Assembly (NCBI RefSeq): GCF_004331345.1
Contig: NZ_SJJZ01000006.1
Location: 186,001-250,000 of the forward strand
Origin: Kribbella soli
GTDB taxonomy: Bacteria > Actinomycetota > Actinomycetes > Propionibacteriales > Kribbellaceae
DNA length: 64,000 nt
Direction of reading: 5' to 3'
Shown: in pieces, positions 1-64,000 of the stretch
How the letters are laid out: every line of letters begins with the position of its first letter
How positions within the stretch are numbered: position 1 is the first letter of the stretch
The notes under the pieces: generated by a model
What the model saw: only the letters and a program-made list of their open reading frames with translations
Told to the model about the DNA's origin: nothing
The model's database searches: none
Made by a program: the position numbers and the translations under genes

Positions 1-728
1 GGCAGATGGTGGCCCCACCACGACTCCCCGCCTTCGGTTGCCCCCGGAAGTAGTGCTTCCAGGTGGTTCAGCAGCTCGGTCCGCGTCGGGCGGGCGCCGG
101 CCAGCAGTTCGCCGTACCCGACGTTCGACCACCCGTCGCCACGATCGAATGACCACGCGTACGACGGCTGCCGACCTGGCCCGTACGCGATCACCTGACT
201 CGCCGCGCGTGCAGACGGGGTCGGCGCATATCCGCGGATCGCCAGCGCGACCGGACCCGGTTTCAGGCCGAGTTCCCGCCGTACGACGGAATGCGCACCG
301 TCGGCACCGACCAGGAAGCGCGTGTCCAGGTCCTCGTCCACGGTGATGGATCCGCTCTGGATCGCGAGGCCGCGGACCCGTCGGCGAATGAACTGCGCGC
401 CGGCCGTTTGCGCGGCCTCGACCAGGCGCTGGTCGAACACGGTCCGCGGGACCACCCAGGTCGGTCGGGACATCTGCCGATCCACGCCGACGTCACCGCG
501 GTTGAGCACGAACCGACGTACCGGAGTCCAGTCGTCGAGGATCCCGGTGACGCCGACGCCGGCGAGCAGGTCGAGTACGTGCGGGGCGATCCCGTCACCA
601 CAGGCCTTGTCGCGCGGGAACTCGTGCCGATCGAGCAGCAACACCGACAAACTCGGATCCGCCGCCAACGCACCGATCGCAGCCGCCGCTCCCGCCGGCC
701 CGGCTCCGACAACAATCACATCCCACAC
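1..728 (-). CDS. Geranylgeranyl-reductase-family FAD oxidoreductase (3' end cut off)
   Basis: About 242 codons are visible from a GTG at 728, chosen because GGGGAGG lies just upstream; an in-frame GTG at 719 is an alternative. GAGPAG at residues 8-13 is the FAD dinucleotide loop. FPRDKACGDG at 37-46 is the hallmark of the geranylgeranyl reductase/FixC group, and VGADGAHS at 140-147 is the second FAD contact. Family members reduce prenyl chains or hydroxylate lipophilic substrates; the substrate here cannot be told. The gene runs off the left edge, so most of the substrate half is missing. It is divergent from the secreted hydrolase at 854. Confidence 0.8.
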   Translation of the reverse strand, partial: MWDVIVVGAGPAGAAAAIGALAADPSLSVLLLDRHEFPRDKACGDGIAPHVLDLLAGVGVTGILDDWTPVRRFVLNRGDVGVDRQMSRPTWVVPRTVFDQRLVEAAQTAGAQFIRRRVRGLAIQSGSITVDEDLDTRFLVGADGAHSVVRRELGLKPGPVALAIRGYAPTPSARAASQVIAYGPGRQPSYAWSFDRGDGWSNVGYGELLAGARPTRTELLNHLEALLPGATEGGESWWGHHL

Positions 729-853
729 AAGCGCCTCCCCAGCCACAGTCTTGCAGCTCCAGGTAGCGTCCGCGCGACCCTCGGCCGGTCTCCGAGTGCA
801 CTGTGCCGCGGCGCCGCGATGCCTAGCGTCGGGAGTGACTTCGAGGAGGATCG

Positions 854-2305
854 ATGAAACTGCTTCTGGTACTGGCGCTCCTGGGTGCGCCCGTCTCCAC
901 GCCGGCGGAGCACCCGCAGATCGAGTGGCATCACTGTCAGCTGAACGCAGCCGACGCCGAAGGGGCCGCGCTCGACGAGGCCGGTGCCGAGTGTGGTGAC
1001 CTGAAGGTGCCGCTCGATTACGGGCGTCCGGACGGCCCGCAGATCACGCTCGCGCTGTCGCGGTTGAAGGCGAGCGGCGACCGGATCGGCACGATGGTGC
1101 TGAACGACGGCGGCCCGGGCGGTCCTGGATTGAGCATGCCGCTGCGTCTGCGGACGGCGATGAAGGCTGCGGGAACGCGGTACGACCTGATCGGGCTGGA
1201 TCCGCGGTTCGTGGGTCGCAGTACGCCGATCGACTGCAAGCTCCCGTTCGCGGGCTGGCCGTGGGCAGGCGGCGCCGAACGATCGTCGTTCGAGCGCGTC
1301 GATCGGCAGGTGGCGGACATCGCGGCACGCTGCGGCACGAACGCGGGCGACTATCTGCAGTACGTGAACACCCGGAACACCGCGCGGGACATCGACCGGG
1401 TCCGGATCGCCCTGGGTGAGCAGAAGATCTCGTACCTCGGGTACTCGTACGGGACCTATCTCGGCGCGGTCTACCTGCAGATGTTCCCGGGCCGTACGGA
1501 CCGGGTGGTCCTCGACGGTCCGCTGGATCCCGAGCTGTACAGCGCGCGGCTGCTGCGGACGGTCGGGCCGGCGAACGAGGCGGCGTTGCGCGCGTGGGCA
1601 TCGTGGGCGGCTGCGCGAGATGCGACGTACCACCTCGGGGCAACGCCGTCGCGCGTGATGGCGTCGGTGGATCGGATCCTGCGAGTGGCCTCGAAGGACG
1701 GCCTGCGGATCGGGACGCATCGGCTCGACGGCGGGTCGGTGCCGGTGGTGTTGTTCGGTCCGCTCGCCGATGATCGGGACGCGGCGCGGACGACGTACGC
1801 CGGGATTGTGCGGACGCTGCTCGACGCGACGTACGGACCAGTGGAACCGGGGCCTGAGCTCGGCGGGTTTCTGGAGGCGTTGCTGACGCCGGCGTCGTCG
1901 CAGCCGGCCAGTGCGCAGATCGCGATCATCTGCGGCGACCGTGCGGTGCCGAGCGATCCGCAGGTGTATTGGCGGGACATCCAGGCGCATCGCCGTACCG
2001 AACCGCACTTCGCATCGCTGACACGGATGATCTCGCCGTGCGCGTACTGGCCGGTGCAGCCGCAGGAGCCGCCGACACGGATCGCCAACTCGGAGCCGGC
2101 CTTGATCGTGGCGGCGGACGGCGACCCGCGGACCATCTACTCGTACGCGACAGCCCTCCAGAAGCACCTGCCCAACGCACGGATGGTGACGCTGACGGGC
2201 GCTCGCAAGCACGGGATCTTCGGCGAGTACGGCAACACCTGCGTCGACAACACAGTCATCACCTATCTACTCACCAACCGGCTGCCGGACGATCAGACCT
2301 GCTAG
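854..2305 (+). CDS. Secreted alpha/beta hydrolase of the TAP-like (S33 peptidase) family
   Basis: 483 residues, ATG with a strong GAGGAGGA ribosome site just upstream. A short hydrophobic N-terminus (residues 1-18) suggests export. NDGGPGGPG near residue 80 is the oxyanion region typical of the proline-iminopeptidase/TAP group, GYSYG near residue 198 carries the nucleophile serine, and the C-terminal TAP-like domain holds candidate Asp (AADGDPR) and His (KHGIFGEYG, near 454) residues. Secreted actinobacterial relatives are tripeptidyl aminopeptidases or general hydrolases; substrate unknown. Its TAG stop overlaps the convergent stop of the gene on the other strand by two bases. Confidence 0.85.
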   Translation: MKLLLVLALLGAPVSTPAEHPQIEWHHCQLNAADAEGAALDEAGAECGDLKVPLDYGRPDGPQITLALSRLKASGDRIGTMVLNDGGPGGPGLSMPLRLRTAMKAAGTRYDLIGLDPRFVGRSTPIDCKLPFAGWPWAGGAERSSFERVDRQVADIAARCGTNAGDYLQYVNTRNTARDIDRVRIALGEQKISYLGYSYGTYLGAVYLQMFPGRTDRVVLDGPLDPELYSARLLRTVGPANEAALRAWASWAAARDATYHLGATPSRVMASVDRILRVASKDGLRIGTHRLDGGSVPVVLFGPLADDRDAARTTYAGIVRTLLDATYGPVEPGPELGGFLEALLTPASSQPASAQIAIICGDRAVPSDPQVYWRDIQAHRRTEPHFASLTRMISPCAYWPVQPQEPPTRIANSEPALIVAADGDPRTIYSYATALQKHLPNARMVTLTGARKHGIFGEYGNTCVDNTVITYLLTNRLPDDQTC

Positions 2306-3048
2306 GTGCCGGGGCGGCGGCCCGGTTTGTTGGGACGACGGGCGGTGGTACGGCGAGGGCGTGGGGTGTGGGGGGTGACCGGGCCTGAGGGCGTTACCGG
2401 GCGGGCCTCGTCGAGGTCGACGACCTTGGGAGGAGGCGGGACGAAGAACGGGATCGTCTCCTCCTCGTCGACCGCAGGCGGGGCAGGCGGCGGCGCGGCG
2501 GGTGGCGCGGGCTTGGCGCGGGCCGCCGACTCCTTGCTCACGCGCGGCTTGATCTTCGCGACCGCCGGGGCGGCGAGCGGGTTGCGATGTGGTCGGCGGT
2601 GTGGGAGCCGGGTGCTCAACTCGAGGCCGAGCGCATCGATCAGTTTGCTGCAGGCAACGATCGCGACGGCGACCGCGAGCACCGTGCAGCCCGCGAACAG
2701 CACCGACTGGCCGCCGGACGACCAGTTCGACGGATCGGTGCGGACCATCGCGGCGATCATCGCGACGACGATCGCATTGGTGAGGCCGAGGGCAACGGCC
2801 AGACCGACCGTTCGGAGCAGTACGCCCCGCGCGAGCCCGACATCGTCGGCCGCCGCGACCAGCCCGGCGATCAATCCGGCGAGCACGGGCACTGTATAGA
2901 CAAGCGCGAGCGTGAGTCCCGGACTGGCGACGAGGTAGAAGACGTCGAACACCAGTGCGGTGCCGGTCAGCGCGGCCGCGAAGCACACCACCATCGGCGG
3001 ATACGCGCGCAGGACCGCGACCGCGTCCGCGGGCACGGTCTTGAACAT
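2302..3048 (-). CDS. Putative integral membrane protein with basic/proline-rich tail
   Basis: 248 residues from the ATG at 3048; a TTG at 3066 (preceded by GAGGGGATGAG) is an equally plausible start. The first ~150 residues hold four or so hydrophobic segments, with regions such as MVVCFAAALTGTALVFDV and LALVYTVPVLAGLIAGLV. The last ~100 residues are rich in Pro, Ala, Lys and Arg and probably lie in the cytoplasm. I recognise no catalytic motif. It converges on the TAP-like hydrolase with stop codons touching, so the two are separate transcription units. Function unknown. Confidence 0.7.
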   Translation of the reverse strand: MFKTVPADAVAVLRAYPPMVVCFAAALTGTALVFDVFYLVASPGLTLALVYTVPVLAGLIAGLVAAADDVGLARGVLLRTVGLAVALGLTNAIVVAMIAAMVRTDPSNWSSGGQSVLFAGCTVLAVAVAIVACSKLIDALGLELSTRLPHRRPHRNPLAAPAVAKIKPRVSKESAARAKPAPPAAPPPAPPAVDEEETIPFFVPPPPKVVDLDEARPVTPSGPVTPHTPRPRRTTARRPNKPGRRPGT

Positions 3049-3276
3049 CCGCAAGGCCAACAGCAACGACTCATCCCCTCGTCTCCCCCATTGTGCCGCC
3101 CCGCCGCCACCCTGAGTGAGATGCCCCGGCCAGCGAGTCGCGGATCGCCAGGCCATCACAATCGAGGCATTACCGACCTGCGCCCGCTCAGCGCCGCGTC
3201 GGCAGGCCGATTGTGATGGCCCTGGGGTCGATGTGGGGCGGTCGGCTGGTCTGGTTCGGTCGCTAAGGTCGGGGCC

Positions 3277-3636
3277 GTGGACGAAGAGGCGCGGGCCGCG
3301 GTCGAGGCGGAGTTGCGGTTGTTGCTGCCGGAGGTGCGGGGGTCCGCCGAGGTCGACGTACTGCTGGATCCGGAGTTCGTCGAGGTCGGCGCGTCCGGCC
3401 GGCGCTGGGACCGGGCGGCGATCGTTGCCGCGTTGGCGTCCGGGGAGATCACCGACGCGGATCCGATCGAGGCGACCGAGGTCGCCGGCGTTCGGCTCGC
3501 CGACGACCTCGTCCATGTGACCTATGTGTCCCGGCGGACAGGCGGTACGCCGGTCCGCCGCAGTTCGATCTGGCGGCGGACCGACGGCGCCTGGCGTCTG
3601 TACTACCACCAGGGCACTCCGGCAGCTGACGATTAA
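3277..3636 (+). CDS. NTF2-like (DUF4440/SnoaL-type) small protein
   Basis: 119 residues from a GTG start. Length and pattern fit the cone-shaped NTF2-like fold: an N-terminal helix pair, a segment around residues 27-36 (LLDPEFVEVGASGR) and a C-terminal SSIWRRTDGAWRLYYHQGTP strand pair, which is the usual DUF4440 ending. Members are small enzymes or ligand-binding proteins; none of the known catalytic residue sets can be assigned. The stop codon overlaps the convergent stop of the sigma-factor gene. Probably monocistronic. Confidence 0.7.
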   Translation: MDEEARAAVEAELRLLLPEVRGSAEVDVLLDPEFVEVGASGRRWDRAAIVAALASGEITDADPIEATEVAGVRLADDLVHVTYVSRRTGGTPVRRSSIWRRTDGAWRLYYHQGTPAADD

Positions 3637-4454
3637 GCAGCTGTTTGGAGCGGAGCCAGCTTTTCGCGGAGGTCGTTGAGGATCCGCCGCAGGACCCGGG
3701 AGACCTGCATCTGGCTCACGCCGATGTCGTCGCCGATCTCGGACTGCGTCCAGCCCTCGACGAAGCGCAGCTGCAGGATGCGGCGGTCCCGGTCGCCGAG
3801 GTCGGCGAGCACCGGCTCCAGCATCTCGACCGTCTCCAGCTGATCGATGCTCGCGTCGTCGTCATCGGCAACCACGTCCGCGAGCGTGAGCTCCGCGTCG
3901 GCCTCAGCGGGCCGGTCCAGCGAAAGCACGTTGAAGCAGCCGCGTGCCGCGAGCGCCTGCTCGACCTCGGTCACCTCGACCTCGAGATGGGCGGCTAGTT
4001 CGGCCGGCGTCGGTTCGCGATTCAGCTGCTGCTCCAGCTCCGGCAGCTTGGCCGCGATCGTGCCCTGCATCTCCTGGAGCCGGCGCGGGATCCGGACCGT
4101 CCAGGCACAGTCGCGGAAGTACCGCTTCACCTCGCCGCGAATGGTCGGGATCGCGAACCCGATGAACGGGGTGTCCGCGTCCAGACGGTAGTGATGGGCC
4201 GCCTTCACCAGCCCCAGGTAAGCGACCTGCTCCAGGTCGTCGGCCTCGGCGCCCCGGCCGCGGAAACGGCGCGCGATGCCCTTGGCCATTTCCAGGTTGA
4301 GCTCGACGACCTGTTCGAGAAGTTCCTGCCGCTCGTCTGCGGCGCTGCTACCGGCCCGACGTTCCATCAGTTTCCGGGTGGCTGCTTCACGGGCGGCCCG
4401 ATCGGTCGGGGCGCCGCTGCGGGTGGAATCCCGCTCGATGATGCTCGTAACCAT
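3633..4454 (-). CDS. RNA polymerase sigma factor, SigB/SigF/SigG subfamily
   Basis: 273 residues, ATG with GAGGT upstream. Region 2 core-binding motif DLEQVAYLGLVKAAHHY at about 72-88 and the -10-reading stretch near RGEVKRYFRDCAW are those of the general-stress/sporulation SigF group. Region 3 follows, and region 4 ends with the HTH WTQSEIGDDIGVSQMQVSR near 240-258. Length is normal for the family and no ECF-type shortening is seen. Such factors are usually held by an anti-sigma kinase (RsbW type), but no anti-sigma or antagonist gene is adjacent here, so its control must be encoded elsewhere. A monocistronic gene, convergent with 3277-3636. Confidence 0.92.
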   Translation of the reverse strand: MVTSIIERDSTRSGAPTDRAAREAATRKLMERRAGSSAADERQELLEQVVELNLEMAKGIARRFRGRGAEADDLEQVAYLGLVKAAHHYRLDADTPFIGFAIPTIRGEVKRYFRDCAWTVRIPRRLQEMQGTIAAKLPELEQQLNREPTPAELAAHLEVEVTEVEQALAARGCFNVLSLDRPAEADAELTLADVVADDDDASIDQLETVEMLEPVLADLGDRDRRILQLRFVEGWTQSEIGDDIGVSQMQVSRVLRRILNDLREKLAPLQTAA

Positions 4455-4663
4455 TGGTATGACCTCGCGACTGTCTCGTCACGGCGTGGCACTTCGCTGA
4501 ACCACGGTCATGCCTGCATGAGGAGTCGTACCCCACCTCCCTCGAACTCATGCACTGAGCCCGAAAAGGTCACCGATCGCGACTGAAATCGATGAGCCAA
4601 CGCTCGTTTTACCCCGCAAAGATCACAGGACGTAAGGGAGCGGACACGTCGGCCAAAAGTGTG

Positions 4664-4669
4664 TACGAT
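4664..4669 (+). promoter_or_regulatory. Candidate -10 element for the DUF397 gene
   Basis: TACGAT fits the actinobacterial TANNNT -10 pattern and would start transcription near 4676, placing the ATGCACGTGCAT palindrome just inside the transcript. The -35 region is weak (CGGACA). Inference only. Confidence 0.3.
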
Positions 4670-4685
4670 GCAGATGCAAGGCCAA

Positions 4686-4697
4686 ATGCACGTGCAT
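4686..4697. promoter_or_regulatory. Perfect 12-bp palindrome ATGCACGTGCAT (copy 1)
   Basis: A perfect palindrome 30 bases before the DUF397 start, preceded 12 bases upstream by a half-site ATGCAA. The same palindrome occurs at 5756-5767 with an ATGCAA at nearly the same offset. The position suggests an operator read by one of the neighbouring XRE proteins; this is inferred. Confidence 0.5.
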
Positions 4698-4726
4698 ATG
4701 CCAAGGACGTACGGAAGGTGCAGCTG

Positions 4727-4960
4727 ATGACTGCGATCTACAACGGCATGCCCGGCGACTCGAATAGCGAGCTGATCTGGCGGAAGAGCCAGCGCAGCGG
4801 CCCTCAAGGCAACTGCGTCGAGGTTGCGAAGCTTTCGGACGGCGGTGTGGCGGTGCGCAACTCGCGCTTCACCGACGGCCCGGCGCTGGTGTTCACAAAG
4901 GCAGAGATCGAGGCGTTCCTCGGCGGCGTTCAGGACGGCGAGTTCGGCTACCTGATCTGA
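4727..4960 (+). CDS. DUF397 domain protein
   Basis: 77 residues. The reading frame is open back to 4592, but the ATG at 4727 is preferred: it has GGAAGG upstream, and the upstream extension contains the palindrome at 4686. LIWRKSQRSGPQGNCVEVA followed by VAVRNSRF is the diagnostic DUF397 core (W-x-KSS/Q-x-S...NCVEVA...VRDSK). In Streptomyces and relatives, DUF397 proteins are encoded beside XRE-DUF5753 regulators and act with them in development or antibiotic control (WhiJ/AbaA-type loci). Here the XRE gene is 1.1 kb downstream, separated by two small reverse-strand genes. A strong terminator follows at 4994-5033. Confidence 0.9.
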   Translation: MTAIYNGMPGDSNSELIWRKSQRSGPQGNCVEVAKLSDGGVAVRNSRFTDGPALVFTKAEIEAFLGGVQDGEFGYLI

Positions 4961-4993
4961 GCAAGAACCAGCAACACTGGGCGACACAGAAGC

Positions 4994-5033
4994 AAAGGGC
5001 CCCTTCGCCAGGCGAGTGACGAAGGGGCCCTTT
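4994..5033 (+). terminator. Intrinsic-type terminator after the DUF397 gene
   Basis: A perfect 14-bp stem (AAAGGGCCCCTTCG with its complement) and a 12-nt loop, followed by CTTGT, sits 33 bases after the DUF397 stop. Confidence 0.8.
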
Positions 5034-5126
5034 CTTGTGCCCTGAGAACATCGGTACGACGACCCGGCGGACGACAACGACCGATCGCCGGCCGACGCCG
5101 TACCGCGCGGTCGCTCTGGCATGCAA

Positions 5127-5168
5127 AACGCCAGGACCGACTCTCCGAAGAGAGTCGGTCCTGGCGTT
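5127..5168 (-). terminator. 19-bp perfect hairpin, terminator of the small reverse operon
   Basis: The arms at 5127-5145 and 5150-5168 are perfectly complementary around a CGAA loop. Read on the minus strand the right side ends in GTTTTGC, giving a U-run. It lies 20 bases past the stop of the gene at 5189-5407. Confidence 0.85.
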
Positions 5169-5188
5169 GCCCGAGGGGCGGGTTCGGA

Positions 5189-5407
5189 CTACTGGACGGT
5201 GAGCGGCCAGAGCTGCTCGCTCGGCAACTCGGAAGCCTTCCCGGTCGCCGCATTGTCAACGGTGATTCGCAATCCGGTGAACTTCGGCGTCATCACCCGC
5301 TGGTACCGCGACGCGCGGTCCGGCTCGGCGACGTACTCGGCGATCAGGTGGTCGCCCAGCCAGATCCGCACCATCTTCCGTCCTCCTGTTGCTCTGTCGG
5401 TAGTCAT
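5189..5407 (-). CDS. Small conserved protein, paralogue of 8779-8970
   Basis: 72 residues; the ATG at 5407 overlaps the upstream stop as ATGA, so it is translationally coupled to 5404-5598. The core VRIWLGDHLIAEYVAEPD (residues 12-29) followed by FTGLRITVDN matches the protein at 8779-8970 (VRVWFGEHLIADYVSDPD...FVSLRVTND) almost position by position. This defines a small protein family tied to the two XRE loci. I do not recognise a named domain. Predicted soluble, mixed alpha/beta. A partner or effector of the regulator is an inference from context. Confidence 0.75.
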   Translation of the reverse strand: MTTDRATGGRKMVRIWLGDHLIAEYVAEPDRASRYQRVMTPKFTGLRITVDNAATGKASELPSEQLWPLTVQ

Positions 5408-5598
5408 GGGGCCAGGCTCACGATCGGGTCGCCATCGAGTTGGCGGACGCCGCGCAACCAGCCCTCGAAGGCCCAGCGCTGTTGCTCGGGGCAACGCGCG
5501 ACCAGATCCTGGATCTCCCGCTCCGTCAGCTCCTCGGGCGCGCGGCCGCCTGCCATCGCGGCGGTCTGCTCCACAACCTCACTGTCGTCGTCGTTCAT
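5404..5598 (-). CDS. Small acidic protein, first gene of a two-gene operon
   Basis: 64 residues, very acidic at the start (MNDDDSEVVEQ) and probably helical (LTEREIQDLVARCPEQQRWAFEGWLRGVRQL). The ATG at 5598 is preceded by a GGGGAA stretch about nine bases upstream. It overlaps the next gene by four bases (ATGA). No known domain was recognised. Its size, coupling and position between DUF397 and XRE genes recall other unannotated members of such loci; function unknown. Confidence 0.65.
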   Translation of the reverse strand: MNDDDSEVVEQTAAMAGGRAPEELTEREIQDLVARCPEQQRWAFEGWLRGVRQLDGDPIVSLAP

Positions 5599-6045
5599 CG
5601 ACTCGGGTTCCCCAACCAGTCATGCCAACGGGGGGCCGTCGGCGCTCTGTAGGACCGGCCTACTGGATCACGCGATGTCACTTTTCGCGAGAACCAGCTC
5701 ACCTTCTGTGCATGAAGCAATCATGGCGTCGGCACGCGACGAATGCAAGCGCCCGATGCACGTGCATCCGCACGTTTTCCATTTCGAGACCAGATCGGGC
5801 CACTTTCCGCCTGATTGAGCCTGGATCGACCGCCGGCGAACAGTGTTCGACCCTCAAGAGGCGGGCTAGTATGTGCTGACAAAGCCGGTTGACCCCGGAT
5901 CGGCTAGTCTTACGCTCCGTGATCGCCGATGCGGATTCGACGCTCTTTTGTAAGAACTCCGGCAGATCAGCGCTCGGGCATGCGATGATGTGCACCTGCG
6001 GATGAGGTTGCCGATGAAGACCGCTGGGGCCGCTGGGAGGTGGGT
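5599..6045. other. 447-bp intergenic control region of the first XRE locus
   Basis: No convincing gene. It holds the second ATGCACGTGCAT palindrome (5756-5767) and a TAGTAT candidate -10 at 5867-5872 for the XRE gene, and it must also contain the promoter of the reverse small-gene operon. Local base composition is less GC-rich than the flanking genes. Confidence 0.6.
5756..5767. promoter_or_regulatory. Perfect 12-bp palindrome ATGCACGTGCAT (copy 2)
   Basis: Identical to the palindrome at 4686-4697, again with an ATGCAA half-site 13 bases before it. It lies between the reverse small-gene operon and the XRE-DUF5753 gene, so it could control both. Confidence 0.5.
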
Positions 6046-6918
6046 GTGACCGAGTCGGACGCGCAGAGCGGGCCGACCGCGCTGCGCATCATTCTCGGCG
6101 GGCACCTTCGCCGGATGCGGGTGGCAGCAGGGATCAGCAGGTCCGACGCAGGGTGGGAGATCCGGTCGTCGGAGTCCAAGGTCAGCCGGATGGAACTCGG
6201 CCGCGTCGGCCTCAAGGAGCGCGACGTCCGTGACCTTCTGACTCTGTACGGCGTCGACGACGAGGAAGAGCGCGAGCGCCTCCTCGCTCTGACCCGCGAG
6301 GCGAACAACCCGGGATGGTGGCACCGGTACGGCGACGTACTGCCGAGCTGGTTCCACTCTTACCTGGACCTCGAGGCCGCGGCGCAGCTGATTCGTGTCT
6401 ACGAACTGCAGTTCGTCCCCGGCCTGCTGCAGACCCCTGATTACATCCGCGCGGTGATCCAGCTCGGCCGCGGGCTGATCCCGGCCGAGGAGGTCGAGCG
6501 CCGGGTCGCGCTGCGGACCAGCCGGCAGAGCGTCCTGACCCGCCCGGAGCCGGTCCGGATCTGGGCCGTCGTCGACGAGGCGGTGCTCCGCCGGCCGATC
6601 GGTGGCGTCAAGGCAATGATCCAGCAGCTCGACCACCTGATCGACGCGTCGCAGTTCCCGAACGTCACGCTGCAGGTGATGCCGTTCAGCGTCGGCGGCC
6701 ACGCAGCCACTGGCGGCGCCTACAGCATTCTCCGTTTCCCGGAGCAGGACCTCCCGGACATGGTCTACATCGAGCACCTCAGCAGCGCCCTGTACCTGGA
6801 CAAACTCGAGGACCTCGACCAGTACACCGCCACCATGGAAGCCCTCTGCGTAGCAGCCCCACCCCCGAACAAAACCCGCGACATCCTCGCCACCATCAAA
6901 AAGGACTTCGAGAGCTGA
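6046..6918 (+). CDS. XRE-family regulator with DUF5753 domain (locus A)
   Basis: 290 residues. The GTG at 6046 is preferred to the one at 6040 because GGGAGG (6035-6040) then lies five bases upstream. An XRE helix-turn-helix occupies about residues 12-68 (LGGHLRRMRVAAGISRSDAG...SKVSRMELGR). The rest is the DUF5753 effector-like domain, with the typical YELQFVPGLLQTPDYIRAV, VDEAVLRRPIGG and NVTLQVMPFSVGGHAA landmarks. Relatives repress or activate neighbouring DUF397 and morphogenesis genes. About 35-40% of the landmarks are shared with the second copy at 7627-8502 (by eye), so the two are paralogous but not recent duplicates. Confidence 0.92.
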   Translation: MTESDAQSGPTALRIILGGHLRRMRVAAGISRSDAGWEIRSSESKVSRMELGRVGLKERDVRDLLTLYGVDDEEERERLLALTREANNPGWWHRYGDVLPSWFHSYLDLEAAAQLIRVYELQFVPGLLQTPDYIRAVIQLGRGLIPAEEVERRVALRTSRQSVLTRPEPVRIWAVVDEAVLRRPIGGVKAMIQQLDHLIDASQFPNVTLQVMPFSVGGHAATGGAYSILRFPEQDLPDMVYIEHLSSALYLDKLEDLDQYTATMEALCVAAPPPNKTRDILATIKKDFES

Positions 6919-7043
6919 CAGCAGTTGGTCGCGGCCACGGACGCACGGTTGAGATGCCGCGCATGGGTGCCCTTTCGTTTGCGGGTGTTGTGGAGAGCGG
7001 GACGGACACGGGCGACTGGGATCCAGCATGCCCGCCCCGCTGA

Positions 7044-7487
7044 TCATGGGGCGTGGTTGATGAACATGAGCGGATGACCAGTCAGCTCTTCAAGCAGCCA
7101 CTGCCAGTCCTGTGGCGCGCCGAGCGGAATCAAGTGCCCGCGGTGCGGAACAGCGACGGCGGTTTTGCCGAGCTGGATCGTCATCTCTTCGATGAGCGCC
7201 TGCATCGCATTGCCCGAGCTGTCCTCTTCGACGAAGAGCGGGCCAAGGTGGTACCCGCGCTCGACGGCCTCTGCATAGGCTGCCTCCTGCACACCGACGA
7301 GGTCACGGAGCGTTCGAGTGAGACCCTCGTGGGCGTAGCAGTACAGAACGCGCCGCGCGGTCGACGGACGCACCACCGAAGGCGAGACCACGGCGTCGAA
7401 CCGGCGGCTCACAATCAGACCTGACCTGGCCCCGCCCCCGTGGTCGGAGCTGGACCACCACGCCGGGTTCACTTCTGCAGTCGCCAC
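7044..7487 (-). CDS. Uncharacterised protein with faint resolvase-like fold
   Basis: 147 residues from a GTG. The stretch VLYCYAHEGL...QEAAYAEAVERGYHLGPLFVEEDSSG...IQLGKTAVAVPHRGHLIPLG follows the order of a serine-recombinase N-terminal domain (strand, helix, strand with SG, strand). However, the catalytic Ser of the Y-x-R-x-S motif is absent, and so is any DNA-binding C-terminus. It is therefore at most a degenerate relative, not a working recombinase. It sits between the two XRE regulators, with which similar small proteins are often found. Function unknown. Confidence 0.6.
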   Translation of the reverse strand: MATAEVNPAWWSSSDHGGGARSGLIVSRRFDAVVSPSVVRPSTARRVLYCYAHEGLTRTLRDLVGVQEAAYAEAVERGYHLGPLFVEEDSSGNAMQALIEEMTIQLGKTAVAVPHRGHLIPLGAPQDWQWLLEELTGHPLMFINHAP

Positions 7488-7626
7488 ACGACGAACGTAC
7501 GGAGTCTGACCGGCCGCGCACTATATGAACCTGAGCAGCCGAATCGGCCTCGCCTGAGCGTGATTCAGCGCGGCGCAGTACCGAAGTGCAACCGAAACGC
7601 GAGACTGTGGATAACTGCGGGACCGA

Positions 7627-8502
7627 TCACTCGGTCATCAGCATGGCGAGGAAGGTGCCGGAATCACGTGGGCTGAGCGCCATGGCACGCACGTGATCGA
7701 ACGCCAGGCCGAACCGCTCGACATCCGCCTCCAACTCCAGGAAGAAGGCGCCGGCCAGGCTCTCCGTGTGGACGATGTTGGGTGCCAATGAGCCGAACTT
7801 GAAACAGGTGAACGCGCCACTCATTCCGGGGTGGGCGCCCCGGTTGAAGGGAATGACCTGGAGGGTGATGTTTGGTCGCTCGCCCATCTCGAGCAGCCGA
7901 CCGAGCTGAGCTCGCATGACAGCACGGCTGCCGACCTCCCGTCGCAGCACCGCCTCATCGAGAACCGCCCAGAGCTCGAGCGGATCTCGCCCGTCTCTCT
8001 TCTGTGACAAGACGATCTGCCGTTGCATCCGTGTCTCGAGCCGCCGTTCAACGGCGTCGGCTTCCATCGGCCAGCCGTCGATCATGACAGCGCGAGCGTA
8101 CTCTTCGGTTTGCAGCAGGCCGGGAACGAACGACGACTCATAGGTGTTCATGGTCTTCGCCTCGGTCTCGAAGCCGATGTACGCGGCATAGACCTCAGGA
8201 ATCGCTTCCTTGAGGAGCGCATCCTTGAACTGGGCAAGCCAGCCGGGTTGCTTTGCACCTCTGGTGAGTTCGATGAGCTCGGTACGGCGCGACTCAGTCA
8301 CGCCGTACAGATCGAAGAGGGTCTCGAGAGTGCCGTTGTGGGGTTTGGCCTGTCCTTTCTCGATGCGCCACAGCGTTCCCTGGTTGACACCGGTCTGCTC
8401 CTCGACCTGCTCGCGAGTCAACTGGGCGTCGGCGCGGAGCGCGCTGAGCTCGGCCGCGAGCCGACGCAGTCGCACGGTCGGCGGGCCGGCTGGTCTCGGC
8501 AT
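7627..8502 (-). CDS. XRE-family regulator with DUF5753 domain (locus B)
   Basis: 291 residues from the ATG at 8502 (GAGAGG nine bases upstream; a TTG at 8511 is too close to it). The HTH lies at about 12-68 (LRADAQLTREQVEEQTGVNQGTLWRIEKG), followed by DUF5753 with YESSFVPGLLQTEEYARAV, LDEAVLRREVGS and NITLQVIPFNRGAHPGM. It is divergent from the two small genes at 8690-8970, across 187 bp that should hold a shared operator; candidates include the inverted GTACC...GGTAC near 8598-8618. Probably autoregulated and controlling the divergent pair, by analogy with related loci. Confidence 0.92.
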   Translation of the reverse strand: MPRPAGPPTVRLRRLAAELSALRADAQLTREQVEEQTGVNQGTLWRIEKGQAKPHNGTLETLFDLYGVTESRRTELIELTRGAKQPGWLAQFKDALLKEAIPEVYAAYIGFETEAKTMNTYESSFVPGLLQTEEYARAVMIDGWPMEADAVERRLETRMQRQIVLSQKRDGRDPLELWAVLDEAVLRREVGSRAVMRAQLGRLLEMGERPNITLQVIPFNRGAHPGMSGAFTCFKFGSLAPNIVHTESLAGAFFLELEADVERFGLAFDHVRAMALSPRDSGTFLAMLMTE

Positions 8503-8689
8503 TGTCCACAACCTCTCGTTTCGAGCCCGACAAGGTACGTAGCGCGAGCGAATCGATCAGTCAGCCAACCATTCGTCCGAGATTTGCGGCCCGATCCGTA
8601 CCCAGATTCGTATGGTACAAGGACCATCACGCTCCGTACGGTCGTGTCATGTCAACGCTTCGGGCACGAACTGAACGAGGTGGCTTGCA

Positions 8690-8782
8690 GTGATCCCAGG
8701 CATGTGGGCGCTGATCGTCGCCACAGCTGTCGTCGCCGTCTTGATGATCCGCGACATCGCGCGGAACATGAGCGACCGATGA
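8690..8782 (+). CDS. 30-residue single-pass membrane microprotein
   Basis: Starts GTG at 8690 (GAGG about nine bases upstream) or ATG at 8702. Its stop overlaps the next start as ATGA, which is good evidence that it is translated. One hydrophobic helix (WALIVATAVVAVLMI) is followed by a charged tail RDIARNMSDR, so a membrane anchor with a cytoplasmic basic end is likely. No named family. By position it takes the place held by the 64-residue acidic protein in the other locus. Confidence 0.6.
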   Translation: MIPGMWALIVATAVVAVLMIRDIARNMSDR

Positions 8783-8970
8783 CCGCGACTCAACTGCCGC
8801 TCCCAACCGACCGACGGGTACGCGTGTGGTTCGGTGAGCATTTGATCGCCGATTACGTCTCTGACCCCGACTCGGCAGCCACCTACGAGGCCGCTATGCG
8901 GCGACGCTTTGTGTCGTTGCGGGTCACGAACGATCCGGCTGCCCGGACGCCGCTGGCGGACGAGCCATGA
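8779..8970 (+). CDS. Small conserved protein, paralogue of 5189-5407
   Basis: 63 residues, translationally coupled (ATGA) to the membrane microprotein. Residues 14-31 (VRVWFGEHLIADYVSDPD) and the following AAMRRRFVSLRVTND match the product of 5189-5407. The pattern V-R-[VI]-W-[FL]-G-[ED]-H-L-I-A-[DE]-Y-V is shared. Its divergent placement beside XRE-B mirrors the other copy beside XRE-A, which argues that this family is a functional companion of XRE-DUF5753 regulators. Biochemical role unknown. Confidence 0.75.
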   Translation: MTATQLPLPTDRRVRVWFGEHLIADYVSDPDSAATYEAAMRRRFVSLRVTNDPAARTPLADEP

Positions 8971-9048
8971 TCTGACGGAGCCGGCGGCGGTCTCATCAGC
9001 CGCGGGCTCGTGTAGCAGTCGCCACGAGTTGCCGGCTCTGTCACCGAG

Positions 9049-9093
9049 CGGTCCCTGTCCGAGTCCTTCACCTCTGGACTCGGACAGGGACCG
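9049..9093. terminator. 18-bp perfect hairpin, probable bidirectional terminator
   Basis: The arms 9049-9066 and 9076-9093 are fully complementary around a 9-nt loop. It lies between the end of 8779-8970 and the convergent end of 9129-9755; there is no T-run, as is common in actinobacteria. Confidence 0.75.
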
Positions 9094-9128
9094 TCAACAG
9101 CTCGGTCGGCCGAGCTGACAGCACCCTG

Positions 9129-9755
9129 TTAGGTGTTGTCGGTGAGCCACTGGATGAGGGGTTGGGTGGCTCGCCAGTCTTTTCGGACCTGGGTGGTGAG
9201 GTCCGGGGTGTGGATTACGGGTTCGAAGCCGTAGTTCTTGCTGACGGTGAGGGATTTGTGGCGGAGTAGGTCGATGCGGGGGTGGTCGGGGTCGTAGCCT
9301 CGGGGGCTGGTTTTGAGTTTGTCGCCGCCTACGGTCCAACCGGCCTTCACCAGCTTGGCGAGTAGCTTCTCCAGCTGCTTGCCGCGGCGGTCGTCGTCGA
9401 TGGCGGTGCGGACACGGGCGAGGCGCTCGGACGACGCCTCGTAGAAACCGGCCGCGACCCGTACGCCGGGTGCGGAGACCTGCACGTACCACCCGGTCGC
9501 GGGGGCGACGTCGATGAAGGCGCCCTGGTGGATCTTGTACGGCGTCTTGTCCTTGGCGAACCGCACGTCGCGGTACGGGCGGAACAGTTTCGCCGCACCG
9601 AACTCCTCCTCGAGCTCGGCCAGCAGCGCGGCCATCGGCGCCCGGACCGACTCCTCGTAGACGTGTTTGTGCTCCGTCCAGAAGGTCTTGGTGTTGTCCA
9701 TTTCGAGATCGTCGTAGAAGTCCAGCGCCGCAGCCGGAAAACCGGTAAAACTCAT
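9129..9755 (-). CDS. DUF2461 (TIGR02453) family protein
   Basis: 208 residues, the normal length. The N-terminal GFPAAALDFYDDLEMDNTKTFW, the central FRPYRDVRFAKDKTPYKIHQGA and the ...GWYVQVS...VAAGFY stretch are the family signature. Members are widespread in bacteria and some fungi and have no proven function. It is divergent from the oxidoreductase at 9797 across only 41 bp, so the promoters must overlap. Confidence 0.88.
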   Translation of the reverse strand: MSFTGFPAAALDFYDDLEMDNTKTFWTEHKHVYEESVRAPMAALLAELEEEFGAAKLFRPYRDVRFAKDKTPYKIHQGAFIDVAPATGWYVQVSAPGVRVAAGFYEASSERLARVRTAIDDDRRGKQLEKLLAKLVKAGWTVGGDKLKTSPRGYDPDHPRIDLLRHKSLTVSKNYGFEPVIHTPDLTTQVRKDWRATQPLIQWLTDNT

Positions 9756-9796
9756 GCGGTAACGATAGTTCGCCCGGCAGATCGGACAGACACCCC

Positions 9797-10744
9797 ATGC
9801 GCGCGATCCAGGTCACCCAGTTCGGCGGCCCCGAGGTACTCGTACCGACCGAGCTCGAACCACCGGTCGCGGGTCCTGGCCAACTGCTCGTCGAGGTCGG
9901 CGCGGCCGGTGTGAACTTCGCCGACACGCATCGCACCGACGGCTCCTACCGCGGCGGCGTCACGCTCCCGTTCGTTCCCGGCGTCGAGATCGTCGGCCGT
10001 ACCGAGACCGGCCGCCGCATCCTCTCCCCCATCCTCGAGACCGGCGGAGGGTACGCCGAGTACGCCGTGGCGCCGGCGAACCGCGCGGTCGACGTACCGG
10101 ACCAGGTCAGCGACGGGCAGGCGCTCGCACTGCTCATCCAAGGACTGACGGCCTGGCATGTACTGAGGAACAGCGCACGGCTCCGCGCAGGCGAGTCCGT
10201 GCTGGTGAACGCGGCGGCCGGCGGCGTCGGAACGATCGCGGTACAGCTCGCCAAGCAGTTCGGAGCCGGGCTGGTCATCGCGACGGCGTCGACCGCGGCG
10301 AAGCGGGAGCTGGCACTGGAGCTCGGCGCGGATGTTGCTGTGGACAACAACCCGGACGGCTACGCGGACCGGATCCGGGAGGTGACCGACGGCGTGGACG
10401 TCGTATTGGACTCGACGGGCGGGTCGACCATGCTCGCCGGGCTCGAATGCCTGAAAGGGTTCGGCCGCCTGGTCAACTACGGCAACGCCAGTCGCGAGGG
10501 ACGACCCAGCATCGACCCGAGTGCGCTTGCCCAACGCAACCTTTCGGTGGCCGGCTTCTGGCTGGTCCCTGCCATGGACGAGCCAGGCGGGTACGTCGAG
10601 CCGCTGACCGAACTGCTCCAACTGACCGCCGCCGGCAAACTCCGTCCGCTCGTCGGCGCCGAGTACCCGCTGGAGGACGCCCGTCGCTCACACGAGGATC
10701 TGCTCGCCCGCCGAACCACTGGAAAGCTAGTACTCAAGCCGTGA
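9797..10744 (+). CDS. NADPH:quinone-reductase-like MDR oxidoreductase
   Basis: 315 residues of the zinc-free medium-chain dehydrogenase/reductase type. The GroES-like N-terminus carries GVNFADTHRTDG (the quinone-reductase variant without zinc cysteines). NAAAGGVG at about 137-144 is the nucleotide-binding loop of that subfamily, and the LDSTGG and VNYGNAS stretches are typical. It probably reduces quinones or enones with NADPH in the cytoplasm. The 3' end overlaps the convergent epoxide hydrolase gene by 11 bp. Confidence 0.88.
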   Translation: MRAIQVTQFGGPEVLVPTELEPPVAGPGQLLVEVGAAGVNFADTHRTDGSYRGGVTLPFVPGVEIVGRTETGRRILSPILETGGGYAEYAVAPANRAVDVPDQVSDGQALALLIQGLTAWHVLRNSARLRAGESVLVNAAAGGVGTIAVQLAKQFGAGLVIATASTAAKRELALELGADVAVDNNPDGYADRIREVTDGVDVVLDSTGGSTMLAGLECLKGFGRLVNYGNASREGRPSIDPSALAQRNLSVAGFWLVPAMDEPGGYVEPLTELLQLTAAGKLRPLVGAEYPLEDARRSHEDLLARRTTGKLVLKP

Positions 10745-11852
10745 AGAACGCACGGATGTCCGCGGCCAGCACCTCGGGCTGTTCTAGCGCGGCGAAGTGA
10801 CCGCCGTGCGGGTGGCTGGTCCAGCGGACGATGTTGTCGGTGTGGGCGACCTTGTGCCGTAGCGGGATGAAGTTCTCGTGTGCCAGGTCGAGGAGCGCGG
10901 TCGGCGTCTGCGACGGCTCAGCCGGCTGGCCCCAGTACGACGCGTGCGCGCGCTCGTAGTAGATCGCGCCGGACGATCCGCCGGTCCTGGTCAGCCAGTA
11001 CAGCATCACGTTGGTGAGCAGCACATCACGGTCGAGCTCAGACGCCGGATCCGTCCAGGTCGCGAACTTCTCCGCGATCCACGCCAGCTGCCCGACCGGC
11101 GAGTCAGTTAGCGCGTACGCGAGTGTCTGCGGGCGGGTCGACTGCAGGTCGGCGTACCCCTGCTGCTCCGTCGCGAACCCCTGCTGCCGGTGCCACGACG
11201 CCCAGGTCCGCTCGCGCTCGGCCGCGTCGAGGGGCGCGAGTTCCTCGAAGGTCGGTTCGGAGGTCGCGCCCGCGCCGGGGATGAGGTTCAGATGTACGCC
11301 GATCACGCGCTCGGGATCGATCCGCCCGACCTCGCGGGAGATCGCCGAACCCCAGTCGCCACCTTGGACGCCGTACCGCTCGTACCCGAGCCTCGTCATC
11401 AGCTCGGTCCACGCACGCGCGACGCGCTTGAACTCCCACCCGGGCTCGTTGGTCGGGCCCGACAGGGTGAAGCCCGGGATGGTCGGGAGGATCAGGTGGA
11501 AGTCGCTCAGCAACTCGGCGACGAAGGTGAATTCGACGATCGAGCCCGGCCAGCCGTGCGTGAGGACGAGCGGAATCGCATCCGGCGACGACGAGCGGAC
11601 GTGGGCGAAGTGGACGACCGCCCCGTCGATGACAGTTGTGTACTGCGGCCACGCGTTCAGCCGCGCCTCGGCGGCCCGCCAGTCGTAACCGTCCCGCCAA
11701 TAGCCGACCAGGTCCCGCAGGTAGTCCAGCGGTACGCCGCGAGACCAGCCGACACCCGGTAGCTCCGAGGGCCAACGCACCAGGTCCAGCCGCCGACGCA
11801 GGTCATCCAGTTCGCTCTCCGGCACATCCAGCCGAAACGGTTCGATCGTCAC
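10734..11852 (-). CDS. Epoxide hydrolase with N-terminal EHN domain
   Basis: 372 residues. Residues 1-110 form the EHN domain; HGWPGS at 99-104 supplies the oxyanion hole, Asp166 in GGDWGS is the nucleophile, and His352 in GGHF is the general base. The Tyr pair expected in the lid is present in the Tyr-rich LYWLTRTGGSSGAIYYERAH region. It hydrolyses epoxides to diols via an enzyme ester; the natural substrate is not evident, as there is no biosynthetic gene cluster beside it. Convergent overlap with the quinone reductase gene. Confidence 0.9.
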   Translation of the reverse strand: MTIEPFRLDVPESELDDLRRRLDLVRWPSELPGVGWSRGVPLDYLRDLVGYWRDGYDWRAAEARLNAWPQYTTVIDGAVVHFAHVRSSSPDAIPLVLTHGWPGSIVEFTFVAELLSDFHLILPTIPGFTLSGPTNEPGWEFKRVARAWTELMTRLGYERYGVQGGDWGSAISREVGRIDPERVIGVHLNLIPGAGATSEPTFEELAPLDAAERERTWASWHRQQGFATEQQGYADLQSTRPQTLAYALTDSPVGQLAWIAEKFATWTDPASELDRDVLLTNVMLYWLTRTGGSSGAIYYERAHASYWGQPAEPSQTPTALLDLAHENFIPLRHKVAHTDNIVRWTSHPHGGHFAALEQPEVLAADIRAFFTA

Positions 11853-11880
11853 CGCGGCACTCTGACACAGAAAATGCCGG

Positions 11881-12183
11881 TCAGGCGGTGATTTTCTCCT
11901 GGGTGCGGTCGCGGATGATCTTGACCGCGACAGCGGCGATCAGCAAGAGCACGCCGGCGCTCATCACGACCGTGGTCAACGTGCTGGCGCCGTTCAGTGC
12001 GTTGTCGCAGGCCATCGGGGTGATCCCGCCGGCCGGCTGGAACGCGGAACCGCAGTCGGTCCCGCTCGCCGAGACCGACCGGAACCCGAGCAGCGCGCCG
12101 CCGACCAGCAGCACCAGCCCGGCCGCGCCGAGAATCTTGTTCAGCGAGATCACGGTCAGACCGGATCCGCCGATGGTGGGCAT
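11881..12183 (-). CDS. Small two-TM membrane protein, unknown function
   Basis: About 100 residues from the ATG at 12183; the frame is open further upstream to 12285, and a GTG before ISLNKILG is another candidate, so the start is uncertain. The two hydrophobic helices are ILGAAGLVLLVGGALLGF and VVMSAGVLLLIAAVAVKII. Between them is an extracytoplasmic loop with two cysteines (TDCGS, MACDN) that could form a disulphide. The C-terminus is charged. No family recognised. Confidence 0.5.
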   Translation of the reverse strand: MPTIGGSGLTVISLNKILGAAGLVLLVGGALLGFRSVSASGTDCGSAFQPAGGITPMACDNALNGASTLTTVVMSAGVLLLIAAVAVKIIRDRTQEKITA

Positions 12184-12394
12184 GCCGATGGCAAGCCCCG
12201 TGAGCCCCGTTGCACTTCGATCACTCCTGACTTCGTCGGACCACCCAGGCATCGACGGTACGGTCAGGCCCGCGGTGAGCCCCACCCGAGCAGCCGGTCA
12301 GCATCGATTCTTCACAGAGACCTTACTCAGAACATGACCGGCTGTGACGGTGATCTCAGATCAAATGGCGGTGCAGCTCAAAAGGAAGGCACTC

Positions 12395-12682
12395 TCAACC
12401 GAGACGTTCCTCCAGGGACACAGTGATCTCGTCCCCCGGCTGCTTGCCGAGCAGGGTCCGTAGCTCGCCCTTGACGGGCAGCTTGTGGGTCCCGTCGCCG
12501 AGCGCCATGAACGAGCTCTCGAACGGGTGGCCGTCCATCGTGCCGCGGACCTTGACCAGTCCGCGCGTCCCGAAGTACGCCGCGGAATCCGGCATCTGCA
12601 CGTAGGTCCAACCGCCCTTGGCGTCGCTCTTCAGCAGCGGCGCGGTGAAGGTCTTGTCCAGCTTTCCGGTCTTCTTGCTCAC
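12395..12682 (-). CDS. DUF1905 domain protein
   Basis: 95 residues, ATG with GGAGGAG upstream. [24 protein letters not shown] and [33 protein letters not shown] are typical of DUF1905, a small beta-barrel often fused to or found beside YdeI-like proteins; no activity is established. It is divergent from the acetyltransferase at 12761 with 78 bp between them, holding an inverted repeat at 12693-12714. Confidence 0.85.
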
Positions 12683-12692
12683 GGTGAGCTCC

Positions 12693-12714
12693 TCTCTACA
12701 CCCCTAGGTAGAGA
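12693..12714. promoter_or_regulatory. Inverted repeat TCTCTAC-N8-GTAGAGA
   Basis: A 7-bp perfect inverted repeat with an internal CCTAGG, just upstream of the DUF1905 ribosome site and in the divergent control region. It could be an operator or a 5' hairpin; there is no adjacent regulator gene. Confidence 0.35.
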
Positions 12715-12760
12715 CTGCGAACGGCGTTTCGACATCTCCCGCCAATCTATTCTGGGAAAT

Positions 12761-13279
12761 GTGCAGATCACGATCCGCCGGGCCGGGCGGGACGACGTAC
12801 CGGCGGTGCTGGCGCTCCTCGACGGGGCGACCGAGTGGTTGGTCGCGCGCGGGCGGACCGACCAGTGGGGTACGTCGCCGCACTCGACGAGCCCGCGGCG
12901 GGTCGAGCAGATCACCGGCTTCGCCGACGACGGCGGGCTGTGGGTGGGCGAGACGGACGGCCGAGTGGTCGGGGCGCTCGCTGTTGGCGCAGCCCTCGAC
13001 TACGTGCCACCGGCAACCGAGCCGGAGCTGTACGTGCGGCTGCTCGTGACCGACCGCCTCTCCATCGGACAGAACCTCGGCGGAACGCTGCTCGACCACG
13101 CCCGCACGCTCGCCCGCGAGGACGGCGTGCGGTTGCTGCGGGTGGACTGCTTCGCCGGCGGCGACGGCGCACTGGTCCGGTACTACGAGAAGCAGGGCTT
13201 CACGCGCGACGCCGAGTTCGCCGTACCGCGGGTCAATGATGTGGATTGGCTGGGTCAGGTGCTGGTCCAGCACCTGTGA
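12761..13279 (+). CDS. GNAT-family N-acetyltransferase
   Basis: 172 residues from the GTG at 12761, where similarity to the GNAT fold begins (QITIRRAGRDDVPAVLALL). The acetyl-CoA motif A region is LYVRLLVTDRLSIGQNLGGTLLDHARTLA (written here as the landmark R-L-x-V plus Q-x-x-G-x-x-L). The C-terminal CFAGGDGALVRYYEKQGF is motif B with the usual Tyr. Substrate unknown. Its end overlaps the 3' end of the convergent CDF transporter gene by 47 bp. Confidence 0.85.
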   Translation: MQITIRRAGRDDVPAVLALLDGATEWLVARGRTDQWGTSPHSTSPRRVEQITGFADDGGLWVGETDGRVVGALAVGAALDYVPPATEPELYVRLLVTDRLSIGQNLGGTLLDHARTLAREDGVRLLRVDCFAGGDGALVRYYEKQGFTRDAEFAVPRVNDVDWLGQVLVQHL

Positions 13280-14207
13280 TCGCGCGGTGGACCACGCCGT
13301 GTGAGTCGCTGCAGTGCTCCGACCCCTGGCTTGCGGTGGCGTGATCGACCTGGAGCGTGGAGTGCGTCAGGTGGTGGCGCTCGGCAAGCACTTCCTCGAT
13401 GCGGACCCGGATCTGGTGACAGTCGAGCCCCTCGGCGACCAGGATGTGCGCGGACGCGGCCGGCTCGCCCGAGGTGATCTCCCAGACGTGCAGGTCGTGC
13501 ACCTCGACCACACCCTCGACCGCGCACAGCTCGGCGCCCAGCGCCTGTGGGTCGATCGCGATCGGCGCGGCCTCGAGGAAGATCCGCCCCGAGTCCCGGA
13601 CCAGGGAGACGCCGGCCTTCAGCATCAGTACGGCGACCACGAACGCCGCGATCGCGTCCGCACGGGCGAACCCGGTCAGCAGTACGACGAGACCGGCGAT
13701 CGCGGTCGCGATGAACGCGAACAGGTCGTTCAGGATGTGCTGGAACGCGCCCTCGACGTTGAGACTGGAGCGGTTCGCCTTGCTGATCAGCCAGGTCGCG
13801 AAGAGGTTCACCACGATGCCGACGACGCCGGTGATCAGCACCAGCGCGCCCTTGACCTCGGGCGGATGGATCAGCCGACTGACGGCCTCGTACACGAAGT
13901 AGACGGCGAGCAGCAGCAGCGTGATGCCGTTGGCCTGCGCGGACAGGATCTCGACGCGCTTGAAGCCGTACGTGAATCCACCGGCCGGCGGCTTCGCGGC
14001 GAGCCGGATCGCTAGCAGCGCTAGCGCGATGGCGATGGCGTCGGTGAGCATGTGCGCCGCGTCGGTGACCAGGGCCAGCGAACCGGCAGCGAACCCGACG
14101 ATCACCTCGGCGATCATGAAGCCGACGATCAGCGCGAGCGCACCACTCAGCAGCTTCCGGTCCGCCGCGGCGCTGACAGCGTGCCCGTGGCCGTGGCCGG
14201 CGCTCAT
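13233..14207 (-). CDS. Cation diffusion facilitator (Zn/Cd exporter, ZitB/CzcD type)
   Basis: 324 residues. The His-rich N-terminus (GHGHGHAV) is followed by six membrane helices, with the metal-site DAAHMLTD in helix 2 and HILNDLFAF in helix 5, then the cytoplasmic dimerisation domain with VHDLHVWEITSGEPAASAHI. These H-x3-D and D-x3-D type sites are the zinc-binding set of the family. It exports Zn2+ or Cd2+ by proton antiport. The start overlaps the upstream ArsR stop (ATGA), so the two form a metal-resistance operon. Confidence 0.93.
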   Translation of the reverse strand: MSAGHGHGHAVSAAADRKLLSGALALIVGFMIAEVIVGFAAGSLALVTDAAHMLTDAIAIALALLAIRLAAKPPAGGFTYGFKRVEILSAQANGITLLLLAVYFVYEAVSRLIHPPEVKGALVLITGVVGIVVNLFATWLISKANRSSLNVEGAFQHILNDLFAFIATAIAGLVVLLTGFARADAIAAFVVAVLMLKAGVSLVRDSGRIFLEAAPIAIDPQALGAELCAVEGVVEVHDLHVWEITSGEPAASAHILVAEGLDCHQIRVRIEEVLAERHHLTHSTLQVDHATASQGSEHCSDSHGVVHRAITGAGPAPDPANPHH

Positions 14208-14605
14208 GCTTCCGACCTCTCCGGGTGAATGGCGTCGGTGTGCTCGGTATGCGCGACCGCGAGGTCGAGCAGCATCCGCACGTGCGCGTCGTCGAGCCGG
14301 TAGAACGCGTTCCGCCCGTCCCGCCGTACGCCGACCACGCGGTGCGCGCGCAGCAACCTGAGCGCATGCGACGTCGCGGACTCGCTCAACCCGGTGATCG
14401 CGGCGAGATCGCAGACGCACAACTCCCCGTCGAGCAGCGCGACGAGCAACTTCAGCCGCCGCGGATCGCCGAGCAGACCGAACACGTCGGCCGTGTCGGC
14501 GATGTCCTCCTCGCCCGGCATCCTGGCATTGACGCTCGCCACCCGCTCCGGGTCGACCAGCCGCACGTTGCACGAGTCGAGCTGCACATCTGCAGAACTC
14601 TTCAT
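14204..14605 (-). CDS. ArsR/SmtB-family zinc-type metal sensor repressor
   Basis: 133 residues. A winged HTH (LCVCDLAAITGLSESATSHALRLL landmark, residues 62-85) precedes helix alpha5 with Asp106, His108, His119 and His122. The D, +2, +13, +16 spacing is exactly that of the alpha5 site in zinc/cobalt sensors such as CzrA and NmtR. Cys63-Val-Cys65 in helix alpha3 keeps the CVC of the alpha3 site, so binding of a softer metal (Cd, Pb) cannot be excluded. It probably represses its own operon with the CDF exporter until metal binds. The start at 14605 is directly downstream of an AT-rich TTGATATAT stretch. Confidence 0.92.
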   Translation of the reverse strand: MKSSADVQLDSCNVRLVDPERVASVNARMPGEEDIADTADVFGLLGDPRRLKLLVALLDGELCVCDLAAITGLSESATSHALRLLRAHRVVGVRRDGRNAFYRLDDAHVRMLLDLAVAHTEHTDAIHPERSEA

Positions 14606-14642
14606 ATATCAACGGTAGTGCACCGATCCCCGAACCGGCAAC

Positions 14643-14838
14643 ATGGTCGCGGTGGGCGGGATCGTCAAGCATCTGGCGGCCATGGAGGACCTGTGGTTCA
14701 GCCACAAGTTCCTCGACGTACCGTCGGCCGAACCGTGGCGGTCGGATTTACCTGCACAGGCTGGAGGAGACAGCGCAGCATCGTGGGCATCTCGATCTGC
14801 TGATGGATGCGGTGCGTCAGGCCAGGCCGAGTCGGTAG
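14643..14838 (+). pseudogene. Remnant of a DinB/DUF664-family gene
   Basis: Frame 1 from 14643 reads MVAVGGIVKHLAAMEDLWFS, the conserved middle of DUF664 (GLVKHLA-x2-E-x-x-WF). From about 14743, in frame 2, it reads IYLHRLEETAQHRGHLDLL, the conserved C-terminal end (EET-x-RH-x-GH-x-DLLRE), and stops at 14836-14838. The N-terminal third and a central segment are missing and the frame is shifted, so the gene is dead. It overlaps the 3' end of the response regulator on the other strand. Confidence 0.7.
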
Positions 14839-15446
14839 GCGTACGCGACTGCCTGGGCGCGGTCGCGGAGGTTGGCCTTGGCGAAGAGGTGGTTGATGTG
14901 GGTTTTCACCGTGGCCTCGCTGACGACCAGGTGGCGCGCGATCTCGGTGTTGGACAGGCCCTCGGCGATCAGCCGCAGTACCTCCACCTCGCGAGGCGTG
15001 AGCCCTGAAACCGAGGCTTCAACCCGTTTGGTCGTGCCCTCGATCAGCCGGCGTTGGACGTCGGCGTCGACGATCGACTGGCCGGCGGCGGCCGCCTGCA
15101 GGGCCCGGCCGATCGACTCGGCGTCCGCGTCCTTGGTGAGGAACCCGCGGGCGCCGGCCCGCAAGGCGGTCAGCACCGAGTCGTCGTCGCTGTACGTCGT
15201 GAGCACGACGACCTCGGTCCGCGGATGGTCGGCCCGCACGCGCCGGGTCGCCTCGACACCGTCCATGGCGGGCATCCGCAGATCGACGAGCAGGACGTCC
15301 GGGTCGTGCTCGGCCACGAGCTCGACCGCTTCCCGGCCGTCCGACGCGGCCGCGATCACGTCGATCCCGGGCAGCAGCTTGAGCAACGTCACCAGCCCGT
15401 CGCGCACCACGGTCTGATCGTCCGCGACCACCACTCGCACACTCAC
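14817..15446 (-). CDS. NarL/FixJ-type response regulator
   Basis: 209 residues. The receiver domain has the acidic pair ADD at 8-10, phospho-acceptor Asp55 in VDLRMP, Thr84-type switch TTYSDDD and the KDAD lysine. The C-terminal LuxR HTH has LTPREVEVLRLIAEGLSNTEIA and VSEATVKTHINHLF. The GTG start overlaps the kinase stop (GTGA), so it is co-translated with the histidine kinase at 15443-16597. The target genes are unknown; the membrane gene at 16605-17087 is the first candidate. Confidence 0.93.
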   Translation of the reverse strand: MSVRVVVADDQTVVRDGLVTLLKLLPGIDVIAAASDGREAVELVAEHDPDVLLVDLRMPAMDGVEATRRVRADHPRTEVVVLTTYSDDDSVLTALRAGARGFLTKDADAESIGRALQAAAAGQSIVDADVQRRLIEGTTKRVEASVSGLTPREVEVLRLIAEGLSNTEIARHLVVSEATVKTHINHLFAKANLRDRAQAVAYAYRLGLA

Positions 15447-16597
15447 GCAGGCACCTTCAGTTCGACCCGCCAGCCCGTCGACGTCGGGCCGGCTTCCAGT
15501 GATCCGCCGACCAGGTCGGCACGTTCGCGCATCCCGAGCAGACCATAACCACCCGGCGCCACTCGCTCCGGGCGCTGCCCCGGCCGGTCCTCGACAGTCA
15601 GCCGGACAAGGTCGCCGTACGTCAGTCGCACCTGCACCGGCGCGCCCGGCGCGTACTTGCGGGTGTTCGCAAGCGCCTCCTGCAACGTCCGGTACAGCGT
15701 GCTCATCGCCTCAGCCGGCAACTCCCGCTCCTCGCCGCCGACCTCGAACTCCGCCCCCGCGCCACTCTCCAGCCGGTACGCCGTGACCAGATCACCGAGC
15801 GCCCGTACGTCGGGAACCGCGTCCTCCCGCAGCGCCGCCACCGCCCGCCGCGCCTCGGCCAGCCCATCAGCGGCCAGTCCTTGCGCCCGCGTCACCTGCT
15901 CGATCGCTTCCGCCGACGCCCCGTCCCGCACGAGCATCAGCCGCGCACCCTGCAGGCTCAACGACAACCCGGCCAGGGAATGCGCGAGTACGTCGTGCAC
16001 GTCGCGCGCAATCCGCGCCCGCTCGGCCAGCGCCGCCGCCCGCTCGTGCTCCTCGATCGCGGCCTGTTTCCGGGCCAGCGACACCTCGAGGTCCTCCAAC
16101 TGCTGCTCGCGAGTCCGTCGGTTGACCGCGGCGAGAGTCAGCGCGACCACCCCGAACGCGGCCCCGAACGCCCCGGGCAGCGAATGCGTGGTGAGGTACA
16201 GCGGGACGCTGGCGCCGAGGATGCTGATGGCAACGATGATCCATTCGAGCGGCTGCGCGCGGTAGTAGCGGACCGCCGCCCGGCTGACCCAGAACGGGAC
16301 GATGATCATCGCGCTGCCCGGCAACGCGTACCAGAGCACGGATCCGGCGATCGCGAACACGAGCAGGCCGTAGCCGGCCGGGCCGGGCGGTTCGCCGTAC
16401 TTCAGTCCGAACAGCGTGATGTTGCTGACGACAACGATCATGCCGAGTGCGACGATCAGCGGGTACGGCAGCCGCCGGTCCTGGTCGTCCTGGGCGGCGA
16501 CGACGACCGAGAGGATCGTGATCACCCCGGGGACGGCGCGCAGCAGCAGGCCGGGCAGGGAGTTCTCCCGCACCAGGCCTGCCGGCTTCCAGGTCAT
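15443..16597 (-). CDS. Sensor histidine kinase, HisKA_3/NarX-like type
   Basis: 384 residues. About five hydrophobic helices fill residues 20-155, with no large extracytoplasmic loop, so the signal is likely sensed in or at the membrane. A coiled segment leads to the phospho-acceptor His201 in ERARIARDVHDVLAHSLAGL. The HATPase domain follows with ALANTRKYAPGAPVQV (N box) and GGYGLLGMRERADLVGG (G box). It forms a two-component system with the coupled response regulator. A membrane protein gene lies 7 bp upstream on the same strand, making a three-gene operon. Confidence 0.93.
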   Translation of the reverse strand: MTWKPAGLVRENSLPGLLLRAVPGVITILSVVVAAQDDQDRRLPYPLIVALGMIVVVSNITLFGLKYGEPPGPAGYGLLVFAIAGSVLWYALPGSAMIIVPFWVSRAAVRYYRAQPLEWIIVAISILGASVPLYLTTHSLPGAFGAAFGVVALTLAAVNRRTREQQLEDLEVSLARKQAAIEEHERAAALAERARIARDVHDVLAHSLAGLSLSLQGARLMLVRDGASAEAIEQVTRAQGLAADGLAEARRAVAALREDAVPDVRALGDLVTAYRLESGAGAEFEVGGEERELPAEAMSTLYRTLQEALANTRKYAPGAPVQVRLTYGDLVRLTVEDRPGQRPERVAPGGYGLLGMRERADLVGGSLEAGPTSTGWRVELKVPA

Positions 16598-16604
16598 GGC
16601 CTCA

Positions 16605-17087
16605 TCATGCCTGCTGCATGGCCAGCGGGATGTTCATGGCCAGCGAGCGGCGGTAGATCATCGCGTTCTGGGCGCCGATCGTGATGCCGATGGTCAGCGC
16701 AAGGGCCGCCTTGCTGAGTCCGCCGTGCGGCCAGAGCGCGGCCGACGCGAACGACGTACCGACCCGGATGCCGATGGTCACCAGCCACAGCAGGAGCGTC
16801 GTGACGGTGCCCTTCTGGAACAGACCTTGGTCGGTCTGCGTCAGCCGGATGCTCGCGCCGCGGGCGAACCCGAACCCGAGCAGGACGACACAGTCGAGCG
16901 CGAGGAACGCGAGCTCACCGGTCGAGGCGCTGTGGACGGCCGACGACAGCGAGAGTACGCCGACGCCCAGCAGGATCAGCGGCATCACGACCAGGGACTT
17001 CTGCGTGACCAGCGAGCCGGTCACCTGCCGGCCGATCACCCGCACCAGCACCAGCAGGCCAATCAAGATTCCGAGCACGGCCGACAT
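16605..17087 (-). CDS. Multi-pass membrane protein (DUF1453-like)
   Basis: 160 residues with about five hydrophobic segments and an RQVTGSLVTQKSLVVMPLIL stretch typical of CcdC/DUF1453-like proteins. It ends seven bases before the kinase start, so it is probably the first gene of the operon with the kinase and response regulator. It may therefore be an accessory sensor or a target of the system. GGAAGGAA precedes the ATG. No catalytic residues are evident. Confidence 0.7.
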   Translation of the reverse strand: MSAVLGILIGLLVLVRVIGRQVTGSLVTQKSLVVMPLILLGVGVLSLSSAVHSASTGELAFLALDCVVLLGFGFARGASIRLTQTDQGLFQKGTVTTLLLWLVTIGIRVGTSFASAALWPHGGLSKAALALTIGITIGAQNAMIYRRSLAMNIPLAMQQA

Positions 17088-17106
17088 GTCAGCGGTTCCT
17101 TCCAGG

Positions 17107-17132
17107 GAGGTTTGTCGTTGCTGACAAGCCTC
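17107..17132. repeat. Imperfect hairpin upstream of the DUF1453-like gene
   Basis: GAGGTTTGTC and GACAAGCCTC flank six bases, giving a 10-bp stem with one G-T pair. It lies 20 bases before the gene start at 17087 and after the ABC-F stop at 17209, so it may terminate the ABC-F transcript or shape the next leader. Confidence 0.4.
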
Positions 17133-17208
17133 CTCGGATGCGGCGCCCGGAACGTCAGCCCCGAGGTGAGACCCGGGTGGAACCGGATCTCAACCCCAGG
17201 GTTGACTC

Positions 17209-18807
<1,599 letters not shown>

Positions 18808-18867
18808 GATGGTTACTCTCCGTGGTAGCTAGTGGACACACCTCACCTGCAGAAGCGGGTGCGCCAG

Positions 18868-18891
18868 CTAGACACAGAGGCAAGTAGCCAT
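18868..18891 (-). CDS. Short upstream ORF (MATCLCV) in the ABC-F leader
   Basis: Seven codons, ATG to TAG, ending 60 bases before the ABC-F start. Its stop codon lies in TAGCTGGCGCACC, which can pair with GGTGTGTCC...AGCTA further on. A ribosome moving or stalling on the uORF could therefore reshape the leader. Leader peptides of this kind control several antibiotic-resistance ABC-F and erm genes. The uORF has no strong ribosome site, so translation is unproven. Confidence 0.4.
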   Translation of the reverse strand: MATCLCV

Positions 18892-18923
18892 GCGCCCACG
18901 GTAGCCGGGGCGGGCAAGATCCG

Positions 18924-20333
18924 TCAGCTGATTTTCGCGGGGAGCTCGACGACGAAGCGGGCGCCGCCGCCCGGACGGTCGGTGACCTGGATGGTGCCGT
19001 GGTGCCACTGGACGTGGCGGGCGACGATCGCGAGGCCCAGACCCACGCCGCGGCCGCGGCCCGACGTCTCGCCACGACCGAAGCGTTCGAAGACCCGGGT
19101 TCGGTCCTCGACGGCGATGCCCGGCCCGGCGTCGTCGACGGTGATGACGACACCGAGACCGCCCGCCTCGACCCCCACACCCTTGCAGCCGCCCGCGTGG
19201 TCCTCGGCGTTCTCGACCAGGTTCGCGATCACCCGCTCGAGCCGGCGCTTGTCGGCGTTCAACGTGAGCGCCTCGGCCTCCGGCTCGACGACCGTCACCT
19301 CCCGGCCGGCGGTTGCGTCGGCGGCGGCCCGTACAAGGTCGGCGATTCGGACGATCTCCCGGCTTCCCCGGTCGCCGCCGTCGTCGCGGGAGATCTCCAG
19401 CAGGTCGATCACCAGCCGCCGGAACCGGTCCAGGTCGTCACCGAGCAGCTCGACCGGTTCCCGTACGGCGGCCGGCAGCTCGGCGCGGTGGTTCTGGATC
19501 AGCTGCATCGAGTTCAGCATCGTCATCAGCGGCGTACGCAGCTCATGGCTCACGTCACCGGCGAACCGGGCGTCCGCCGCGACGCGTCGCTCCAGGTCCG
19601 CCGCGGTCTGGTTGAACGACCGCGCCAGCCCGCCGAGGTCCTTGTCGTTCTCCGCCCGCAGCCGTGCGTCGAGCTTCCCGCGCGCCACCGCGTCCGCGAC
19701 CCGGGTCAGCTCCGCGAGCGGGCGCAGCGCCAGCGTGCTGGCCAGCCGGCCGACTGCGAGTCCGACCAGCGCGGTCGCGATCGCCGCCGCGATCAGCGTG
19801 ATCTTCATCTGCTGCAGCGTTTCGTCCAGGCTGCTCAGCGGATGCCACTCGAAGAACGCGTCCCCCTGCCGACCGATCGGTACGCCGACCGCGAGCACCG
19901 GCTGCCCGCCCACCTCGATCCGCCGCTGCACCACCTTGCCGCTGATCGCGCTCTGGATCAGGTCCGGCGGCAGATCGGACGGCTTCCCGGTCATCGCGTA
20001 CCAATGGTCCTGGAGGTACAGCATCGTCGCCGCCGCGTCGGTCGACGGCAGGCTGTTCATCACCTCCATCACCGACACCCCGCGCTCCAGCGTCGGGCTC
20101 TCGCACTCGACCCGCTCGTGGCTGGGCCGGCACGGCTCCGGCGGACCGAACAGCCCGTACCGCAACGCCGCCCCGTTGTCCGCCGTGATCGTCTCCGCCG
20201 CCGCCTCACGCTGCTGCACCAGGTAGTCCGAGACCACGTTCCACGTCACGATCGACAGCACGGTCGACAACCCGAGCGCCAGCAGGCCGTAGGCCAGCAT
20301 CACGCGGCCCCGCAGCGTGACTCGTCCCAGCAA
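18924..20333 (-). CDS. Sensor histidine kinase with HAMP domain
   Basis: 469 residues. Helix TM1 spans 12-32, an extracytoplasmic domain 33-176 (with two cysteines at CRPSHERVEC), and TM2 177-197; HAMP follows at about 198-250. HisKA has His263 in DVSHELRTPLM, and HATPase_c has NLVENAEDH and GLGLAIVARHV. MtrB/SenX-like layout. It is followed by one intergenic base pair and overlaps no gene; the response regulator at 20336 lies directly upstream on the same strand, so both form one operon. The signal is unknown. Confidence 0.93.
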   Translation of the reverse strand: MLGRVTLRGRVMLAYGLLALGLSTVLSIVTWNVVSDYLVQQREAAAETITADNGAALRYGLFGPPEPCRPSHERVECESPTLERGVSVMEVMNSLPSTDAAATMLYLQDHWYAMTGKPSDLPPDLIQSAISGKVVQRRIEVGGQPVLAVGVPIGRQGDAFFEWHPLSSLDETLQQMKITLIAAAIATALVGLAVGRLASTLALRPLAELTRVADAVARGKLDARLRAENDKDLGGLARSFNQTAADLERRVAADARFAGDVSHELRTPLMTMLNSMQLIQNHRAELPAAVREPVELLGDDLDRFRRLVIDLLEISRDDGGDRGSREIVRIADLVRAAADATAGREVTVVEPEAEALTLNADKRRLERVIANLVENAEDHAGGCKGVGVEAGGLGVVITVDDAGPGIAVEDRTRVFERFGRGETSGRGRGVGLGLAIVARHVQWHHGTIQVTDRPGGGARFVVELPAKIS

Positions 20334-20335
20334 GG

Positions 20336-21037
20336 TCAGCTCACCAGTCGGTAGCCCAGGCCGCGGGCCGTGACGAGATGCTTCGGGCTGGCCGGGTCGC
20401 GCTCGATCTTCAGCCGCAACCTCCGGATGTGTACGTCGACGATCCGGCTGTCACCGAAGTACCCGTAGCCCCAGACCTTCGACAGCAACTGCTCACGGCT
20501 CAGCACCTTGCCCTCGGCATTGGCCAGCTCGGCGAGCAACTTGAACTCGGTCCGGGTCAGCGGCAGCACGTCGCCGTCCCGCGTCACCTCGGCCCCCGGT
20601 ACGTCGATCCGCAGGTCACCGACCTCCAGCAGGTCGGCCTGCCGCGCGCCGGCCGGCTCGACCCGGCGCAGCAGCGCCCGGATCCGGGCCGACAGCTCCT
20701 TCGCGACGAGCGGCTTCGTCACGTAGTCGTCCGCCCCCGCCTCCAGGCCCGCGACCACGTCGTGACTGTCGGTCCGCGCGGTCACCATGATCACCGGTAC
20801 GTCGCTCGCCCGGCGGATCTCCCGGCAGACCGCGAAACCGTCCCGGTCCGGCAGCATCAGGTCCAGCAGCACGACGTCCGGTTTCTCCCGGCGCAGCGCG
20901 GCCAGAGCGTCGTACCCGTTGGCGGCCTCCGCGACCTCGTAGCCCTCGTCCTCCAGGGCAAGTCGCAGTACCCGCCGGATGCGCGGCTCGTCGTCGACCA
21001 GCAGCAAGCTGTGTGCCACGGGACCAGTGTCGCTCAC
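20336..21037 (-). CDS. OmpR/PhoB-type response regulator
   Basis: 233 residues. The receiver domain has DDE at 15-17, Asp59 in LLDLMLPDRDG, Thr in MVTARTD and Lys in TKPLVAKEL; the winged-helix DNA-binding domain ends SRIVDVHIRRLRLKIERDP...TARGLGYRLV. It is the first gene of the operon with the HAMP kinase, divergent from the peptide transporter at 21186. The 148 bp between them carries 11-bp-spaced direct repeats (21063-21118) that look like its own binding sites, so it may control both itself and the transporter. Confidence 0.94.
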   Translation of the reverse strand: MSDTGPVAHSLLLVDDEPRIRRVLRLALEDEGYEVAEAANGYDALAALRREKPDVVLLDLMLPDRDGFAVCREIRRASDVPVIMVTARTDSHDVVAGLEAGADDYVTKPLVAKELSARIRALLRRVEPAGARQADLLEVGDLRIDVPGAEVTRDGDVLPLTRTEFKLLAELANAEGKVLSREQLLSKVWGYGYFGDSRIVDVHIRRLRLKIERDPASPKHLVTARGLGYRLVS

Positions 21038-21062
21038 CGGCGGACCGCACGGCGGTTACAGC

Positions 21063-21118
21063 TGTCATGAATCCGTCATCTTCGCGCGGAGGCCGATTGA
21101 CATCTGTTTGACGGTTCT
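21063..21118. promoter_or_regulatory. 11-bp-spaced direct repeats, likely OmpR-type binding box
   Basis: TTGAC occurs at 21097 and again at 21108, exactly 11 bp apart; TGTCAT at 21063 and CGTCAT at 21074 are also 11 bp apart in the opposite sense. Tandem half-sites at one helical turn are the usual target of OmpR-family regulators. The response regulator gene starts 26 bp away. Confidence 0.5.
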
Positions 21119-21185
21119 GTGACCCCGGTCCCAGGCCCGTCCGGGAGTCCTAGCTTCGGCGCTATCGAGTCCCGGAGGAGGACCA

Positions 21186-22979
21186 ATGGCCAGGAAAGGG
21201 CTGGCGGCACTATCACTTGCCGCCGTTGCGAGCATCGCGCTCGCGGCTTGCAGCAGTGGCGGCACAACATCGTCCGGATCCGGAAGCAGTGCCGGCACAC
21301 CGGTCAGCGGCGGCACCCTGAACATGCTCGGGGCGGGCGACGTCGACTACATGGATCCCAACATCAGCTACTACTCCGTCGGTTACCTGAACCTGCGGAT
21401 GTGGAGCCGGCAGCTGTTCACCTATCCGGCCGACCCCGCGGGCAAGAACACCACGCCGGTCGCCGATCTCGCAACCGAGATCCCGACCGCGGCGAACGGC
21501 GGGATCAGCCCGGACGGCAAGACGTACACGATCAAGATCCGGCCCGGTGCGAAGTGGAGCACCACCCCGGCCCGTCAGGTGACCGCCGCCGACCTGGTCC
21601 GCGGCGTCAAGCGGACCGCCAACCCGGTGCAGCCGTTCGGCGGCATCCCGGACTTCGCGAACCTGATCGTCGGCTACAAGGCGTTCGCCGACGGTTTCGC
21701 CAAGGCGCCGAAGACGGTGGCCGGGATCCAGGAGTACATCGACAAGACCCCACTGCCGGGCGTGGTGGCCAAGGACGACACGACCGTCGTCTTCCACCTC
21801 ACCCAGCAGGCGTCGTACTTCGTCGACATGCTGACGTTGCCGGCCTTCTCCGCCGCTCCGGTCGAGTCGCTCAAGTACCTGCCGGCCAGCACCGAACTGG
21901 GCAACAACTTCCCGTCCGACGGCCCGTACAAGGTCGACTCGTGGGTGCCGACCAAGTCGATCACGTACTCCCGCAACCCCAACTGGGACGCGGCGTCCGA
22001 CCCGGTCCGGAAGGCGTACGTCGACAAGATCGTGGTCAACGAGACCGTCACCCAGGACTCGATCCAGCAGCAACTGCAGACCGGTACGCCGTCGGCCGAC
22101 ATGGAGTTCGACGTCGCGCCGCCGCCGTCCCAGCTGCCTGCCCTGCAGGCCAAGAAGGATCCGAAGCTGACCATCGGCGACACCTCGAGCTCGAACCCGT
22201 ACGTCATCTACAACACCGTCTCGCCGAACAACGACAAGGCGATGCAGAACCCGAAGGTGCGGCAGGCGATCAGCTACGCGATCAACCGCGACCACATCCT
22301 GCAGGTGCTCGGCGGCAAGACGCTGAACCCGCCGCTGACGCACGTGCTGCCGGACGTGATCACCGGTTCCAAGCAGATCGATCCGTACCCGTACAACCCG
22401 GACAAGGCCAAGCAACTGCTGGCCGAGGCAGGGTTCCCGCACCTGACGCTGAAGTTCCTCTACCGGAACGCGACCGAGGGCAGCAGCAAGTCCTTCCAGA
22501 CGATCCAGCAGGACCTGTCCAAGGTCGGCATCACGGTCGTCGGCGTACCGTCGCCGAACGCGGACTTCTACGTGAAGTACCTGCAGGTGCCGAGCGTCGC
22601 GAAGCGCGGTGTCTGGGACGTCTCGCTGGCCGGCTGGGGCGCGGACTGGTACGGCAACGCGGCGCTGTCGTTCTTCAACCCGCTGTTCTCGGGTGAGCCG
22701 TCGTTCCCGCCGGTCGGCAGCAACTTCGGGCTCTACAACGACCCGGAGACCAACACGCTGATCGAGCAGGCGATCGCCGCACCGACCGTCGACGCGGCCT
22801 CCGAGCTGTGGGCCAAGGCCGACGCCCGGGTGATGGACCAGGCAGCGTTCTTCCCGCTGACCAGCAACAAGCAGGCGAACTACCACGCCGAGCAGGTGAA
22901 CAACGCCGTCTACGTGCCGTCCATGCAGAACTACGACCCGACCAACGTATGGCTGTCCAAAGACAAGCAGGGCGGCTGA
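21186..22979 (+). CDS. Peptide ABC transporter substrate-binding lipoprotein (SBP family 5)
   Basis: 597 residues, GGAGGAGG upstream. The signal peptide ends in lipobox LAAC with Cys22, followed by a Ser/Gly linker. The body is the DppA/OppA fold, with LNMLGAGDVDYMDPN, LATEIPTAANGGISPDGKTYTIKI and the VRQAISYAINRD signature. It binds oligopeptides or similar compounds outside the membrane and delivers them to the permeases encoded downstream. First gene of a five-gene operon (SBP, two ATPases, two permeases). Confidence 0.94.
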   Translation: MARKGLAALSLAAVASIALAACSSGGTTSSGSGSSAGTPVSGGTLNMLGAGDVDYMDPNISYYSVGYLNLRMWSRQLFTYPADPAGKNTTPVADLATEIPTAANGGISPDGKTYTIKIRPGAKWSTTPARQVTAADLVRGVKRTANPVQPFGGIPDFANLIVGYKAFADGFAKAPKTVAGIQEYIDKTPLPGVVAKDDTTVVFHLTQQASYFVDMLTLPAFSAAPVESLKYLPASTELGNNFPSDGPYKVDSWVPTKSITYSRNPNWDAASDPVRKAYVDKIVVNETVTQDSIQQQLQTGTPSADMEFDVAPPPSQLPALQAKKDPKLTIGDTSSSNPYVIYNTVSPNNDKAMQNPKVRQAISYAINRDHILQVLGGKTLNPPLTHVLPDVITGSKQIDPYPYNPDKAKQLLAEAGFPHLTLKFLYRNATEGSSKSFQTIQQDLSKVGITVVGVPSPNADFYVKYLQVPSVAKRGVWDVSLAGWGADWYGNAALSFFNPLFSGEPSFPPVGSNFGLYNDPETNTLIEQAIAAPTVDAASELWAKADARVMDQAAFFPLTSNKQANYHAEQVNNAVYVPSMQNYDPTNVWLSKDKQGG

Positions 22980-22984
22980 ACCTC

Positions 22985-23962
22985 ATGGCCCTGCTTCAAG
23001 TAAGGGACCTCAAGGTCTCCTTCGACACCCCGGACGGTACCGTCCGTGCCGTCCGGGGGCTGTCGTTCGACGTGGAGGCCGGGCAGACGCTCGCCGTGGT
23101 GGGCGAGTCCGGATCCGGCAAGAGCGTCGCCACCCAGACCATCACCGGCCTCACCCGCGGCGCCAAGGTCTCCGGTACGGCGTACTTCGACGGCACCGAC
23201 CTGATCACCGCGGACCAGGCGACGCTCCGGCGGCTGCGGGGCGCCCAGATCGGGATGATCTTCCAGGATCCGCTGTCCAGCCTGCATCCGCAGTACCGGA
23301 TCGGCTGGCAGATCGTGGAGATGATCCGGGCGCACGACCTGACGATCAGCAAGCAGGCGGCCCGGAAACGGGCTGCCGAACTGCTGACCCTGGTCGGCAT
23401 CCCGCGGGCGGCGGAGCGGATCGACGACTATCCGCACCAGTTCTCCGGCGGAATGCGGCAACGGGTGATGATCGCGATGGCGATGGCCCTCGACCCGGCG
23501 TTGCTGATCGCGGACGAGCCGACCACCGCGCTCGACGTGACGGTCCAGGCCCAGGTGCTGAACGTGATGCGCCGGCTCCAGGAGCAGTTCGGTACGGCGA
23601 TCATCCTGATCACTCACGACCTCGGCGTGGTGGCCGAGATGGCCGACGAGGTCGTGGTCATGTACGCCGGCGCGGTGATGGAACGCGCGCCGCGCCGCGA
23701 CATCTTCTACCGCAACCACCACCCGTACACACAGGGCCTGCTCGCCTCGCTGCCGGCCCGCAGCGAGGACCGGCTGACCCCGATCCCGGGCACACCGCCC
23801 AGCCTGATCAGCCTGCCGAAGGGCTGCCCGTTCGCGGCCCGTTGCTCGCACGTGTTCGACAAGTGCTCGGAGCCACCACCGCTGACCGACGTGGGCGGCG
23901 ACCCGCGTCATCAGTCCGCGTGCTGGCTCCCCCACGACGTGAACGAGGCGGTGGCTTCATGA
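22985..23962 (+). CDS. Peptide ABC transporter ATPase, OppD/DppD type
   Basis: 325 residues starting five bases after the SBP stop. Walker A is GESGSGKS at 40-47, the Q-loop is FQDPLSSLHP, the signature is FSGGMRQR at 153-160, Walker B is LLIADEPT, and the H-loop follows. The C-terminal oligopeptide-transporter extension has GCPFAARCSHVFDKCSEPPP, whose cysteines in DppD/OppD relatives can hold an iron-sulphur cluster. Translationally coupled to the next gene (ATGA). Confidence 0.94.
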   Translation: MALLQVRDLKVSFDTPDGTVRAVRGLSFDVEAGQTLAVVGESGSGKSVATQTITGLTRGAKVSGTAYFDGTDLITADQATLRRLRGAQIGMIFQDPLSSLHPQYRIGWQIVEMIRAHDLTISKQAARKRAAELLTLVGIPRAAERIDDYPHQFSGGMRQRVMIAMAMALDPALLIADEPTTALDVTVQAQVLNVMRRLQEQFGTAIILITHDLGVVAEMADEVVVMYAGAVMERAPRRDIFYRNHHPYTQGLLASLPARSEDRLTPIPGTPPSLISLPKGCPFAARCSHVFDKCSEPPPLTDVGGDPRHQSACWLPHDVNEAVAS

Positions 23963-24972
23963 CCGACGTACTCCTGAAGGTCGACGACGTACGGAAGGAG
24001 TTCCCGACGCATTCCAAGGAGGTTGTTCAGGCCGTCGCCGGGGTCTCGTTGGAGGTGCACAAGGGCGAGACGCTCGGACTGGTCGGCGAAACCGGCTGCG
24101 GGAAGTCGACGCTGGCCCGCTGCATGGCACACCTGTACGACGTGACGTCGGGCTCGGTGTGGTTCGAGGGCCAGGAGATCAGCAAGCTCTCGCGCAAGGC
24201 GATGCGGCCGCTGCGCCGGGACGTGCAGGTGATCTTCCAGGACCCGTACGGCTCACTGAATCCGCGCCGCCGGGTCGGGTCGATCATCGGCGACCCGTTC
24301 GCCATCCACAACATTGCCTCCGGCAATGATCGGAAGAAGAAGGTCCAGGAGCTGATGGAGCTGGTCGGGCTGAATCCCGAGCACTACAACAGGTTCCCGG
24401 CCGAGTTCTCCGGTGGCCAGCGGCAACGGATCGGGGTCGCGCGGGCGCTCGCGCTGCGGCCGAAGCTGGTGATCTGCGACGAGCCGGTGTCGGCACTGGA
24501 CGTGTCGATCCAGGCGCAGATCATCAACCTGCTGTCGGATCTGCAGCGCGAGTTCGACCTCACCTATGTATTCATCTCGCACGACCTGTCCGTGGTCCGG
24601 CACGTGAGCGACCGGATCGCGGTGATGTACCTGGGCAAGATCGTCGAACTGGCGCCGACCAGCGAACTGTTCGGGCAGACCCGGCACCCGTACACGAGGG
24701 CACTGCTGTCGGCGTTGCCGGTGGCGGACCCGGACACCGCCGACAGCCGCGAGCAGATCATCCTCGGCGGCGACATCCCGGCCGCGACGAACCCGCCGAC
24801 AGGATGCCGGTTCCACACCCGGTGCCCGAAGGCACGGCTCGACTGCACAGCCGAGGAGCCGCCACTCGAACCAGTCCTGAACGACCAACCACAGCACCGC
24901 ACCGCGTGCCTCTACCCGTTGACGGTGGGCGAAGACCTCTCCACCGCCGTACCGGATCTGAAGGCATCATGA
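23959..24972 (+). CDS. Peptide ABC transporter ATPase, OppF/DppF type
   Basis: 337 residues; the ATG overlaps the OppD stop. Walker A is GETGCGKS at 43-50, the signature FSGGQRQRIG, and Walker B LVICDEPVSALD. The C-terminal extension has GCRFHTRCPKARLDCTAEEPP. It forms the hetero-ATPase with the OppD-type subunit. The stop codon is followed by an unusual 115-bp spacer before the permease genes. Confidence 0.94.
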   Translation: MTDVLLKVDDVRKEFPTHSKEVVQAVAGVSLEVHKGETLGLVGETGCGKSTLARCMAHLYDVTSGSVWFEGQEISKLSRKAMRPLRRDVQVIFQDPYGSLNPRRRVGSIIGDPFAIHNIASGNDRKKKVQELMELVGLNPEHYNRFPAEFSGGQRQRIGVARALALRPKLVICDEPVSALDVSIQAQIINLLSDLQREFDLTYVFISHDLSVVRHVSDRIAVMYLGKIVELAPTSELFGQTRHPYTRALLSALPVADPDTADSREQIILGGDIPAATNPPTGCRFHTRCPKARLDCTAEEPPLEPVLNDQPQHRTACLYPLTVGEDLSTAVPDLKAS

Positions 24973-25087
24973 CGGTATTGATGCCACGCCTCCGGCGCGG
25001 CGGGTCATGCGGCTGTAACTCCCGGCCTTCCCTCGTCGCTCCGGTCGCTTCGCTCCCTCCGCTCCTCAGTCCAGACCGGGAGGCCCC
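24973..25087. other. 115-bp spacer with pyrimidine-rich repeat inside the transporter operon
   Basis: No gene. It carries CGTCGCTCCGGTCGCTTCGC followed by TCCCTCCGCTCC (positions 25036-25068), a low-complexity motif often dispersed in GC-rich genomes, in an operon whose other junctions overlap or are a few bases long. It may be an inserted repeat or an mRNA-processing point. Confidence 0.35.
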
Positions 25088-26014
25088 ATGACCAGCGCCA
25101 TCGAGATGGTCGACGTCATCGACGAGCCGAAGGCGATCGAGGGGCGGAGTCCGTTCTCGCTCGCGTTGCGGCGGCTGCGCAAGGACAAGGTGGCGATGAT
25201 CTCGCTCGTCGTGATCGTGCTGATCGTGCTGATGGCGATCCTCGCGCCGGTGTTCGCAGCCGTGACGGGACATCCGCCGAACGAGCAGTACCGCGACATC
25301 GGACTGACACCGGACGGCCTGCCGCGGGGGCCGAACGGCACGTTCTGGCTGGGGACCGACGACCTCGGCCGCGACATCCTGGTGCGGATCGCGTACGGCG
25401 CCCGCATCTCACTGCTCGTCGGCGTCATCGCGACCGCCATCACGGTCGTCATCGGCGTCGTACTGGGGCTGGCGGCGGGGTTCCTCGGGGGGATCACCGA
25501 CACGATCCTGGCGCGGCTGATCGACGTGGTGCTGTCCGTACCGTTCCTGCTGGTCGCGATCGCGCTGGTGTCCGTGACCGGGCCGAGCCTGACCGTCACG
25601 GTGCTGGTGATCGGCTGCTTCAGCTGGGCGTCCGTGGCCCGGATCGTCCGCGGTCAGGTGCTGTCGCTGCGGGAACGGGAGTTCGTCGAGGCGGCCCGTT
25701 CGCTCGGGGCCGGCGACCGGCGGATCATGTTCGTCGACGTACTGCCGAACGTGATCGCGCCGGTGATCGTCTACACCACACTGCTGATCCCCGTGGTGAT
25801 CGTGACCCAGGCGACGCTGTCGTTCCTCGGGCTCGGGCTGCCGCCGCCGACCCCCGACTGGGGCGGGATGATCAGCGAGTCGCAGAACTACTACACGACC
25901 GCGTGGTGGTTCATCCTGTTCCCCGGTCTGGCGCTGCTGGTCACCACGCTCGCCTTCAACCTCTTCGGTGACGGGGTCCGGGACGCCTTCGACCCCCGCG
26001 CAGATCGGACCTGA
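25088..26014 (+). CDS. Peptide ABC transporter permease, DppC/OppC type
   Basis: 308 residues, ATG with GGGAGG upstream. There is an N-terminal OppC_N segment with TM1 (VAMISLVVIVLIVLMAILAP), then the permease domain with about five more helices and the EAA coupling motif EAARSLGAGDRRIMFVDVLPN. The GTDDLGRDILVRI stretch before TM2 is the usual DppC signature. It pairs with the DppB-type permease. Genes in this operon are ordered SBP-D-F-C-B, which is not the common B-C-D-F order. Confidence 0.93.
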   Translation: MTSAIEMVDVIDEPKAIEGRSPFSLALRRLRKDKVAMISLVVIVLIVLMAILAPVFAAVTGHPPNEQYRDIGLTPDGLPRGPNGTFWLGTDDLGRDILVRIAYGARISLLVGVIATAITVVIGVVLGLAAGFLGGITDTILARLIDVVLSVPFLLVAIALVSVTGPSLTVTVLVIGCFSWASVARIVRGQVLSLREREFVEAARSLGAGDRRIMFVDVLPNVIAPVIVYTTLLIPVVIVTQATLSFLGLGLPPPTPDWGGMISESQNYYTTAWWFILFPGLALLVTTLAFNLFGDGVRDAFDPRADRT

Positions 26015-26016
26015 TC

Positions 26017-26976
26017 ATGGCCATGTTCCTGATCCGCCGGATCGGTCACGGGATCCTGGTCCTGTGGCTGATCAGCGTCGCGGTGTTCGCCCTGTTCTTC
26101 GTTGCTCCGAGCAACGTCGCGCAGACGCTCGCCGGCCGCCAGGGTACGCCGGAGACGATCGCGTTGATCAAGCACCGGCTCGGTCTCGACCTGCCGGTGT
26201 GGCAGCAGTACCTGCACTTCCTCGGCAACGCGGTGAAGGGGAACCTCGGGTACGACTACTACCACCAGGTGCCGGTGACGCACATCATCGGGCAGGCGCT
26301 GCCGATCACGGTGTCGCTGGCGCTCGGTGCGGCCGTGCTGTGGCTCGCGCTGGGCGTGTTCAACGGCGTCATCTCGGCGACGCACCCGCGATCGCTGGCG
26401 GACCGCGGGCTGACGTTGTTCGCGTTGTTCTTCTACTCGTTCCCGTCGTTCCTGCTCGGCCTGCTGCTGCTGTACTTCCTGTACTTCCGGCTCACGCTGT
26501 CCGGCTTCGGATGGTTCCCCGCGGGTGGCTACGCGCCGCTCGCCGGCGGGATCGGGCCCTGGTTCCAGCATCTACTGCTGCCCTGGGTCGCACTCGCCTT
26601 GTTGCTGGCGGCAACGTATACCCGGTTGACCCGTGGCTCGATGCTGGACGTTCTCGGTGAGGACTACATCCGGACCGCGCGCTCGAAGGGCATCCGGGAG
26701 AGCCGGGTGGTCGTCGTCCACGGCCTGCGCAGCGCGCTGACGCCGGTGGTCACGCAGTTCGGTATCGACCTCGGGCAGCTGATCGGCGGCGTGGTCGTCA
26801 CCGAGACCGTGTTCAGCCTGCCGGGGCTCGGGCAGACGGCGGTGACCGCGATCAACCAGCAGGACCTGCCGGTGATCATCGGCATCGTCCTGTTCGCCTC
26901 CGCGGCGGTGGTGGTGGCGAACATCCTGGTCGACATCGGGTACGCCGTACTCGATCCGCGGGTTCGGCTTCACTAG
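26017..26976 (+). CDS. Peptide ABC transporter permease, DppB/OppB type
   Basis: 319 residues, starting two bases after the DppC stop. TM1 (ILVLWLISVAVFALFFVA) is followed by the periplasmic loop with LGLDLPVWQQYLHFLG, then five more helices. The EAA-like motif is RTARSKGIRESRVVVVHGLRSALTP, and VVTETVFSLPGLG follows as in DppB. Last gene of the operon; a 15-bp hairpin follows directly. Confidence 0.93.
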   Translation: MAMFLIRRIGHGILVLWLISVAVFALFFVAPSNVAQTLAGRQGTPETIALIKHRLGLDLPVWQQYLHFLGNAVKGNLGYDYYHQVPVTHIIGQALPITVSLALGAAVLWLALGVFNGVISATHPRSLADRGLTLFALFFYSFPSFLLGLLLLYFLYFRLTLSGFGWFPAGGYAPLAGGIGPWFQHLLLPWVALALLLAATYTRLTRGSMLDVLGEDYIRTARSKGIRESRVVVVHGLRSALTPVVTQFGIDLGQLIGGVVVTETVFSLPGLGQTAVTAINQQDLPVIIGIVLFASAAVVVANILVDIGYAVLDPRVRLH

Positions 26977-26978
26977 CC

Positions 26979-27018
26979 GTACCGAAGGACGGGTGGTATG
27001 TGGCCCGTCCTTCGGTAC
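26979..27018. terminator. 15-bp perfect hairpin after the transporter operon
   Basis: GTACCGAAGGACGGG and its complement flank a 10-nt loop, starting two bases after the DppB stop. No T-run. It ends ten bases before the start of the next gene, which must therefore have its own promoter within or after the stem. Confidence 0.75.
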
Positions 27019-27028
27019 GTTGTTCCTC

Positions 27029-28015
27029 GTGATTGCTGTCTACGGCGCGGGTGGGATCGGGTGTTACGTGGGTGGCCGGCTGGCCGCGACCGGTACGCCG
27101 GTGACGTTCATCGGGCGGCCACGGATCGCCGCCGAACTGGCGACGCACGGTCTGCACCTGACGGACTACCTGGGGGCCGACCTCCGGGTCGCTGACGTGC
27201 CGTTCGAGACGACGCCGGCGGGCGCGGCCGAGGCGGACCTGGTGCTGGTGACGGTGAAGTCCGCGGCGACGGCGGGCGCTGCGGAGGAGCTGGCCGACGT
27301 GCTGTCGCCGGGGACCGTCGTGGTGAGTTTCCAGAACGGCGTGCGGAACGGCGAGGTGCTGCGGTCGCGGTTGACCGAGCAGATCGTGGTGACCGGGATG
27401 GTCCCGTTCAACGTGCTGAACCGGGGCGCCGGCGTGTTCCATCAGGGCACCGAAGGCGCGCTCGACGTACAGCGGGATGCCGCGTTGGCGCCGTACCTGA
27501 AGGCTTTCGAACGGGCCGGGTTGCCGCTCGCGCAGCACGACGACATCCTTCCGGTGCAGTGGGCGAAGCTCCTGCTGAACCTGAACAACCCGATCAACGC
27601 GCTGTCGAACCTGCCGTTGCGCGACGAGCTCTCGCAGCGTGCGTACCGCCGTTGCCTGGCTGCGGCGCAGGCCGAGACCCTCGGGCTGCTCGACGCGGCC
27701 GGGATCCGGCCGGCCCAGCTACTGGCCGTTCCGATGCACCGTTTCCCCACTGTCCTTCGGTTGCCGGACTTCCTGTTCCGCCGGCTCGCGAGCAAGGTGC
27801 TCGCCGTCGACCCGCTCGCGCGGACGTCGATGTGGGAGGACCTCGAGGCCGGCCGCACGACCGAGATCGACTACCTGAACGGCGAGGTCGTCCGGCTGGC
27901 GGAGTCCCTCGGCCGGACCGCGCCGGTCAACGCGCGGTTGGTGGACCTGATCCGCGCGGCCGAGACGGACCGCCGCTCGTGGTCCGGGCCTGACCTCCTC
28001 CGTGAGCTGTCTTAA
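27029..28015 (+). CDS. Ketopantoate reductase-like (PanE/ApbA family) oxidoreductase
   Basis: 328 residues from the GTG at 27029. GAGGIG at 6-11 binds NADP. VKSAATAGAAEEL and SFQNGVRNGEVL follow the family pattern, and the C-terminal helical domain has WAKLLLNLNNPINAL and TEIDYLNGEVVRLA. True PanE makes pantoate for CoA; many actinobacterial paralogues act on other 2-keto acids, so panE is not assigned. There is no ribosome site; TACGTT at 27016-27021 lies seven bases before the GTG, so the mRNA may be leaderless. Confidence 0.82.
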   Translation: MIAVYGAGGIGCYVGGRLAATGTPVTFIGRPRIAAELATHGLHLTDYLGADLRVADVPFETTPAGAAEADLVLVTVKSAATAGAAEELADVLSPGTVVVSFQNGVRNGEVLRSRLTEQIVVTGMVPFNVLNRGAGVFHQGTEGALDVQRDAALAPYLKAFERAGLPLAQHDDILPVQWAKLLLNLNNPINALSNLPLRDELSQRAYRRCLAAAQAETLGLLDAAGIRPAQLLAVPMHRFPTVLRLPDFLFRRLASKVLAVDPLARTSMWEDLEAGRTTEIDYLNGEVVRLAESLGRTAPVNARLVDLIRAAETDRRSWSGPDLLRELS

Positions 28016-28042
28016 AATACGAGATGAAGTCTCTCGTATTAT
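28016..28042. promoter_or_regulatory. Operator (AATACGAGA-N7-TCTCGTATT) overlapping a leaderless promoter
   Basis: A 9-bp perfect inverted repeat at 28016-28024 and 28032-28040. TATTAT at 28037-28042 fits a -10 element and would start transcription at the ATG at 28049, giving a leaderless mRNA. The palindrome covers the -10 and the space before it, the classic position for a repressor. No regulator gene is adjacent. Confidence 0.6.
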
Positions 28043-28048
28043 GAACGC

Positions 28049-28918
28049 ATGGATGTTGCGGTGGTTGGTGGGAGTGTGGCCGGGCTGCAGGCGGCGCTGA
28101 CGTTGGGGCGGGCGCGACGGCGGGTGGTGTTGTTCGACGACGGGCAGGCACGGAACCGTGCGGCCTCGCACGTGCACAACTTCCTCGGCGCGGAGGATCT
28201 TTCGCCGAGTGAGCTGCTGGCGGTGGGGCGGCGACAGGTGTCGGCGTACGGCGTCGACGTGCGGGACTCGCGGGTCGACGACGTGGACGTGGATGGTGAC
28301 GAGTTCGTCGTCGGCGGGGAGCGGGTGCGTGCCGTCGTACTGGCGACCGGACTGTGGGACGAGTTGCCCGACGTACCAGGGGTGGCGGACGGGTGGGGAC
28401 GGTCGGTGGTGGCTTGTCCGCACTGCCATGGATGGGAGGTGCGGGATCAGCCGCTGGTTCAGCTCGGGATGCGCGGGTCGCCGGAGCGGTCGGTGGCGCG
28501 GGCGTTGCTGCTGAGCCGGTGGAGCGACGACGTGACGCTGTGCACGGACGGGGACGAGCTGATGGCGCTACAGGTGGATCAGCTGGCTCGAGCCGGGGTC
28601 GCCGTGCGCACCGAGCACGTCAAAGAGGTGCGGACAGGTTCCGTGCTGCTCGGCGGGGCGGAGTTGGCAGCGCGGCGGGTGTTTGTGGTGGTACGGCAGC
28701 ATCAGCAGAGTGATCTGGCCGAGCGGCTCGGGTGTCAGGTCGCGGACGGTGCGGTGGTTACGGACGAGGGCGGGCGGACCACGATGCCTGGGATCTACGC
28801 AGTTGGTACGACGACGAGTCCGGCGCTGCTCGCGATCGGCGCAGCGGGTCATGCGAGTACGGTGGCGGTCGCCGTACACGGGGATCTCCTAGAGCTGGAG
28901 CTGAGCGGCGGGCGGTAG
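28049..28918 (+). CDS. Thioredoxin-reductase-like FAD/NAD(P) oxidoreductase
   Basis: 289 residues. The FAD loop is GGSVAG at 7-12; the redox pair is Cys123-Pro-His-Cys126 in [10 protein letters not shown]; and [12 protein letters not shown] is the second FAD motif. The NADPH domain lacks a clear GxGxxA/G ([10 protein letters not shown] stands in its place), so it may be a ferredoxin-type or NADPH-independent relative rather than a classical TrxB. Such enzymes catalyse disulphide exchange or dithiol oxidation in natural-product pathways. Leaderless expression is likely. Confidence 0.8.
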
Positions 28919-29452
28919 CCGCGTCGGGTCGGCGATCGGCCAGTCGACCGGTGGTTCCGGGAGCTCGTCCAGTTGCAGGAGGCACCAGGGCGAGAGGTCG
29001 GGAAGCTCCCGTACTTCGTGCCACTCGGCCCACCGGTAGTCCGCGACCTCGGCCGGGTTCGGCATCGGGTCACCGGTCCACCACGCTCGGTACACCGGGC
29101 AGATCTCGTTCTCGACCATGCCGGTCGGCATCTCGGCGCGGTACCGGAACTCCGGCAACACCAGATCGACGGCGTCAACAACGATCCCCAGTTCGTCCGC
29201 GAGCCGGCGCCGTACCGCCTGCTCGAGCGGCTCGCCCGGAAGTGGGTGCCCGCAGCAACTATTGGTCCAGACGCCGGGCCAGGTGGGCTTGTCGAGCGCC
29301 CGCCGGGTCAGCAGCACCCGCCCGGCCGCGTCGACCACGTAGCTGGAGAACGCGAGATGCAGCGGCGTCGCCGCGTGGTGGACCGCCGCCTTCGCCTCGG
29401 TCCCGACCGCACGCCCACCCTCGTCCACCAGCACAACCCGCTCGTCGATCAC
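28889..29452 (-). CDS. idi: Isopentenyl-diphosphate delta-isomerase, type I
   Basis: 187 residues. The Nudix-fold isomerase has catalytic Cys67 in TNSCCGHP and Glu116 in VENEICPV, at the same numbers as E. coli Idi. His25/32-type metal ligands and the [14 protein letters not shown] substrate stretch are present. It interconverts IPP and DMAPP for isoprenoid synthesis. The 3' end overlaps the convergent flavoprotein gene by 30 bp. Divergent from tyrS. The partial geranylgeranyl-reductase-like gene at the left edge is not linked to it. Confidence 0.93.
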
Positions 29453-29494
29453 GCCTTGAGCCTAATCGGATTCCGGCAGGTGCTCGGCGGCTGC

Positions 29495-29500
29495 TAGCCT
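29495..29500 (+). promoter_or_regulatory. -10 element of the tyrS leader transcript
   Basis: TAGCCT fits TANNNT and would start transcription at about 29507, the first base of the leader ORF, which would then be read as a leaderless mRNA. Inference from spacing only. Confidence 0.4.
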
Positions 29501-29506
29501 CAGAGT

Positions 29507-29563
29507 GTGACCAAGCACTGCGTGACCTATCGACCGGCTCTGGGAGGAGTCGGCATTCGGTAG
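29507..29563 (+). CDS. Leader peptide ORF upstream of tyrS (18 codons, one Tyr)
   Basis: GTG to TAG, reading MTKHCVTYRPALGGVGIR. It contains a single TAT tyrosine codon at position 8 and sits just before a stem (29536-29544 with 29581-29589) and a terminator (29593-29620). Its end lies inside the loop of the first stem. Control by tyrosine or tRNA-Tyr supply is an inference; one Tyr codon is fewer than in classical attenuators. Confidence 0.45.
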   Translation: MTKHCVTYRPALGGVGIR

Positions 29564-29620
29564 TCCCCGCAGTCGCTGCACCCAGAGCCTCCGAGGCAGG
29601 AACCGTCCGGTTCCTGCCTC
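29536..29620 (+). promoter_or_regulatory. Putative tyrS attenuator: large stem followed by terminator
   Basis: GGCTCTGGG (29536-29544) pairs with CCCAGAGCC (29581-29589), and the loop contains a small GCAG/CTGC hairpin. Immediately after comes a perfect 12-bp stem, GAGGCAGGAACC and its complement around GTCC (29593-29620), followed by TTTCCGTTT. A strong terminator between a promoter and a housekeeping gene implies conditional read-through. No T-box consensus (TGG-x-ACCGCG) is present. Confidence 0.6.
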
Positions 29621-29674
29621 TTTCCGTTTGCCGGAGGCACTGGTTCGGAGGTGCCTCGTCCCGAGAGGAACCTC

Positions 29675-30859
29675 ATGAACGCTGTCATCGACCGGTTACG
29701 CCGTACCACCGACCTCATTGTCGGCGAGGACGACCTGCGCGAGCGCCTGGAGTCCGGGCGGCCGCTGCGGATCAAGTACGGCGTCGACTGCACCGCGCCC
29801 GACCTGCACCTCGGGCACGCGGTCAACCTGTGGATGATGCGCCAGCTGCAGGATCTCGGGCACCGGGTCGTGTTCCTGCTCGGCGACCTCACCACCCGCG
29901 TCGGCGATCCGACCGGGCGCTCCGAGACCCGGCCGATCCTCACTCCGGAGCAGATCGACGCGAACGCCGCCTCGTTCCTCGAACAGGTGTCCCTGGTCCT
30001 GCGGACCGATCCCGACGTCTTCGAGGTACGCCGGAATTCCGAGTGGTACGACGCGATGCCGGTGGCGGAGCTGTTGAGTCTGTTCGCCCAGGTCACGCAG
30101 GCGCAGCTGATGAGCCGGGACATGTTCCGCGAGCGGGTCGCGGCCGGCCGGGAGATCGCCGTACACGAACTGGTGTACCCGGTGCTGCAGGGATACGACA
30201 GCTTCGCGATGCAGAGCGACCTGACGATCGTGGGGTCGGATCAGCTGTTCAATGAGCAGCTCGGGCGGCACTTCCAGCAACGGCTCGGCGCGCCGCCGCA
30301 GGTGGTGATCACGACGACGATCACGCCCGGAATCGACGGCCGGGCCAAGCAGTCGAAGTCGCTCAACAACTACATCGGGCTGACAGACAGTCCGCGGGAC
30401 AAGTTCGGAAAGGTGATGAGCATTCCGGACTCGCTGGTCGAGGCGTACGCGCGGGTCTACACCGAGCTGCCCCTCGACACGGTCGCCGCGCTCGCGGATG
30501 CGACCGGCCCGGCAGCGCGCGACGCCAAGCTCCGGCTGGCGGCTGCCGTCGTGACCCGGTACCACGGCGCCGGCATCGCCAAGACCGAGCTGGACGCCTT
30601 CCGTCACACGTTTTCCGAGCGTTCCGAACCGGACGAGATGCCCGAGGTCGTCGTCACCGGTGAGGTCGCGACTGCCTTCGACCTGCTGCGCGCCGTCCGC
30701 CCGAACGACAGCAACTCCGCGCTGCGTCGTCTGCTGCAGCAGGGCGCGGTGACGATCAACGGCGTACGGATGGACGATCCTGCTGCTGCCGTCGAGCTCG
30801 ACGCCGGGGTCGTGCTGAAGTCGGGCGCTCGCACTTGGCACCGGATCACGCGAAAGTAG
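29675..30859 (+). CDS. tyrS: Tyrosine--tRNA ligase
   Basis: 394 residues from the ATG at 29675 (GAGAGGA upstream). The class I signature HLGH is at 45-48 and the second signature reads KQSKS at 225-229, with Gln instead of the usual Met. The tyrosine pocket stretches HELVYPVLQGYDSF and IVGSDQLFN are present, and the C-terminal S4 RNA-binding domain (about 335-393) ends GVVLKSGARTWHRI. It charges tRNA-Tyr. The KMSKS-like motif and NNYIG belong to the TyrZ-type branch, so it may be one of two TyrRS in this genome. It is preceded by a leader and attenuator. Confidence 0.93.
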   Translation: MNAVIDRLRRTTDLIVGEDDLRERLESGRPLRIKYGVDCTAPDLHLGHAVNLWMMRQLQDLGHRVVFLLGDLTTRVGDPTGRSETRPILTPEQIDANAASFLEQVSLVLRTDPDVFEVRRNSEWYDAMPVAELLSLFAQVTQAQLMSRDMFRERVAAGREIAVHELVYPVLQGYDSFAMQSDLTIVGSDQLFNEQLGRHFQQRLGAPPQVVITTTITPGIDGRAKQSKSLNNYIGLTDSPRDKFGKVMSIPDSLVEAYARVYTELPLDTVAALADATGPAARDAKLRLAAAVVTRYHGAGIAKTELDAFRHTFSERSEPDEMPEVVVTGEVATAFDLLRAVRPNDSNSALRRLLQQGAVTINGVRMDDPAAAVELDAGVVLKSGARTWHRITRK

Positions 30860-30863
30860 GCGG

Positions 30864-32045
30864 GTGGAGCTCAAGACGGTAGAGGCCTTGGTCAGCGTCG
30901 GCGACCGGTACGTCGGGCGGGCGTCGGCGTTCGACGTCGAGCCGGGGTGGTGGGCCGAGGTCGAGGCGATCACCCGGCATCTCGACGAGCTGCTCGGGGT
31001 TCGGACAGTGGTACTGCGACTCGTCCACGCCGACGAGGCCGTGATCGGCCGCGGCGGACGGGTCGTGTACCACGTCCAGGCGCTCGAGGAGCCACGGTAC
31101 GGCGTACTCGACGAGACACCGCTGCCCGAGTGGGACTCGATCATCGCGCCCGACCCGCTGCGATCGACCTGGGCCGAGATCGACGGACCGACCCGGCTGA
31201 TCGAGTGGGCGCAGAGCATTGTCGGACCGCACGACGCCGTACAGGTGAAGACGTGGAACCTGTCGTGCCTGATTCGCTTCCCCGGCGCGTGGGCCAAGGC
31301 CACCAGCCGGTTCGGGAGCATCGACGCGGACATCATCCAGCATGTCCAGCGGTACGACGCGACGCTGGCACCCGCCGTACTCGGCAAGTCGACGGACAAC
31401 AGGTGGTCGCTCCTGGCTCATGCCCCGGGCATCGACTGCTGGGAGCCGGACCATGCAACCGTCAACAATGTGGTGAGCCGCTGGGTCGCCGCGCAAGCCG
31501 CCCTGGCATCCGAGGCCGACACGCTCGCGGCTCCTTCCCTGCTACCGGAGGACCTGCTCGCGGAGGTCACTCGGCTGCTGCCTCGCGTCGCACTCTCCCC
31601 CGACGAGCTGGCGAGCGTGGACCAACTGGTCGCGAAGCTCCCCGACATCGTCGACGAACTCGACGCGGCCGGTCTGCCGATCACGGTCGTGCACGGCGAC
31701 TTCCATCCAGGCAACTGGCGGTCGGACGGCGCGAACCGCGTCATCGTCGACTGGGCCGACGCGTTCATCGGCCACCCGGCGCTCGACGTCCAACGCCTGC
31801 ACGACTTCCTGCCCGCCGAGAAGCATCCGCACGTCACGGACGTCTGGTGCGCGACATGGAAGGAGCATGCGCCGGGCAGCGATCCGTTGCGAGCGATCCG
31901 GCCGATGAAGGTCCTTGGGTTCCTCACCTACGCCCTCACGTACCAACGCTTCCTGGACAACATCGAACCCGCCGAACGCGTGTACCACCAGGACGACCCC
32001 GCCACCTGCCTCCGCGCGGCAGCCGCTGCGTTTCGCGACTGGTGA
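30864..32045 (+). CDS. Aminoglycoside-phosphotransferase-fold (APH) protein
   Basis: 393 residues from a GTG four bases after tyrS, so probably co-transcribed with it. The C-terminal half carries the kinase-like active site: VVHGDFHPGNW (Brenner motif with catalytic Asp) and VIVDWADAFIGHPALDV (metal Asp). The N-terminal lobe (about 1-180) is unusual and holds no clear P-loop. APH-fold proteins phosphorylate antibiotics, sugars or small metabolites; there is nothing here that fixes the substrate, so a resistance role is not claimed. Confidence 0.75.
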   Translation: MELKTVEALVSVGDRYVGRASAFDVEPGWWAEVEAITRHLDELLGVRTVVLRLVHADEAVIGRGGRVVYHVQALEEPRYGVLDETPLPEWDSIIAPDPLRSTWAEIDGPTRLIEWAQSIVGPHDAVQVKTWNLSCLIRFPGAWAKATSRFGSIDADIIQHVQRYDATLAPAVLGKSTDNRWSLLAHAPGIDCWEPDHATVNNVVSRWVAAQAALASEADTLAAPSLLPEDLLAEVTRLLPRVALSPDELASVDQLVAKLPDIVDELDAAGLPITVVHGDFHPGNWRSDGANRVIVDWADAFIGHPALDVQRLHDFLPAEKHPHVTDVWCATWKEHAPGSDPLRAIRPMKVLGFLTYALTYQRFLDNIEPAERVYHQDDPATCLRAAAAAFRDW

Positions 32046-32084
32046 CGCTGTTCGCGCGGTGTGGAATGTGACAGGGTTGCGCGG

Positions 32085-32906
32085 GTGACGATTCTGATTA
32101 CGGGTGCGTCCGGCAACGCGGGTGGCGCCGTGGTGCAATCGCTGGCGGAACAAGGGATCCCGGGGCGGGCGCTGATCCGCTCGGAACGCGAACTACCGGG
32201 TGGTATCGAGCCGGTGTACGGCGACCTGAACCGGCCGGAGACGTTCGTGGACGCGTTGGCCGGGGTGACCGGGATCTTCCTGTTGAGCGGCTACGACCGC
32301 CTCGACGAACTGCTGACGAACGCCGTGCAGGCCGGGGTGCGGAAAGTCGTCGTACTGTCCAGCAGTTCACTCGACGGCGAGCTGACGAACGCTGTTGCCG
32401 CGTATCACCACGCCACCGAAGAAGCGGTCCGGGCGGCCGGACTGGAGTGGACGTTCCTGCGGCCGAACTCGTTCATGTCCAACACGCTGCGCTGGCGCGA
32501 CCAACTGGCAGCAGGCGACGAGGTGCGGGTGCAGTTCCCCGACGTACCGGTGTCGACGATCCATCCGCGCGACATCGGCGACGTAGCGGTTCGCGCGCTG
32601 CAGGGCGCCCATGACGGCGACGTACTGCGTCTCACCGGGCCGGTCGCCCTCACCCCGGTCGAACAGGTCGCAATCCTCGCCGAAGCCATCGGCCGCCCGC
32701 TGACGGCGTACCCGATGAGCCGCGCCGAAACCCACGAGGCGCTCTACGCCTCGATGCCCGAGCCCTACGCTCAAGCCATCGAATCCTTCTTCGCCGACGG
32801 CACCATCGACGAAACCACCGTCACCAACACCGTCCCCGAAGTCACCGGCCACCCCGCCCGAACCCTCCAAACCTGGACCCAGGAAAACGCTGCACTTTTC
32901 GCCTAG
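32085..32906 (+). CDS. NmrA-like NAD(P)-binding protein (atypical SDR)
   Basis: 273 residues from the GTG at 32085. The Rossmann loop GASGNAGG is at 7-14; VVVLSSSSLDGEL and EWTFLRPNSFMSNTLRWRD follow the NmrA/quinone oxidoreductase 2 pattern. The active-site Tyr-x3-Lys of classical SDRs is absent, as is usual in this group, which senses redox state or reduces quinones. The stop overlaps the convergent isochorismatase-like gene by 4 bp. Confidence 0.85.
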   Translation: MTILITGASGNAGGAVVQSLAEQGIPGRALIRSERELPGGIEPVYGDLNRPETFVDALAGVTGIFLLSGYDRLDELLTNAVQAGVRKVVVLSSSSLDGELTNAVAAYHHATEEAVRAAGLEWTFLRPNSFMSNTLRWRDQLAAGDEVRVQFPDVPVSTIHPRDIGDVAVRALQGAHDGDVLRLTGPVALTPVEQVAILAEAIGRPLTAYPMSRAETHEALYASMPEPYAQAIESFFADGTIDETTVTNTVPEVTGHPARTLQTWTQENAALFA

Positions 32907-33424
32907 CTGAGTGCCTTCAAGTACTCCGTGGTGGTGCAGACCGAGCCGAGGCGGGGGAAGACGTAGGAGACGGCGAAGTTGTGGGCGTGGTCGTCGAGGC
33001 CGGTCATGGCGTCGGTGAGGAAGAAAGTTTCGTAGCCGAGGTCCGAGGCGGCACGGCCGGTGGACTCGACGCCGAAGTTCGTGGCGATGCCGGCGAGTAC
33101 GACGTTTGCGATGCCGCGGGACTGCAGCTCGGTGTCGAGGGACGTGCGCCCGAACGCGCCCACCGTCTGCTTGACTATCACCAGGTCTCCGGGCTGCGGC
33201 GCGGCCTCGGGTGCGAACTCGCTGCCCTCCGGCTGCACCTCCACCCCGGGCCGGTCGACCCGGACGTTCACCACCAGACCGCCGGCGGATCGCGTCGCCG
33301 CGGCCAGTTCCACGGATCGCTCGAGCACGACCGATCCGCTCAGCGGCGCGGTCTCCAGCGCGATGATTCGCGGCATCAGGTCGATCAGGACGAGCGCGGT
33401 ACGACGGGACTCCAAAGGGTTCAC
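32903..33424 (-). CDS. Isochorismatase-like hydrolase without the catalytic cysteine
   Basis: 173 residues. The family triad is Asp-Lys-Cys; Asp15 (VLIDLMP) and Lys85 (IVKQTVGAF) are present, but the position of the Cys holds Gly118 in [11 protein letters not shown]. This Gly variant is a recurring subgroup, so it is not a sequencing error, but classical amidohydrolase chemistry is unlikely. It may hydrolyse by another route or bind ligand. It ends at the NmrA-like gene and starts next to the end of the large secreted protein gene, overlapping it by 4 bp. Confidence 0.82.
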
Positions 33425-36400
33425 GGGGCGAGCCTAAGATCCAGCAGATCCACTCCGACGAGGTAGCCGGTTGCTGCCCCGTTCTTGCCGGTAACTGTCA
33501 CCGCGAACTGGTGATCGCCCGCTGCCAACTGGACGGTGCCCAGCGCAACTGACTGTGTACCGACACCAGACGCCTGGTAGCCGTCGAAGCTGACCGCAGC
33601 GTTCCCATCGATCTGTAGGGCGACGATCCCGTAGTCGGCCGCCTTCGTCAGCACGGTCGACAGCTGGTACGAACCGGTTGTCGGAACGTTGAACCCGAAC
33701 ACGGTCTTGTCACCGGCCTTGGTCCCGTGGATCCACGCCTGCGCGCCACCCGACCAACTGACCCCGCAACAGTTGCCTTGCGGATCGACCGCGACAGTCG
33801 ACGACACCGGCGGCAGCATCGACTCCCCCTCGACCCGCAAGGTGCTACCGCTCGTGCCCTGCACAGCGCTCGACTTCGGACCCGTGTGACCGGCGAGGTC
33901 GACTGCTGCGATCCGGTACGTCCATGTCTCGTGCAGCCCGAGGCCACGGTGCAGGAAGCCGGGCAACGGCGACGTGCCGAGCAGCTTCTCCGCACCGCCC
34001 GCCTTCGCGCCGTACACGTTGTAGTGCGCGACTCCGCTGTCGTCGCCGACGTCGTTCCACGTCACGTTGATCGCGTTGTCGGAGCGACCGACGGCAGTCA
34101 CGCCGCCGACCGCGCCGGGCGCCCGGTTGTCGCTGTACGGCGCCGTCAACGACTGGACGACGTACGACGAAGCCGTCCACGCCGGCCCGCTCGGGCGGAG
34201 CTCGATGTCCAGGCGGCCCTTGCCGGATGTGATTGCTGCAGGCAACTGATAGTTGTCGTCGAGCCAGCGTTGATGAGTGTTGCCCAGCGGCTGCAGCCAG
34301 GTGCCTGCGTTCTTGCCGTTGACGATCACCTGCGCCGACTGGCCGGCGGCGTTCTGGTCGCTCGTCCGGCGGAGCGTGACGCCACGGTTCGCCGGATCGG
34401 TCTTCACACTGAAGCGGATCGGCTGCGTGCTGGAGCGAACCTGGTCGGTGAGGGTGATGTCGTCGTGATCACCTTCGTACACCGAGCTGAGATCCGCCTG
34501 GGTGCCGTTGTCGACGTACCCGTGCTGCTGACGGCTGTCCGCCGAGCCGGTGTCGATGCGGTCGGTCTCCCGGGCACCGAACTTTGACGCGGTGTACAGG
34601 AAGGCTGTCGAGCCGTAGATCGCCGGGTGGTCGTCCTGCTGGCCGTGCTCGATGCTGAAGTCGAGCTGGTTCTCGAAGGCGACCGAGTCGGTGATGTGCA
34701 GTCGCCATGCGCCGTCGCACTCGTTGGTGCAGAAACCGGCCCGGACCTCGTGCGCCGAGTTGCCGTGGAACGGGGTCGAGTAGGTGCCGGCGTTGAAGTA
34801 CCAGCCGGACTCGTAGTAGTCCTCGGTGCCGGTGCCGTGGATGGCCGGCGTCCGCTCGCCGTCGACGTACACCCGCTCGTCACCCTCCAGATAACCGCGA
34901 GTGTTGCCATCGGCAAGCAGTCCCTCCATGGTCTGCGAGACACCGACGAACTTGCCGCGGCCGGCCACGTCGGCGAATGTCCAGTCGCTGCCGTGCGTGG
35001 TCTCGCCGCGCGTCGAGATCGCGGTGAAGTACCCGATCTTCCCGGCCGCGAGGTCAGTCGCCTTGCGAGCGTCGCGAGCCGACGTCACCTCGGCCTGCCC
35101 CTTCAGCGGGTACGTCGTCTTGTTGACCAACGTGACCGTGGCGCGTGCGGCGTACGGCATCGGCCACCAGGCGGAGTACCAGCCGTCGGGGTCCATGGCG
35201 AAGAAGAGTGAGCGGACCGGGTTCTCGCCGAGACCGGAGCCGAAGAACTCGCCGAGCGGGGCGTCGACGCGCTTCTGGCCGTCGATCGTCACCTGCACCC
35301 GCACACCCGCCAGGAGCGTGTCGGACGGCTTGACGCGGGCGGCGTCCTCGTCCGTCGCGGCGTACGACATCGCGTGCTCGCCGCTCCAGTTCTGCTGGGT
35401 GATCGCGTACCCGTGGGCCTGCTCGTCGGCGACGTGGTTGGGCCCGACGTCGAGCGTGTCGGTGCGCTTCACCTGACCGCCGACCGTCGAGTCCGCCCAG
35501 TACGCGAACTCGTTGAAGTCCAGGTCGGACGAGACGAACTCGTTGGTGATCGTGATCTGCGACTTGCCCGCGGTCAGCGCGGCCGGGAGGTCGACGGACT
35601 GATCGTGCCACTGCGCACCCTGTGCCTTGAGTGGCGCCCACTCGCCGGCGGATGCGCCGTCGACGAGGATCTTCGCGCGCTGGTTGCCGATCCGCAGATC
35701 CATCCGGCGGGTCAGCTTCACGCCGGTGTTGGCCGGGTCGATCTTCAGCGTGAACGTGCTGCCGCCGAGGAATGCGCGACCGTCGTCGGCGAAGCTCTTC
35801 AGGTCGAGGCCGACGATGTCGGGCAGCTTCAGCCGCAGCGCGCTCAGCTCACCGGCACCGCGGGTGTCGGCCAGCGTCACCTGCTTGCCGGGGGCAAGGT
35901 TCAGCGGGGTGCTCGTGGTCCGCGCGTCGGGCCGCGCGGGCTTGGGATCCTTCGTGCCGGCCGCGTTGAGCAGCGCGAGCACGTCCTCGGCCTTGTCGCT
36001 CGGGTCGAAGGTCTGTACGCCGTTCGCGTCCGGGAACTGGCGGTAGTCGACGTGGTAGAAGTACGGGTTCGTCTGCGTGGTGATCCGCATCGACGAGCGG
36101 TACGGCATCGGGACGCGGATGTAGACGCCGCCACTGGTCTGTACGCCGTTCGCGACCAGCGGGTAGCTGAACGGTGCGCCGAGCTTGCCGTCGACGATGT
36201 CCTGCAGCGAACCGTGCAGGACCTGCTTGCCGTCGAGTTCGACCGTGATCGTGCCGGTCTTGGTGACGTTGCCCTCGTCGCGCGTGAACCAGATCGAGGC
36301 GACCTCACCGGGACCGCTGTCCTCGGCGATCACGCAGCCCGCGTCCGTCGTACGCAAGCAGGAATAGGTGCCGTCGAAGCCGTCGTTGTTCGTGCCGTCG

Positions 36401-36582
36401 CGGCCGAAGCTGGAGAACTGCTTGGTGCGGACGGCGGTCTGCAGCTCGGGCAGGCGGTCGAGGTTGCGGTACACCTCCCAACCGACCGGTCCGTTGCTCC
36501 CGGACGTGCTCGCCGAGGCTGACACCGAACCGGTCAGCATCAGCACCGAAGACATCAGGACCACGACAGCACGACGGAGCAT
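33421..36582 (-). CDS. Secreted DUF2961 (GH172-type) protein with C-terminal carbohydrate-binding module
   Basis: 1053 residues from the ATG at 36582 (GAAGGA upstream; in-frame starts to 36639 lack it). Signal peptide residues 1-25. The DUF2961 core covers the N-terminal part ([44 protein letters not shown]) and returns further on with [29 protein letters not shown] and [10 protein letters not shown] fibronectin-type III domain ([11 protein letters not shown] onward) and a CBM-like beta-sandwich ([10 protein letters not shown] to the end) follow. Characterised GH172 enzymes act on difructose anhydride and arabinan-type furanosides, so a secreted furanosidase is the best inference. A LacI-type palindrome lies at 36604-36615. 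Confidence 0.82.
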
Positions 36583-36603
36583 GGGCGGTTTCCTTCGTGA
36601 TGG

Positions 36604-36615
36604 GAAATCGATTTC
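36604..36615. promoter_or_regulatory. LacI-type operator GAAATCGATTTC
   Basis: A perfect 12-bp palindrome with central CG, 22 bases before the secreted glycosidase start. AT-rich arms with a central CG are the usual LacI/GalR-family target. No LacI gene occurs in the window, so the regulator would act in trans. Confidence 0.55.
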
Positions 36616-36748
36616 TGAGATGTTTACCATCGTTGTCACCGCTTTGAGAAGAGCTCACCGGTGTCCAGTTGCCGAGCCCGCTGCGGAGCGCCCTTGCCGG
36701 GCAGGCGAGACTTGGTCCGCACACAACTCGAGACTGCGGGAGATTTCG

Positions 36749-38188
36749 ATGAGTTCTGCCAAAGCCCAGATCGGCGTCACCGGCCTCGCGGTGATGGGCC
36801 GCAACCTGGCCCGGAACCTCGCGCGCAACGGGTTCCGCGTCGCCCTCCACAACCGCTCCCAGGCCCGCACCGACGCGCTGGTCGCGGAGTTCGGCTCCGA
36901 GGGCGAGTTCATTCCCTCCACGGACCTGGCGGGTTTCGTCGAGTCGCTGGAGCCGCCGCGCAAGGTGATCATCATGGTCAAGGCCGGCGCACCGACCGAC
37001 GCGGTCATCGACGAACTGGTGCCGCTGCTCGCCGAGGGCGACATCGTCGTCGACGCCGGTAACGCGCATTTCGCCGACACCCGGCGCCGCGAGGCCGCGC
37101 TGAAGGAGAAGGGCCTGCACTTCGTCGGCAGCGGCGTCTCCGGCGGCGAGGAGGGCGCGCTGAACGGCCCGAGCATCATGCCGGGCGGCTCACCGGAGTC
37201 GTACGCGGCGCTGGAGCCGATGCTGACCAAGATCTCCGCGCACGTGAACGGCGAGCCGTGCTGCGTGCACGTCGGCCCGGACGGTGCCGGCCACTTCGTG
37301 AAGATGCTGCACAACGGCATCGAGTACGCCGACATGCAGCTGATCGCGGAGGCGTACGACCTGCTCCGGCACGTCCTCGGTCTGTCCCCGACGGAGCTCG
37401 CGGAAGTGTTCCGGGACTGGAACACCGGCGACCTCGAGTCGTTCCTGATCGAGATCACCGCCGAGGTCCTCAGCCAGACCGATCCCACCACGGGCGGCTC
37501 GTTCGTGGACGTCGTCCTCGACCAGGCGGAGCAGAAGGGCACCGGCCGGTGGACCGTACAGTCGTCGCTCGACCTGGGCATCCCGGTCAGCGGTATGGCC
37601 GAGGCGGTGTTCGCGCGGTCCCTGTCGGGTGACGTCGTACGGCGGGAGGCCGCGGCCGGCGTACTGCCCGGGCCTGGGGACGTGAAGGCGGAGGTTGACC
37701 GGGACGCGTTCATCGACGACGTACGGCACGCGCTGTACTCGTCGAAGCTGGTCGCGTACGCGCAGGGCTTCGACGCGATCCGGGCGGCCAGCGACGAGTA
37801 CGGCTGGAACATCGACCTCGGCGCGATGGCGAAGATCTGGCGGGGCGGCTGCATCATCCGGGCGCGGTTCCTGGACCGCATCATGGAGGCGTACGACCGC
37901 AACCCGGAACTGCCGTCACTGCTGGTCGACGACTACTTCCGGGATGCGGTCACGAGCGGCCAGGACGCGTGGCGCCGAGTGGTGGCGACCGCGGCGACCG
38001 TCGGCGTACCGGCTCCTGGGTTCTCGGCGGCGCTCTCGTACTACGACGGCCTGCGGGCGGAGCGGCTGCCTGCTGCTCTGATCCAGGGGCTGCGCGACCT
38101 GTTCGGAGCGCACACCTACAAGCGCGTCGACCGTGAGGGCAACTTCCACCTGGAGTGGTCCGGCGACCGCTCCGAGGCGACCGCGTAG
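36749..38188 (+). CDS. gnd: 6-phosphogluconate dehydrogenase, NADP-dependent, decarboxylating
   Basis: 479 residues, the long tetrapolymer/dimer form. GLAVMGRNLA at 12-21 binds NADP; GSGVSGGEEGA and MLHNGIEYADMQLIAEAYDLL are the substrate and catalytic (Lys, Asn) regions; the C-terminal part has WRGGCIIRA and AALSYYDGLRAERLPAALIQ. It oxidises 6-phosphogluconate to ribulose-5-phosphate, CO2 and NADPH in the pentose phosphate pathway. Not clustered with zwf/opcA. Its last 73 bases overlap the convergent MFS gene. Confidence 0.96.
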   Translation: MSSAKAQIGVTGLAVMGRNLARNLARNGFRVALHNRSQARTDALVAEFGSEGEFIPSTDLAGFVESLEPPRKVIIMVKAGAPTDAVIDELVPLLAEGDIVVDAGNAHFADTRRREAALKEKGLHFVGSGVSGGEEGALNGPSIMPGGSPESYAALEPMLTKISAHVNGEPCCVHVGPDGAGHFVKMLHNGIEYADMQLIAEAYDLLRHVLGLSPTELAEVFRDWNTGDLESFLIEITAEVLSQTDPTTGGSFVDVVLDQAEQKGTGRWTVQSSLDLGIPVSGMAEAVFARSLSGDVVRREAAAGVLPGPGDVKAEVDRDAFIDDVRHALYSSKLVAYAQGFDAIRAASDEYGWNIDLGAMAKIWRGGCIIRARFLDRIMEAYDRNPELPSLLVDDYFRDAVTSGQDAWRRVVATAATVGVPAPGFSAALSYYDGLRAERLPAALIQGLRDLFGAHTYKRVDREGNFHLEWSGDRSEATA

Positions 38189-39552
38189 ACAGCAACCGCA
38201 GCAACACACAGGAAGCCCGCCGCTCCGACGCCGGCCACGTTGAACCCGTGGACGGCGTCGGAGTGCGCGGCCACTGTTCCGGCGACTGTGCTGAGCAGCG
38301 CCGTACCCACTGATGCTCCGACCTGCTGGGACGTCATGACCATGGCGCCGGCAACTGCACTGTCGGCACCAGCGCCGAGGGTGGCGGTGCTGTTGGCCGT
38401 GACCAGGACCCAGCCGGTGCCCAAACCGACCAGCAGGAACACCGGCATGACCTGCAGCCAGTAGTTGGAGTCCGGGCGCAGGAGACCGAGCAGTGCGAGA
38501 CCTGCCGCGATGGTCAGCAGTCCAGGGCAGATGAGCGCGCGCACGCTCGCTTTGGCCAGCAGGCGGCTCACCGCACGTACGCCGACCATCAGTCCGACTG
38601 TCAGCGGCAGGAAACTCAGACCGGCGCGGATCGGCGAGTAGTGGCGGACGGTCTGCAGGTAGAACGTCAGGAAGAACAGGGCAGCGAACATGCCGATCGC
38701 CAGGCTGAAGACGGCCAGGTACGAGGCACCTCGCTTGCGGTCTCGCACCACTCGCAGCGGCAGCAGTGGGGACGCCACTCGGGTCTGCACTGCCAGAAAC
38801 GCAGCTAGTAGTGCCACACCGGCAGCCAATGACACGTACGTCGCGGGCGCGCTCCAGCCGTTCGACTCCGCTCGGCCGAATCCGAACACCACTGCCATCA
38901 GCCCAGTGGTAGCCAGCAGCGCACCTAGTACGTCGACGCGCACGCCGCTAGTGCGTTGCACCGGAGGTACGGCGTACAGGACACCAGCCGCGGCCAGTGC
39001 AGCGATGGGGAGGTTGACGTACATGGACCAGCGCCAGTCCAGGTACTCCGTCAACACGCCGCCGGCCAGGATGCCCAGTCCGGACGCACTGCCCATGACG
39101 GCGCCGTAGATCCCGAACGCCTTTCCACGCTCCTCCGGCGCCGGGAACGAGGCGGCGAGCGTTGCCAGCACGGCTGGAGTCAGCAACGCACCGAAGACGC
39201 CCTGCAGCACACGTCCGGTGAGCAGCATCGCCCCACCGGTCGCTGCCCCACCGAGCGCGGAGGCCAGTGCGAATCCGGTCAGCCCGATCAAGAGCGCTCG
39301 CCGCCGCCCGATCAGGTCGCTCATCCGTCCACCGAGCAGCAGAAGTCCGCCGTACCCCAGCGCGAAGAGGGTGATCACCCACTGCCTAGACGGATCCGAC
39401 AACCCCAGGTCCTGCTGCATCGACGGCAACGCGATGTTCACGATCGTCAGATCGATCCCCACCATCAACTGCGCCGTGGCCACCGCCCCGAGCGCCCACC
39501 ACCGCCGCGTGAGCACCGGCGACGGTGCGATTTGTGTCTTGAGTTCGCTCAT
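38116..39552 (-). CDS. MFS drug-exporter-type transporter (DHA2, 14 TM)
   Basis: 478 residues from the ATG at 39552 (AAGG six bases upstream). Motif A is GGRMSDLIGRRRALLIG, motif C is GIYGAVMGSASGLGILAGGVLTEY, and the signature GIDLTIVNIALPSM is in TM1, as in the QacA/EmrB family. 14 helices are expected. It exports toxic compounds with proton motive force. Divergent from the TetR gene at 39623 across a 70-bp region with a strong inverted repeat, so it is probably that regulator's target. It converges deep into gnd. Confidence 0.9.
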   Translation of the reverse strand: MSELKTQIAPSPVLTRRWWALGAVATAQLMVGIDLTIVNIALPSMQQDLGLSDPSRQWVITLFALGYGGLLLLGGRMSDLIGRRRALLIGLTGFALASALGGAATGGAMLLTGRVLQGVFGALLTPAVLATLAASFPAPEERGKAFGIYGAVMGSASGLGILAGGVLTEYLDWRWSMYVNLPIAALAAAGVLYAVPPVQRTSGVRVDVLGALLATTGLMAVVFGFGRAESNGWSAPATYVSLAAGVALLAAFLAVQTRVASPLLPLRVVRDRKRGASYLAVFSLAIGMFAALFFLTFYLQTVRHYSPIRAGLSFLPLTVGLMVGVRAVSRLLAKASVRALICPGLLTIAAGLALLGLLRPDSNYWLQVMPVFLLVGLGTGWVLVTANSTATLGAGADSAVAGAMVMTSQQVGASVGTALLSTVAGTVAAHSDAVHGFNVAGVGAAGFLCVAAVAVYAVASERSPDHSRWKLPSRSTRL

Positions 39553-39587
39553 GGTCATCCTTAAGTGAACAGCTGTAGTGCTACGAC

Positions 39588-39615
39588 TGTAAGGCAACGT
39601 GCGTTGCAATACAAT
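39588..39615. promoter_or_regulatory. TetR-type operator and overlapping leaderless promoter
   Basis: TGTAAGGCAACG and CGTTGCAATACA flank TG and match at 10 of 12 positions as an inverted repeat. TACAAT (39610-39615) fits a -10 and would start the tetR transcript at its ATG (39623). The operator covers that promoter and lies between the two divergent genes, so autoregulation and exporter control follow naturally. Confidence 0.65.
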
Positions 39616-39622
39616 CGGGTTC

Positions 39623-40240
39623 ATGGACGCTGGGACGACGCGGAGCCGGAACCGGCGCGGGCAGGGCGAGCTCCTGCGGCGCGAGATCATCGACGCCGCG
39701 TTGCGGATGCTGAACGAGCTCGGCGACGACGAGGCACTCTCGCTGCGCGCGGTCGCTCGCGAGGTCGGGATCGCGGCGACCTCGGTGTACATCCACTTCA
39801 CCGATCGCGACGAGCTCGTGTTCGCGGCGCTCGAACAATCCACCGCCGACCTGCTGCGCGACCTCGAACAGGCCGAGGCGAGCGGCGGCGACGATCCGGT
39901 ACGCCGATTACGCGCACGCGTGCTGTTCCTCGGTGCTTGGTCGCGCGAGTACGCCGGCCTCTACAAGGTGCTGCACGAGAGCACGCTGAACCGGCGGATG
40001 CACCTGGTCTTCAAGGAGGAGCTGTCAGTCCGGGCGATCGCCGCCGTTCAGGCCTGCATGGACGCAGGGCTCGCACCGGCGGACGACGCGGCAGCTGTGG
40101 CGCTCGACCTGCGCTCGGCGGTGCACGGCGCGGTCTCGATCCGCATCAACGAGCCGGAGGCCGATCTGCCGCCCCTGGAGGACCAGGTCGATCGTTTTCT
40201 CTGCAGGCTGGTTGGCGTGCCAATCGAACATGTGTTCTAA
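39623..40240 (+). CDS. TetR-family repressor
   Basis: 205 residues. The HTH at about 22-60 has LRREIIDAALRMLNELG and LSLRAVAREVGIAATSVYIHFTDRDELVFA, the canonical TetR helix 2/3. The C-terminal ligand domain (TetR_C_33-like) covers 85-200. Likely represses the divergent MFS exporter and itself through the site at 39588-39613. No ribosome site precedes the ATG, consistent with leaderless translation. Confidence 0.9.
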   Translation: MDAGTTRSRNRRGQGELLRREIIDAALRMLNELGDDEALSLRAVAREVGIAATSVYIHFTDRDELVFAALEQSTADLLRDLEQAEASGGDDPVRRLRARVLFLGAWSREYAGLYKVLHESTLNRRMHLVFKEELSVRAIAAVQACMDAGLAPADDAAAVALDLRSAVHGAVSIRINEPEADLPPLEDQVDRFLCRLVGVPIEHVF

Positions 40241-40279
40241 TGGTCGTCCGCGTCAGTTCCGAAGGAGATCGCCGCAACG

Positions 40280-40726
40280 ATGACTGTAGACACTCTGGCA
40301 GTTGAGACGCCGTCCGACCTCGCCGACACTCCCGACCCGATCAACCTGTCGACGGCCGCCCCCGAATCCACCTCCACCCCAGCGCCGGCCGAGCCCGCGG
40401 AGCCCACCGAGGCCGTGAAGCCGAAGAAGGCGCCGGCCAAGAAGGCCGCGAGCAAGAAGACGAAGACCATCGAGCTGACGCTGACCGTCACCGGTACGGC
40501 GGACGGTGAGTGGCGCGCCGAGCTGAAGCAGGGCACGACGTACCTGGCCCGCGACCTGGCCGTTGCCGCGGCCGCGGTGTCGCGTGCGGCGAAGGAGCTG
40601 CACGAGGACCTGTCGACCCCGATCGACGAGGTCATCGAGGAGGCTCGCTCCCAGCAGGCTGCCAAGGTCGCCGCCCTCGAAGCCGAACTCGAAGCCGCCC
40701 GCAAGGCCCTCGCCGACCTCGACTGA
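40280..40726 (+). CDS. Ala/Pro/Lys-rich protein with C-terminal coiled coil
   Basis: 148 residues, ATG with GAAGGAG upstream. The first ~65 residues are low-complexity (PAEPAEPTEAVKPKKAPAKK and AASKKTKT), like histone H1 tails. Residues 65-105 form a small domain (IELTLTVTGTADGEWRAEL), and the end is a helical, acidic coiled-coil (EEARSQQAAKVAALEAELEA). A DUF6319-type assignment is possible but I am not sure. A nucleic-acid-binding role is suggested by the lysine-rich tail. A terminator follows at 40809. Confidence 0.7.
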   Translation: MTVDTLAVETPSDLADTPDPINLSTAAPESTSTPAPAEPAEPTEAVKPKKAPAKKAASKKTKTIELTLTVTGTADGEWRAELKQGTTYLARDLAVAAAAVSRAAKELHEDLSTPIDEVIEEARSQQAAKVAALEAELEAARKALADLD

Positions 40727-41192
40727 GCGCCCGCCTGATCCCGCCTGATCCCGACGACAGGCTCCCCGTGGCCGGTCACCTTCCCTGATCAACCACGGGC
40801 AGGAAATGCAGAACCCGTCCGCAACCGTGTGAGGTGGTTGCGGGCGGGTTCTGACGATTTACTGAAGCTGTCCTAAACCTGCTGCGCGTCGACCCCGTTG
40901 CCCACCGCAACAACCTGACGCGCGCCTCTTGGAGTGGTGGACAGGACCTGGGACGGCGTGGCTGCGCGCGGGAACCGGGGCTGCGCCCGCGTGGCGGGTG
41001 CATTGAACAGGTTATTTCCTGTCCGGCCACACGAGTTCCTGTGCACCGGGCGAGTGGAGGCCAGGGCTGGTGTGACTGAAACGGCACGCCGGGGTGGTGG
41101 GCGGGGGTGGTGGGTTGGCCTTACCGTGGGTGACCTGGGCCGGGTCGGTGGGCCTTGATCTGGTTGGCCGCTCCGGGGTGAGAAGGGGTCAG
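40727..41192. other. 466-bp intergenic stretch
   Basis: No convincing gene. It contains the hairpin at 40809-40853, a GAACAGG-N6-CCTGTCC inverted repeat at 41005-41024 and a direct repeat TTCCTGTSC at 41016 and 41036. The last 100 bases are strongly G-rich. Confidence 0.5.
40809..40853 (+). terminator. 18-bp hairpin terminator
   Basis: Arms CAGAACCCGTCCGCAACC and GGTTGCGGGCGGGTTCTG, with one G-T pair, around a 9-nt loop, about 80 bases after the stop of 40280-40726. Confidence 0.75.
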
Positions 41193-41729
41193 ATGAGCAC
41201 TTTCCAGGACTTGGGTTCGCTGCTGATGGTGCGCGGCGCCGACGAGATCGACCACGCGGGCGGAAGCCTGTACGTCCACCTGCACCGCGTGGCCAAGCGC
41301 CTCAGCTCCCTCGGTGCGTCCGACACTCTGGTGCTGGGTGGCCTCGCCCACGCCGCGTACGGGACCGACGGCTTCCCGACCCACCTCTTCGACTGGCAGA
41401 CCGAACGCCCGGTCCTGGAGTCGGTGATCGGCACCGAGGCCGAGCTGCTCGTCTACCGGTACGGCGCCTGCGACCGGGAGACCACCTGGCGCGACCTCGC
41501 CGAGCACCGCACCGTGACGGACCGCTTCACCGGTACGTCGGAGGAGCTCGGCAGCGAGGACCTCCGCGACTTCGTCGACCTGACCATCGTCAACGAACTC
41601 GACGTCCTCGACCACGACGCGAAGCGTGCCCTCAAGCTGCGCCCGTTCCTCCAGGAACAGATTCCGCGCTGGCAGTCCCTCGCCTCCCCCGCAGTCCTCA
41701 CCGAGTCGCAGCGCATCCTCCAGCTGTAA
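41193..41729 (+). CDS. Conserved protein with GLAHAAYGT motif (DUF6817-type)
   Basis: 178 residues from the ATG at 41193 (GAAGGGG upstream). Landmarks are GGSLYVHLHRVAKRLSSLGA, LVLGGLAHAAYGTDGF and VYRYGACDRETTW, a pattern also seen in plant and bacterial proteins grouped as DUF6817. The spaced histidines (HLH, AHAAYG) and Asp/Glu residues suggest an HD-type metal site, but activity is unknown. Followed closely by the hydrolase at 41755. Confidence 0.65.
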   Translation: MSTFQDLGSLLMVRGADEIDHAGGSLYVHLHRVAKRLSSLGASDTLVLGGLAHAAYGTDGFPTHLFDWQTERPVLESVIGTEAELLVYRYGACDRETTWRDLAEHRTVTDRFTGTSEELGSEDLRDFVDLTIVNELDVLDHDAKRALKLRPFLQEQIPRWQSLASPAVLTESQRILQL

Positions 41730-41754
41730 ACGAGGGCCTGTAAAACTAAGACCT

Positions 41755-42684
41755 GTGAAACGGTTCCTGTGGCGGGGGTTCTTGGGACTTCTCGGGCTCT
41801 GGCTGGTCGTCACCGCGGCATCTCTCGGCTACAACCTCGTCACCAACGGAACCGCAGCACCTCCACCCGGCCTCAAGTACGTGCAGGCCGGCGACGTCAA
41901 CACCCGCTACGACACCTGGGGTACGTCGGGAGCACCCGTCGTACTCGTGCACGGGTCGGCGGAGTCCGTCGACACGTGGTCGCGGCTGGTACCGCTGCTC
42001 GCCACCAACCATCGCGTGTACGCGTACGACATCACCGGCTACGGGTACTCCGAGCGCAAGGCGCCGTACACGGTCGAGCATCTCGCGGCGCAGCTGCTCG
42101 GGTTCCTGGACGCGATGCATCTCGGCGGGCCGGGTCAGCCGCGGCCGATCCTGGTCGGGCACTCGCTCGGCGCGGGGATCGCGGCCGAGGCGACGCTGGA
42201 GGCGCCGGACCGGATCGGCGGGATCATGTTCCTCGACGGTGACGGGCTGCCGCTGCCGGGCGGGCAGGCCGGGCCGCCGCGCTGGCTGATCGTCCCGCCG
42301 TACCGGACGTCGCTGTTCCGGCTGGTGCTCAACCAGGGCTGGCTGCTGAAGAAGATCTACAACAACGTCTGCTCCCCCGACTGCCCGGAGATGGTTGTCG
42401 ACGATTGGACCCGCCCGTTCCGGCAGCCCGGCGCCGAGAAGGCTGTCTGGCAGATGACCGCGCACGGCATCCCCGCGGTCGCCCCCGAGCGGCTGGCGAA
42501 GCTGAGCGCTCTGAAGCTCCCCAAAGCGGTCGTTTTCGGCGTCGACGACACGAACGGCGGCAACCCGGCCGAGACCGCGACCCGCATCGGAGCCCCCGCG
42601 CCGACGCTGATCCCGAACGCCAACCACCTCACTCCGATCTCCAACCCGGCCGAGGTGGCGGCCGCGATCAACGCACTTCGCTGA
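41755..42684 (+). CDS. Membrane-anchored alpha/beta hydrolase
   Basis: 309 residues from a GTG 25 bases after the previous stop. One N-terminal TM helix (FLGLLGLWLVVTAASLGY) is followed by the hydrolase fold: HGSAES at 66-71 for the oxyanion hole, GHSLGAG with Ser137 as nucleophile, a candidate Asp in FGVDDTN, and His in NANHLTPI. It acts on an ester-like substrate at the outer face of the membrane; the substrate is unknown. Likely co-transcribed with 41193-41729. Confidence 0.85.
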   Translation: MKRFLWRGFLGLLGLWLVVTAASLGYNLVTNGTAAPPPGLKYVQAGDVNTRYDTWGTSGAPVVLVHGSAESVDTWSRLVPLLATNHRVYAYDITGYGYSERKAPYTVEHLAAQLLGFLDAMHLGGPGQPRPILVGHSLGAGIAAEATLEAPDRIGGIMFLDGDGLPLPGGQAGPPRWLIVPPYRTSLFRLVLNQGWLLKKIYNNVCSPDCPEMVVDDWTRPFRQPGAEKAVWQMTAHGIPAVAPERLAKLSALKLPKAVVFGVDDTNGGNPAETATRIGAPAPTLIPNANHLTPISNPAEVAAAINALR

Positions 42685-42741
42685 GCGCAGACGCCGCATT
42701 GATTCCTGGAAATCCGGCGACCTACGACGGATGATCGGGAT

Positions 42742-43149
42742 ATGGCCCGTTACGAAGTGGTTGCGCGCGCGAAGCCCGATCGTCGACTGTCCAACGCCGA
42801 CTACATCGACCTCGCCCTGAACTCGTGGTCCTTGGACAAGGGCCTGCGGTTCCAGCGGATCGAGGACCTGCCGGACGGGACGATCGCGGTCGTCCTGCAG
42901 CAGAAGATGTCGCCGCGCAAGCACGACACCGCCTGCGCGATGGCGAACCGGAGCCTCGCCCAGCTCGGGATCCCGGCCAGTCAGGTCCAGCAGATCGACC
43001 TGCACCGGATGACCCGCAAGGGCGGCCGTGCGCTGGTCCGCTCGTGGGTCGGCCCCGACAACCCGCCCGGCCCCGGCACCGCCGGCGACCGCGAGCCGCG
43101 GCGTCCGAAGCCGACGCCGCCGCACCTGCGGGCCTACCTCAAGGAGTGA
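42742..43149 (+). CDS. Conserved hypothetical protein
   Basis: 135 residues; compact N-terminal domain (LSNADYIDLALNSWSLDKG, DLPDGTIAVVLQQKMSPRK, MANRSLAQLGIPASQV) and a proline/arginine-rich tail ending THLRAYLKE-like (PPHLRAYLKE). No family recognised. The end overlaps the convergent PIG-L gene by 11 bp. Confidence 0.6.
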   Translation: MARYEVVARAKPDRRLSNADYIDLALNSWSLDKGLRFQRIEDLPDGTIAVVLQQKMSPRKHDTACAMANRSLAQLGIPASQVQQIDLHRMTRKGGRALVRSWVGPDNPPGPGTAGDREPRRPKPTPPHLRAYLKE

Positions 43150-43861
43150 AGACCTCGAACCGCGTGCCGTACTTCGTGCCCAGCAGAGCACCGGCCGGGC
43201 GCGAGGTGCCTTCGAGGAACTCCTCCGGGTCGAAATGTGGCCAGTTCAGCCCGTCGATGTAGGCCTTGTGCGCCTTCAACGACTGCACTCCGACGTCGAA
43301 CGTGTCGGTGGTGTCCACCCCGTGCCGCGCGTCGGGTGATCCCGCCGCCCAGACCTGCCGTACGCCGTCCCACTTGTCGCCGGCGTCGGTGAAGATCCAC
43401 CGGTTCGCGGCGTCCCGGACCGCGTCGAGCGCGCCGCGGCCGGTGTTGATGTGGTCGGCCTGGTTCAGCAGTACGTCGCCGTCCCAGGTGTCGCGGAAGT
43501 TGTTCGTGATGACGATCTCCGGCTGGTGCCGGCGGATCGCGGCGGTGATCACGCGGCGGAGCGCGACGCCGTACTCGATGGTGCCGTCGGGCTGGCCGAG
43601 GAACTCGACCGCGGAGACCCCGACGATCCGGGACGACTCGATCTGTTCGGCCTCGCGCAGCGGGCCGCACTCGGCCGGGTCGACGCCGTCGATGCCCGCC
43701 TCGCCGGAGGTCAGCACGCAGTACACGATCTGCTTGCCCTGTGCGGTCCAGCGCGCGATCGCGGCCGCCGTACCGAATTCCAGGTCGTCCGGATGCGCGA
43801 CCACGGCCAGCGCCTTCTGCCAGTCCTCGACGACAGGTTCGAGCCGTTCCTGAGTGCTCAT
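43139..43861 (-). CDS. PIG-L family (LmbE-like) deacetylase
   Basis: 240 residues. AHPDDLEFG (about 22-30) gives the zinc ligands His and Asp plus the catalytic Asp, and QADHINTGRGALDAV holds the third ligand His. The family hydrolyses N-acetyl groups of GlcNAc-type substrates, e.g. MshB and Mca in mycothiol metabolism. The GVDPAECGPLREAEQIESSRI stretch is typical of the LmbE branch. It is the last gene of the reverse run starting at 46323 and lies 9 bp after the lactone oxidase. Confidence 0.9.
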   Translation of the reverse strand: MSTQERLEPVVEDWQKALAVVAHPDDLEFGTAAAIARWTAQGKQIVYCVLTSGEAGIDGVDPAECGPLREAEQIESSRIVGVSAVEFLGQPDGTIEYGVALRRVITAAIRRHQPEIVITNNFRDTWDGDVLLNQADHINTGRGALDAVRDAANRWIFTDAGDKWDGVRQVWAAGSPDARHGVDTTDTFDVGVQSLKAHKAYIDGLNWPHFDPEEFLEGTSRPAGALLGTKYGTRFEVFTP

Positions 43862-43870
43862 GTCCGCAGG

Positions 43871-45172
43871 CTAGTCCCCGAAGACCTGCTGGGTGTAGGT
43901 GTTTTCGAACGTCCGCTGCGGATCCAGCCGGTCGCGGACCGCGAGGAAGTCGTCGAAGCGCGGGTACCGGGTGCGCAGGTCATCCGCCGTGAGCGTGTGC
44001 AGCTTGCCCCAGTGCGGCCGGCCGTCGTAGTCGGCGACGATGTTCTCGAAGGCCCGGAAGTACGGGTCGTGCGGCAGCCGGTGGTACTGGTGGATCGCGA
44101 CGTACGCCGTCTCGCGCCCGGACGCCGTGGACAGCCAGATGTCGTCCGGCGCGGCCACCCGGACCTCGATCGGGAACGGGATCCGCGACCTCGACGTGTC
44201 GATCCACTCCCGCAGCCGGCGGATCACGTCGACGACGTGCTCACGCGGTACGGCGTACTCCGACTCGCGGAAGATCACGGTGCGCTCGGAACAGAACACC
44301 TTGTACGACGCGTCGACGTACTCCCGCGCCGACAGCGCGCGCGAGGCGAGCTGGTTGATCCGGGGCACCATCCCGGGCCGCCGGACCGCGAGCCGATTGG
44401 TCAGCTCGAAGACCTTGTTGGACAGCAGTTCGTCGTCGATCCAGCCGCGGACCCGGCCGACCGGCGAGGCGCCGACGCCCGGGCCGACCCGGTTGTTCCG
44501 CTTGGTCAGGGCGATCTCGGTGTGCGGGAACCAGTAGAACTCGAAGTGGTCGTTGCCGTTGGCAAGTTCGTCGAACCCGTCCAGCACGTCGGTGAGCGAC
44601 AGCGGCATCTCCTGCGCGCGTAGCAGGTACGCCGGCACGCACTGCAGGGTCAGCGAGCTGATCACGCCGAGCGCGCCGACCGAGACCCGGGCCGCGGCGA
44701 ACACGTCCGGGTTCTCCTCCGCCGAGCAGTGCAGCACCGACCCGTCCGCGGTGACCAGGTCGAGCGCGACGACCTGCGTGGCCAGTCCGCCGAGCCGCGC
44801 GCCGGTCCCGTGCGTGCCGGTGGAGATCGCGCCGGAGACGGTCTGCTTGTCGATGTCGCCGAGGTTCGCCATCGCGAGGTCGAACGCCGCCAGGCCCGCG
44901 TTCAGCTTCCGCAGTCCGGTGCCCGCACCGACCGTGACGCGGCCGGACTCCTTGTCGGCGTGGACGATCGAGGACAGGCCGTCCAGCCGGACCATCACCT
45001 GCTGCGGCACCCCGCAGCCTGTGAACGAGTGCCCGGAGCCGACCGCCTTGAGCTTCTTGCCTTCATCGGCCGCGGACTTCACCGCGGCCGCGAGTTCGTC
45101 GGCCGAACCTGGCCGCAGGGTCTCGATACCGGTGGCCGACTCGGTGCCGGCCCAGTTCCGCCAGGTGCTCAT
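43871..45172 (-). CDS. D-arabinono-1,4-lactone oxidase-type FAD enzyme
   Basis: 433 residues. The FAD-binding PP-loop is GSGHSFTG at 45-52, with SGAISTGTHGTG deeper in the PCMH domain. The C-terminal ALO domain has the family motif HWGK near 392 (RPHWGKLHTL) and ends with the PQRTFENTYTQQVFG tail. It oxidises sugar lactones with O2 at the FAD. The start overlaps the PLP-enzyme stop (ATGA), a pairing I know from other actinobacteria. Confidence 0.9.
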   Translation of the reverse strand: MSTWRNWAGTESATGIETLRPGSADELAAAVKSAADEGKKLKAVGSGHSFTGCGVPQQVMVRLDGLSSIVHADKESGRVTVGAGTGLRKLNAGLAAFDLAMANLGDIDKQTVSGAISTGTHGTGARLGGLATQVVALDLVTADGSVLHCSAEENPDVFAAARVSVGALGVISSLTLQCVPAYLLRAQEMPLSLTDVLDGFDELANGNDHFEFYWFPHTEIALTKRNNRVGPGVGASPVGRVRGWIDDELLSNKVFELTNRLAVRRPGMVPRINQLASRALSAREYVDASYKVFCSERTVIFRESEYAVPREHVVDVIRRLREWIDTSRSRIPFPIEVRVAAPDDIWLSTASGRETAYVAIHQYHRLPHDPYFRAFENIVADYDGRPHWGKLHTLTADDLRTRYPRFDDFLAVRDRLDPQRTFENTYTQQVFGD

Positions 45173-46323
45173 CCGAAGTTCTTCCCTTCTCCCCGGTAGG
45201 TCTTGAGCTCGCTGACGTCCTCACCTTCGATCGCGTACAGGACGTCGAACCGCTCCAGCATCTCGCCCGCCTTCGCGTAACGCATCCACACTCTGTCGCC
45301 GATGTGTAGCCGATCGGCCGATTGTCCCTGGACCGGAGTCTGCACCTCGCCGGCGCCTTCGGTGCCCAGCAGCTTCAGTCCCGACGGCGCGGCAGGCAGC
45401 GGCAGCCGCGACTTCTTCGCCGGCCCCGAGGCCACGTACCCACCGCCGAAGAGCGTGGCGATCCGCGGCGCGGGCCGCCGTACGACGTCCAGCGCGTAAG
45501 CCATCGCGTGCTCGGGCTGGAACACGTCGTACTTGTCGAAAAGGGTCGGGCCGTAGAGGCCGGAGCCGGCGGTGACCTCGGTGACGACCGGGTCGGCGCT
45601 GCTGATCTCCAGGCTGCCCGTCCCGCCGCTGTTGACGATCCGGAGCGGCGCGACCTGCTTGACCGCGTCGACGACCGCGCCGCGCCGGTCGGCAAGCTCG
45701 GCGGCCGAACGGCGCTTCACCCAGCGAACGGCCGGCGACGTGTCGGGGAGGCCTGCGATCTGCGCCTCGTAGAACATCACGCCGGTCAGCTCGAACGCGT
45801 CGTCGGCGGCCACGGTACGGGCCAGCGCCGCCACGTCGGACGGGGTCCGCAGCGGCGAACGACGGACGCCGAGGTGCTGGCCGAAGATCCGCAGCGAGGC
45901 GTCGACGTCGAGGCAGATCTGGATCCGGGCAGCGCCGGTCGCGGCGGCCCTGACGTAGCCGAGGTGCTCCGGCGAGTCGATCATCAGCGTGATCCGGGAC
46001 GCCGCCTCGGGGTCCTCGGAGAGCTCGCGGAGCGCGGCCCGGTGGGTCGTCGGGTAGCCGAGCAGGATGTCGTCGACACCGTTGCGGGCCAGCCAGAGCG
46101 CCTCGGGGAGCGCGTAACTCATCACGCCGTGGAACCCGGGCCGCTCGAGCGCGGCCGTGATCAGCGCGCGGCAGCGGACCGACTTGGAGGCGATCCGGAT
46201 CGGCGTACCGGCGGCGCGCCGGACCAGATCGTCGGCGTTGTGCCGGAACGCGGCGAGGTCGATCACCGCGTACGGCGCGTCCAGCCGCGCGGTCAGGCGG
46301 GCATACCGGTCGAAGTTACCCAT
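45169..46323 (-). CDS. PLP-dependent amino acid deaminase/aldolase (D-threonine aldolase/alanine racemase-N fold)
   Basis: 384 residues from the ATG at 46323. The candidate PLP lysine is Lys47 in RIASKSVRC (the alanine racemase N-terminal barrel), and the C-terminal D-serine dehydratase-like domain has GTEGAGEVQTPVQ and HIGDRVWMRYAKAGEM with a likely metal site. The substrate is probably a D-amino acid. An alternative GTG at 46341 exists, but a good leaderless promoter (46330-46358) ends at the chosen ATG. First gene of an operon with the lactone oxidase and PIG-L enzyme. Confidence 0.85.
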   Translation of the reverse strand: MGNFDRYARLTARLDAPYAVIDLAAFRHNADDLVRRAAGTPIRIASKSVRCRALITAALERPGFHGVMSYALPEALWLARNGVDDILLGYPTTHRAALRELSEDPEAASRITLMIDSPEHLGYVRAAATGAARIQICLDVDASLRIFGQHLGVRRSPLRTPSDVAALARTVAADDAFELTGVMFYEAQIAGLPDTSPAVRWVKRRSAAELADRRGAVVDAVKQVAPLRIVNSGGTGSLEISSADPVVTEVTAGSGLYGPTLFDKYDVFQPEHAMAYALDVVRRPAPRIATLFGGGYVASGPAKKSRLPLPAAPSGLKLLGTEGAGEVQTPVQGQSADRLHIGDRVWMRYAKAGEMLERFDVLYAIEGEDVSELKTYRGEGKNFG

Positions 46324-46329
46324 AACCGG

Positions 46330-46358
46330 AGTGTAGGACACGAAATACTGAAAGGTAA
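46330..46358 (-). promoter_or_regulatory. Leaderless promoter of the PLP-enzyme operon
   Basis: TTACCT (46358-46353) and TACACT (46335-46330) are separated by 17 bases, and the ATG at 46323 follows six bases after the -10. This would make a leaderless transcript and decides the start codon. Confidence 0.5.
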
Positions 46359-46472
46359 TACAACTTCTCCTCCGACTTCAGACCCTGGGGAGTCCGGACC
46401 AGGGTGTCTCACGGGCGCGACCCAGGTCCTGCACGGGTGAATCTGGATCCACTCCCACTCGGAAGGATTCTC

Positions 46473-47459
46473 ATGAACGTCAGCCGCCGCACCCTCCTCC
46501 GGACCGCCGGCGCCACCGCGCTGGCCACCCCGTTCCTCACAGCCGGCGCGGCCGCCTCTCCGAAGCTCCCGTTCGGGCCGGTCAGGCAGATCGACGCGGG
46601 CGTTCTCAACGTCGGGTACGTCGAACTCGGGCCGGCGCACGGCATCCCCGTGCTCCTGCTGCACGGCTTCCCGTACGACATCCACAGCTACGAGCAGGTC
46701 GCCCCGCTGCTCGCCCGTCGCGGCTACCGTGTCGTGGTGCCGTACTTCCGCGGCCACGGCAGTACGACGTTCCGCTCGGCCGCCACGCCGCGCAACGTCG
46801 ACCAGGCCGCGTTCGCGCTCGACATCCTCGCCCTGATGGACGCGCTCGGGATCCAGCAGGCCGTGCTGGCCGGCTACGACTGGGGCTCGCGGACCGCGGA
46901 CATCATCGCCGCGCTCTGGCCGGAGCGGGTCCAGGCACTGGTCCCGGTCACCGGGTACCTGATCACCAACCTGGAGTTCAACAAGAAGCCGCTGCCGCCC
47001 GCGGCCGAGAACGCCTGGTGGTACCAGTACTACTTCGCCACCGAGCGCGGCGTGGAAGGCCTGCACCAGTACAAGCGGGAGATCGGTGAGTTCATCTGGA
47101 AGTTCAACTCGCCGACGTGGAAGTACAGCGCCGCGACGTACGCCCGGACCGCGGCCGCCTTCGACAACCCGGACTACGAGGCCATCGTGATCGGCAACTA
47201 CCGGTGGCGGCAGAGCCTGATCCCGGCCGAGCCGGAGTACGCCGAACTGGAGAGCAAACTGCAGAAGACGCCGAAGATCGCCGTACCGACGATCACCATC
47301 GACGGCCGCTACGACCCGTTCACGCCGACCGGGAACGGGTCGTCGTACCGGGACCACTTCATCGGCCGCTACGAGCACCGCACCTTCGACGTGGGGCACA
47401 ACGTGCCCCAAGAGGCACCGCGGGAGTTCGCGCAGGCAGTGGTCGACGCTAGTCGATGA
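46473..47459 (+). CDS. Tat-exported alpha/beta hydrolase with Asp nucleophile (epoxide hydrolase-like)
   Basis: 328 residues. The Tat signal SRRTLLRTAGATALA at 4-18 is followed by a cleavage region near AGAAAS. HGFPYD (64-69) and YFRGHGST precede Asp136 in GYDWGSR, the nucleophile type of epoxide hydrolases and haloalkane or fluoroacetate dehalogenases, rather than Ser. His is in VGHNVPQE near the end. The folded export implies a periplasmic or secreted enzyme. The 3' end overlaps the convergent lipoprotein gene by 11 bp. Confidence 0.85.
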   Translation: MNVSRRTLLRTAGATALATPFLTAGAAASPKLPFGPVRQIDAGVLNVGYVELGPAHGIPVLLLHGFPYDIHSYEQVAPLLARRGYRVVVPYFRGHGSTTFRSAATPRNVDQAAFALDILALMDALGIQQAVLAGYDWGSRTADIIAALWPERVQALVPVTGYLITNLEFNKKPLPPAAENAWWYQYYFATERGVEGLHQYKREIGEFIWKFNSPTWKYSAATYARTAAAFDNPDYEAIVIGNYRWRQSLIPAEPEYAELESKLQKTPKIAVPTITIDGRYDPFTPTGNGSSYRDHFIGRYEHRTFDVGHNVPQEAPREFAQAVVDASR

Positions 47460-48219
47460 CGGCGTCCAGAGTCGGTACGACGCTGCGCGCCCAGTCGGCC
47501 TGCTGATCTGGGTGTGTGGACGTGGTGGCGAGTAGAGCGACTGTCGAGCCGTGGACGACGGACAGGTCGACGTACGACTCCGCACCGGCGTACGCACGCA
47601 CCGCGGCAGCAGCTGCGTCATCGGCCCAGAGTTGTTTGACACTCAGGTCACCGCCGGTGCCGCAGGCGTCCATGCGTGCCTTGTAGCCCTTGTAGTAGGT
47701 CGTCGCCTGGTTGGCGTTGCTGAAGCGGAGCAGGAGCGCCGTAGCAGGTAGCGCGTCGGCTGTGCGGTAGCTGCCAGTCAGGGCGTACGCGGGAACAGGC
47801 AGCGAGCCGTTGACTGGCTGGCCGGCGCAGCCAGAGGGCAGTGCTTCGTACGAGGCCTGGTGTGGGTCGCGTCGGCGGGTCCAGGTGTTGTTGCCGATGA
47901 AGCCTGCCTCTGCACCGCCTGGGTCTGTGTAGGTCTTCCAGCCCGTGCCGAGCTTGTCAGGTGTCGGGAGGTTGCCTGCGGTGAGCGGACCGGCGTTTGC
48001 CGGAGGCGGTGCGGTCGCCTGCTCCGGCACCTCCGGCGGTACTGCTGCATCTGTCGGTTTGGTGGAGCTCAGAGTGTTGGTGGGCACCGGGACCGTCCCG
48101 CCGACCACGGTGGGGATCGGAGTCGGTGTTGATGTCGGTGTGGGCTCCTGGGCGGCCGAGTTGGAGCTGCAGCCGACCAGAACAACTGACAACGCGCTGG
48201 CGACTACTAGGGCTTTCAC
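47449..48219 (-). CDS. Secreted lipoprotein with Pro/Thr-rich linker
   Basis: 256 residues from a GTG overlapping the upstream peptidase stop (GTGA). The lipobox LVGC has Cys17. Residues 25-75 are a Pro/Thr/Val linker, and the rest is a soluble domain with WKTYTDPGGAEAG, CAGQPVNGSLPVPAYALTGSY and VDLSVVHGSTVALLATTS. It looks like the Streptomyces sensor-domain/PknH-type extracellular fold, but without a kinase. Coupled to the M15 peptidase, so it probably works at the cell wall; function not known. Confidence 0.7.
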   Translation of the reverse strand: MKALVVASALSVVLVGCSSNSAAQEPTPTSTPTPIPTVVGGTVPVPTNTLSSTKPTDAAVPPEVPEQATAPPPANAGPLTAGNLPTPDKLGTGWKTYTDPGGAEAGFIGNNTWTRRRDPHQASYEALPSGCAGQPVNGSLPVPAYALTGSYRTADALPATALLLRFSNANQATTYYKGYKARMDACGTGGDLSVKQLWADDAAAAAVRAYAGAESYVDLSVVHGSTVALLATTSTHPDQQADWARSVVPTLDAVID

Positions 48220-49562
48220 TTCGGCTCGAAGTGCTGGTAATCGGGTTTGGCCCAGCCGGCACCCCAGAAGTAGCCCTGGCCGATCAGTGCCTTCGTGGCG
48301 ACACTGCTCGAGAACAGCATGCCCGGACGCACCACGGACCGGCTGCGGTACGTCAGCCCGTTCGACGGGTACCAGACGCCGTTCGCGGCCAGGTACGGGT
48401 TCTCCACGGTGTTGATGTCGATCGCCCACCCGTACGAGTGCGGCGACAGCGAGTACGGATCGCCCGTGACGCGGCGGCAGTTGAACGCGGACGTGTTGTC
48501 GGCCGCCATCGACTTGATGTCGCTGCCGCCGAACACGTCCACCCGGCGCATCTGCCGGATCGGGAACTTCGACGCGAACGTCGAGGTCCACACCGTGATC
48601 ATCTTCGCCACCGCCGCGTCCCGCAGGATCAGCTCGCCGCGGTGCACGCGACCGTCGAAACCCCAGTAGTTCAGCTGCAGCAGCCGCAGCGACGACGGCG
48701 TCACGGGGCATCCGGCGCGGTACGTGTTCGGCACCATCGCGGCGGAGACGGCGTACACCTTGGGATTCAGTGCCGCCTTGATCACGATCGTCGCGAGACC
48801 GGAGTACTCCATCGCGGGCTGGGCGACGTACCGCGTGACGACGCGGACGGTCCGCGTCTTCGGCAGGTCGTCGGGGACCCGCAGCCGGAAGTTGCCTCCT
48901 GCATCCATCGTGGCGATGTTCAGCAGTCGCCACACGCCGCTGCCGAGGTACTCCTGCAGCGCGAGCTCCTTGCCTGGCTCGGCCGGCACCATCCGTCCGG
49001 TGACCGATACGCCGGTCAGGGTCGCGTACCAGGACGCCGGGGTGTTGATCAGGATCTTCCGGTCCTGAATCGGCACGGTCCGGTAGTCCGAGATCGCGAG
49101 CGCTGTCTCTGCCTTGACCCCGATCATCGTGCGGAACGCCCAGGTGCCCGTGTACGCCGACACGAAGCTGAACCTGTACACGCCGCCGGTCGTGGTCCGG
49201 GTCGAGGCGCGCAGCACCCACGCACCGGGGACGCGCTGCCACAGCGTGATGTACGAGCCGGTGATCGGCTGGCTGATCTTGCCGGTGAGGACGGTCGGCT
49301 TGTCCTCCCAGGACGCGGCCGGCTGGTCCAACGTGATCGACCACGCCGCCGCCGGAGTCACCACTGGTTTCGGTGTAGGCGTCGGTGTAGGAGTGGGGGT
49401 AGGAGTGGGTGTTTCAGTTGGCGTTTCTGTAGGCGTCTCAGTAGGAGTCACCGACGGTGTGACACTCGGCGAAGGACTCTCGTCCGCATGCGCCACACCG
49501 ACCGACCCAAGACTCAACAGAACTGCGACCGCCACCCCAACGACGCGTTGCATCCGCCTCAC
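48216..49562 (-). CDS. Secreted M15-family peptidase (D-Ala-D-Ala carboxypeptidase/VanY-like)
   Basis: 448 residues, ATG at 49562 (a second ATG three codons on). Signal peptide residues 1-27. A threonine/proline repeat (TPTETPTETP onward, residues 35-65) forms a wall-spanning linker; two Ig-like domains (about 70-270) follow; and the C-terminal peptidase has SLSPHSYGWAIDIN (His, Asp zinc ligands) and YQHFEP (the third His). It cuts D-Ala-D-Ala or endopeptide bonds in peptidoglycan. The linker DNA is a tandem repeat near 49372-49450. Confidence 0.85.
   Translation of the reverse strand: MRRMQRVVGVAVAVLLSLGSVGVAHADESPSPSVTPSVTPTETPTETPTETPTPTPTPTPTPTPKPVVTPAAAWSITLDQPAASWEDKPTVLTGKISQPITGSYITLWQRVPGAWVLRASTRTTTGGVYRFSFVSAYTGTWAFRTMIGVKAETALAISDYRTVPIQDRKILINTPASWYATLTGVSVTGRMVPAEPGKELALQEYLGSGVWRLLNIATMDAGGNFRLRVPDDLPKTRTVRVVTRYVAQPAMEYSGLATIVIKAALNPKVYAVSAAMVPNTYRAGCPVTPSSLRLLQLNYWGFDGRVHRGELILRDAAVAKMITVWTSTFASKFPIRQMRRVDVFGGSDIKSMAADNTSAFNCRRVTGDPYSLSPHSYGWAIDINTVENPYLAANGVWYPSNGLTYRSRSVVRPGMLFSSSVATKALIGQGYFWGAGWAKPDYQHFEPK
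49372..49450 (-). repeat. Tandem repeat encoding the Thr-Pro linker of the M15 peptidase
   Basis: Short degenerate repeats of the type GGTGTAGGNGT (plus-strand view) encode the TP/TET run. The repeat number is likely to vary between strains. Confidence 0.6.
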
Positions 49563-49636
49563 CCTCCCTGGACAGCACCTACCCCTTATAAGAGGCAGTC
49601 ACCCGGGAAGACGTCACACGAAGGCGGGAAGTTCTT

Positions 49637-50740
49637 TTACTCCTGCAGTCTCTTCACAGCGGCGTCGATGCGCTCGTCGGTCCCGGTGAGCGCGACCCGG
49701 ACGTGCCGGTCACCCGCAGTCCCGTAGAAGGCACCGGGTGCAACCAGGATCCCCCGGTCCGCCAGTGCGCCGACGGAGCCGTACGCGTCGTACGACGGGT
49801 GCGACGCCCACAGGTACAGCCCGCCGTTGGACAGGGTGATCTCCCAGCCCGCATCGGTCAGCGCGTCCCGCAGTACGGCACGGCGACGCAGGTAGCGGGC
49901 ACGCTGCTCCTCGACATGAGCGTCGTCGGCGAACGCGGCAGCCATCGCGGCCTGGATCGGCGACGGCACCATCAGCCCGGCGTGCTTGCGGACCGCGAGC
50001 AGCTCGGCCACGACGGTCGGGTCACCGGTGACGAAACCACCGCGGTACCCGGCCAGGTTGGAACGCTTGGACAGCGAGTGCACCGCCAGCAGGTTGTCGA
50101 AGCTGCCACCGGACACGTCCGCGTGCAGCACGGACACCGGCTTCTCGTCCCAGCCGAACTCGGTGTAGCACTCGTCGCTGACCAGCAGTACGTCGTTCGC
50201 CCGCGCCCACTCGACCGCACGTCGCAGGTCGGCCGGCGGGGTGATCTCTCCGGACGGGTTGCGCGGAGAGTTCAGGTACGCGACCCGGACCGGCCCGTCG
50301 TACGTCGTCGGGTCTGCGACCGGGACGCTGGTGGCCCGGGCGAGCGCCGCACCGGCCTCGTACGTCGGGTACGCCAGGTCCGGGATGAGGACCGTGTCAC
50401 CGGCCCCGATGCCGAGCAGCGTCGGCAGCAGCATGATCAGCTCCTTGGTGCCGATCACGGGCAGTACGCCGCTCTGCGGGTCGACGCCGGTCACGTCAAG
50501 CCGCCGCACCATCCAGTCCACGGCCGCCTGCCGCGCCGCCGACGTACCGATCGTCGTCGGGTACGCCGGGGCGTCCGCCGCGTCGGCCAGCGCCTGCTTC
50601 ACCAGCGCCGGCACCGGGTCGACAGGACTGCCCACCGACAGGTCCACGATCCCGTCAGGATGCGCAGCCGCCTTCTGCTTGTAAGGGGCGAGCTTGTCCC
50701 ACGGGAAGTCTGGCAACCGGCTGGAGGTCTCGAAGATCAC
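49637..50740 (-). CDS. dapC: Succinyldiaminopimelate transaminase
   Basis: 367 residues from the GTG at 50740 (GGGGGAG upstream; a GTG at 50758 is possible). The aminotransferase class I fold has LSVGSPVDPVP and YPTTIGTSAARQAAV, typical of actinobacterial DapC. The PLP lysine is Lys225 in SLSKRSNLAGYR, and RVALTGTDERIDAAVKRL follows at the end. It makes N-succinyl-LL-2,6-diaminopimelate for lysine and peptidoglycan. dapE and fdxA genes often accompany it but are not seen here. Confidence 0.9.
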   Translation of the reverse strand: MIFETSSRLPDFPWDKLAPYKQKAAAHPDGIVDLSVGSPVDPVPALVKQALADAADAPAYPTTIGTSAARQAAVDWMVRRLDVTGVDPQSGVLPVIGTKELIMLLPTLLGIGAGDTVLIPDLAYPTYEAGAALARATSVPVADPTTYDGPVRVAYLNSPRNPSGEITPPADLRRAVEWARANDVLLVSDECYTEFGWDEKPVSVLHADVSGGSFDNLLAVHSLSKRSNLAGYRGGFVTGDPTVVAELLAVRKHAGLMVPSPIQAAMAAAFADDAHVEEQRARYLRRRAVLRDALTDAGWEITLSNGGLYLWASHPSYDAYGSVGALADRGILVAPGAFYGTAGDRHVRVALTGTDERIDAAVKRLQE

Positions 50741-50821
50741 CCGCCTATTCTCCCCCACCCGCTCGGCAGCTGAGATTGCCTGTCCACATCACTACGATCA
50801 GTGCGGACAGGGGGTGACCGA

Positions 50822-51886
50822 ATGACGTATGACGTGGCAGTGGTGGGGGCCGGTGCGATGGGGTCCGCGGCCGCGCGGGCACTGGCCGCGGCCGGGCGAG
50901 AGGTCGTCGTACTGGAGCAGTTCACGCTCGGGCACGAGCGGGGCGGGTCGCACGGCGCGACGCGGTTGTTCCGGCCGGCTGCGGACGACGCCGAGGTGGC
51001 TGAGCTGACGGAGCGAGCACGGCCGCTGTGGCGGGAGCTCGAGGCGGAGTCAGGCGAGACGCTGCTCGAGGAGACCGGTGGGATCGACCACGGGATGAGT
51101 GACGCGTCGATCGCGGCCTTCCGGTCGTTGCACGGGGCAACCGGGTTGGTGCTGCCGGCGGCAGAGGCAGCGGAGCGGTGGCCAGGGTTCCGGTTCGAGA
51201 CCCCAGTCCTGTACCAGCCGGGGTCGGGCCGGCTGTACGCCGATCGGACCGTTCACGCGCTACAGGTCGTGGCTGGTCGTTTGGGCGCCGAGTTCCGCGT
51301 GCAGTCACCAGTACGGGCGCTGCGGGTACACGACGGTCTGGTCGAGCTCGACGTACCAGGTGGCGCGGTGCGGGCGCGGCACGTCGTACTGGCCACTGGT
51401 CCATGGACTCCGAAGCTGGTGCACGGACTGGTGCCGTTGCCACCGTTCACAGTGACCCAGGAGCAGCCACGGTTCTTCACTCCCGTGTCAGACGAGCTGG
51501 AGTGGCCGTCCTTCCTGCACCACGGCCCCACCAGCTACGGCCTCTACGAGCCCGGCTCCGGGGTCAAGGTCGGACTGCACGCGACCGGGCCGCAGGTGGA
51601 CCCCGACCAGCGCGACTTCCAGCCGGAGCCGGAGCGGGACCTGGCCCTGCTGGAGTACGTCGAACAGTGGTATCCGGGACTGGACCCCCACAGGTCCACG
51701 GCGATCAGCTGTCTCTACGACAACACACCGACGTCCGACTTCGTCATCGACCGCGCCGGACCGATCACGGTCGCCGCCGGGTTCTCCGGCCAGGGTTTCA
51801 AGTTCGTGCCGCTGGTCGGCGCGCTCGTCCGCGACCTGGTCACCGGCGCCGCCCCAACGGCGGCTCGTTTCAGATTTCAGAGGTAG
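50822..51886 (+). CDS. SolA-type oxidase (N-methyltryptophan/sarcosine oxidase family)
   Basis: 354 residues. GAGAMG at 9-14 is the FAD loop; GGSHGATRLFR (about 41-51) is the SolA/MSOX signature; and Cys297 in SCLYDNTPTSDF is the residue that carries covalent FAD in this family. GPWTPKLVHGLV and GFSGQGFKFVP are typical. It oxidatively demethylates or deaminates small N-methyl amines or amino acids with O2. The 3' end overlaps the convergent GroES-like gene by 10 bp. Confidence 0.9.
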   Translation: MTYDVAVVGAGAMGSAAARALAAAGREVVVLEQFTLGHERGGSHGATRLFRPAADDAEVAELTERARPLWRELEAESGETLLEETGGIDHGMSDASIAAFRSLHGATGLVLPAAEAAERWPGFRFETPVLYQPGSGRLYADRTVHALQVVAGRLGAEFRVQSPVRALRVHDGLVELDVPGGAVRARHVVLATGPWTPKLVHGLVPLPPFTVTQEQPRFFTPVSDELEWPSFLHHGPTSYGLYEPGSGVKVGLHATGPQVDPDQRDFQPEPERDLALLEYVEQWYPGLDPHRSTAISCLYDNTPTSDFVIDRAGPITVAAGFSGQGFKFVPLVGALVRDLVTGAAPTAARFRFQR

Positions 51887-52215
51887 AGACCGGTCTGGCC
51901 GTCCTCCAGGCGGCCGGCGGCCACCGCGTGCAGGTCGCGCTCGCGCAGCAGGATGTAGTCGTCGCCGCGCACCTCCACCTCGGCCCGGTCCTCCGGGTCG
52001 AACAGCACCCGGTCGTCGACCTCGACCGTCCGCACGTTCGCGCCGATCGCGACCACCTTCGCCCAGGAGAGGCGGCGGCCCATCTGCGCGGTGGCGGGGA
52101 TCAGGATGCCCGCCGACGACTTCCGCTCGCCCTCCTGCTCGAGGGAGACCAGGACGCGGTCGTGCAGCATCCGGATCGGGAGCTTGTCGTCGGACAGCCG
52201 CTTGCGTGAAGTCAC
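51877..52215 (-). CDS. GroES-like co-chaperonin, stand-alone paralogue
   Basis: 112 residues from a GTG that overlaps the upstream stop. MLHDRVLVSLEQEGERKSSAGILIPATA resembles the Cpn10 mobile-loop region, and VVAIGANVRTVEVDDRVLFDP plus DYILLRERDLHAVA are the other family landmarks. It is longer than ordinary GroES at the N-terminus (VTSRKRLSDDKLPIR) and not linked to a groEL gene; coupling to the DUF3618 membrane protein is the odd feature. It may be a divergent folding aid or a non-chaperone member. Confidence 0.75.
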   Translation of the reverse strand: MTSRKRLSDDKLPIRMLHDRVLVSLEQEGERKSSAGILIPATAQMGRRLSWAKVVAIGANVRTVEVDDRVLFDPEDRAEVEVRGDDYILLRERDLHAVAAGRLEDGQTGLYL

Positions 52216-52475
52216 CGGCGACCTACCAGGCGGCGGATCACCAGGAGTACGCCGACCACGCCGACGACGGCACCGGCGACCGCGACGATCTTCTGGGTCC
52301 GCAGCTGGCCCTGCTCGTCGAAGACCTGGGACTTGGCCTGCTCGACCTGCCGCAGGGCGACGTTCTTCGGGTTCGCCCGGTCGACCAGCTCGTCCACGGT
52401 CGAGGCCAGGCGCGCCCGGGTAGCGGCGATGTCCGCCTCGATCTGCTCGGCGGTCCGAGCCTTCGTGTCCGACAC
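52212..52475 (-). CDS. DUF3618 membrane protein
   Basis: 87 residues from the GTG at 52475 (AAGGAG nine bases upstream; the frame is open further back). The DUF3618 part is AEQIEADIAATRARLASTVDELVDRANPKNVA, a helical segment, followed by a single TM helix (IVAVAGAVVGVVGVLLVI) and an RRLVGRR tail. Commonly found in actinobacteria beside envelope or stress proteins. Coupled to the GroES-like gene (GTGA). Confidence 0.85.
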   Translation of the reverse strand: MSDTKARTAEQIEADIAATRARLASTVDELVDRANPKNVALRQVEQAKSQVFDEQGQLRTQKIVAVAGAVVGVVGVLLVIRRLVGRR

Positions 52476-52542
52476 GTGTCGGCGCTCCTTCCATCGGCGG
52501 GGCTGCCCCGCTCTGCCCCTCGTCACCCACCATCCTCGCAGG

Positions 52543-53586
52543 TCACCGCAGCAAGTCCACGACCACCTTGATGTCTTCCGGTTCCCGCACCAATGCGGCC
52601 GGCCACTCGGACAGCGGCACGGTCCGGGTGATCAGCCGCTCCAGCCAGGACCGGTCCGCGGCCAGCAGCACGTCCACGGCGTCCGCGTAGTGCCGCTTCC
52701 CTGCGTTCACCGTCCCGACCAGGGCGGCGTTGCGGACCACCAGCTGCCGAACCAGCGCGTCGAGCTGCACGTCGACCGTCGCTGGACCGGGGTGAATCCC
52801 TGCCAGACACATCACACCAGCGGCCGGCAGCAGCGAGGCACAGTCGAACACCAGTTGCCCAGCACCCGTTGCCTCGATCACCACATCCGGTACGACGTCC
52901 AGCTGCTCCAGGTCGGTGATGTAGGTCCCGCCAAGCGCCCGTACCAGCTCTGGCTTCGGCCCGTCCTCAACCCGATCCAGCACGTGTACGTCGTACCCGC
53001 GCTGCCGGGCGATCAGTGCGGCGAGCAAACCGATCGGTCCGGCACCCGTCACCAGTACGTGTTGCGGAGCGAACCACGATCGGGCTCCGACCTGGTCCAC
53101 CTGCTCCCACGCCTTGGTGAGGATGCTGGCCGGCTCCACGAGCACACCGAGCTCTCCTAACGCAGCAGGCACCGGTACGGCGAAGTACGGGTCGACCCGC
53201 CAGCGCTCAGCGCCGTACCCGTCCATCTCCTTGATGCCGCGCTCGGTGTACTGCCCGTTGCGGCAGAAGTCCCACTCACCCCGTGCACACGCCGGACAGG
53301 GCACCGGGTCGGGTCGGCGTACCACTCCGGCGACCAGGTCCCCGGTGGCGAAGCCCGAACCGAGAGGTGCCTCCAGCACGCGTCCGAGCGACTCATGTCC
53401 GATGACGAGGTGGTCAGCGCCCGGCCGGCCGCTGCCGAACGATCCGGAGACCAGCTCCAGGTCGGTCCCGCAGATGCCCGTCAGCAGGCCCTCCACCAGG
53501 ATCGAACCGTCGACGACGGGTGGTTCTGGGACGTTGCCCACTGTCGCCGAGTCGGACTTGCCCGGCGTGACTGTCATGGCCCGCAT
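52543..53586 (-). CDS. Glucose-dehydrogenase-like zinc alcohol dehydrogenase (MDR)
   Basis: 347 residues. The catalytic zinc region is GICGTDLELVSG with His in GHESLGR; the structural zinc cysteines are CPACARGEWDFC; and the nucleotide loop is VTGAGPIGLLAAL. The RGIKEMDGYGAERW stretch is the landmark of the archaeal/bacterial glucose 1-dehydrogenase group, so a sugar substrate is likely. It lies 5 bp past the end of the transglutaminase gene, so the operon at 56971-53591 may read into it. Confidence 0.85.
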   Translation of the reverse strand: MRAMTVTPGKSDSATVGNVPEPPVVDGSILVEGLLTGICGTDLELVSGSFGSGRPGADHLVIGHESLGRVLEAPLGSGFATGDLVAGVVRRPDPVPCPACARGEWDFCRNGQYTERGIKEMDGYGAERWRVDPYFAVPVPAALGELGVLVEPASILTKAWEQVDQVGARSWFAPQHVLVTGAGPIGLLAALIARQRGYDVHVLDRVEDGPKPELVRALGGTYITDLEQLDVVPDVVIEATGAGQLVFDCASLLPAAGVMCLAGIHPGPATVDVQLDALVRQLVVRNAALVGTVNAGKRHYADAVDVLLAADRSWLERLITRTVPLSEWPAALVREPEDIKVVVDLLR

Positions 53587-53590
53587 CGGC

Positions 53591-54433
53591 TCAGGCTAAC
53601 CGGGTCATGTCGACGGTCACCTCGATGGCCGTCGCCGCGTCACCCGAGTAGATGCCCTTCAGCGGCGACACGTCCGCGTAGTCGCGGCCGGTCGCCACCC
53701 ATACGTGCCGGTGCCCGATCGAGATGTCGTTGGTCGGGTCGAAGCCCCACCACTCGCCGGTCCACGCCTCCACCCACGCATGGCTCTCGCCAACGACCTT
53801 CTCGCCCACTGCCGCGTCCGGCTTCGTGTGCAGGTAGCCCGACACGTACCGGCTCGGGACGCCGACCGCGCGCAGCATGGCCAGGGTCAGGTGCGCGTAG
53901 TCCTGGCACACGCCCTCACCGGCCTGCCATGCGTCGACAGCGGACGAGTGCACACCAGTGGTGCCGCGCTGGTACTTCAGCGTGTCGTGGACCCACTTGG
54001 ACACCGCGAGTACGGTCTCCTCCGGCGTACTGCCCCTCCGCAGCGAGCGGGCGACTGTGGACAGCTCCCGGTGCTTTGGCACGTAGCTGGTCCACTCCAG
54101 GTATTCGGCGTACGTGTCCAGGACCTCTGGTGACTTCAGCTGCACCCAGGTGACCTCAGCGGACGGTGGGGTCTGGTCGCTCGTCTCGACGACAGAGGCC
54201 GCGATCACCTTCAGTTCGGTGTGTGGAGTGTGCAGGTCGAAGGAGTTGACCTCGGTGCCCCAGTAGTCCGTGTACTTGTACGCACGGGCCGCGGGGACCG
54301 TCTCCAGTCGAGCCACCATGAGGTTCTGACGGTCGTCATGACGTGGCGTCAGCCTGGCTTCGTTGTAGGACTGGGTAACGGCCGTCGCGTAGCGGTAGCC
54401 CGTAGTGTGCACGACACGGAGACGCCAGTTCAC
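53591..54433 (-). CDS. Transglutaminase-like cysteine peptidase
   Basis: 280 residues from the GTG at 54433 (GTGA overlap with the alpha-E stop). The N-terminal Bact_transglu_N domain (WRLRVVHTTGYRYATAV) is followed by the catalytic triad Cys176 (GVCQDYAHL), His219 (ESHAWVEAW) and Asp232 (GFDPTN). The family is normally found with alpha-E and CP-ATP-grasp genes, where it is thought to cut or process isopeptide products made by the ATP-grasp enzyme. Confidence 0.9.
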   Translation of the reverse strand: MNWRLRVVHTTGYRYATAVTQSYNEARLTPRHDDRQNLMVARLETVPAARAYKYTDYWGTEVNSFDLHTPHTELKVIAASVVETSDQTPPSAEVTWVQLKSPEVLDTYAEYLEWTSYVPKHRELSTVARSLRRGSTPEETVLAVSKWVHDTLKYQRGTTGVHSSAVDAWQAGEGVCQDYAHLTLAMLRAVGVPSRYVSGYLHTKPDAAVGEKVVGESHAWVEAWTGEWWGFDPTNDISIGHRHVWVATGRDYADVSPLKGIYSGDAATAIEVTVDMTRLA

Positions 54434-55374
54434 AGGTTCACCTCCGTGTTGTTCCACTCGATCCATGGCACCGCATGGAAGTACTGCCGGGACACCGCCT
54501 CACCGACGTCGCGGACCGTCGCCTGCAACGCCTGCAGTCTGCCGGTCAGGTTGTCCAGCAACTCCGCCGGCTGCAGGAACTCCAGATCGCTCCGCGCCTT
54601 CCCCAGCAACCGCGACGCCTCCGCACCGGCACCGATCCGCGCAGACGGCCCGTGGTCGAGGTCTTCCAGACAGGACTCCGCCTGCTGCAGCGCATGGAAC
54701 ACGGACCGCGGGAACAGCCGGTCCAGCAACAAGAACTGCACTACCCGGGACGCGTCGAGCGCACCACGGTACGTCCGCAGATACGTGTCGTGGGCACCCG
54801 CAGAACGCAGTACTGTCACCCAGCCGGGCGACGTGGGCTTGTCGCCCACACGGGACATCAGCAGCCGGACAAGCATGTCCACTCGCTCCACAGACCGCCC
54901 GAGCACCAGGAACCGCCAGCCGTCGTCCCGGCTCATCGTGGAGTCCGCCAACCCGGCGAACATCGCGGCCCGGTCCTCCACGAACGTGAAGAACTCGTGC
55001 GGGCCAACCCGGCGAGCAGCGCGCTGCCGCTCGGGTACGGCGTTCCACATCGCGTTGATGCACTGCCACAGCTCGCTCGACACCACCTCACGCGCGACCC
55101 GGGTGTTCTCCCGCGCGCTGGCGATCGAGGACACGATCGACCCTGTCTCCGGCGACATCGCGACCAGCTCGGTCAGGCCCCACACGTCCAGCTCGCTGCC
55201 GTCGGGTGGGGTGATGCCGAGGACCGAGAGCAGCCGGCGGCTGGCCGTGTCGGCGTCGACGGTCGCGTCCTCGAGCAGTTGGTGGACCGAGACGTCGAGG
55301 ATCCGCGCAGTATCGTCCGCGCGTTCGACGTACCGGCCGATCCAGTACAGCGACTCGGCGTTGCGTGCGAGCAT
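54430..55374 (-). CDS. Alpha-E domain (DUF403) protein
   Basis: 314 residues from the ATG at 55374, eight bases after AAGGAGG. MLARNAESLYWIGRYVERADDTARIL is the hallmark of DUF403 proteins, an all-helical family of unknown activity that always accompanies CP-ATP-grasp and transglutaminase genes. Glu/Arg-rich helices dominate the rest. Proposed to cooperate in peptide-like amide bond formation, by gene neighbourhood only. Confidence 0.92.
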   Translation of the reverse strand: MLARNAESLYWIGRYVERADDTARILDVSVHQLLEDATVDADTASRRLLSVLGITPPDGSELDVWGLTELVAMSPETGSIVSSIASARENTRVAREVVSSELWQCINAMWNAVPERQRAARRVGPHEFFTFVEDRAAMFAGLADSTMSRDDGWRFLVLGRSVERVDMLVRLLMSRVGDKPTSPGWVTVLRSAGAHDTYLRTYRGALDASRVVQFLLLDRLFPRSVFHALQQAESCLEDLDHGPSARIGAGAEASRLLGKARSDLEFLQPAELLDNLTGRLQALQATVRDVGEAVSRQYFHAVPWIEWNNTEVNL

Positions 55375-55390
55375 CGTCAGCACCTCCTTA

Positions 55391-56971
55391 TCACTGTTGC
55401 TGCTGTTGGGCGACGTTCAGTTCGGGACCCTGTTCCGGTGTCGCCGTACGGTCCGGCTTCACTGCCGCCGTAGCCAGACCAGGCCCGCGCAGCTCGGCGT
55501 CCTCACCGGACGCTCTGGGTGCCAGCACCCAGGTGTCCTTGGACCCGCCGCCCTGTGACGAGTTGACGATCAGACTGCCCTCGGGAATCGCCACTCTGGT
55601 CAGTCCACCTGGCAGAACGAACACGTCCTCGCCGTCGTTGACCGCGAACGGCCGCAGGTCCACATGGCGCGGCTGCAGCCGTTCACCGACCTTCGTCGGC
55701 ACAGTGGACAGCTGTACGACGGGTTGCGCGATCCAGCCACGTGGGTTGGCCCTGATGCGCCGCCGCTGCGCCTGCAGCTCCTTAGGCGACGCATCCGGCC
55801 CGAACACGATGCCGTACCCACCAGAACCCTCCACCGGCTTGGTGACCAGCTCGTCCAGGCGGTCCAGTACTTCCGCCTGCTCTGCGGGCAGCCAGCACCG
55901 GTACGTGTCGACGTTCGGCAGTAGAGGCGTTTCACCGAGGTAGTACTTCAGGATCTCGGGCAGGTACGTGTAGATCAGCTTGTCGTCACCGACACCGTTG
56001 CCGATGGCATTGGCGATCACTACATTGCCTGCGCGCGCTGCGTTGACCAGACCGGCCACACCGAGCACGGAGTCCGGAACGAACTGCACAGGGTCCAGGA
56101 ACTCGTCGTCGATCCGCCGGTAGACCACATCGACCCGCTGCTCGCCTTCTGTCGTCCGCAGGTAGATGACGTTGTTGCGGGCCAACAGGTCCCGTCCCTC
56201 GACCAGCTCCACCCCCATCTGGCGTGCCAGCAGCGAGTGCTCGAAGTACGCCGAGTTGTAGACGCCTGGTGTCAGCACGACGACGTTCGGGTCGGTCACG
56301 CCCGGTGCCGCGGCCCGCAGCGAGCGGAGCAGGTGTACGGCGTAGTCGCCGACCGCACGGACCCGGTGCTTGGCGAACAGGTCCGGAAACACCCGTGCCA
56401 TCGTCCGGCGGTTCTCCATCACGTACGAAACCCCGGACGGGCTACGCAGGTTGTCCTCGAGCACCCGGAAGTCGCCCTGCTCGTCACGCACCACGTCGAT
56501 CCCCGCCACGTGGATGCGGACACCGTTCGGCGGTGCGATCCCGGCTGCCTGCCGGTGGAAGTGTTCACAGGAGGTGATCAGCCGGCGCGGCAGTACGCCG
56601 TCCGCAACGATCTGCTGCTCGCCGTAGATGTCGGCGAGGAACGCCTCCAGTGCCCGCACCCGCTGGACGACGCCACGCTCCAGCCGCGACCACTCCGACG
56701 CCGTGATCACTCGCGGCACCAGGTCGAGCGGGAACGGCCGCTCCTCCCCCGACAGGCTGAACGTGATCCCCTGGTCGACGAGCGCCCGGTCGAGCGCCTC
56801 GGACCGGGTGGTCAGATCCGCGGGCTGCAACGGCTGCAGCGAGTCGTGCAGCCGCTTGTACGCCGTACGCACGCCGTCGACCGGATCGAACATCTCGTCG
56901 TACGCCTCGGCATGCGGACGACGCGGGTCCAGATAGCCGTCGAACAATTGGCGGGAGGATGCGCGGCTCAT
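55391..56971 (-). CDS. Circularly permuted ATP-grasp ligase
   Basis: 526 residues from the ATG at 56971 (a GTG at 56989 is possible). VFPDLFAKHRVRAVGDYAVHLL, HSLLARQMGVELVEGRDL and KPVEGSGGYGIVFGPDA match CP_ATPgrasp_1/2 (DUF404/407), in which the glycine-rich ATP loop comes late in the chain. Members are thought to form amide bonds between amino acids or peptides and an unknown carrier. First gene of the operon with alpha-E and transglutaminase; this three-gene core is complete here. Confidence 0.9.
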   Translation of the reverse strand: MSRASSRQLFDGYLDPRRPHAEAYDEMFDPVDGVRTAYKRLHDSLQPLQPADLTTRSEALDRALVDQGITFSLSGEERPFPLDLVPRVITASEWSRLERGVVQRVRALEAFLADIYGEQQIVADGVLPRRLITSCEHFHRQAAGIAPPNGVRIHVAGIDVVRDEQGDFRVLEDNLRSPSGVSYVMENRRTMARVFPDLFAKHRVRAVGDYAVHLLRSLRAAAPGVTDPNVVVLTPGVYNSAYFEHSLLARQMGVELVEGRDLLARNNVIYLRTTEGEQRVDVVYRRIDDEFLDPVQFVPDSVLGVAGLVNAARAGNVVIANAIGNGVGDDKLIYTYLPEILKYYLGETPLLPNVDTYRCWLPAEQAEVLDRLDELVTKPVEGSGGYGIVFGPDASPKELQAQRRRIRANPRGWIAQPVVQLSTVPTKVGERLQPRHVDLRPFAVNDGEDVFVLPGGLTRVAIPEGSLIVNSSQGGGSKDTWVLAPRASGEDAELRGPGLATAAVKPDRTATPEQGPELNVAQQQQQ

Positions 56972-57072
56972 TTGCAGATCTTCACCCACTCGGCGTCCGC
57001 TCGCACCCCGACAGGGCCTAGTTCTTCCGCACGTAACATTGCGCCAGTAGACCTACCCCGTGGAGGACCCTG

Positions 57073-57540
57073 ATGTCCGAACGTCTGTCCGTTGGCGACA
57101 CTGCCCCCGACTTCACCCTGCCCGATGCCGACGGCAACGAGGTGGCACTGGCGGACCTGCGCGGAAAGAACGTGATCGTCTACTTCTACCCGGCCGCGAT
57201 GACTCCGGGCTGCACCAAGCAGGCCTGCGACTTCCGCGACTCGCTCGACTCGCTGCAGGCCGCCGGGTACGCCGTACTCGGGATCTCCCCCGACAAGCCG
57301 GCCAAGCTGGCGAAGTTCCGGGAGCGCGACGGCGTGACGTTCCCGCTGCTCAGCGACCCGGACAAGGCGGTGCTGGAGGCGTACGGCGCGTTCGGCGAGA
57401 AGACCATGTACGGGAAGAAGGTGACCGGCGTGATCCGGTCCACGTTCGTCGTCGACCCGGACGGGAAGGTCGCGGTCGCGCAGTACAACGTGAAGGCGAC
57501 CGGCCACGTCGCCAAGCTGCGCCGCGACCTGGGCCTGTGA
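57073..57540 (+). CDS. bcp: Thioredoxin-dependent thiol peroxidase (BCP/PrxQ)
   Basis: 155 residues. Peroxidatic Cys47 and resolving Cys52 in TPGCTKQACDFRD are the atypical two-Cys arrangement of BCP. The YFYPAAMTPGC stretch has Ala-Met where Lys is common, which is a tolerated variant. It reduces peroxides with thioredoxin. Monocistronic, with a terminator at 57593-57627. Confidence 0.94.
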   Translation: MSERLSVGDTAPDFTLPDADGNEVALADLRGKNVIVYFYPAAMTPGCTKQACDFRDSLDSLQAAGYAVLGISPDKPAKLAKFRERDGVTFPLLSDPDKAVLEAYGAFGEKTMYGKKVTGVIRSTFVVDPDGKVAVAQYNVKATGHVAKLRRDLGL

Positions 57541-57592
57541 CCTGGAATTGTGAAAAGGCACCTCACCGTGGGCGTTTCCGGAGGGAAACCTT

Positions 57593-57627
57593 CGACCGTT
57601 TCATGACCTTGGTCCATGGAACGGTCG
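57593..57627 (+). terminator. Hairpin terminator after bcp
   Basis: CGACCGTTTCATGACC pairs with GGTCCATGGAACGGTCG through one bulged base, followed by TTTG. It lies 53 bases after the bcp stop. Confidence 0.65.
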
Positions 57628-57645
57628 TTTGAAGCAAACTACCGC

Positions 57646-57661
57646 TGTGATTTGGATCACA
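57646..57661. promoter_or_regulatory. Perfect CRP-type site TGTGA-N6-TCACA
   Basis: The two TGTGA/TCACA half-sites are perfect and spaced six bases, the consensus of CRP-family regulators (Crp/GlxR in actinobacteria). It lies about 200 bp before the VWA gene and 106 bp after bcp. Confidence 0.6.
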
Positions 57662-57857
57662 CCAACATCTCACCGGACCGCAGCGGAGTCGGCACTCTGG
57701 GTGAGTTTTTAAGCGTTCCTGTGAAAGAGCCGTACTCCAGGGACGGTTCCGGTTCAGCGACGGGTGTGTCACGACCTTTGGCGGCCTTCGCCGTGACGTG
57801 CGGAAACCGGGTAATCTGCGCGCGCAGTCTGCCTCTGGGAGGGAGGGACCTGCCGCG

Positions 57858-59510
57858 ATGGGAAAACATTCCTCTGCGGTGACGCGAAGTAACAACAACC
57901 GTCGGTCGGTGTACATCACCGCGGTCGGGCTACTGGTGCTGTCGTTGGGCGCCGTCTTTGTAGTCCGCTCCTTCGGGTCCGAGGCAGGCGCCGACGGGTT
58001 CCTCGGCGGCGGCAAGGCCTGCGCCGACCCGGCGCAGATCCAGCTGGCCACCACGCCCGAGATGCAGTCCCCGCTCGAAGCCGCGGCCAAGTCGCTGGCG
58101 GCCAAGGGCGGCAAGGACGGCACCCCGTGCTTGCAGGTCACTGTCAGCGCGGCACCGTCGGCACAGATCGCGCGGGACGTCGCGCACGGCAGCGACAACC
58201 GGCCGGACCTGTGGGTTCCGGACTCCTCGCTGTGGGTGGCCCAGGCCGACGACGGCCAGAGCGTCCCGAGCATCGCGGTCGCCTCCATTGCCACGTCGCC
58301 GATGGTCATCGTCGGACGGCGCGACAACTTCGCAGACACCTCGTCCTGGCTCCGCATCATGGCCGCCAACCAGCCGGCGCTGCTCGACCCGCTGAACACC
58401 TCGCCCGGCGCACTCACGTTGCTGGCGGTGCAGAGCGAGCGGCAGAAGACGACAGCCTCCGACGGTCAGGTGTCGCAGTTGATCGTCCCGCTGGCCCAGC
58501 GGCTCGGGTCGATGGCCAGGCCGTTCACCGACGTCAACGCGCTGTTCGGTCGCGCGGACCAGGACGGCAGCAAGACCGTCGTACCGGCGTCCGAGCAGGC
58601 CTTCCTGAAGTACCAGGAGGCGCACCCCGAGGCTCAGCTCCGGGCGATCCAGCCGGACACCGGCACGCTGTACCTGGACTACCCGATCGTGGTCACGGCG
58701 AAGTCCGACACCGACTCGGCGAACGACGCCGCCCAGGCGCTGGCCACCGAGCTGCTCACCGACAGCGCCACGCAGGCACGTGACCAGGCCGGCTTCCGGG
58801 ACACCACACTGAACCCGCTCGGCGGCGGTCGCGGCGTCGGCGACGTGAACCAGCTGACCAAGCCGACCAGCGAGGCGATCGACACCACGCTGCAGAACTG
58901 GACCCGGCTGTCGCTGTCCACGCACTCGCTGGCGGTCATCGACATCTCCGGTTCGATGGCGGAGAAGGTCGGCGCCAAGACCCGGATGCAGCTCACGATC
59001 GAGGCGGCCGCGGGCGGCCTCAGCCTGTTCCCGGACAGCGCGGAACTCGGCCTGTGGACGTTCTCGACGACCATCGGCGCCGACAAGGCCGACTACAAAC
59101 CGCTGGTGCCGATCGCGCCGCTGTCGAAACGGCAGCGCGGCAAGATCGTCGACCAGCTGAAGATCCAGCACCCGATCCCGAACGGCGGCACCGGGCTCTA
59201 CGACACCGCGATCGCCGCGGTCCGGCAGGTCCGGCAGGACTACAAGTCGAACGCGGTCAACACGGTCCTGCTGTTCACCGACGGCAAGAACGACGACCCC
59301 GGCAGCCCGACGCTGGCCGAGGCCGTCCAGGCGCTCAAGGCCCAGCAGGACCCGTCCCGCCCGGTCCGCATCATCGCCCTCGGCATGGGCCCCGAAGCGA
59401 ACGCGGACGAACTCAGCGCCCTGGCCGGAGCCACCGGCGGCGCGGCGTACGTCGCCCGCAACCCCGGCGACCTGAAGAACGTCTTCATCGACGCCCTGCA
59501 GAGCCGCTGA
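57858..59510 (+). CDS. Membrane-anchored substrate-binding/VWA domain protein
   Basis: 550 residues, GGGAGGGAGGG upstream. A single TM helix (VYITAVGLLVLSLGAVFVV, about 19-37) is followed by an extracytoplasmic SBP_bac_11-like domain (roughly 55-320, KACADPAQIQLATTPEM onward). A VWA domain with MIDAS motif AVIDISGSM (near residue 362) and later LLFTDGKNDD, LGMGPEANADELSALAG completes it. Such SBP-VWA proteins are common in actinobacteria; the ligand and partner are unknown. Metal-dependent adhesion or protein complex assembly outside the membrane is inferred. Confidence 0.85.
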   Translation: MGKHSSAVTRSNNNRRSVYITAVGLLVLSLGAVFVVRSFGSEAGADGFLGGGKACADPAQIQLATTPEMQSPLEAAAKSLAAKGGKDGTPCLQVTVSAAPSAQIARDVAHGSDNRPDLWVPDSSLWVAQADDGQSVPSIAVASIATSPMVIVGRRDNFADTSSWLRIMAANQPALLDPLNTSPGALTLLAVQSERQKTTASDGQVSQLIVPLAQRLGSMARPFTDVNALFGRADQDGSKTVVPASEQAFLKYQEAHPEAQLRAIQPDTGTLYLDYPIVVTAKSDTDSANDAAQALATELLTDSATQARDQAGFRDTTLNPLGGGRGVGDVNQLTKPTSEAIDTTLQNWTRLSLSTHSLAVIDISGSMAEKVGAKTRMQLTIEAAAGGLSLFPDSAELGLWTFSTTIGADKADYKPLVPIAPLSKRQRGKIVDQLKIQHPIPNGGTGLYDTAIAAVRQVRQDYKSNAVNTVLLFTDGKNDDPGSPTLAEAVQALKAQQDPSRPVRIIALGMGPEANADELSALAGATGGAAYVARNPGDLKNVFIDALQSR

Positions 59511-59572
59511 CCCCACCGAAGGCCGACGCCTCCCCTAGGATGTCTACCCGGGGGAGGCACCAGCCCTCCTCA

Positions 59573-59653
59573 GCCTGAGTGGTGGAACGGCAGACACGCC
59601 GGCTTTAGGTGCCGGTGCCCCCGGGCGTGCGGGTTCAACTCCCGCCTCAGGCA
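59573..59653 (+). tRNA. tRNA-Leu (anticodon UAG)
   Basis: 81 nt with acceptor arms GCCTGAG and CTCAGGC, discriminator A, a T-arm with GCGGGTTCAACTCCCGC, and a long variable arm (GTGCCCCCGGGCGT) as expected for leucine. The anticodon loop TTTAGGT between CCGGC and GCCGG gives UAG. No CCA is encoded. Confidence 0.95.
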
Positions 59654-59662
59654 CAACAGCAT

Positions 59663-59980
59663 TCAGCCCCGGCGTTGCTCGTACGCCGCCGGCGGTACGT
59701 CGTACGACACCGGCAACTGCTGTCCGGTGTTCCGGGCGATCGCAACCAACGCCGACAACGTGTGCTCGAACCACCCGAACAACACCCACACAAACAGGCT
59801 CCACACGACGCAACCGAGAGCCCCCGCGATCCCGGCCGCGACGGTGTACTCAGAGGTCGGGTCCACCAGCGTCAGCAGAATGCTGACCCCTGCCGCGACC
59901 ATCGCCAGCCCGATCAGCACCCACTTGACCACCCCGATCGCCACCGCAACGCGGGCACCGGCCGCCATGGAATTCGACAT
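59663..59980 (-). CDS. Small membrane protein (DUF4282-like)
   Basis: 105 residues, AAGGGGGAATC before the ATG. Two TM helices (VAVAIGVVKWVLIGLAMVAAG and AGIAGALGCVVWSLFVWVLFG) are followed by an amphipathic FEHTLSALVAIARNTGQQL, the pattern of DUF4282 proteins. It is probably in one operon with the gene at 60013, which starts with an almost identical ribosome-site context. Function unknown. Confidence 0.7.
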   Translation of the reverse strand: MSNSMAAGARVAVAIGVVKWVLIGLAMVAAGVSILLTLVDPTSEYTVAAGIAGALGCVVWSLFVWVLFGWFEHTLSALVAIARNTGQQLPVSYDVPPAAYEQRRG

Positions 59981-60012
59981 GATTCCCCCTTCGTTCGAAC
60001 GTCGACGTACGG

Positions 60013-60603
60013 TCAGCCGATCCTGGTCCAGGATCCGCAGTACCGGCTCTCGAAGGCCTTGTCGGTCTTCTTGATCGTGACGACCTGGTTGCCGCCGTTG
60101 CCGTTGGCATTGATGCCATCGAGGTCGCCGTTGGTGTTCTTGAGGCGGGCCCAGTAGCAGTCGTCCTCGTTGCCGTTGCGGTAGGTGCCGGGCTTGATGT
60201 CGGTGCCTACCAGGTACACCCCGTCCTCGGTGATCGCAGCCTTCGGGGCAGGCGGCGGCGCCGTCACCGTCTTCGCCGGTCCAGGCACCGTCTGCGTGAC
60301 GGTCGGTCCCGCAACGGTCGCACCGGCAGGGCCGGGCACAGTCTTGGTCACGGCCGGTTGTGGTACGCCAGTTCCCGCCGTGGTTGAGCCGCTGCTGTTG
60401 CTCCCGGTGGTGCCGATGATCAACCCGAGCAGGAAGGTTCCTGCGGCAACAACCCAGGGAACCCACCGCCGCCTCTTCTTCGGCGGCGGTTGCAGCTGCG
60501 GTTCCGGCGTCGGGCCGAGCGGCGGATTGCCGCCGAATCCCTGACCCGGCTGCAGTTGCTGCTGGTTCGGATCGTGCGTGTACTGCGGATATTGCTGAGA
60601 CAT
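60013..60603 (-). CDS. Single-pass membrane protein with extracytoplasmic Cys-containing domain
   Basis: 196 residues from the ATG at 60603 (GGGGGAATC upstream). The N-terminus is rich in Gln and Pro (YTHDPNQQQLQPGQGF), followed by a basic stop KKRRR and a TM helix (VPWVVAAGTFLLGLIIG). An outside linker of repeated PGP[AT] units leads to a small domain with DGVYLVGTDIKPGTYRN, DDCYWARLKN and ESRYCGSW, where the two Cys can pair. Similar C-terminal domains occur in actinobacterial lipoproteins. Probably an envelope protein co-expressed with the DUF4282-like gene. Confidence 0.75.
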   Translation of the reverse strand: MSQQYPQYTHDPNQQQLQPGQGFGGNPPLGPTPEPQLQPPPKKRRRWVPWVVAAGTFLLGLIIGTTGSNSSGSTTAGTGVPQPAVTKTVPGPAGATVAGPTVTQTVPGPAKTVTAPPPAPKAAITEDGVYLVGTDIKPGTYRNGNEDDCYWARLKNTNGDLDGINANGNGGNQVVTIKKTDKAFESRYCGSWTRIG

Positions 60604-60726
60604 GATGATTCCCCCCGGTCCCCGAGCCCCCCTCGGGATACACGGCGAACAGTAACGGTGAGTAGTGGTTCTGGCTATAGGTAACAGTGGATCGTTCAAA
60701 ACCCTCACTCAACTGGAACGCACTGG

Positions 60727-61866
60727 TCAGAGGTGGACGGTGCCGGTGGTGCCGTTGATGGTGATGGGGGTGTTGGTGGGGATCTGGGTTGTGGCTTGGG
60801 GCACGGCTAGTACGGCGGGGATTTTGTGTTCTCGGGCGACTATGGCGGCGTGGGAGAGGGGGCCGCCTTGCTCGGTGATCACGCCGGCGGCTATGGAGAG
60901 GAGCGGGGTCCAGGCGGGGTCGGTGTGCGGGCAGATGAGGATGTCGCCGGGGTGGACCTGGGGGAAGTCGGCTGGACCGCGGACGACTCTGGCGGGGCCG
61001 GTTGCGGTGCCGTGGCTGCCTGGGATGCCGGTCAGCAGTCGCCGGTTCGCGCGCTCGCCAGTGAGGGGCGCGCGGGCGGCGAGGGGTGGTTGGGTTGTTA
61101 TGGGGCGGGACTGTAGGAGCCACGGGGTATTGGTGGATAGGGACCATTCGATGTCTTGGGGGCCGCCCAGGAGCGTGGTGACTGTTTGGGCTAGCGCTGC
61201 TAGTTGTACGGCGGTTGCGTCGGAGAGGGCCGGCGTACGGCGTTGATCGGTGGGGACTTCGCGGACGGTCAGGGCTGAGCCCTGGCGGTCGAGGGACGTG
61301 AGCTTGTCGCCGATCGCGCGGGTGACTGTCCCGGCTGCGGTGACCTGGTAGCAGTCGGGGGTTACGCGCCCCTCGACGACGCTCGGGCCCAGGCCCCACG
61401 AGGCCTCGATCAGCGTGGGGCCGTTCGGGTTGGTGAACATCACGCCGGAGACGTCGGCGTCCAGGTGACGCTGGATGATCACCGCCATCGCCGGTGCCTC
61501 GGATCCGTTGCGGTACGCCGTTGCGCGCGCAGACCACACCGACGCCCAGCACGCCCGCACGGCGTCAACAACCGCCGCAATCCCTTGTACGCCGAGGAAG
61601 CTGTCGTGCTGACCCGCTGCCGATGCGAGCGCGGTGTCCTCGTTCGCGGCCGACGACCGCACGGCGACCGGCGGATCACCCACGCTCGCGAGCCACCGCG
61701 AGAGCTCATCGACGAGCCCGTCCGGCAGCCCATCGCCGGCCTGCTGAGCACCGAACGGGATGACGACGCCTTCGGGGACCGGTAGGTCGTTGCGGAGAAG
61801 GGTTGCGAGGGTGGCTGCTTTGGCGCCGCACCGGTCGGTGGTCGCGTCCGCGAGGGGCACCAGCAT
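60727..61866 (-). CDS. Short PEP-utilising enzyme (ATP-grasp plus mobile His domain)
   Basis: 379 residues. The N-terminal PPDK/PEP-synthase-type ATP-binding domain has GAKAATLATLL, VPEGVVIPFG, VAVRSSAANEDTALAS and FTNPNGPTLIEASWGLG. The C-terminal swivelling domain has the phospho-histidine His339 in EQGGPLSHAAIVARE. It is under half the length of PPDK or rifampin phosphotransferase (RPH), lacking the substrate-binding barrel between or after these domains, so the acceptor must be held by another protein or be small. It is divergent from the two regulator genes at 61939-62921, which probably control it. Confidence 0.82.
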   Translation of the reverse strand: MLVPLADATTDRCGAKAATLATLLRNDLPVPEGVVIPFGAQQAGDGLPDGLVDELSRWLASVGDPPVAVRSSAANEDTALASAAGQHDSFLGVQGIAAVVDAVRACWASVWSARATAYRNGSEAPAMAVIIQRHLDADVSGVMFTNPNGPTLIEASWGLGPSVVEGRVTPDCYQVTAAGTVTRAIGDKLTSLDRQGSALTVREVPTDQRRTPALSDATAVQLAALAQTVTTLLGGPQDIEWSLSTNTPWLLQSRPITTQPPLAARAPLTGERANRRLLTGIPGSHGTATGPARVVRGPADFPQVHPGDILICPHTDPAWTPLLSIAAGVITEQGGPLSHAAIVAREHKIPAVLAVPQATTQIPTNTPITINGTTGTVHL

Positions 61867-61875
61867 CCAAGGCTC

Positions 61876-61926
61876 CTATCAACGAAACGTTGACAACAGA
61901 ATATTGACAACGTTCTATTGATGATC
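61876..61926. promoter_or_regulatory. AT-rich divergent promoter with three 14-bp direct repeats
   Basis: GTTGACAACAGAAT (61889), ATTGACAACGTTCT (61903) and ATTGATGATCCACT (61917) form a head-to-tail series of period 14, overlapped by the palindrome TCAACG-AAA-CGTTGA (61879-61893). TTGACA occurs twice and could serve as -35. It separates the PEP-enzyme gene from its likely regulators. Confidence 0.55.
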
Positions 61927-61938
61927 CACTGTAGGCGG

Positions 61939-62322
61939 ATGCGACGCAAGCAGGACGCCGCGGCGACCGCGGACCAGGAACAGGCCGAACGCCAGCGCGA
62001 GGCTCGGGAACAACTGCTCGACCTAGGCGCGAAGGATCTACCGGCGCGACCGTGGCGCCCGGCGCCGATCCCGTTGTCTGCGGTGGATTTCACGCAGTTC
62101 GCGGCCTGGCGGGCAGCTGATCTGAGCGACGACGATCTGCTAGCGGCGCTGGCGTTGGTGCCGGCCGCCCGGGCGGAGGTCGACGAGGTCGAGGCCGGAC
62201 TGCTGTTCATGGCCAGGAGCGCAGGGCTGACCTGGGCGGAGATGGCCGACGCGATGGGGTTCAGCTCGCCGCAGGCCTGTCAGCAGCGGTTCAACCGGCT
62301 GGTCGCACGGCAGGACTCATGA
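61939..62322 (+). CDS. Putative DNA-binding regulator paired with the PEP-enzyme
   Basis: 127 residues if the ATG at 61939 is used; the ATG at 61921 (133 residues) is possible and would make the mRNA nearly leaderless. The C-terminal SAGLTWAEMADAMGFSSPQACQQRFNRL is a sigma-region-4-like HTH. The N-terminal part is charged and helical (TADQEQAERQREAREQLLDLG). The stop overlaps the next start (ATGA). Such proteins are seen beside PEP-utilising enzymes in Streptomyces-like genomes, from memory. Confidence 0.7.
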   Translation: MRRKQDAAATADQEQAERQREAREQLLDLGAKDLPARPWRPAPIPLSAVDFTQFAAWRAADLSDDDLLAALALVPAARAEVDEVEAGLLFMARSAGLTWAEMADAMGFSSPQACQQRFNRLVARQDS

Positions 62323-62921
62323 TGCACCTCGTACTGCACGCGGTCCGACTACTGGGTTTCGCGGACACGCAGGCGATCGCGCGACGTTTCGAGCTGCAGG
62401 GCGTCGAGGACACCTTGAAGGATGCCGAGGCGCGCGGCTGGGCGACGTACAGCAGTTTCGCGGGTACGTCAGGCTGGTCGCTCACCGAAGCAGGCCGCAC
62501 GGAGAACGAGCGCCTACTCAAGGCTGAGCTGACCGACGTCGACGCCGTACGCGAGGTGTACGCCGAGTTCTTGCCGCTGAACGGCATGCTGCAGCAGGCC
62601 TGCACCGACTGGCAGCTGCGGCCGACGCCGACCGACCCCCTCGCCGCGAACGACCACACCGACCCCGAATGGGACACCGGGGTGTTGCACGAGCTCAAGG
62701 TGATCGACGGGGCGCTCGGGAGCATCGCCCGACGGTTGACGGAGGTGTTGCCGCGGTTCGGCGGATATGACCGGCGATTCTCTCAAGCGCTCGCACGCGC
62801 CACAGCAGGCGAGACCGCCTGGGTCGACCGCAGCGACGTCGACTCCTGCCACCGCGTCTGGTTCGAACTCCACGAGGATCTACTAGCCACCCTCAACCTG
62901 CACCGCTGCGACTCGATGTGA
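62319..62921 (+). CDS. Winged-helix regulator-like protein, partner of 61939-62322
   Basis: 200 residues; two ATG codons at 62319 and 62322, the first coupled to the previous stop. The N-terminal 65 residues look like a winged helix (LLGFADTQAIARRFELQGVEDTLKDAEARGW...WSLTEAGRTE). The C-terminal helical part, with WQLRPTPTDPLAANDHTD and the ALGSIARRLTEVLPRFGGYDRRF region, could bind a ligand. Same two-gene arrangement as its neighbour suggests both act at the AT-rich operator upstream. Confidence 0.7.
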   Translation: MMHLVLHAVRLLGFADTQAIARRFELQGVEDTLKDAEARGWATYSSFAGTSGWSLTEAGRTENERLLKAELTDVDAVREVYAEFLPLNGMLQQACTDWQLRPTPTDPLAANDHTDPEWDTGVLHELKVIDGALGSIARRLTEVLPRFGGYDRRFSQALARATAGETAWVDRSDVDSCHRVWFELHEDLLATLNLHRCDSM

Positions 62922-63230
62922 TGCACGGCTGGCGCGCTGGTGTGCAAGCTCGACAGGTAGAGCACCAGCGAGACACCGTACGCACGACCACAATCACGCT
63001 CAGGTGCACTACCCGGCCAACCGACACCTCCTGTCCAAAATGCACACCACGCCGGTCACTACCCCGAACACATCAACCACCGCCGCCGCCTGTATGCACC
63101 GGTGGAGAGTTTTCCGCACATTGGTGGAGTGTTTCTGGCGCAATCCGAGCAAAACTCTCCACCGACGACCGTGCCCATCACCATCCAGTCGCCGGGACAG
63201 CCGGGGACTTCGCGGGCGTGGCGACGAGGT
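62922..63230. other. 309-bp intergenic region with a three-copy 13-bp repeat
   Basis: No convincing gene. The repeat at 63101-63163 is described separately; the rest has lower GC and CA-rich sequence (63000-63090). Confidence 0.5.
63101..63163. repeat. Three 13-bp repeats: two direct, one inverted
   Basis: GGTGGAGAGTTTT (63101-63113), GGTGGAGTGTTTC (63123-63135) and the exact complement AAAACTCTCCACC (63151-63163). The outer pair can form a 13-bp stem; the middle copy is 22 bp from the first. Regulatory array or remnant of a mobile sequence; unassigned. Confidence 0.5.
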
Positions 63231-63821
63231 CTAGTTGCCGATGGCATCCAAGTACGCTGCGCCACGGGGCGAGAGGCGGTAGCCGACCTCGAGACTGTAG
63301 GTCAGGCCAAGGTTCTTGAGCTTGCGTACGTCGAGTTTGAACGGCGCCGTCTCGCGCCCGACAGCGGCCGCGAGGTCCGCGGCCCGGGTCGCGGGCGTGG
63401 TCTGGATCAGCCGGAGCGTCTCGGCCGTCCAGGGGCCGTGGTGGCTGAGCTCGTCGAACTGGGACAGCCGCGCTCGCAGGTCGTCCAAGTCCTCCGGCGT
63501 CAAGGATGTCTGGGAGGCAAGCTCATCCCGAGGATCCGGGCCCTCGACCAGGTGGAAGCGGATCAGGAACGTCGGCAACGTGTCATCGCCTCGCAGCCGG
63601 CGCCGTACGTCCTTCGCGTTCTGGCGGTCGGCGAGTGCCACGTCCGGGTCGCCGTCCGCGATCAGCTCCGGGTTCACCTGGCGGATGCTGTCGATCTCGA
63701 TCCGGCCCGCGTTCGTCCGGTAGATCCGCCCCTCGACCACGCGCGGCTCGGCCCACCGCCGGTACGCCACGGTGATCTGGCCGCTCTCGACGCCGTCCTT
63801 GTCCGATCCAGCGAACAACAT
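63231..63821 (-). CDS. ASCH-domain protein
   Basis: 196 residues, ATG two bases after the rdgB stop (GGGGAG ribosome site in the end of rdgB). The N-terminal ASCH-type beta-barrel has YRRWAEPRVVEGRIYRTNAGRIEIDSI (landmark WA-x-PRV and the following basic loop), and a helical C-terminal region contains a winged-helix-like stretch near residues 135-190. ASCH domains bind RNA or hydrolyse modified nucleosides. The coupling to rdgB fits a role in nucleotide or RNA housekeeping. Confidence 0.8.
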   Translation of the reverse strand: MLFAGSDKDGVESGQITVAYRRWAEPRVVEGRIYRTNAGRIEIDSIRQVNPELIADGDPDVALADRQNAKDVRRRLRGDDTLPTFLIRFHLVEGPDPRDELASQTSLTPEDLDDLRARLSQFDELSHHGPWTAETLRLIQTTPATRAADLAAAVGRETAPFKLDVRKLKNLGLTYSLEVGYRLSPRGAAYLDAIGN

Positions 63822-63823
63822 CT

Positions 63824-64000
63824 CTAGCTCCCCAACGCCTTCGCCACGATCGGGGCCAGTTCGCGCAGGGCCTTGCCGCGGTGGCTGATCGCGTCTTTCT
63901 CTTCGATCGACAGTTCCGCTGTGGTGCGGTCGTACCCGTCGGCCTGGAACAGTACGTCGTACCCGAAGCCGCCGGTCCCGCGCAACGAGCGGATCACCGA
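63824..64000 (-). CDS. rdgB: XTP/dITP diphosphatase, C-terminal part (5' end beyond window)
   Basis: Only the last 58 codons are visible. GTGGFGYDVLFQADGYDRT and AELSIEEKDAISHRGKAL are the conserved end of the RdgB/HAM1 family (FGYDP-x-F and SHRG-x-A). The enzyme removes non-canonical purine nucleotides (ITP, XTP) from the pool. Transcription runs into the ASCH gene. Confidence 0.92.
   Translation of the reverse strand, partial: SVIRSLRGTGGFGYDVLFQADGYDRTTAELSIEEKDAISHRGKALRELAPIVAKALGS

Follow-up and report, generated by a model that had tools for sequence, protein, structure and literature searches.

The leader of the tyrosyl-tRNA synthetase gene that starts at position 29675 of the Kribbella soli DNA analysed here (a stretch of 64,000 nucleotides, hereafter the window) is very probably a ribosome-mediated attenuator through which the level of charged tRNA-Tyr governs an auxiliary tyrosyl-tRNA synthetase (TyrRS), the gene of which is named tyrS2 below. 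The elements of the locus, all on the forward strand, are the following.

29495..29500, + strand: putative -10 box TAGCCT, read from the sequence, 12 nt 5' of the start of the upstream open reading frame (uORF)
29507..29563, + strand: leaderless uORF encoding MTKHCVTYRPALGGVGIR followed by a stop codon; the distance from start to Tyr codon is in frame across homologous leaders
29528..29530, + strand: regulatory Tyr codon UAU, invariant across all tyrS leaders
29534..29553, + strand: hairpin A (29534-29540 with 29547-29553), from pairing, compensatory changes and folding; its formation excludes stem B
29536..29544, + strand: segment X, GGCTCTGGG, the 5' strand common to A and B, starting 8 nt past the first base of UAU
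29581..29589, + strand: segment Z, CCCAGAGCC, the 3' strand of stem B, from covariation
29593..29620, + strand: terminator hairpin T, 12 bp, from pattern search and covariation
29621..29630, + strand: U-rich tract of the terminator, TTTCCGTTTG, read from the sequence
29633..29668, + strand: segment folding with the Shine-Dalgarno sequence (SD), from SD accessibility compared with shuffled upstream sequence; its parts are GGAGGC (29633-29638), GGTGCCTC (29650-29657) and the SD GAGAGG (29663-29668)
29675..30859, + strand: tyrS2 (TIGR00234), with an ATG at 29675 in frame with a GTG at 29651

Direct reading of positions 29440-29720 gives a uORF of 18 codons and a TAG stop (29561-29563). Since the -10-like TAGCCT is found at 29495-29500, the GTG start at 29507 would be at or adjoining +1, implying that the uORF is translated without a leader. 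Hairpin T displays 12 perfect pairs and a GTCC loop; such a bare terminator pattern is weak on its own, because shuffled sequence yields 0.7 terminator-like sites per 3 kb. The leader as a whole folds at -91.3 kcal/mol versus -65.5 kcal/mol in shuffles (z -6.35). An earlier note on this DNA had described an apparently leaderless 18-codon ORF with a Tyr codon, and a perfect 12-bp terminator followed by tyrS, and both descriptions hold, the Tyr codon being the TAT at 29528-29530. What it called a large stem is not a single stem: it consists of A and B, which exclude each other. The U-run that it saw is present but weak. The window also carries, at 28889-29452 on the reverse strand, a divergent gene resembling isopentenyl-diphosphate isomerase, a name given from sequence alone; its GTG start lies 12 nt from a TAGGCT box, and it may likewise be leaderless.

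The product of tyrS2 is a TyrRS (TIGR00234, E=1.3e-84), with best PDB matches to 6bqy and the enzyme entry 1h3e, and is 31% identical to the other, housekeeping TyrRS of the genome. The gene at 29675 is therefore an auxiliary second copy and not the housekeeping gene. Both genes can be found in 37 of the 38 Kribbella genomes examined and in all six Actinopolymorpha genomes; in one Kribbella genome (G028) the second TyrRS gene is absent, as is its leader, which was found in 36 of the 37 Kribbella genomes searched for the leader DNA, again with G028 as the exception. In many draft genomes the contig breaks off at the housekeeping tyrS (G000:C2:459-1646 and many relatives), which points to a neighbouring repeat, perhaps an rRNA operon.

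The arrangement of the tyrS2 leader is conserved across Actinobacteria beyond chance, with the same leader before tyrS2 orthologs from Microbacterium, Sinomonas, Herbiconiux, Leifsonia, Brachybacterium, Occultella, Isoptericola, one Propionibacteriaceae genome and others; these tyrS leaders are mutually related, so counts over them are not independent samples. Nearly all of the homologous leaders have a TANNNT box 12-13 nt 5' of their start codon, and UAU lies 18, 21 or 24 nt from the start, always in frame, as codon 7, 8 or 9. Segment X (GGCTCTGG) begins 8-9 nt past the first base of UAU in the homologous tyrS leaders. The uORF peptide is near constant within Kribbella (YRPALGG.G), but the frame across X varies by lineage, giving YRPALGG (PALGG) or YPNGSGVSR (GSGVSR), the latter type in Occultella, Isoptericola, Brachybacterium and some Microbacterium; it is thus the Tyr codon and the RNA that are conserved, not the peptide. 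In a more distant ortholog, from a Pseudonocardiales MAG (L139), X is unrelated (GCTCGGTGA) and still starts 8 nt after TAT, and a matching TCACCGAGC can be seen by eye downstream.

Some leaders depart from this form. An intrinsic terminator separates leader and gene except in two Kribbella leaders, L052 (genome G022) and L054 (genome G015), where T is absent and the uORF, A and B are retained; no T was seen in the Microlunatus leader L113. The Actinopolymorpha-like leaders L062-L067 have another form, with a uORF encoding MIG(T/S)QQRYRR before its stop codon, without a terminator and with a long-range pairing between the uORF start and the tyrS2 start region that is supported by compensatory changes (TCGGGA/TCCCGA, and ATGTTCGGGA/TCCCGAACAT in L064). 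In leader L006 (genome G013, just 5' of position 1589) the uORF start is CTG instead of GTG with the -10 spacing unchanged, possibly a leaderless CTG start or a broken uORF.

In a structure alignment of 33 leaders, hairpin A, formed by X with the GAGCC directly 3' of it, has 98.3% of cells paired, with compensatory changes, and stem B, formed by X with the downstream CCAGAGCC, has 99.2%. Double changes in B (UA to CG and GC to AU) amount to three cells in two pairs, a modest support, since X and Z hardly vary; longer variants of B with compensatory changes are visible in L120, L127 and L123 (TCAGAGCC/GGCTCTGA, CTTCAGAGCC/GGCTCTGAAG and CCGGAGCC/GGCTCCGG). For T, 98.2% of cells are paired and two-sided compensatory changes occur in 9 of the 12 pairs. 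RNAalifold independently chooses B and T. Having X in common, A and B are mutually exclusive, and B is separated from T by a gap of 0-5 nt, with no overlap, in every actinobacterial leader scored. The alignment of tyrS leaders advised by the earlier note, which had asked for covariation and a conserved Tyr codon and had regarded a lack of conserved stems or uORF in relatives as fatal, thus gave covariation in A, B and T, an invariant UAU, and conservation of both stems and uORF.

The codons of the uORF are unusual with respect to the genes around them. The Tyr codons of the tyrS uORFs are UAU in 40 cases and UAC in one; in the codon baseline, made of the window genes and the tyrS2 genes, the counts are 6 TAT and 232 TAC for the former and 1 TAT and 214 TAC for the latter (UAU being about 0.5% of Tyr codons in tyrS2 genes). 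This bias is opposite to genome usage in every lineage seen, among leaders that are related and do not represent independent events. Of the 37 tyrS leaders that could be scored, 36 have their last aromatic codon 8 or 9 nt before stem B; the spacing is mostly 8 nt in the leaders of aromatic synthesis genes (aro leaders) described below, where the Phe codons are TTT 26 times and TTC 4 times although the genomes almost always use TTC and TAC. The near-exclusive use of the rare UAU, often joined by UUU, suggests that slow codons have been chosen for sensitivity.

The same scaffold can be found before genes for aromatic amino acid synthesis. A covariance model built from the tyrS leaders alone was applied to 394 genomes belonging to the class; as the terminator hairpin, being symmetric, reaches 24-26 bits by itself on both strands, only matches of about 28 bits or more were counted. 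The strong full-length matches (45-77 bits) lie mostly before a gene other than tyrS, which where checked is aroFGH, encoding DAHP synthase, with which the synthesis of aromatic amino acids begins; the uORFs there contain YWRF, YPYF, WYWRF or WYRRF. The aroFGH leader of this very genome (L196; G000:C4:937184-937306, - strand) encodes VKRSYWRFFEWPALVPGDSADR and a stop codon, with Tyr, Trp and Phe codons, and has its hairpins in the same order as the tyrS leader, plus a terminator. A third set of leaders (L192, L193, L204 and L209-L211) has mainly Phe codons (for example, MNRCFAFTEPAPGSRS followed by a stop codon) and precedes a gene in which regions resembling DAHPS and chorismate mutase are recognised, at scores far under the curated cut-offs; this gene may encode a divergent or regulatory enzyme. 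The short 5' ORF with codons matching the downstream gene is hence a recurrent element, its coding nature being suggested by frame conservation. To judge from these predicted uORFs, the codon content of the leader follows the biochemical role of the downstream gene, which makes it the strongest evidence for codon sensing; one RNA scaffold reused with codons matched to the gene would come close to a natural proof of it.

The earlier idea of a ribosome-based attenuation responding to tyrosine charging may be considered largely supported, judging from the in-frame UAU, the covariation of A, B and T and the paralogous leaders whose codons match the pathway, and the effect of the ribosome on the fold was predicted for 39 leaders. 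Without a ribosome, A is formed at 0.67 and B at 0.30 (means over the 39 leaders). With UAU in the ribosomal A site and the RNA covered to +11, the values become 0.12 and 0.80. X begins at +12, which is about the position of the helicase edge of the ribosome. The two exclusive stems are thus predicted to be switched by ribosome position, a flip sensitive to where the edge of the ribosome is placed: with 4 nt more of X masked, B is left at 0.49, and with 5 nt more at 0.04, neither stem remaining. The 26-nt footprint, centred on the codon, that was used in work on the ilvB1 attenuator of M. tuberculosis would hide X in part. B is likewise favoured (0.84) by a ribosome resting at the stop codon, and timing must therefore matter. 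The probability of T, P(T), is about 0.98 in all ribosome states of the actinobacterial leaders; since the presence of B leaves the folding of T unaffected, B is no antiterminator of the classical base-pairing kind, and no antiterminator pairing with the 5' arm of T was found by eye or by folding.

A different situation is predicted for the TyrRS orthologs of Ktedonobacter (L124 and L128), whose leaders encode YYY and YYYY. In these Chloroflexota homologues, and only there, the alternative stem B overlaps the terminator, so that B and T exclude each other by base pairing, and with a stalled ribosome P(T) is predicted to be 0.55 instead of 0.87 in one and 0.57 instead of 1.0 in the other. As modelled, they would be close to a textbook attenuator. 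Because B overlaps T and stalling lowers P(T) in Ktedonobacter, as in the three-hairpin model of C. glutamicum ilvBNC, B is taken as the ON form in the actinobacterial leaders also, and starvation would be the ON state.

In the proposed mechanism, a ribosome would load onto the leaderless uORF once the 5' end of the RNA emerges. With ample Tyr-tRNA, the single UAU would be passed, A would form or X would lie under the moving ribosome, and the polymerase would stop at T. If charged tRNA-Tyr runs short, the ribosome would wait with UAU in its A site, covering the lower part of A; X, from +12, would be free to pair with Z as stem B, and tyrS2 would be transcribed and translated. How B relieves T is the weakest step. 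By looping out the intervening RNA, B could keep the stalled ribosome next to the foot of T, across a gap of 0-5 nt, so that T would find no room between ribosome and polymerase; that B relieves T by pressing the stalled ribosome against its base is the preferred guess, a tentative one that is possible but doubtful. From the strict spacings of 8-9 nt between codon and stem and 0-5 nt between stem and terminator, an effect of the stalled ribosome on T without competing pairs is predicted. It is a speculative and on the whole improbable extension that the leaders form a widespread actinobacterial attenuator class, codon-modular (Tyr for tyrS2; Tyr-Trp-Phe for DAHP synthase; Phe for the DAHPS/chorismate-mutase-like gene), in which termination is blocked by juxtaposition of ribosome and terminator and not by competing pairs. 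The single Tyr codon is a weaker signal than the codon runs of textbook leaders.

Alternatively, the output could be translation, the state of the ribosome on the uORF gating access to the SD of tyrS2 and T acting as a constitutive damper or spacer. In favour of this rather unlikely reading, SD accessibility is 0.27, compared with 0.41 when the sequence upstream is shuffled (p=2e-6), two Kribbella genomes and Actinopolymorpha have no T, and the Actinopolymorpha leaders instead pair the uORF with the SD region, with compensatory changes. However, equilibrium folding of the 39 leaders gives the same SD accessibility across ribosome states (0.25, 0.26 and 0.28), and most lineages retain T, with compensatory changes, together with its U-rich tail. 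A relay running from Z to the SD by way of 29633-29638 and 29650-29657 is attractive by eye in many leaders, but leaves SD accessibility unchanged in the folding; a release of the SD upon stalling in Actinopolymorpha was considered as well, and folding gives no consistent gain. That T simply terminates constitutively, or marks where a small RNA ends, without regulation, would agree with its thermodynamic stability in all states and is nevertheless very unlikely, given the conserved A/B switch, the fixed codon spacing and the match between codons and gene function in the paralogous leaders.

Arrest by the nascent peptide, with the conserved YRPALGG.G stalling the ribosome under the influence of a small molecule or drug, could account for the near constancy of the peptide within Kribbella; but there is no conserved peptide near the stall site across lineages, other genera having the unrelated GSGVSR with only the Tyr codon and the RNA segments persisting, and the aro leaders put other aromatic codons at the same spot, which makes arrest hardly credible. 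A divergent T-box, or another tRNA-binding riboswitch with UAU as specifier and no need for translation, would fit an aminoacyl-tRNA synthetase (aaRS) gene preceded by a Tyr codon, and the 5' arm of T loosely resembles the T-box sequence by eye. The absence of a T-box stated by the earlier note is confirmed: the covariance model RF00230 (T-box sequence, Stem I) does not recognise the leader even at E<=10, and among the families of Rfam 15 none matches at gathering score, with sub-threshold chance matches alone at E<=10. Moreover, the leaders preserve the start codon with its spacing from the -10 box, the reading frame and the stop codon, and the serial codons of the aro leaders (YWRF) are not explained by a single specifier loop, so that a tRNA-binding riboswitch is extremely improbable and attenuation by a translating ribosome is retained.

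The T-box of Bacillus tyrS and tyrZ binds tRNA directly, without a uORF, and responds to the charging of tRNA-Tyr; like the tyrS2 leader it controls TyrRS genes, but its features are absent from the latter. An attenuator of an auxiliary TrpRS in Streptomyces, reportedly described by Vecchione and Sello in 2010, resembles the tyrS2 leader in serving an auxiliary aaRS copy and differs by its Trp codons. The uORF-type attenuators of Streptomyces trpS and leuS (PMC1262725) similarly act on actinobacterial aaRS genes, with Trp or Leu codons; for the tyrosine operons of Actinobacteria the same survey, from 2005, reports that RNA structures are not conserved. The C. glutamicum ilvBNC attenuator (ilvB-II motif), with antiantiterminator, antiterminator and terminator hairpins (PMC11857589, PMC10272879), shares with the tyrS2 leader a near-leaderless uORF with codons for the pathway product and three hairpins, but the codons are branched-chain ones and a GCC trinucleotide is common to its antiterminator and terminator, while B and T of the tyrS2 leader never overlap. 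An aromatic case is the aroR attenuator before C. glutamicum aroF (Neshat et al., 2014, via PMC11802643; PMC4046766), which, compared by its description, has an aromatic-codon leader peptide (Phe-Tyr-Phe) before a DAHP synthase gene. Tyr availability is without effect on it according to the review (PMC11802643), and no tyrS case is reported there.

Attenuation by uORF is thus known in Actinobacteria for ilvBNC, trp, leuA and aroF (PMC11857589, PMC10272879, PMC11802643, PMC4046766), and the literature searched, which takes in few subscription papers, holds no report of a tyrS attenuator in this group. The element was hence rightly called little-described as regards tyrS in Actinobacteria, but not as regards its mechanism class, which is well known. 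Mutual exclusion of antiterminator and terminator by base pairing, the mark of the classical trp type, was tested and is absent from the actinobacterial leaders, given the 0-5 nt gap and the P(T) of about 0.98, for which reason the tyrS2 leader is not filed under that type; it belongs to the broader uORF-sensing class, working like a trp-type attenuator. Tyrosine would thereby be added to the amino acids sensed by actinobacterial uORF attenuation, and the leader suggests a possible means for the tight control of a spare TyrRS.
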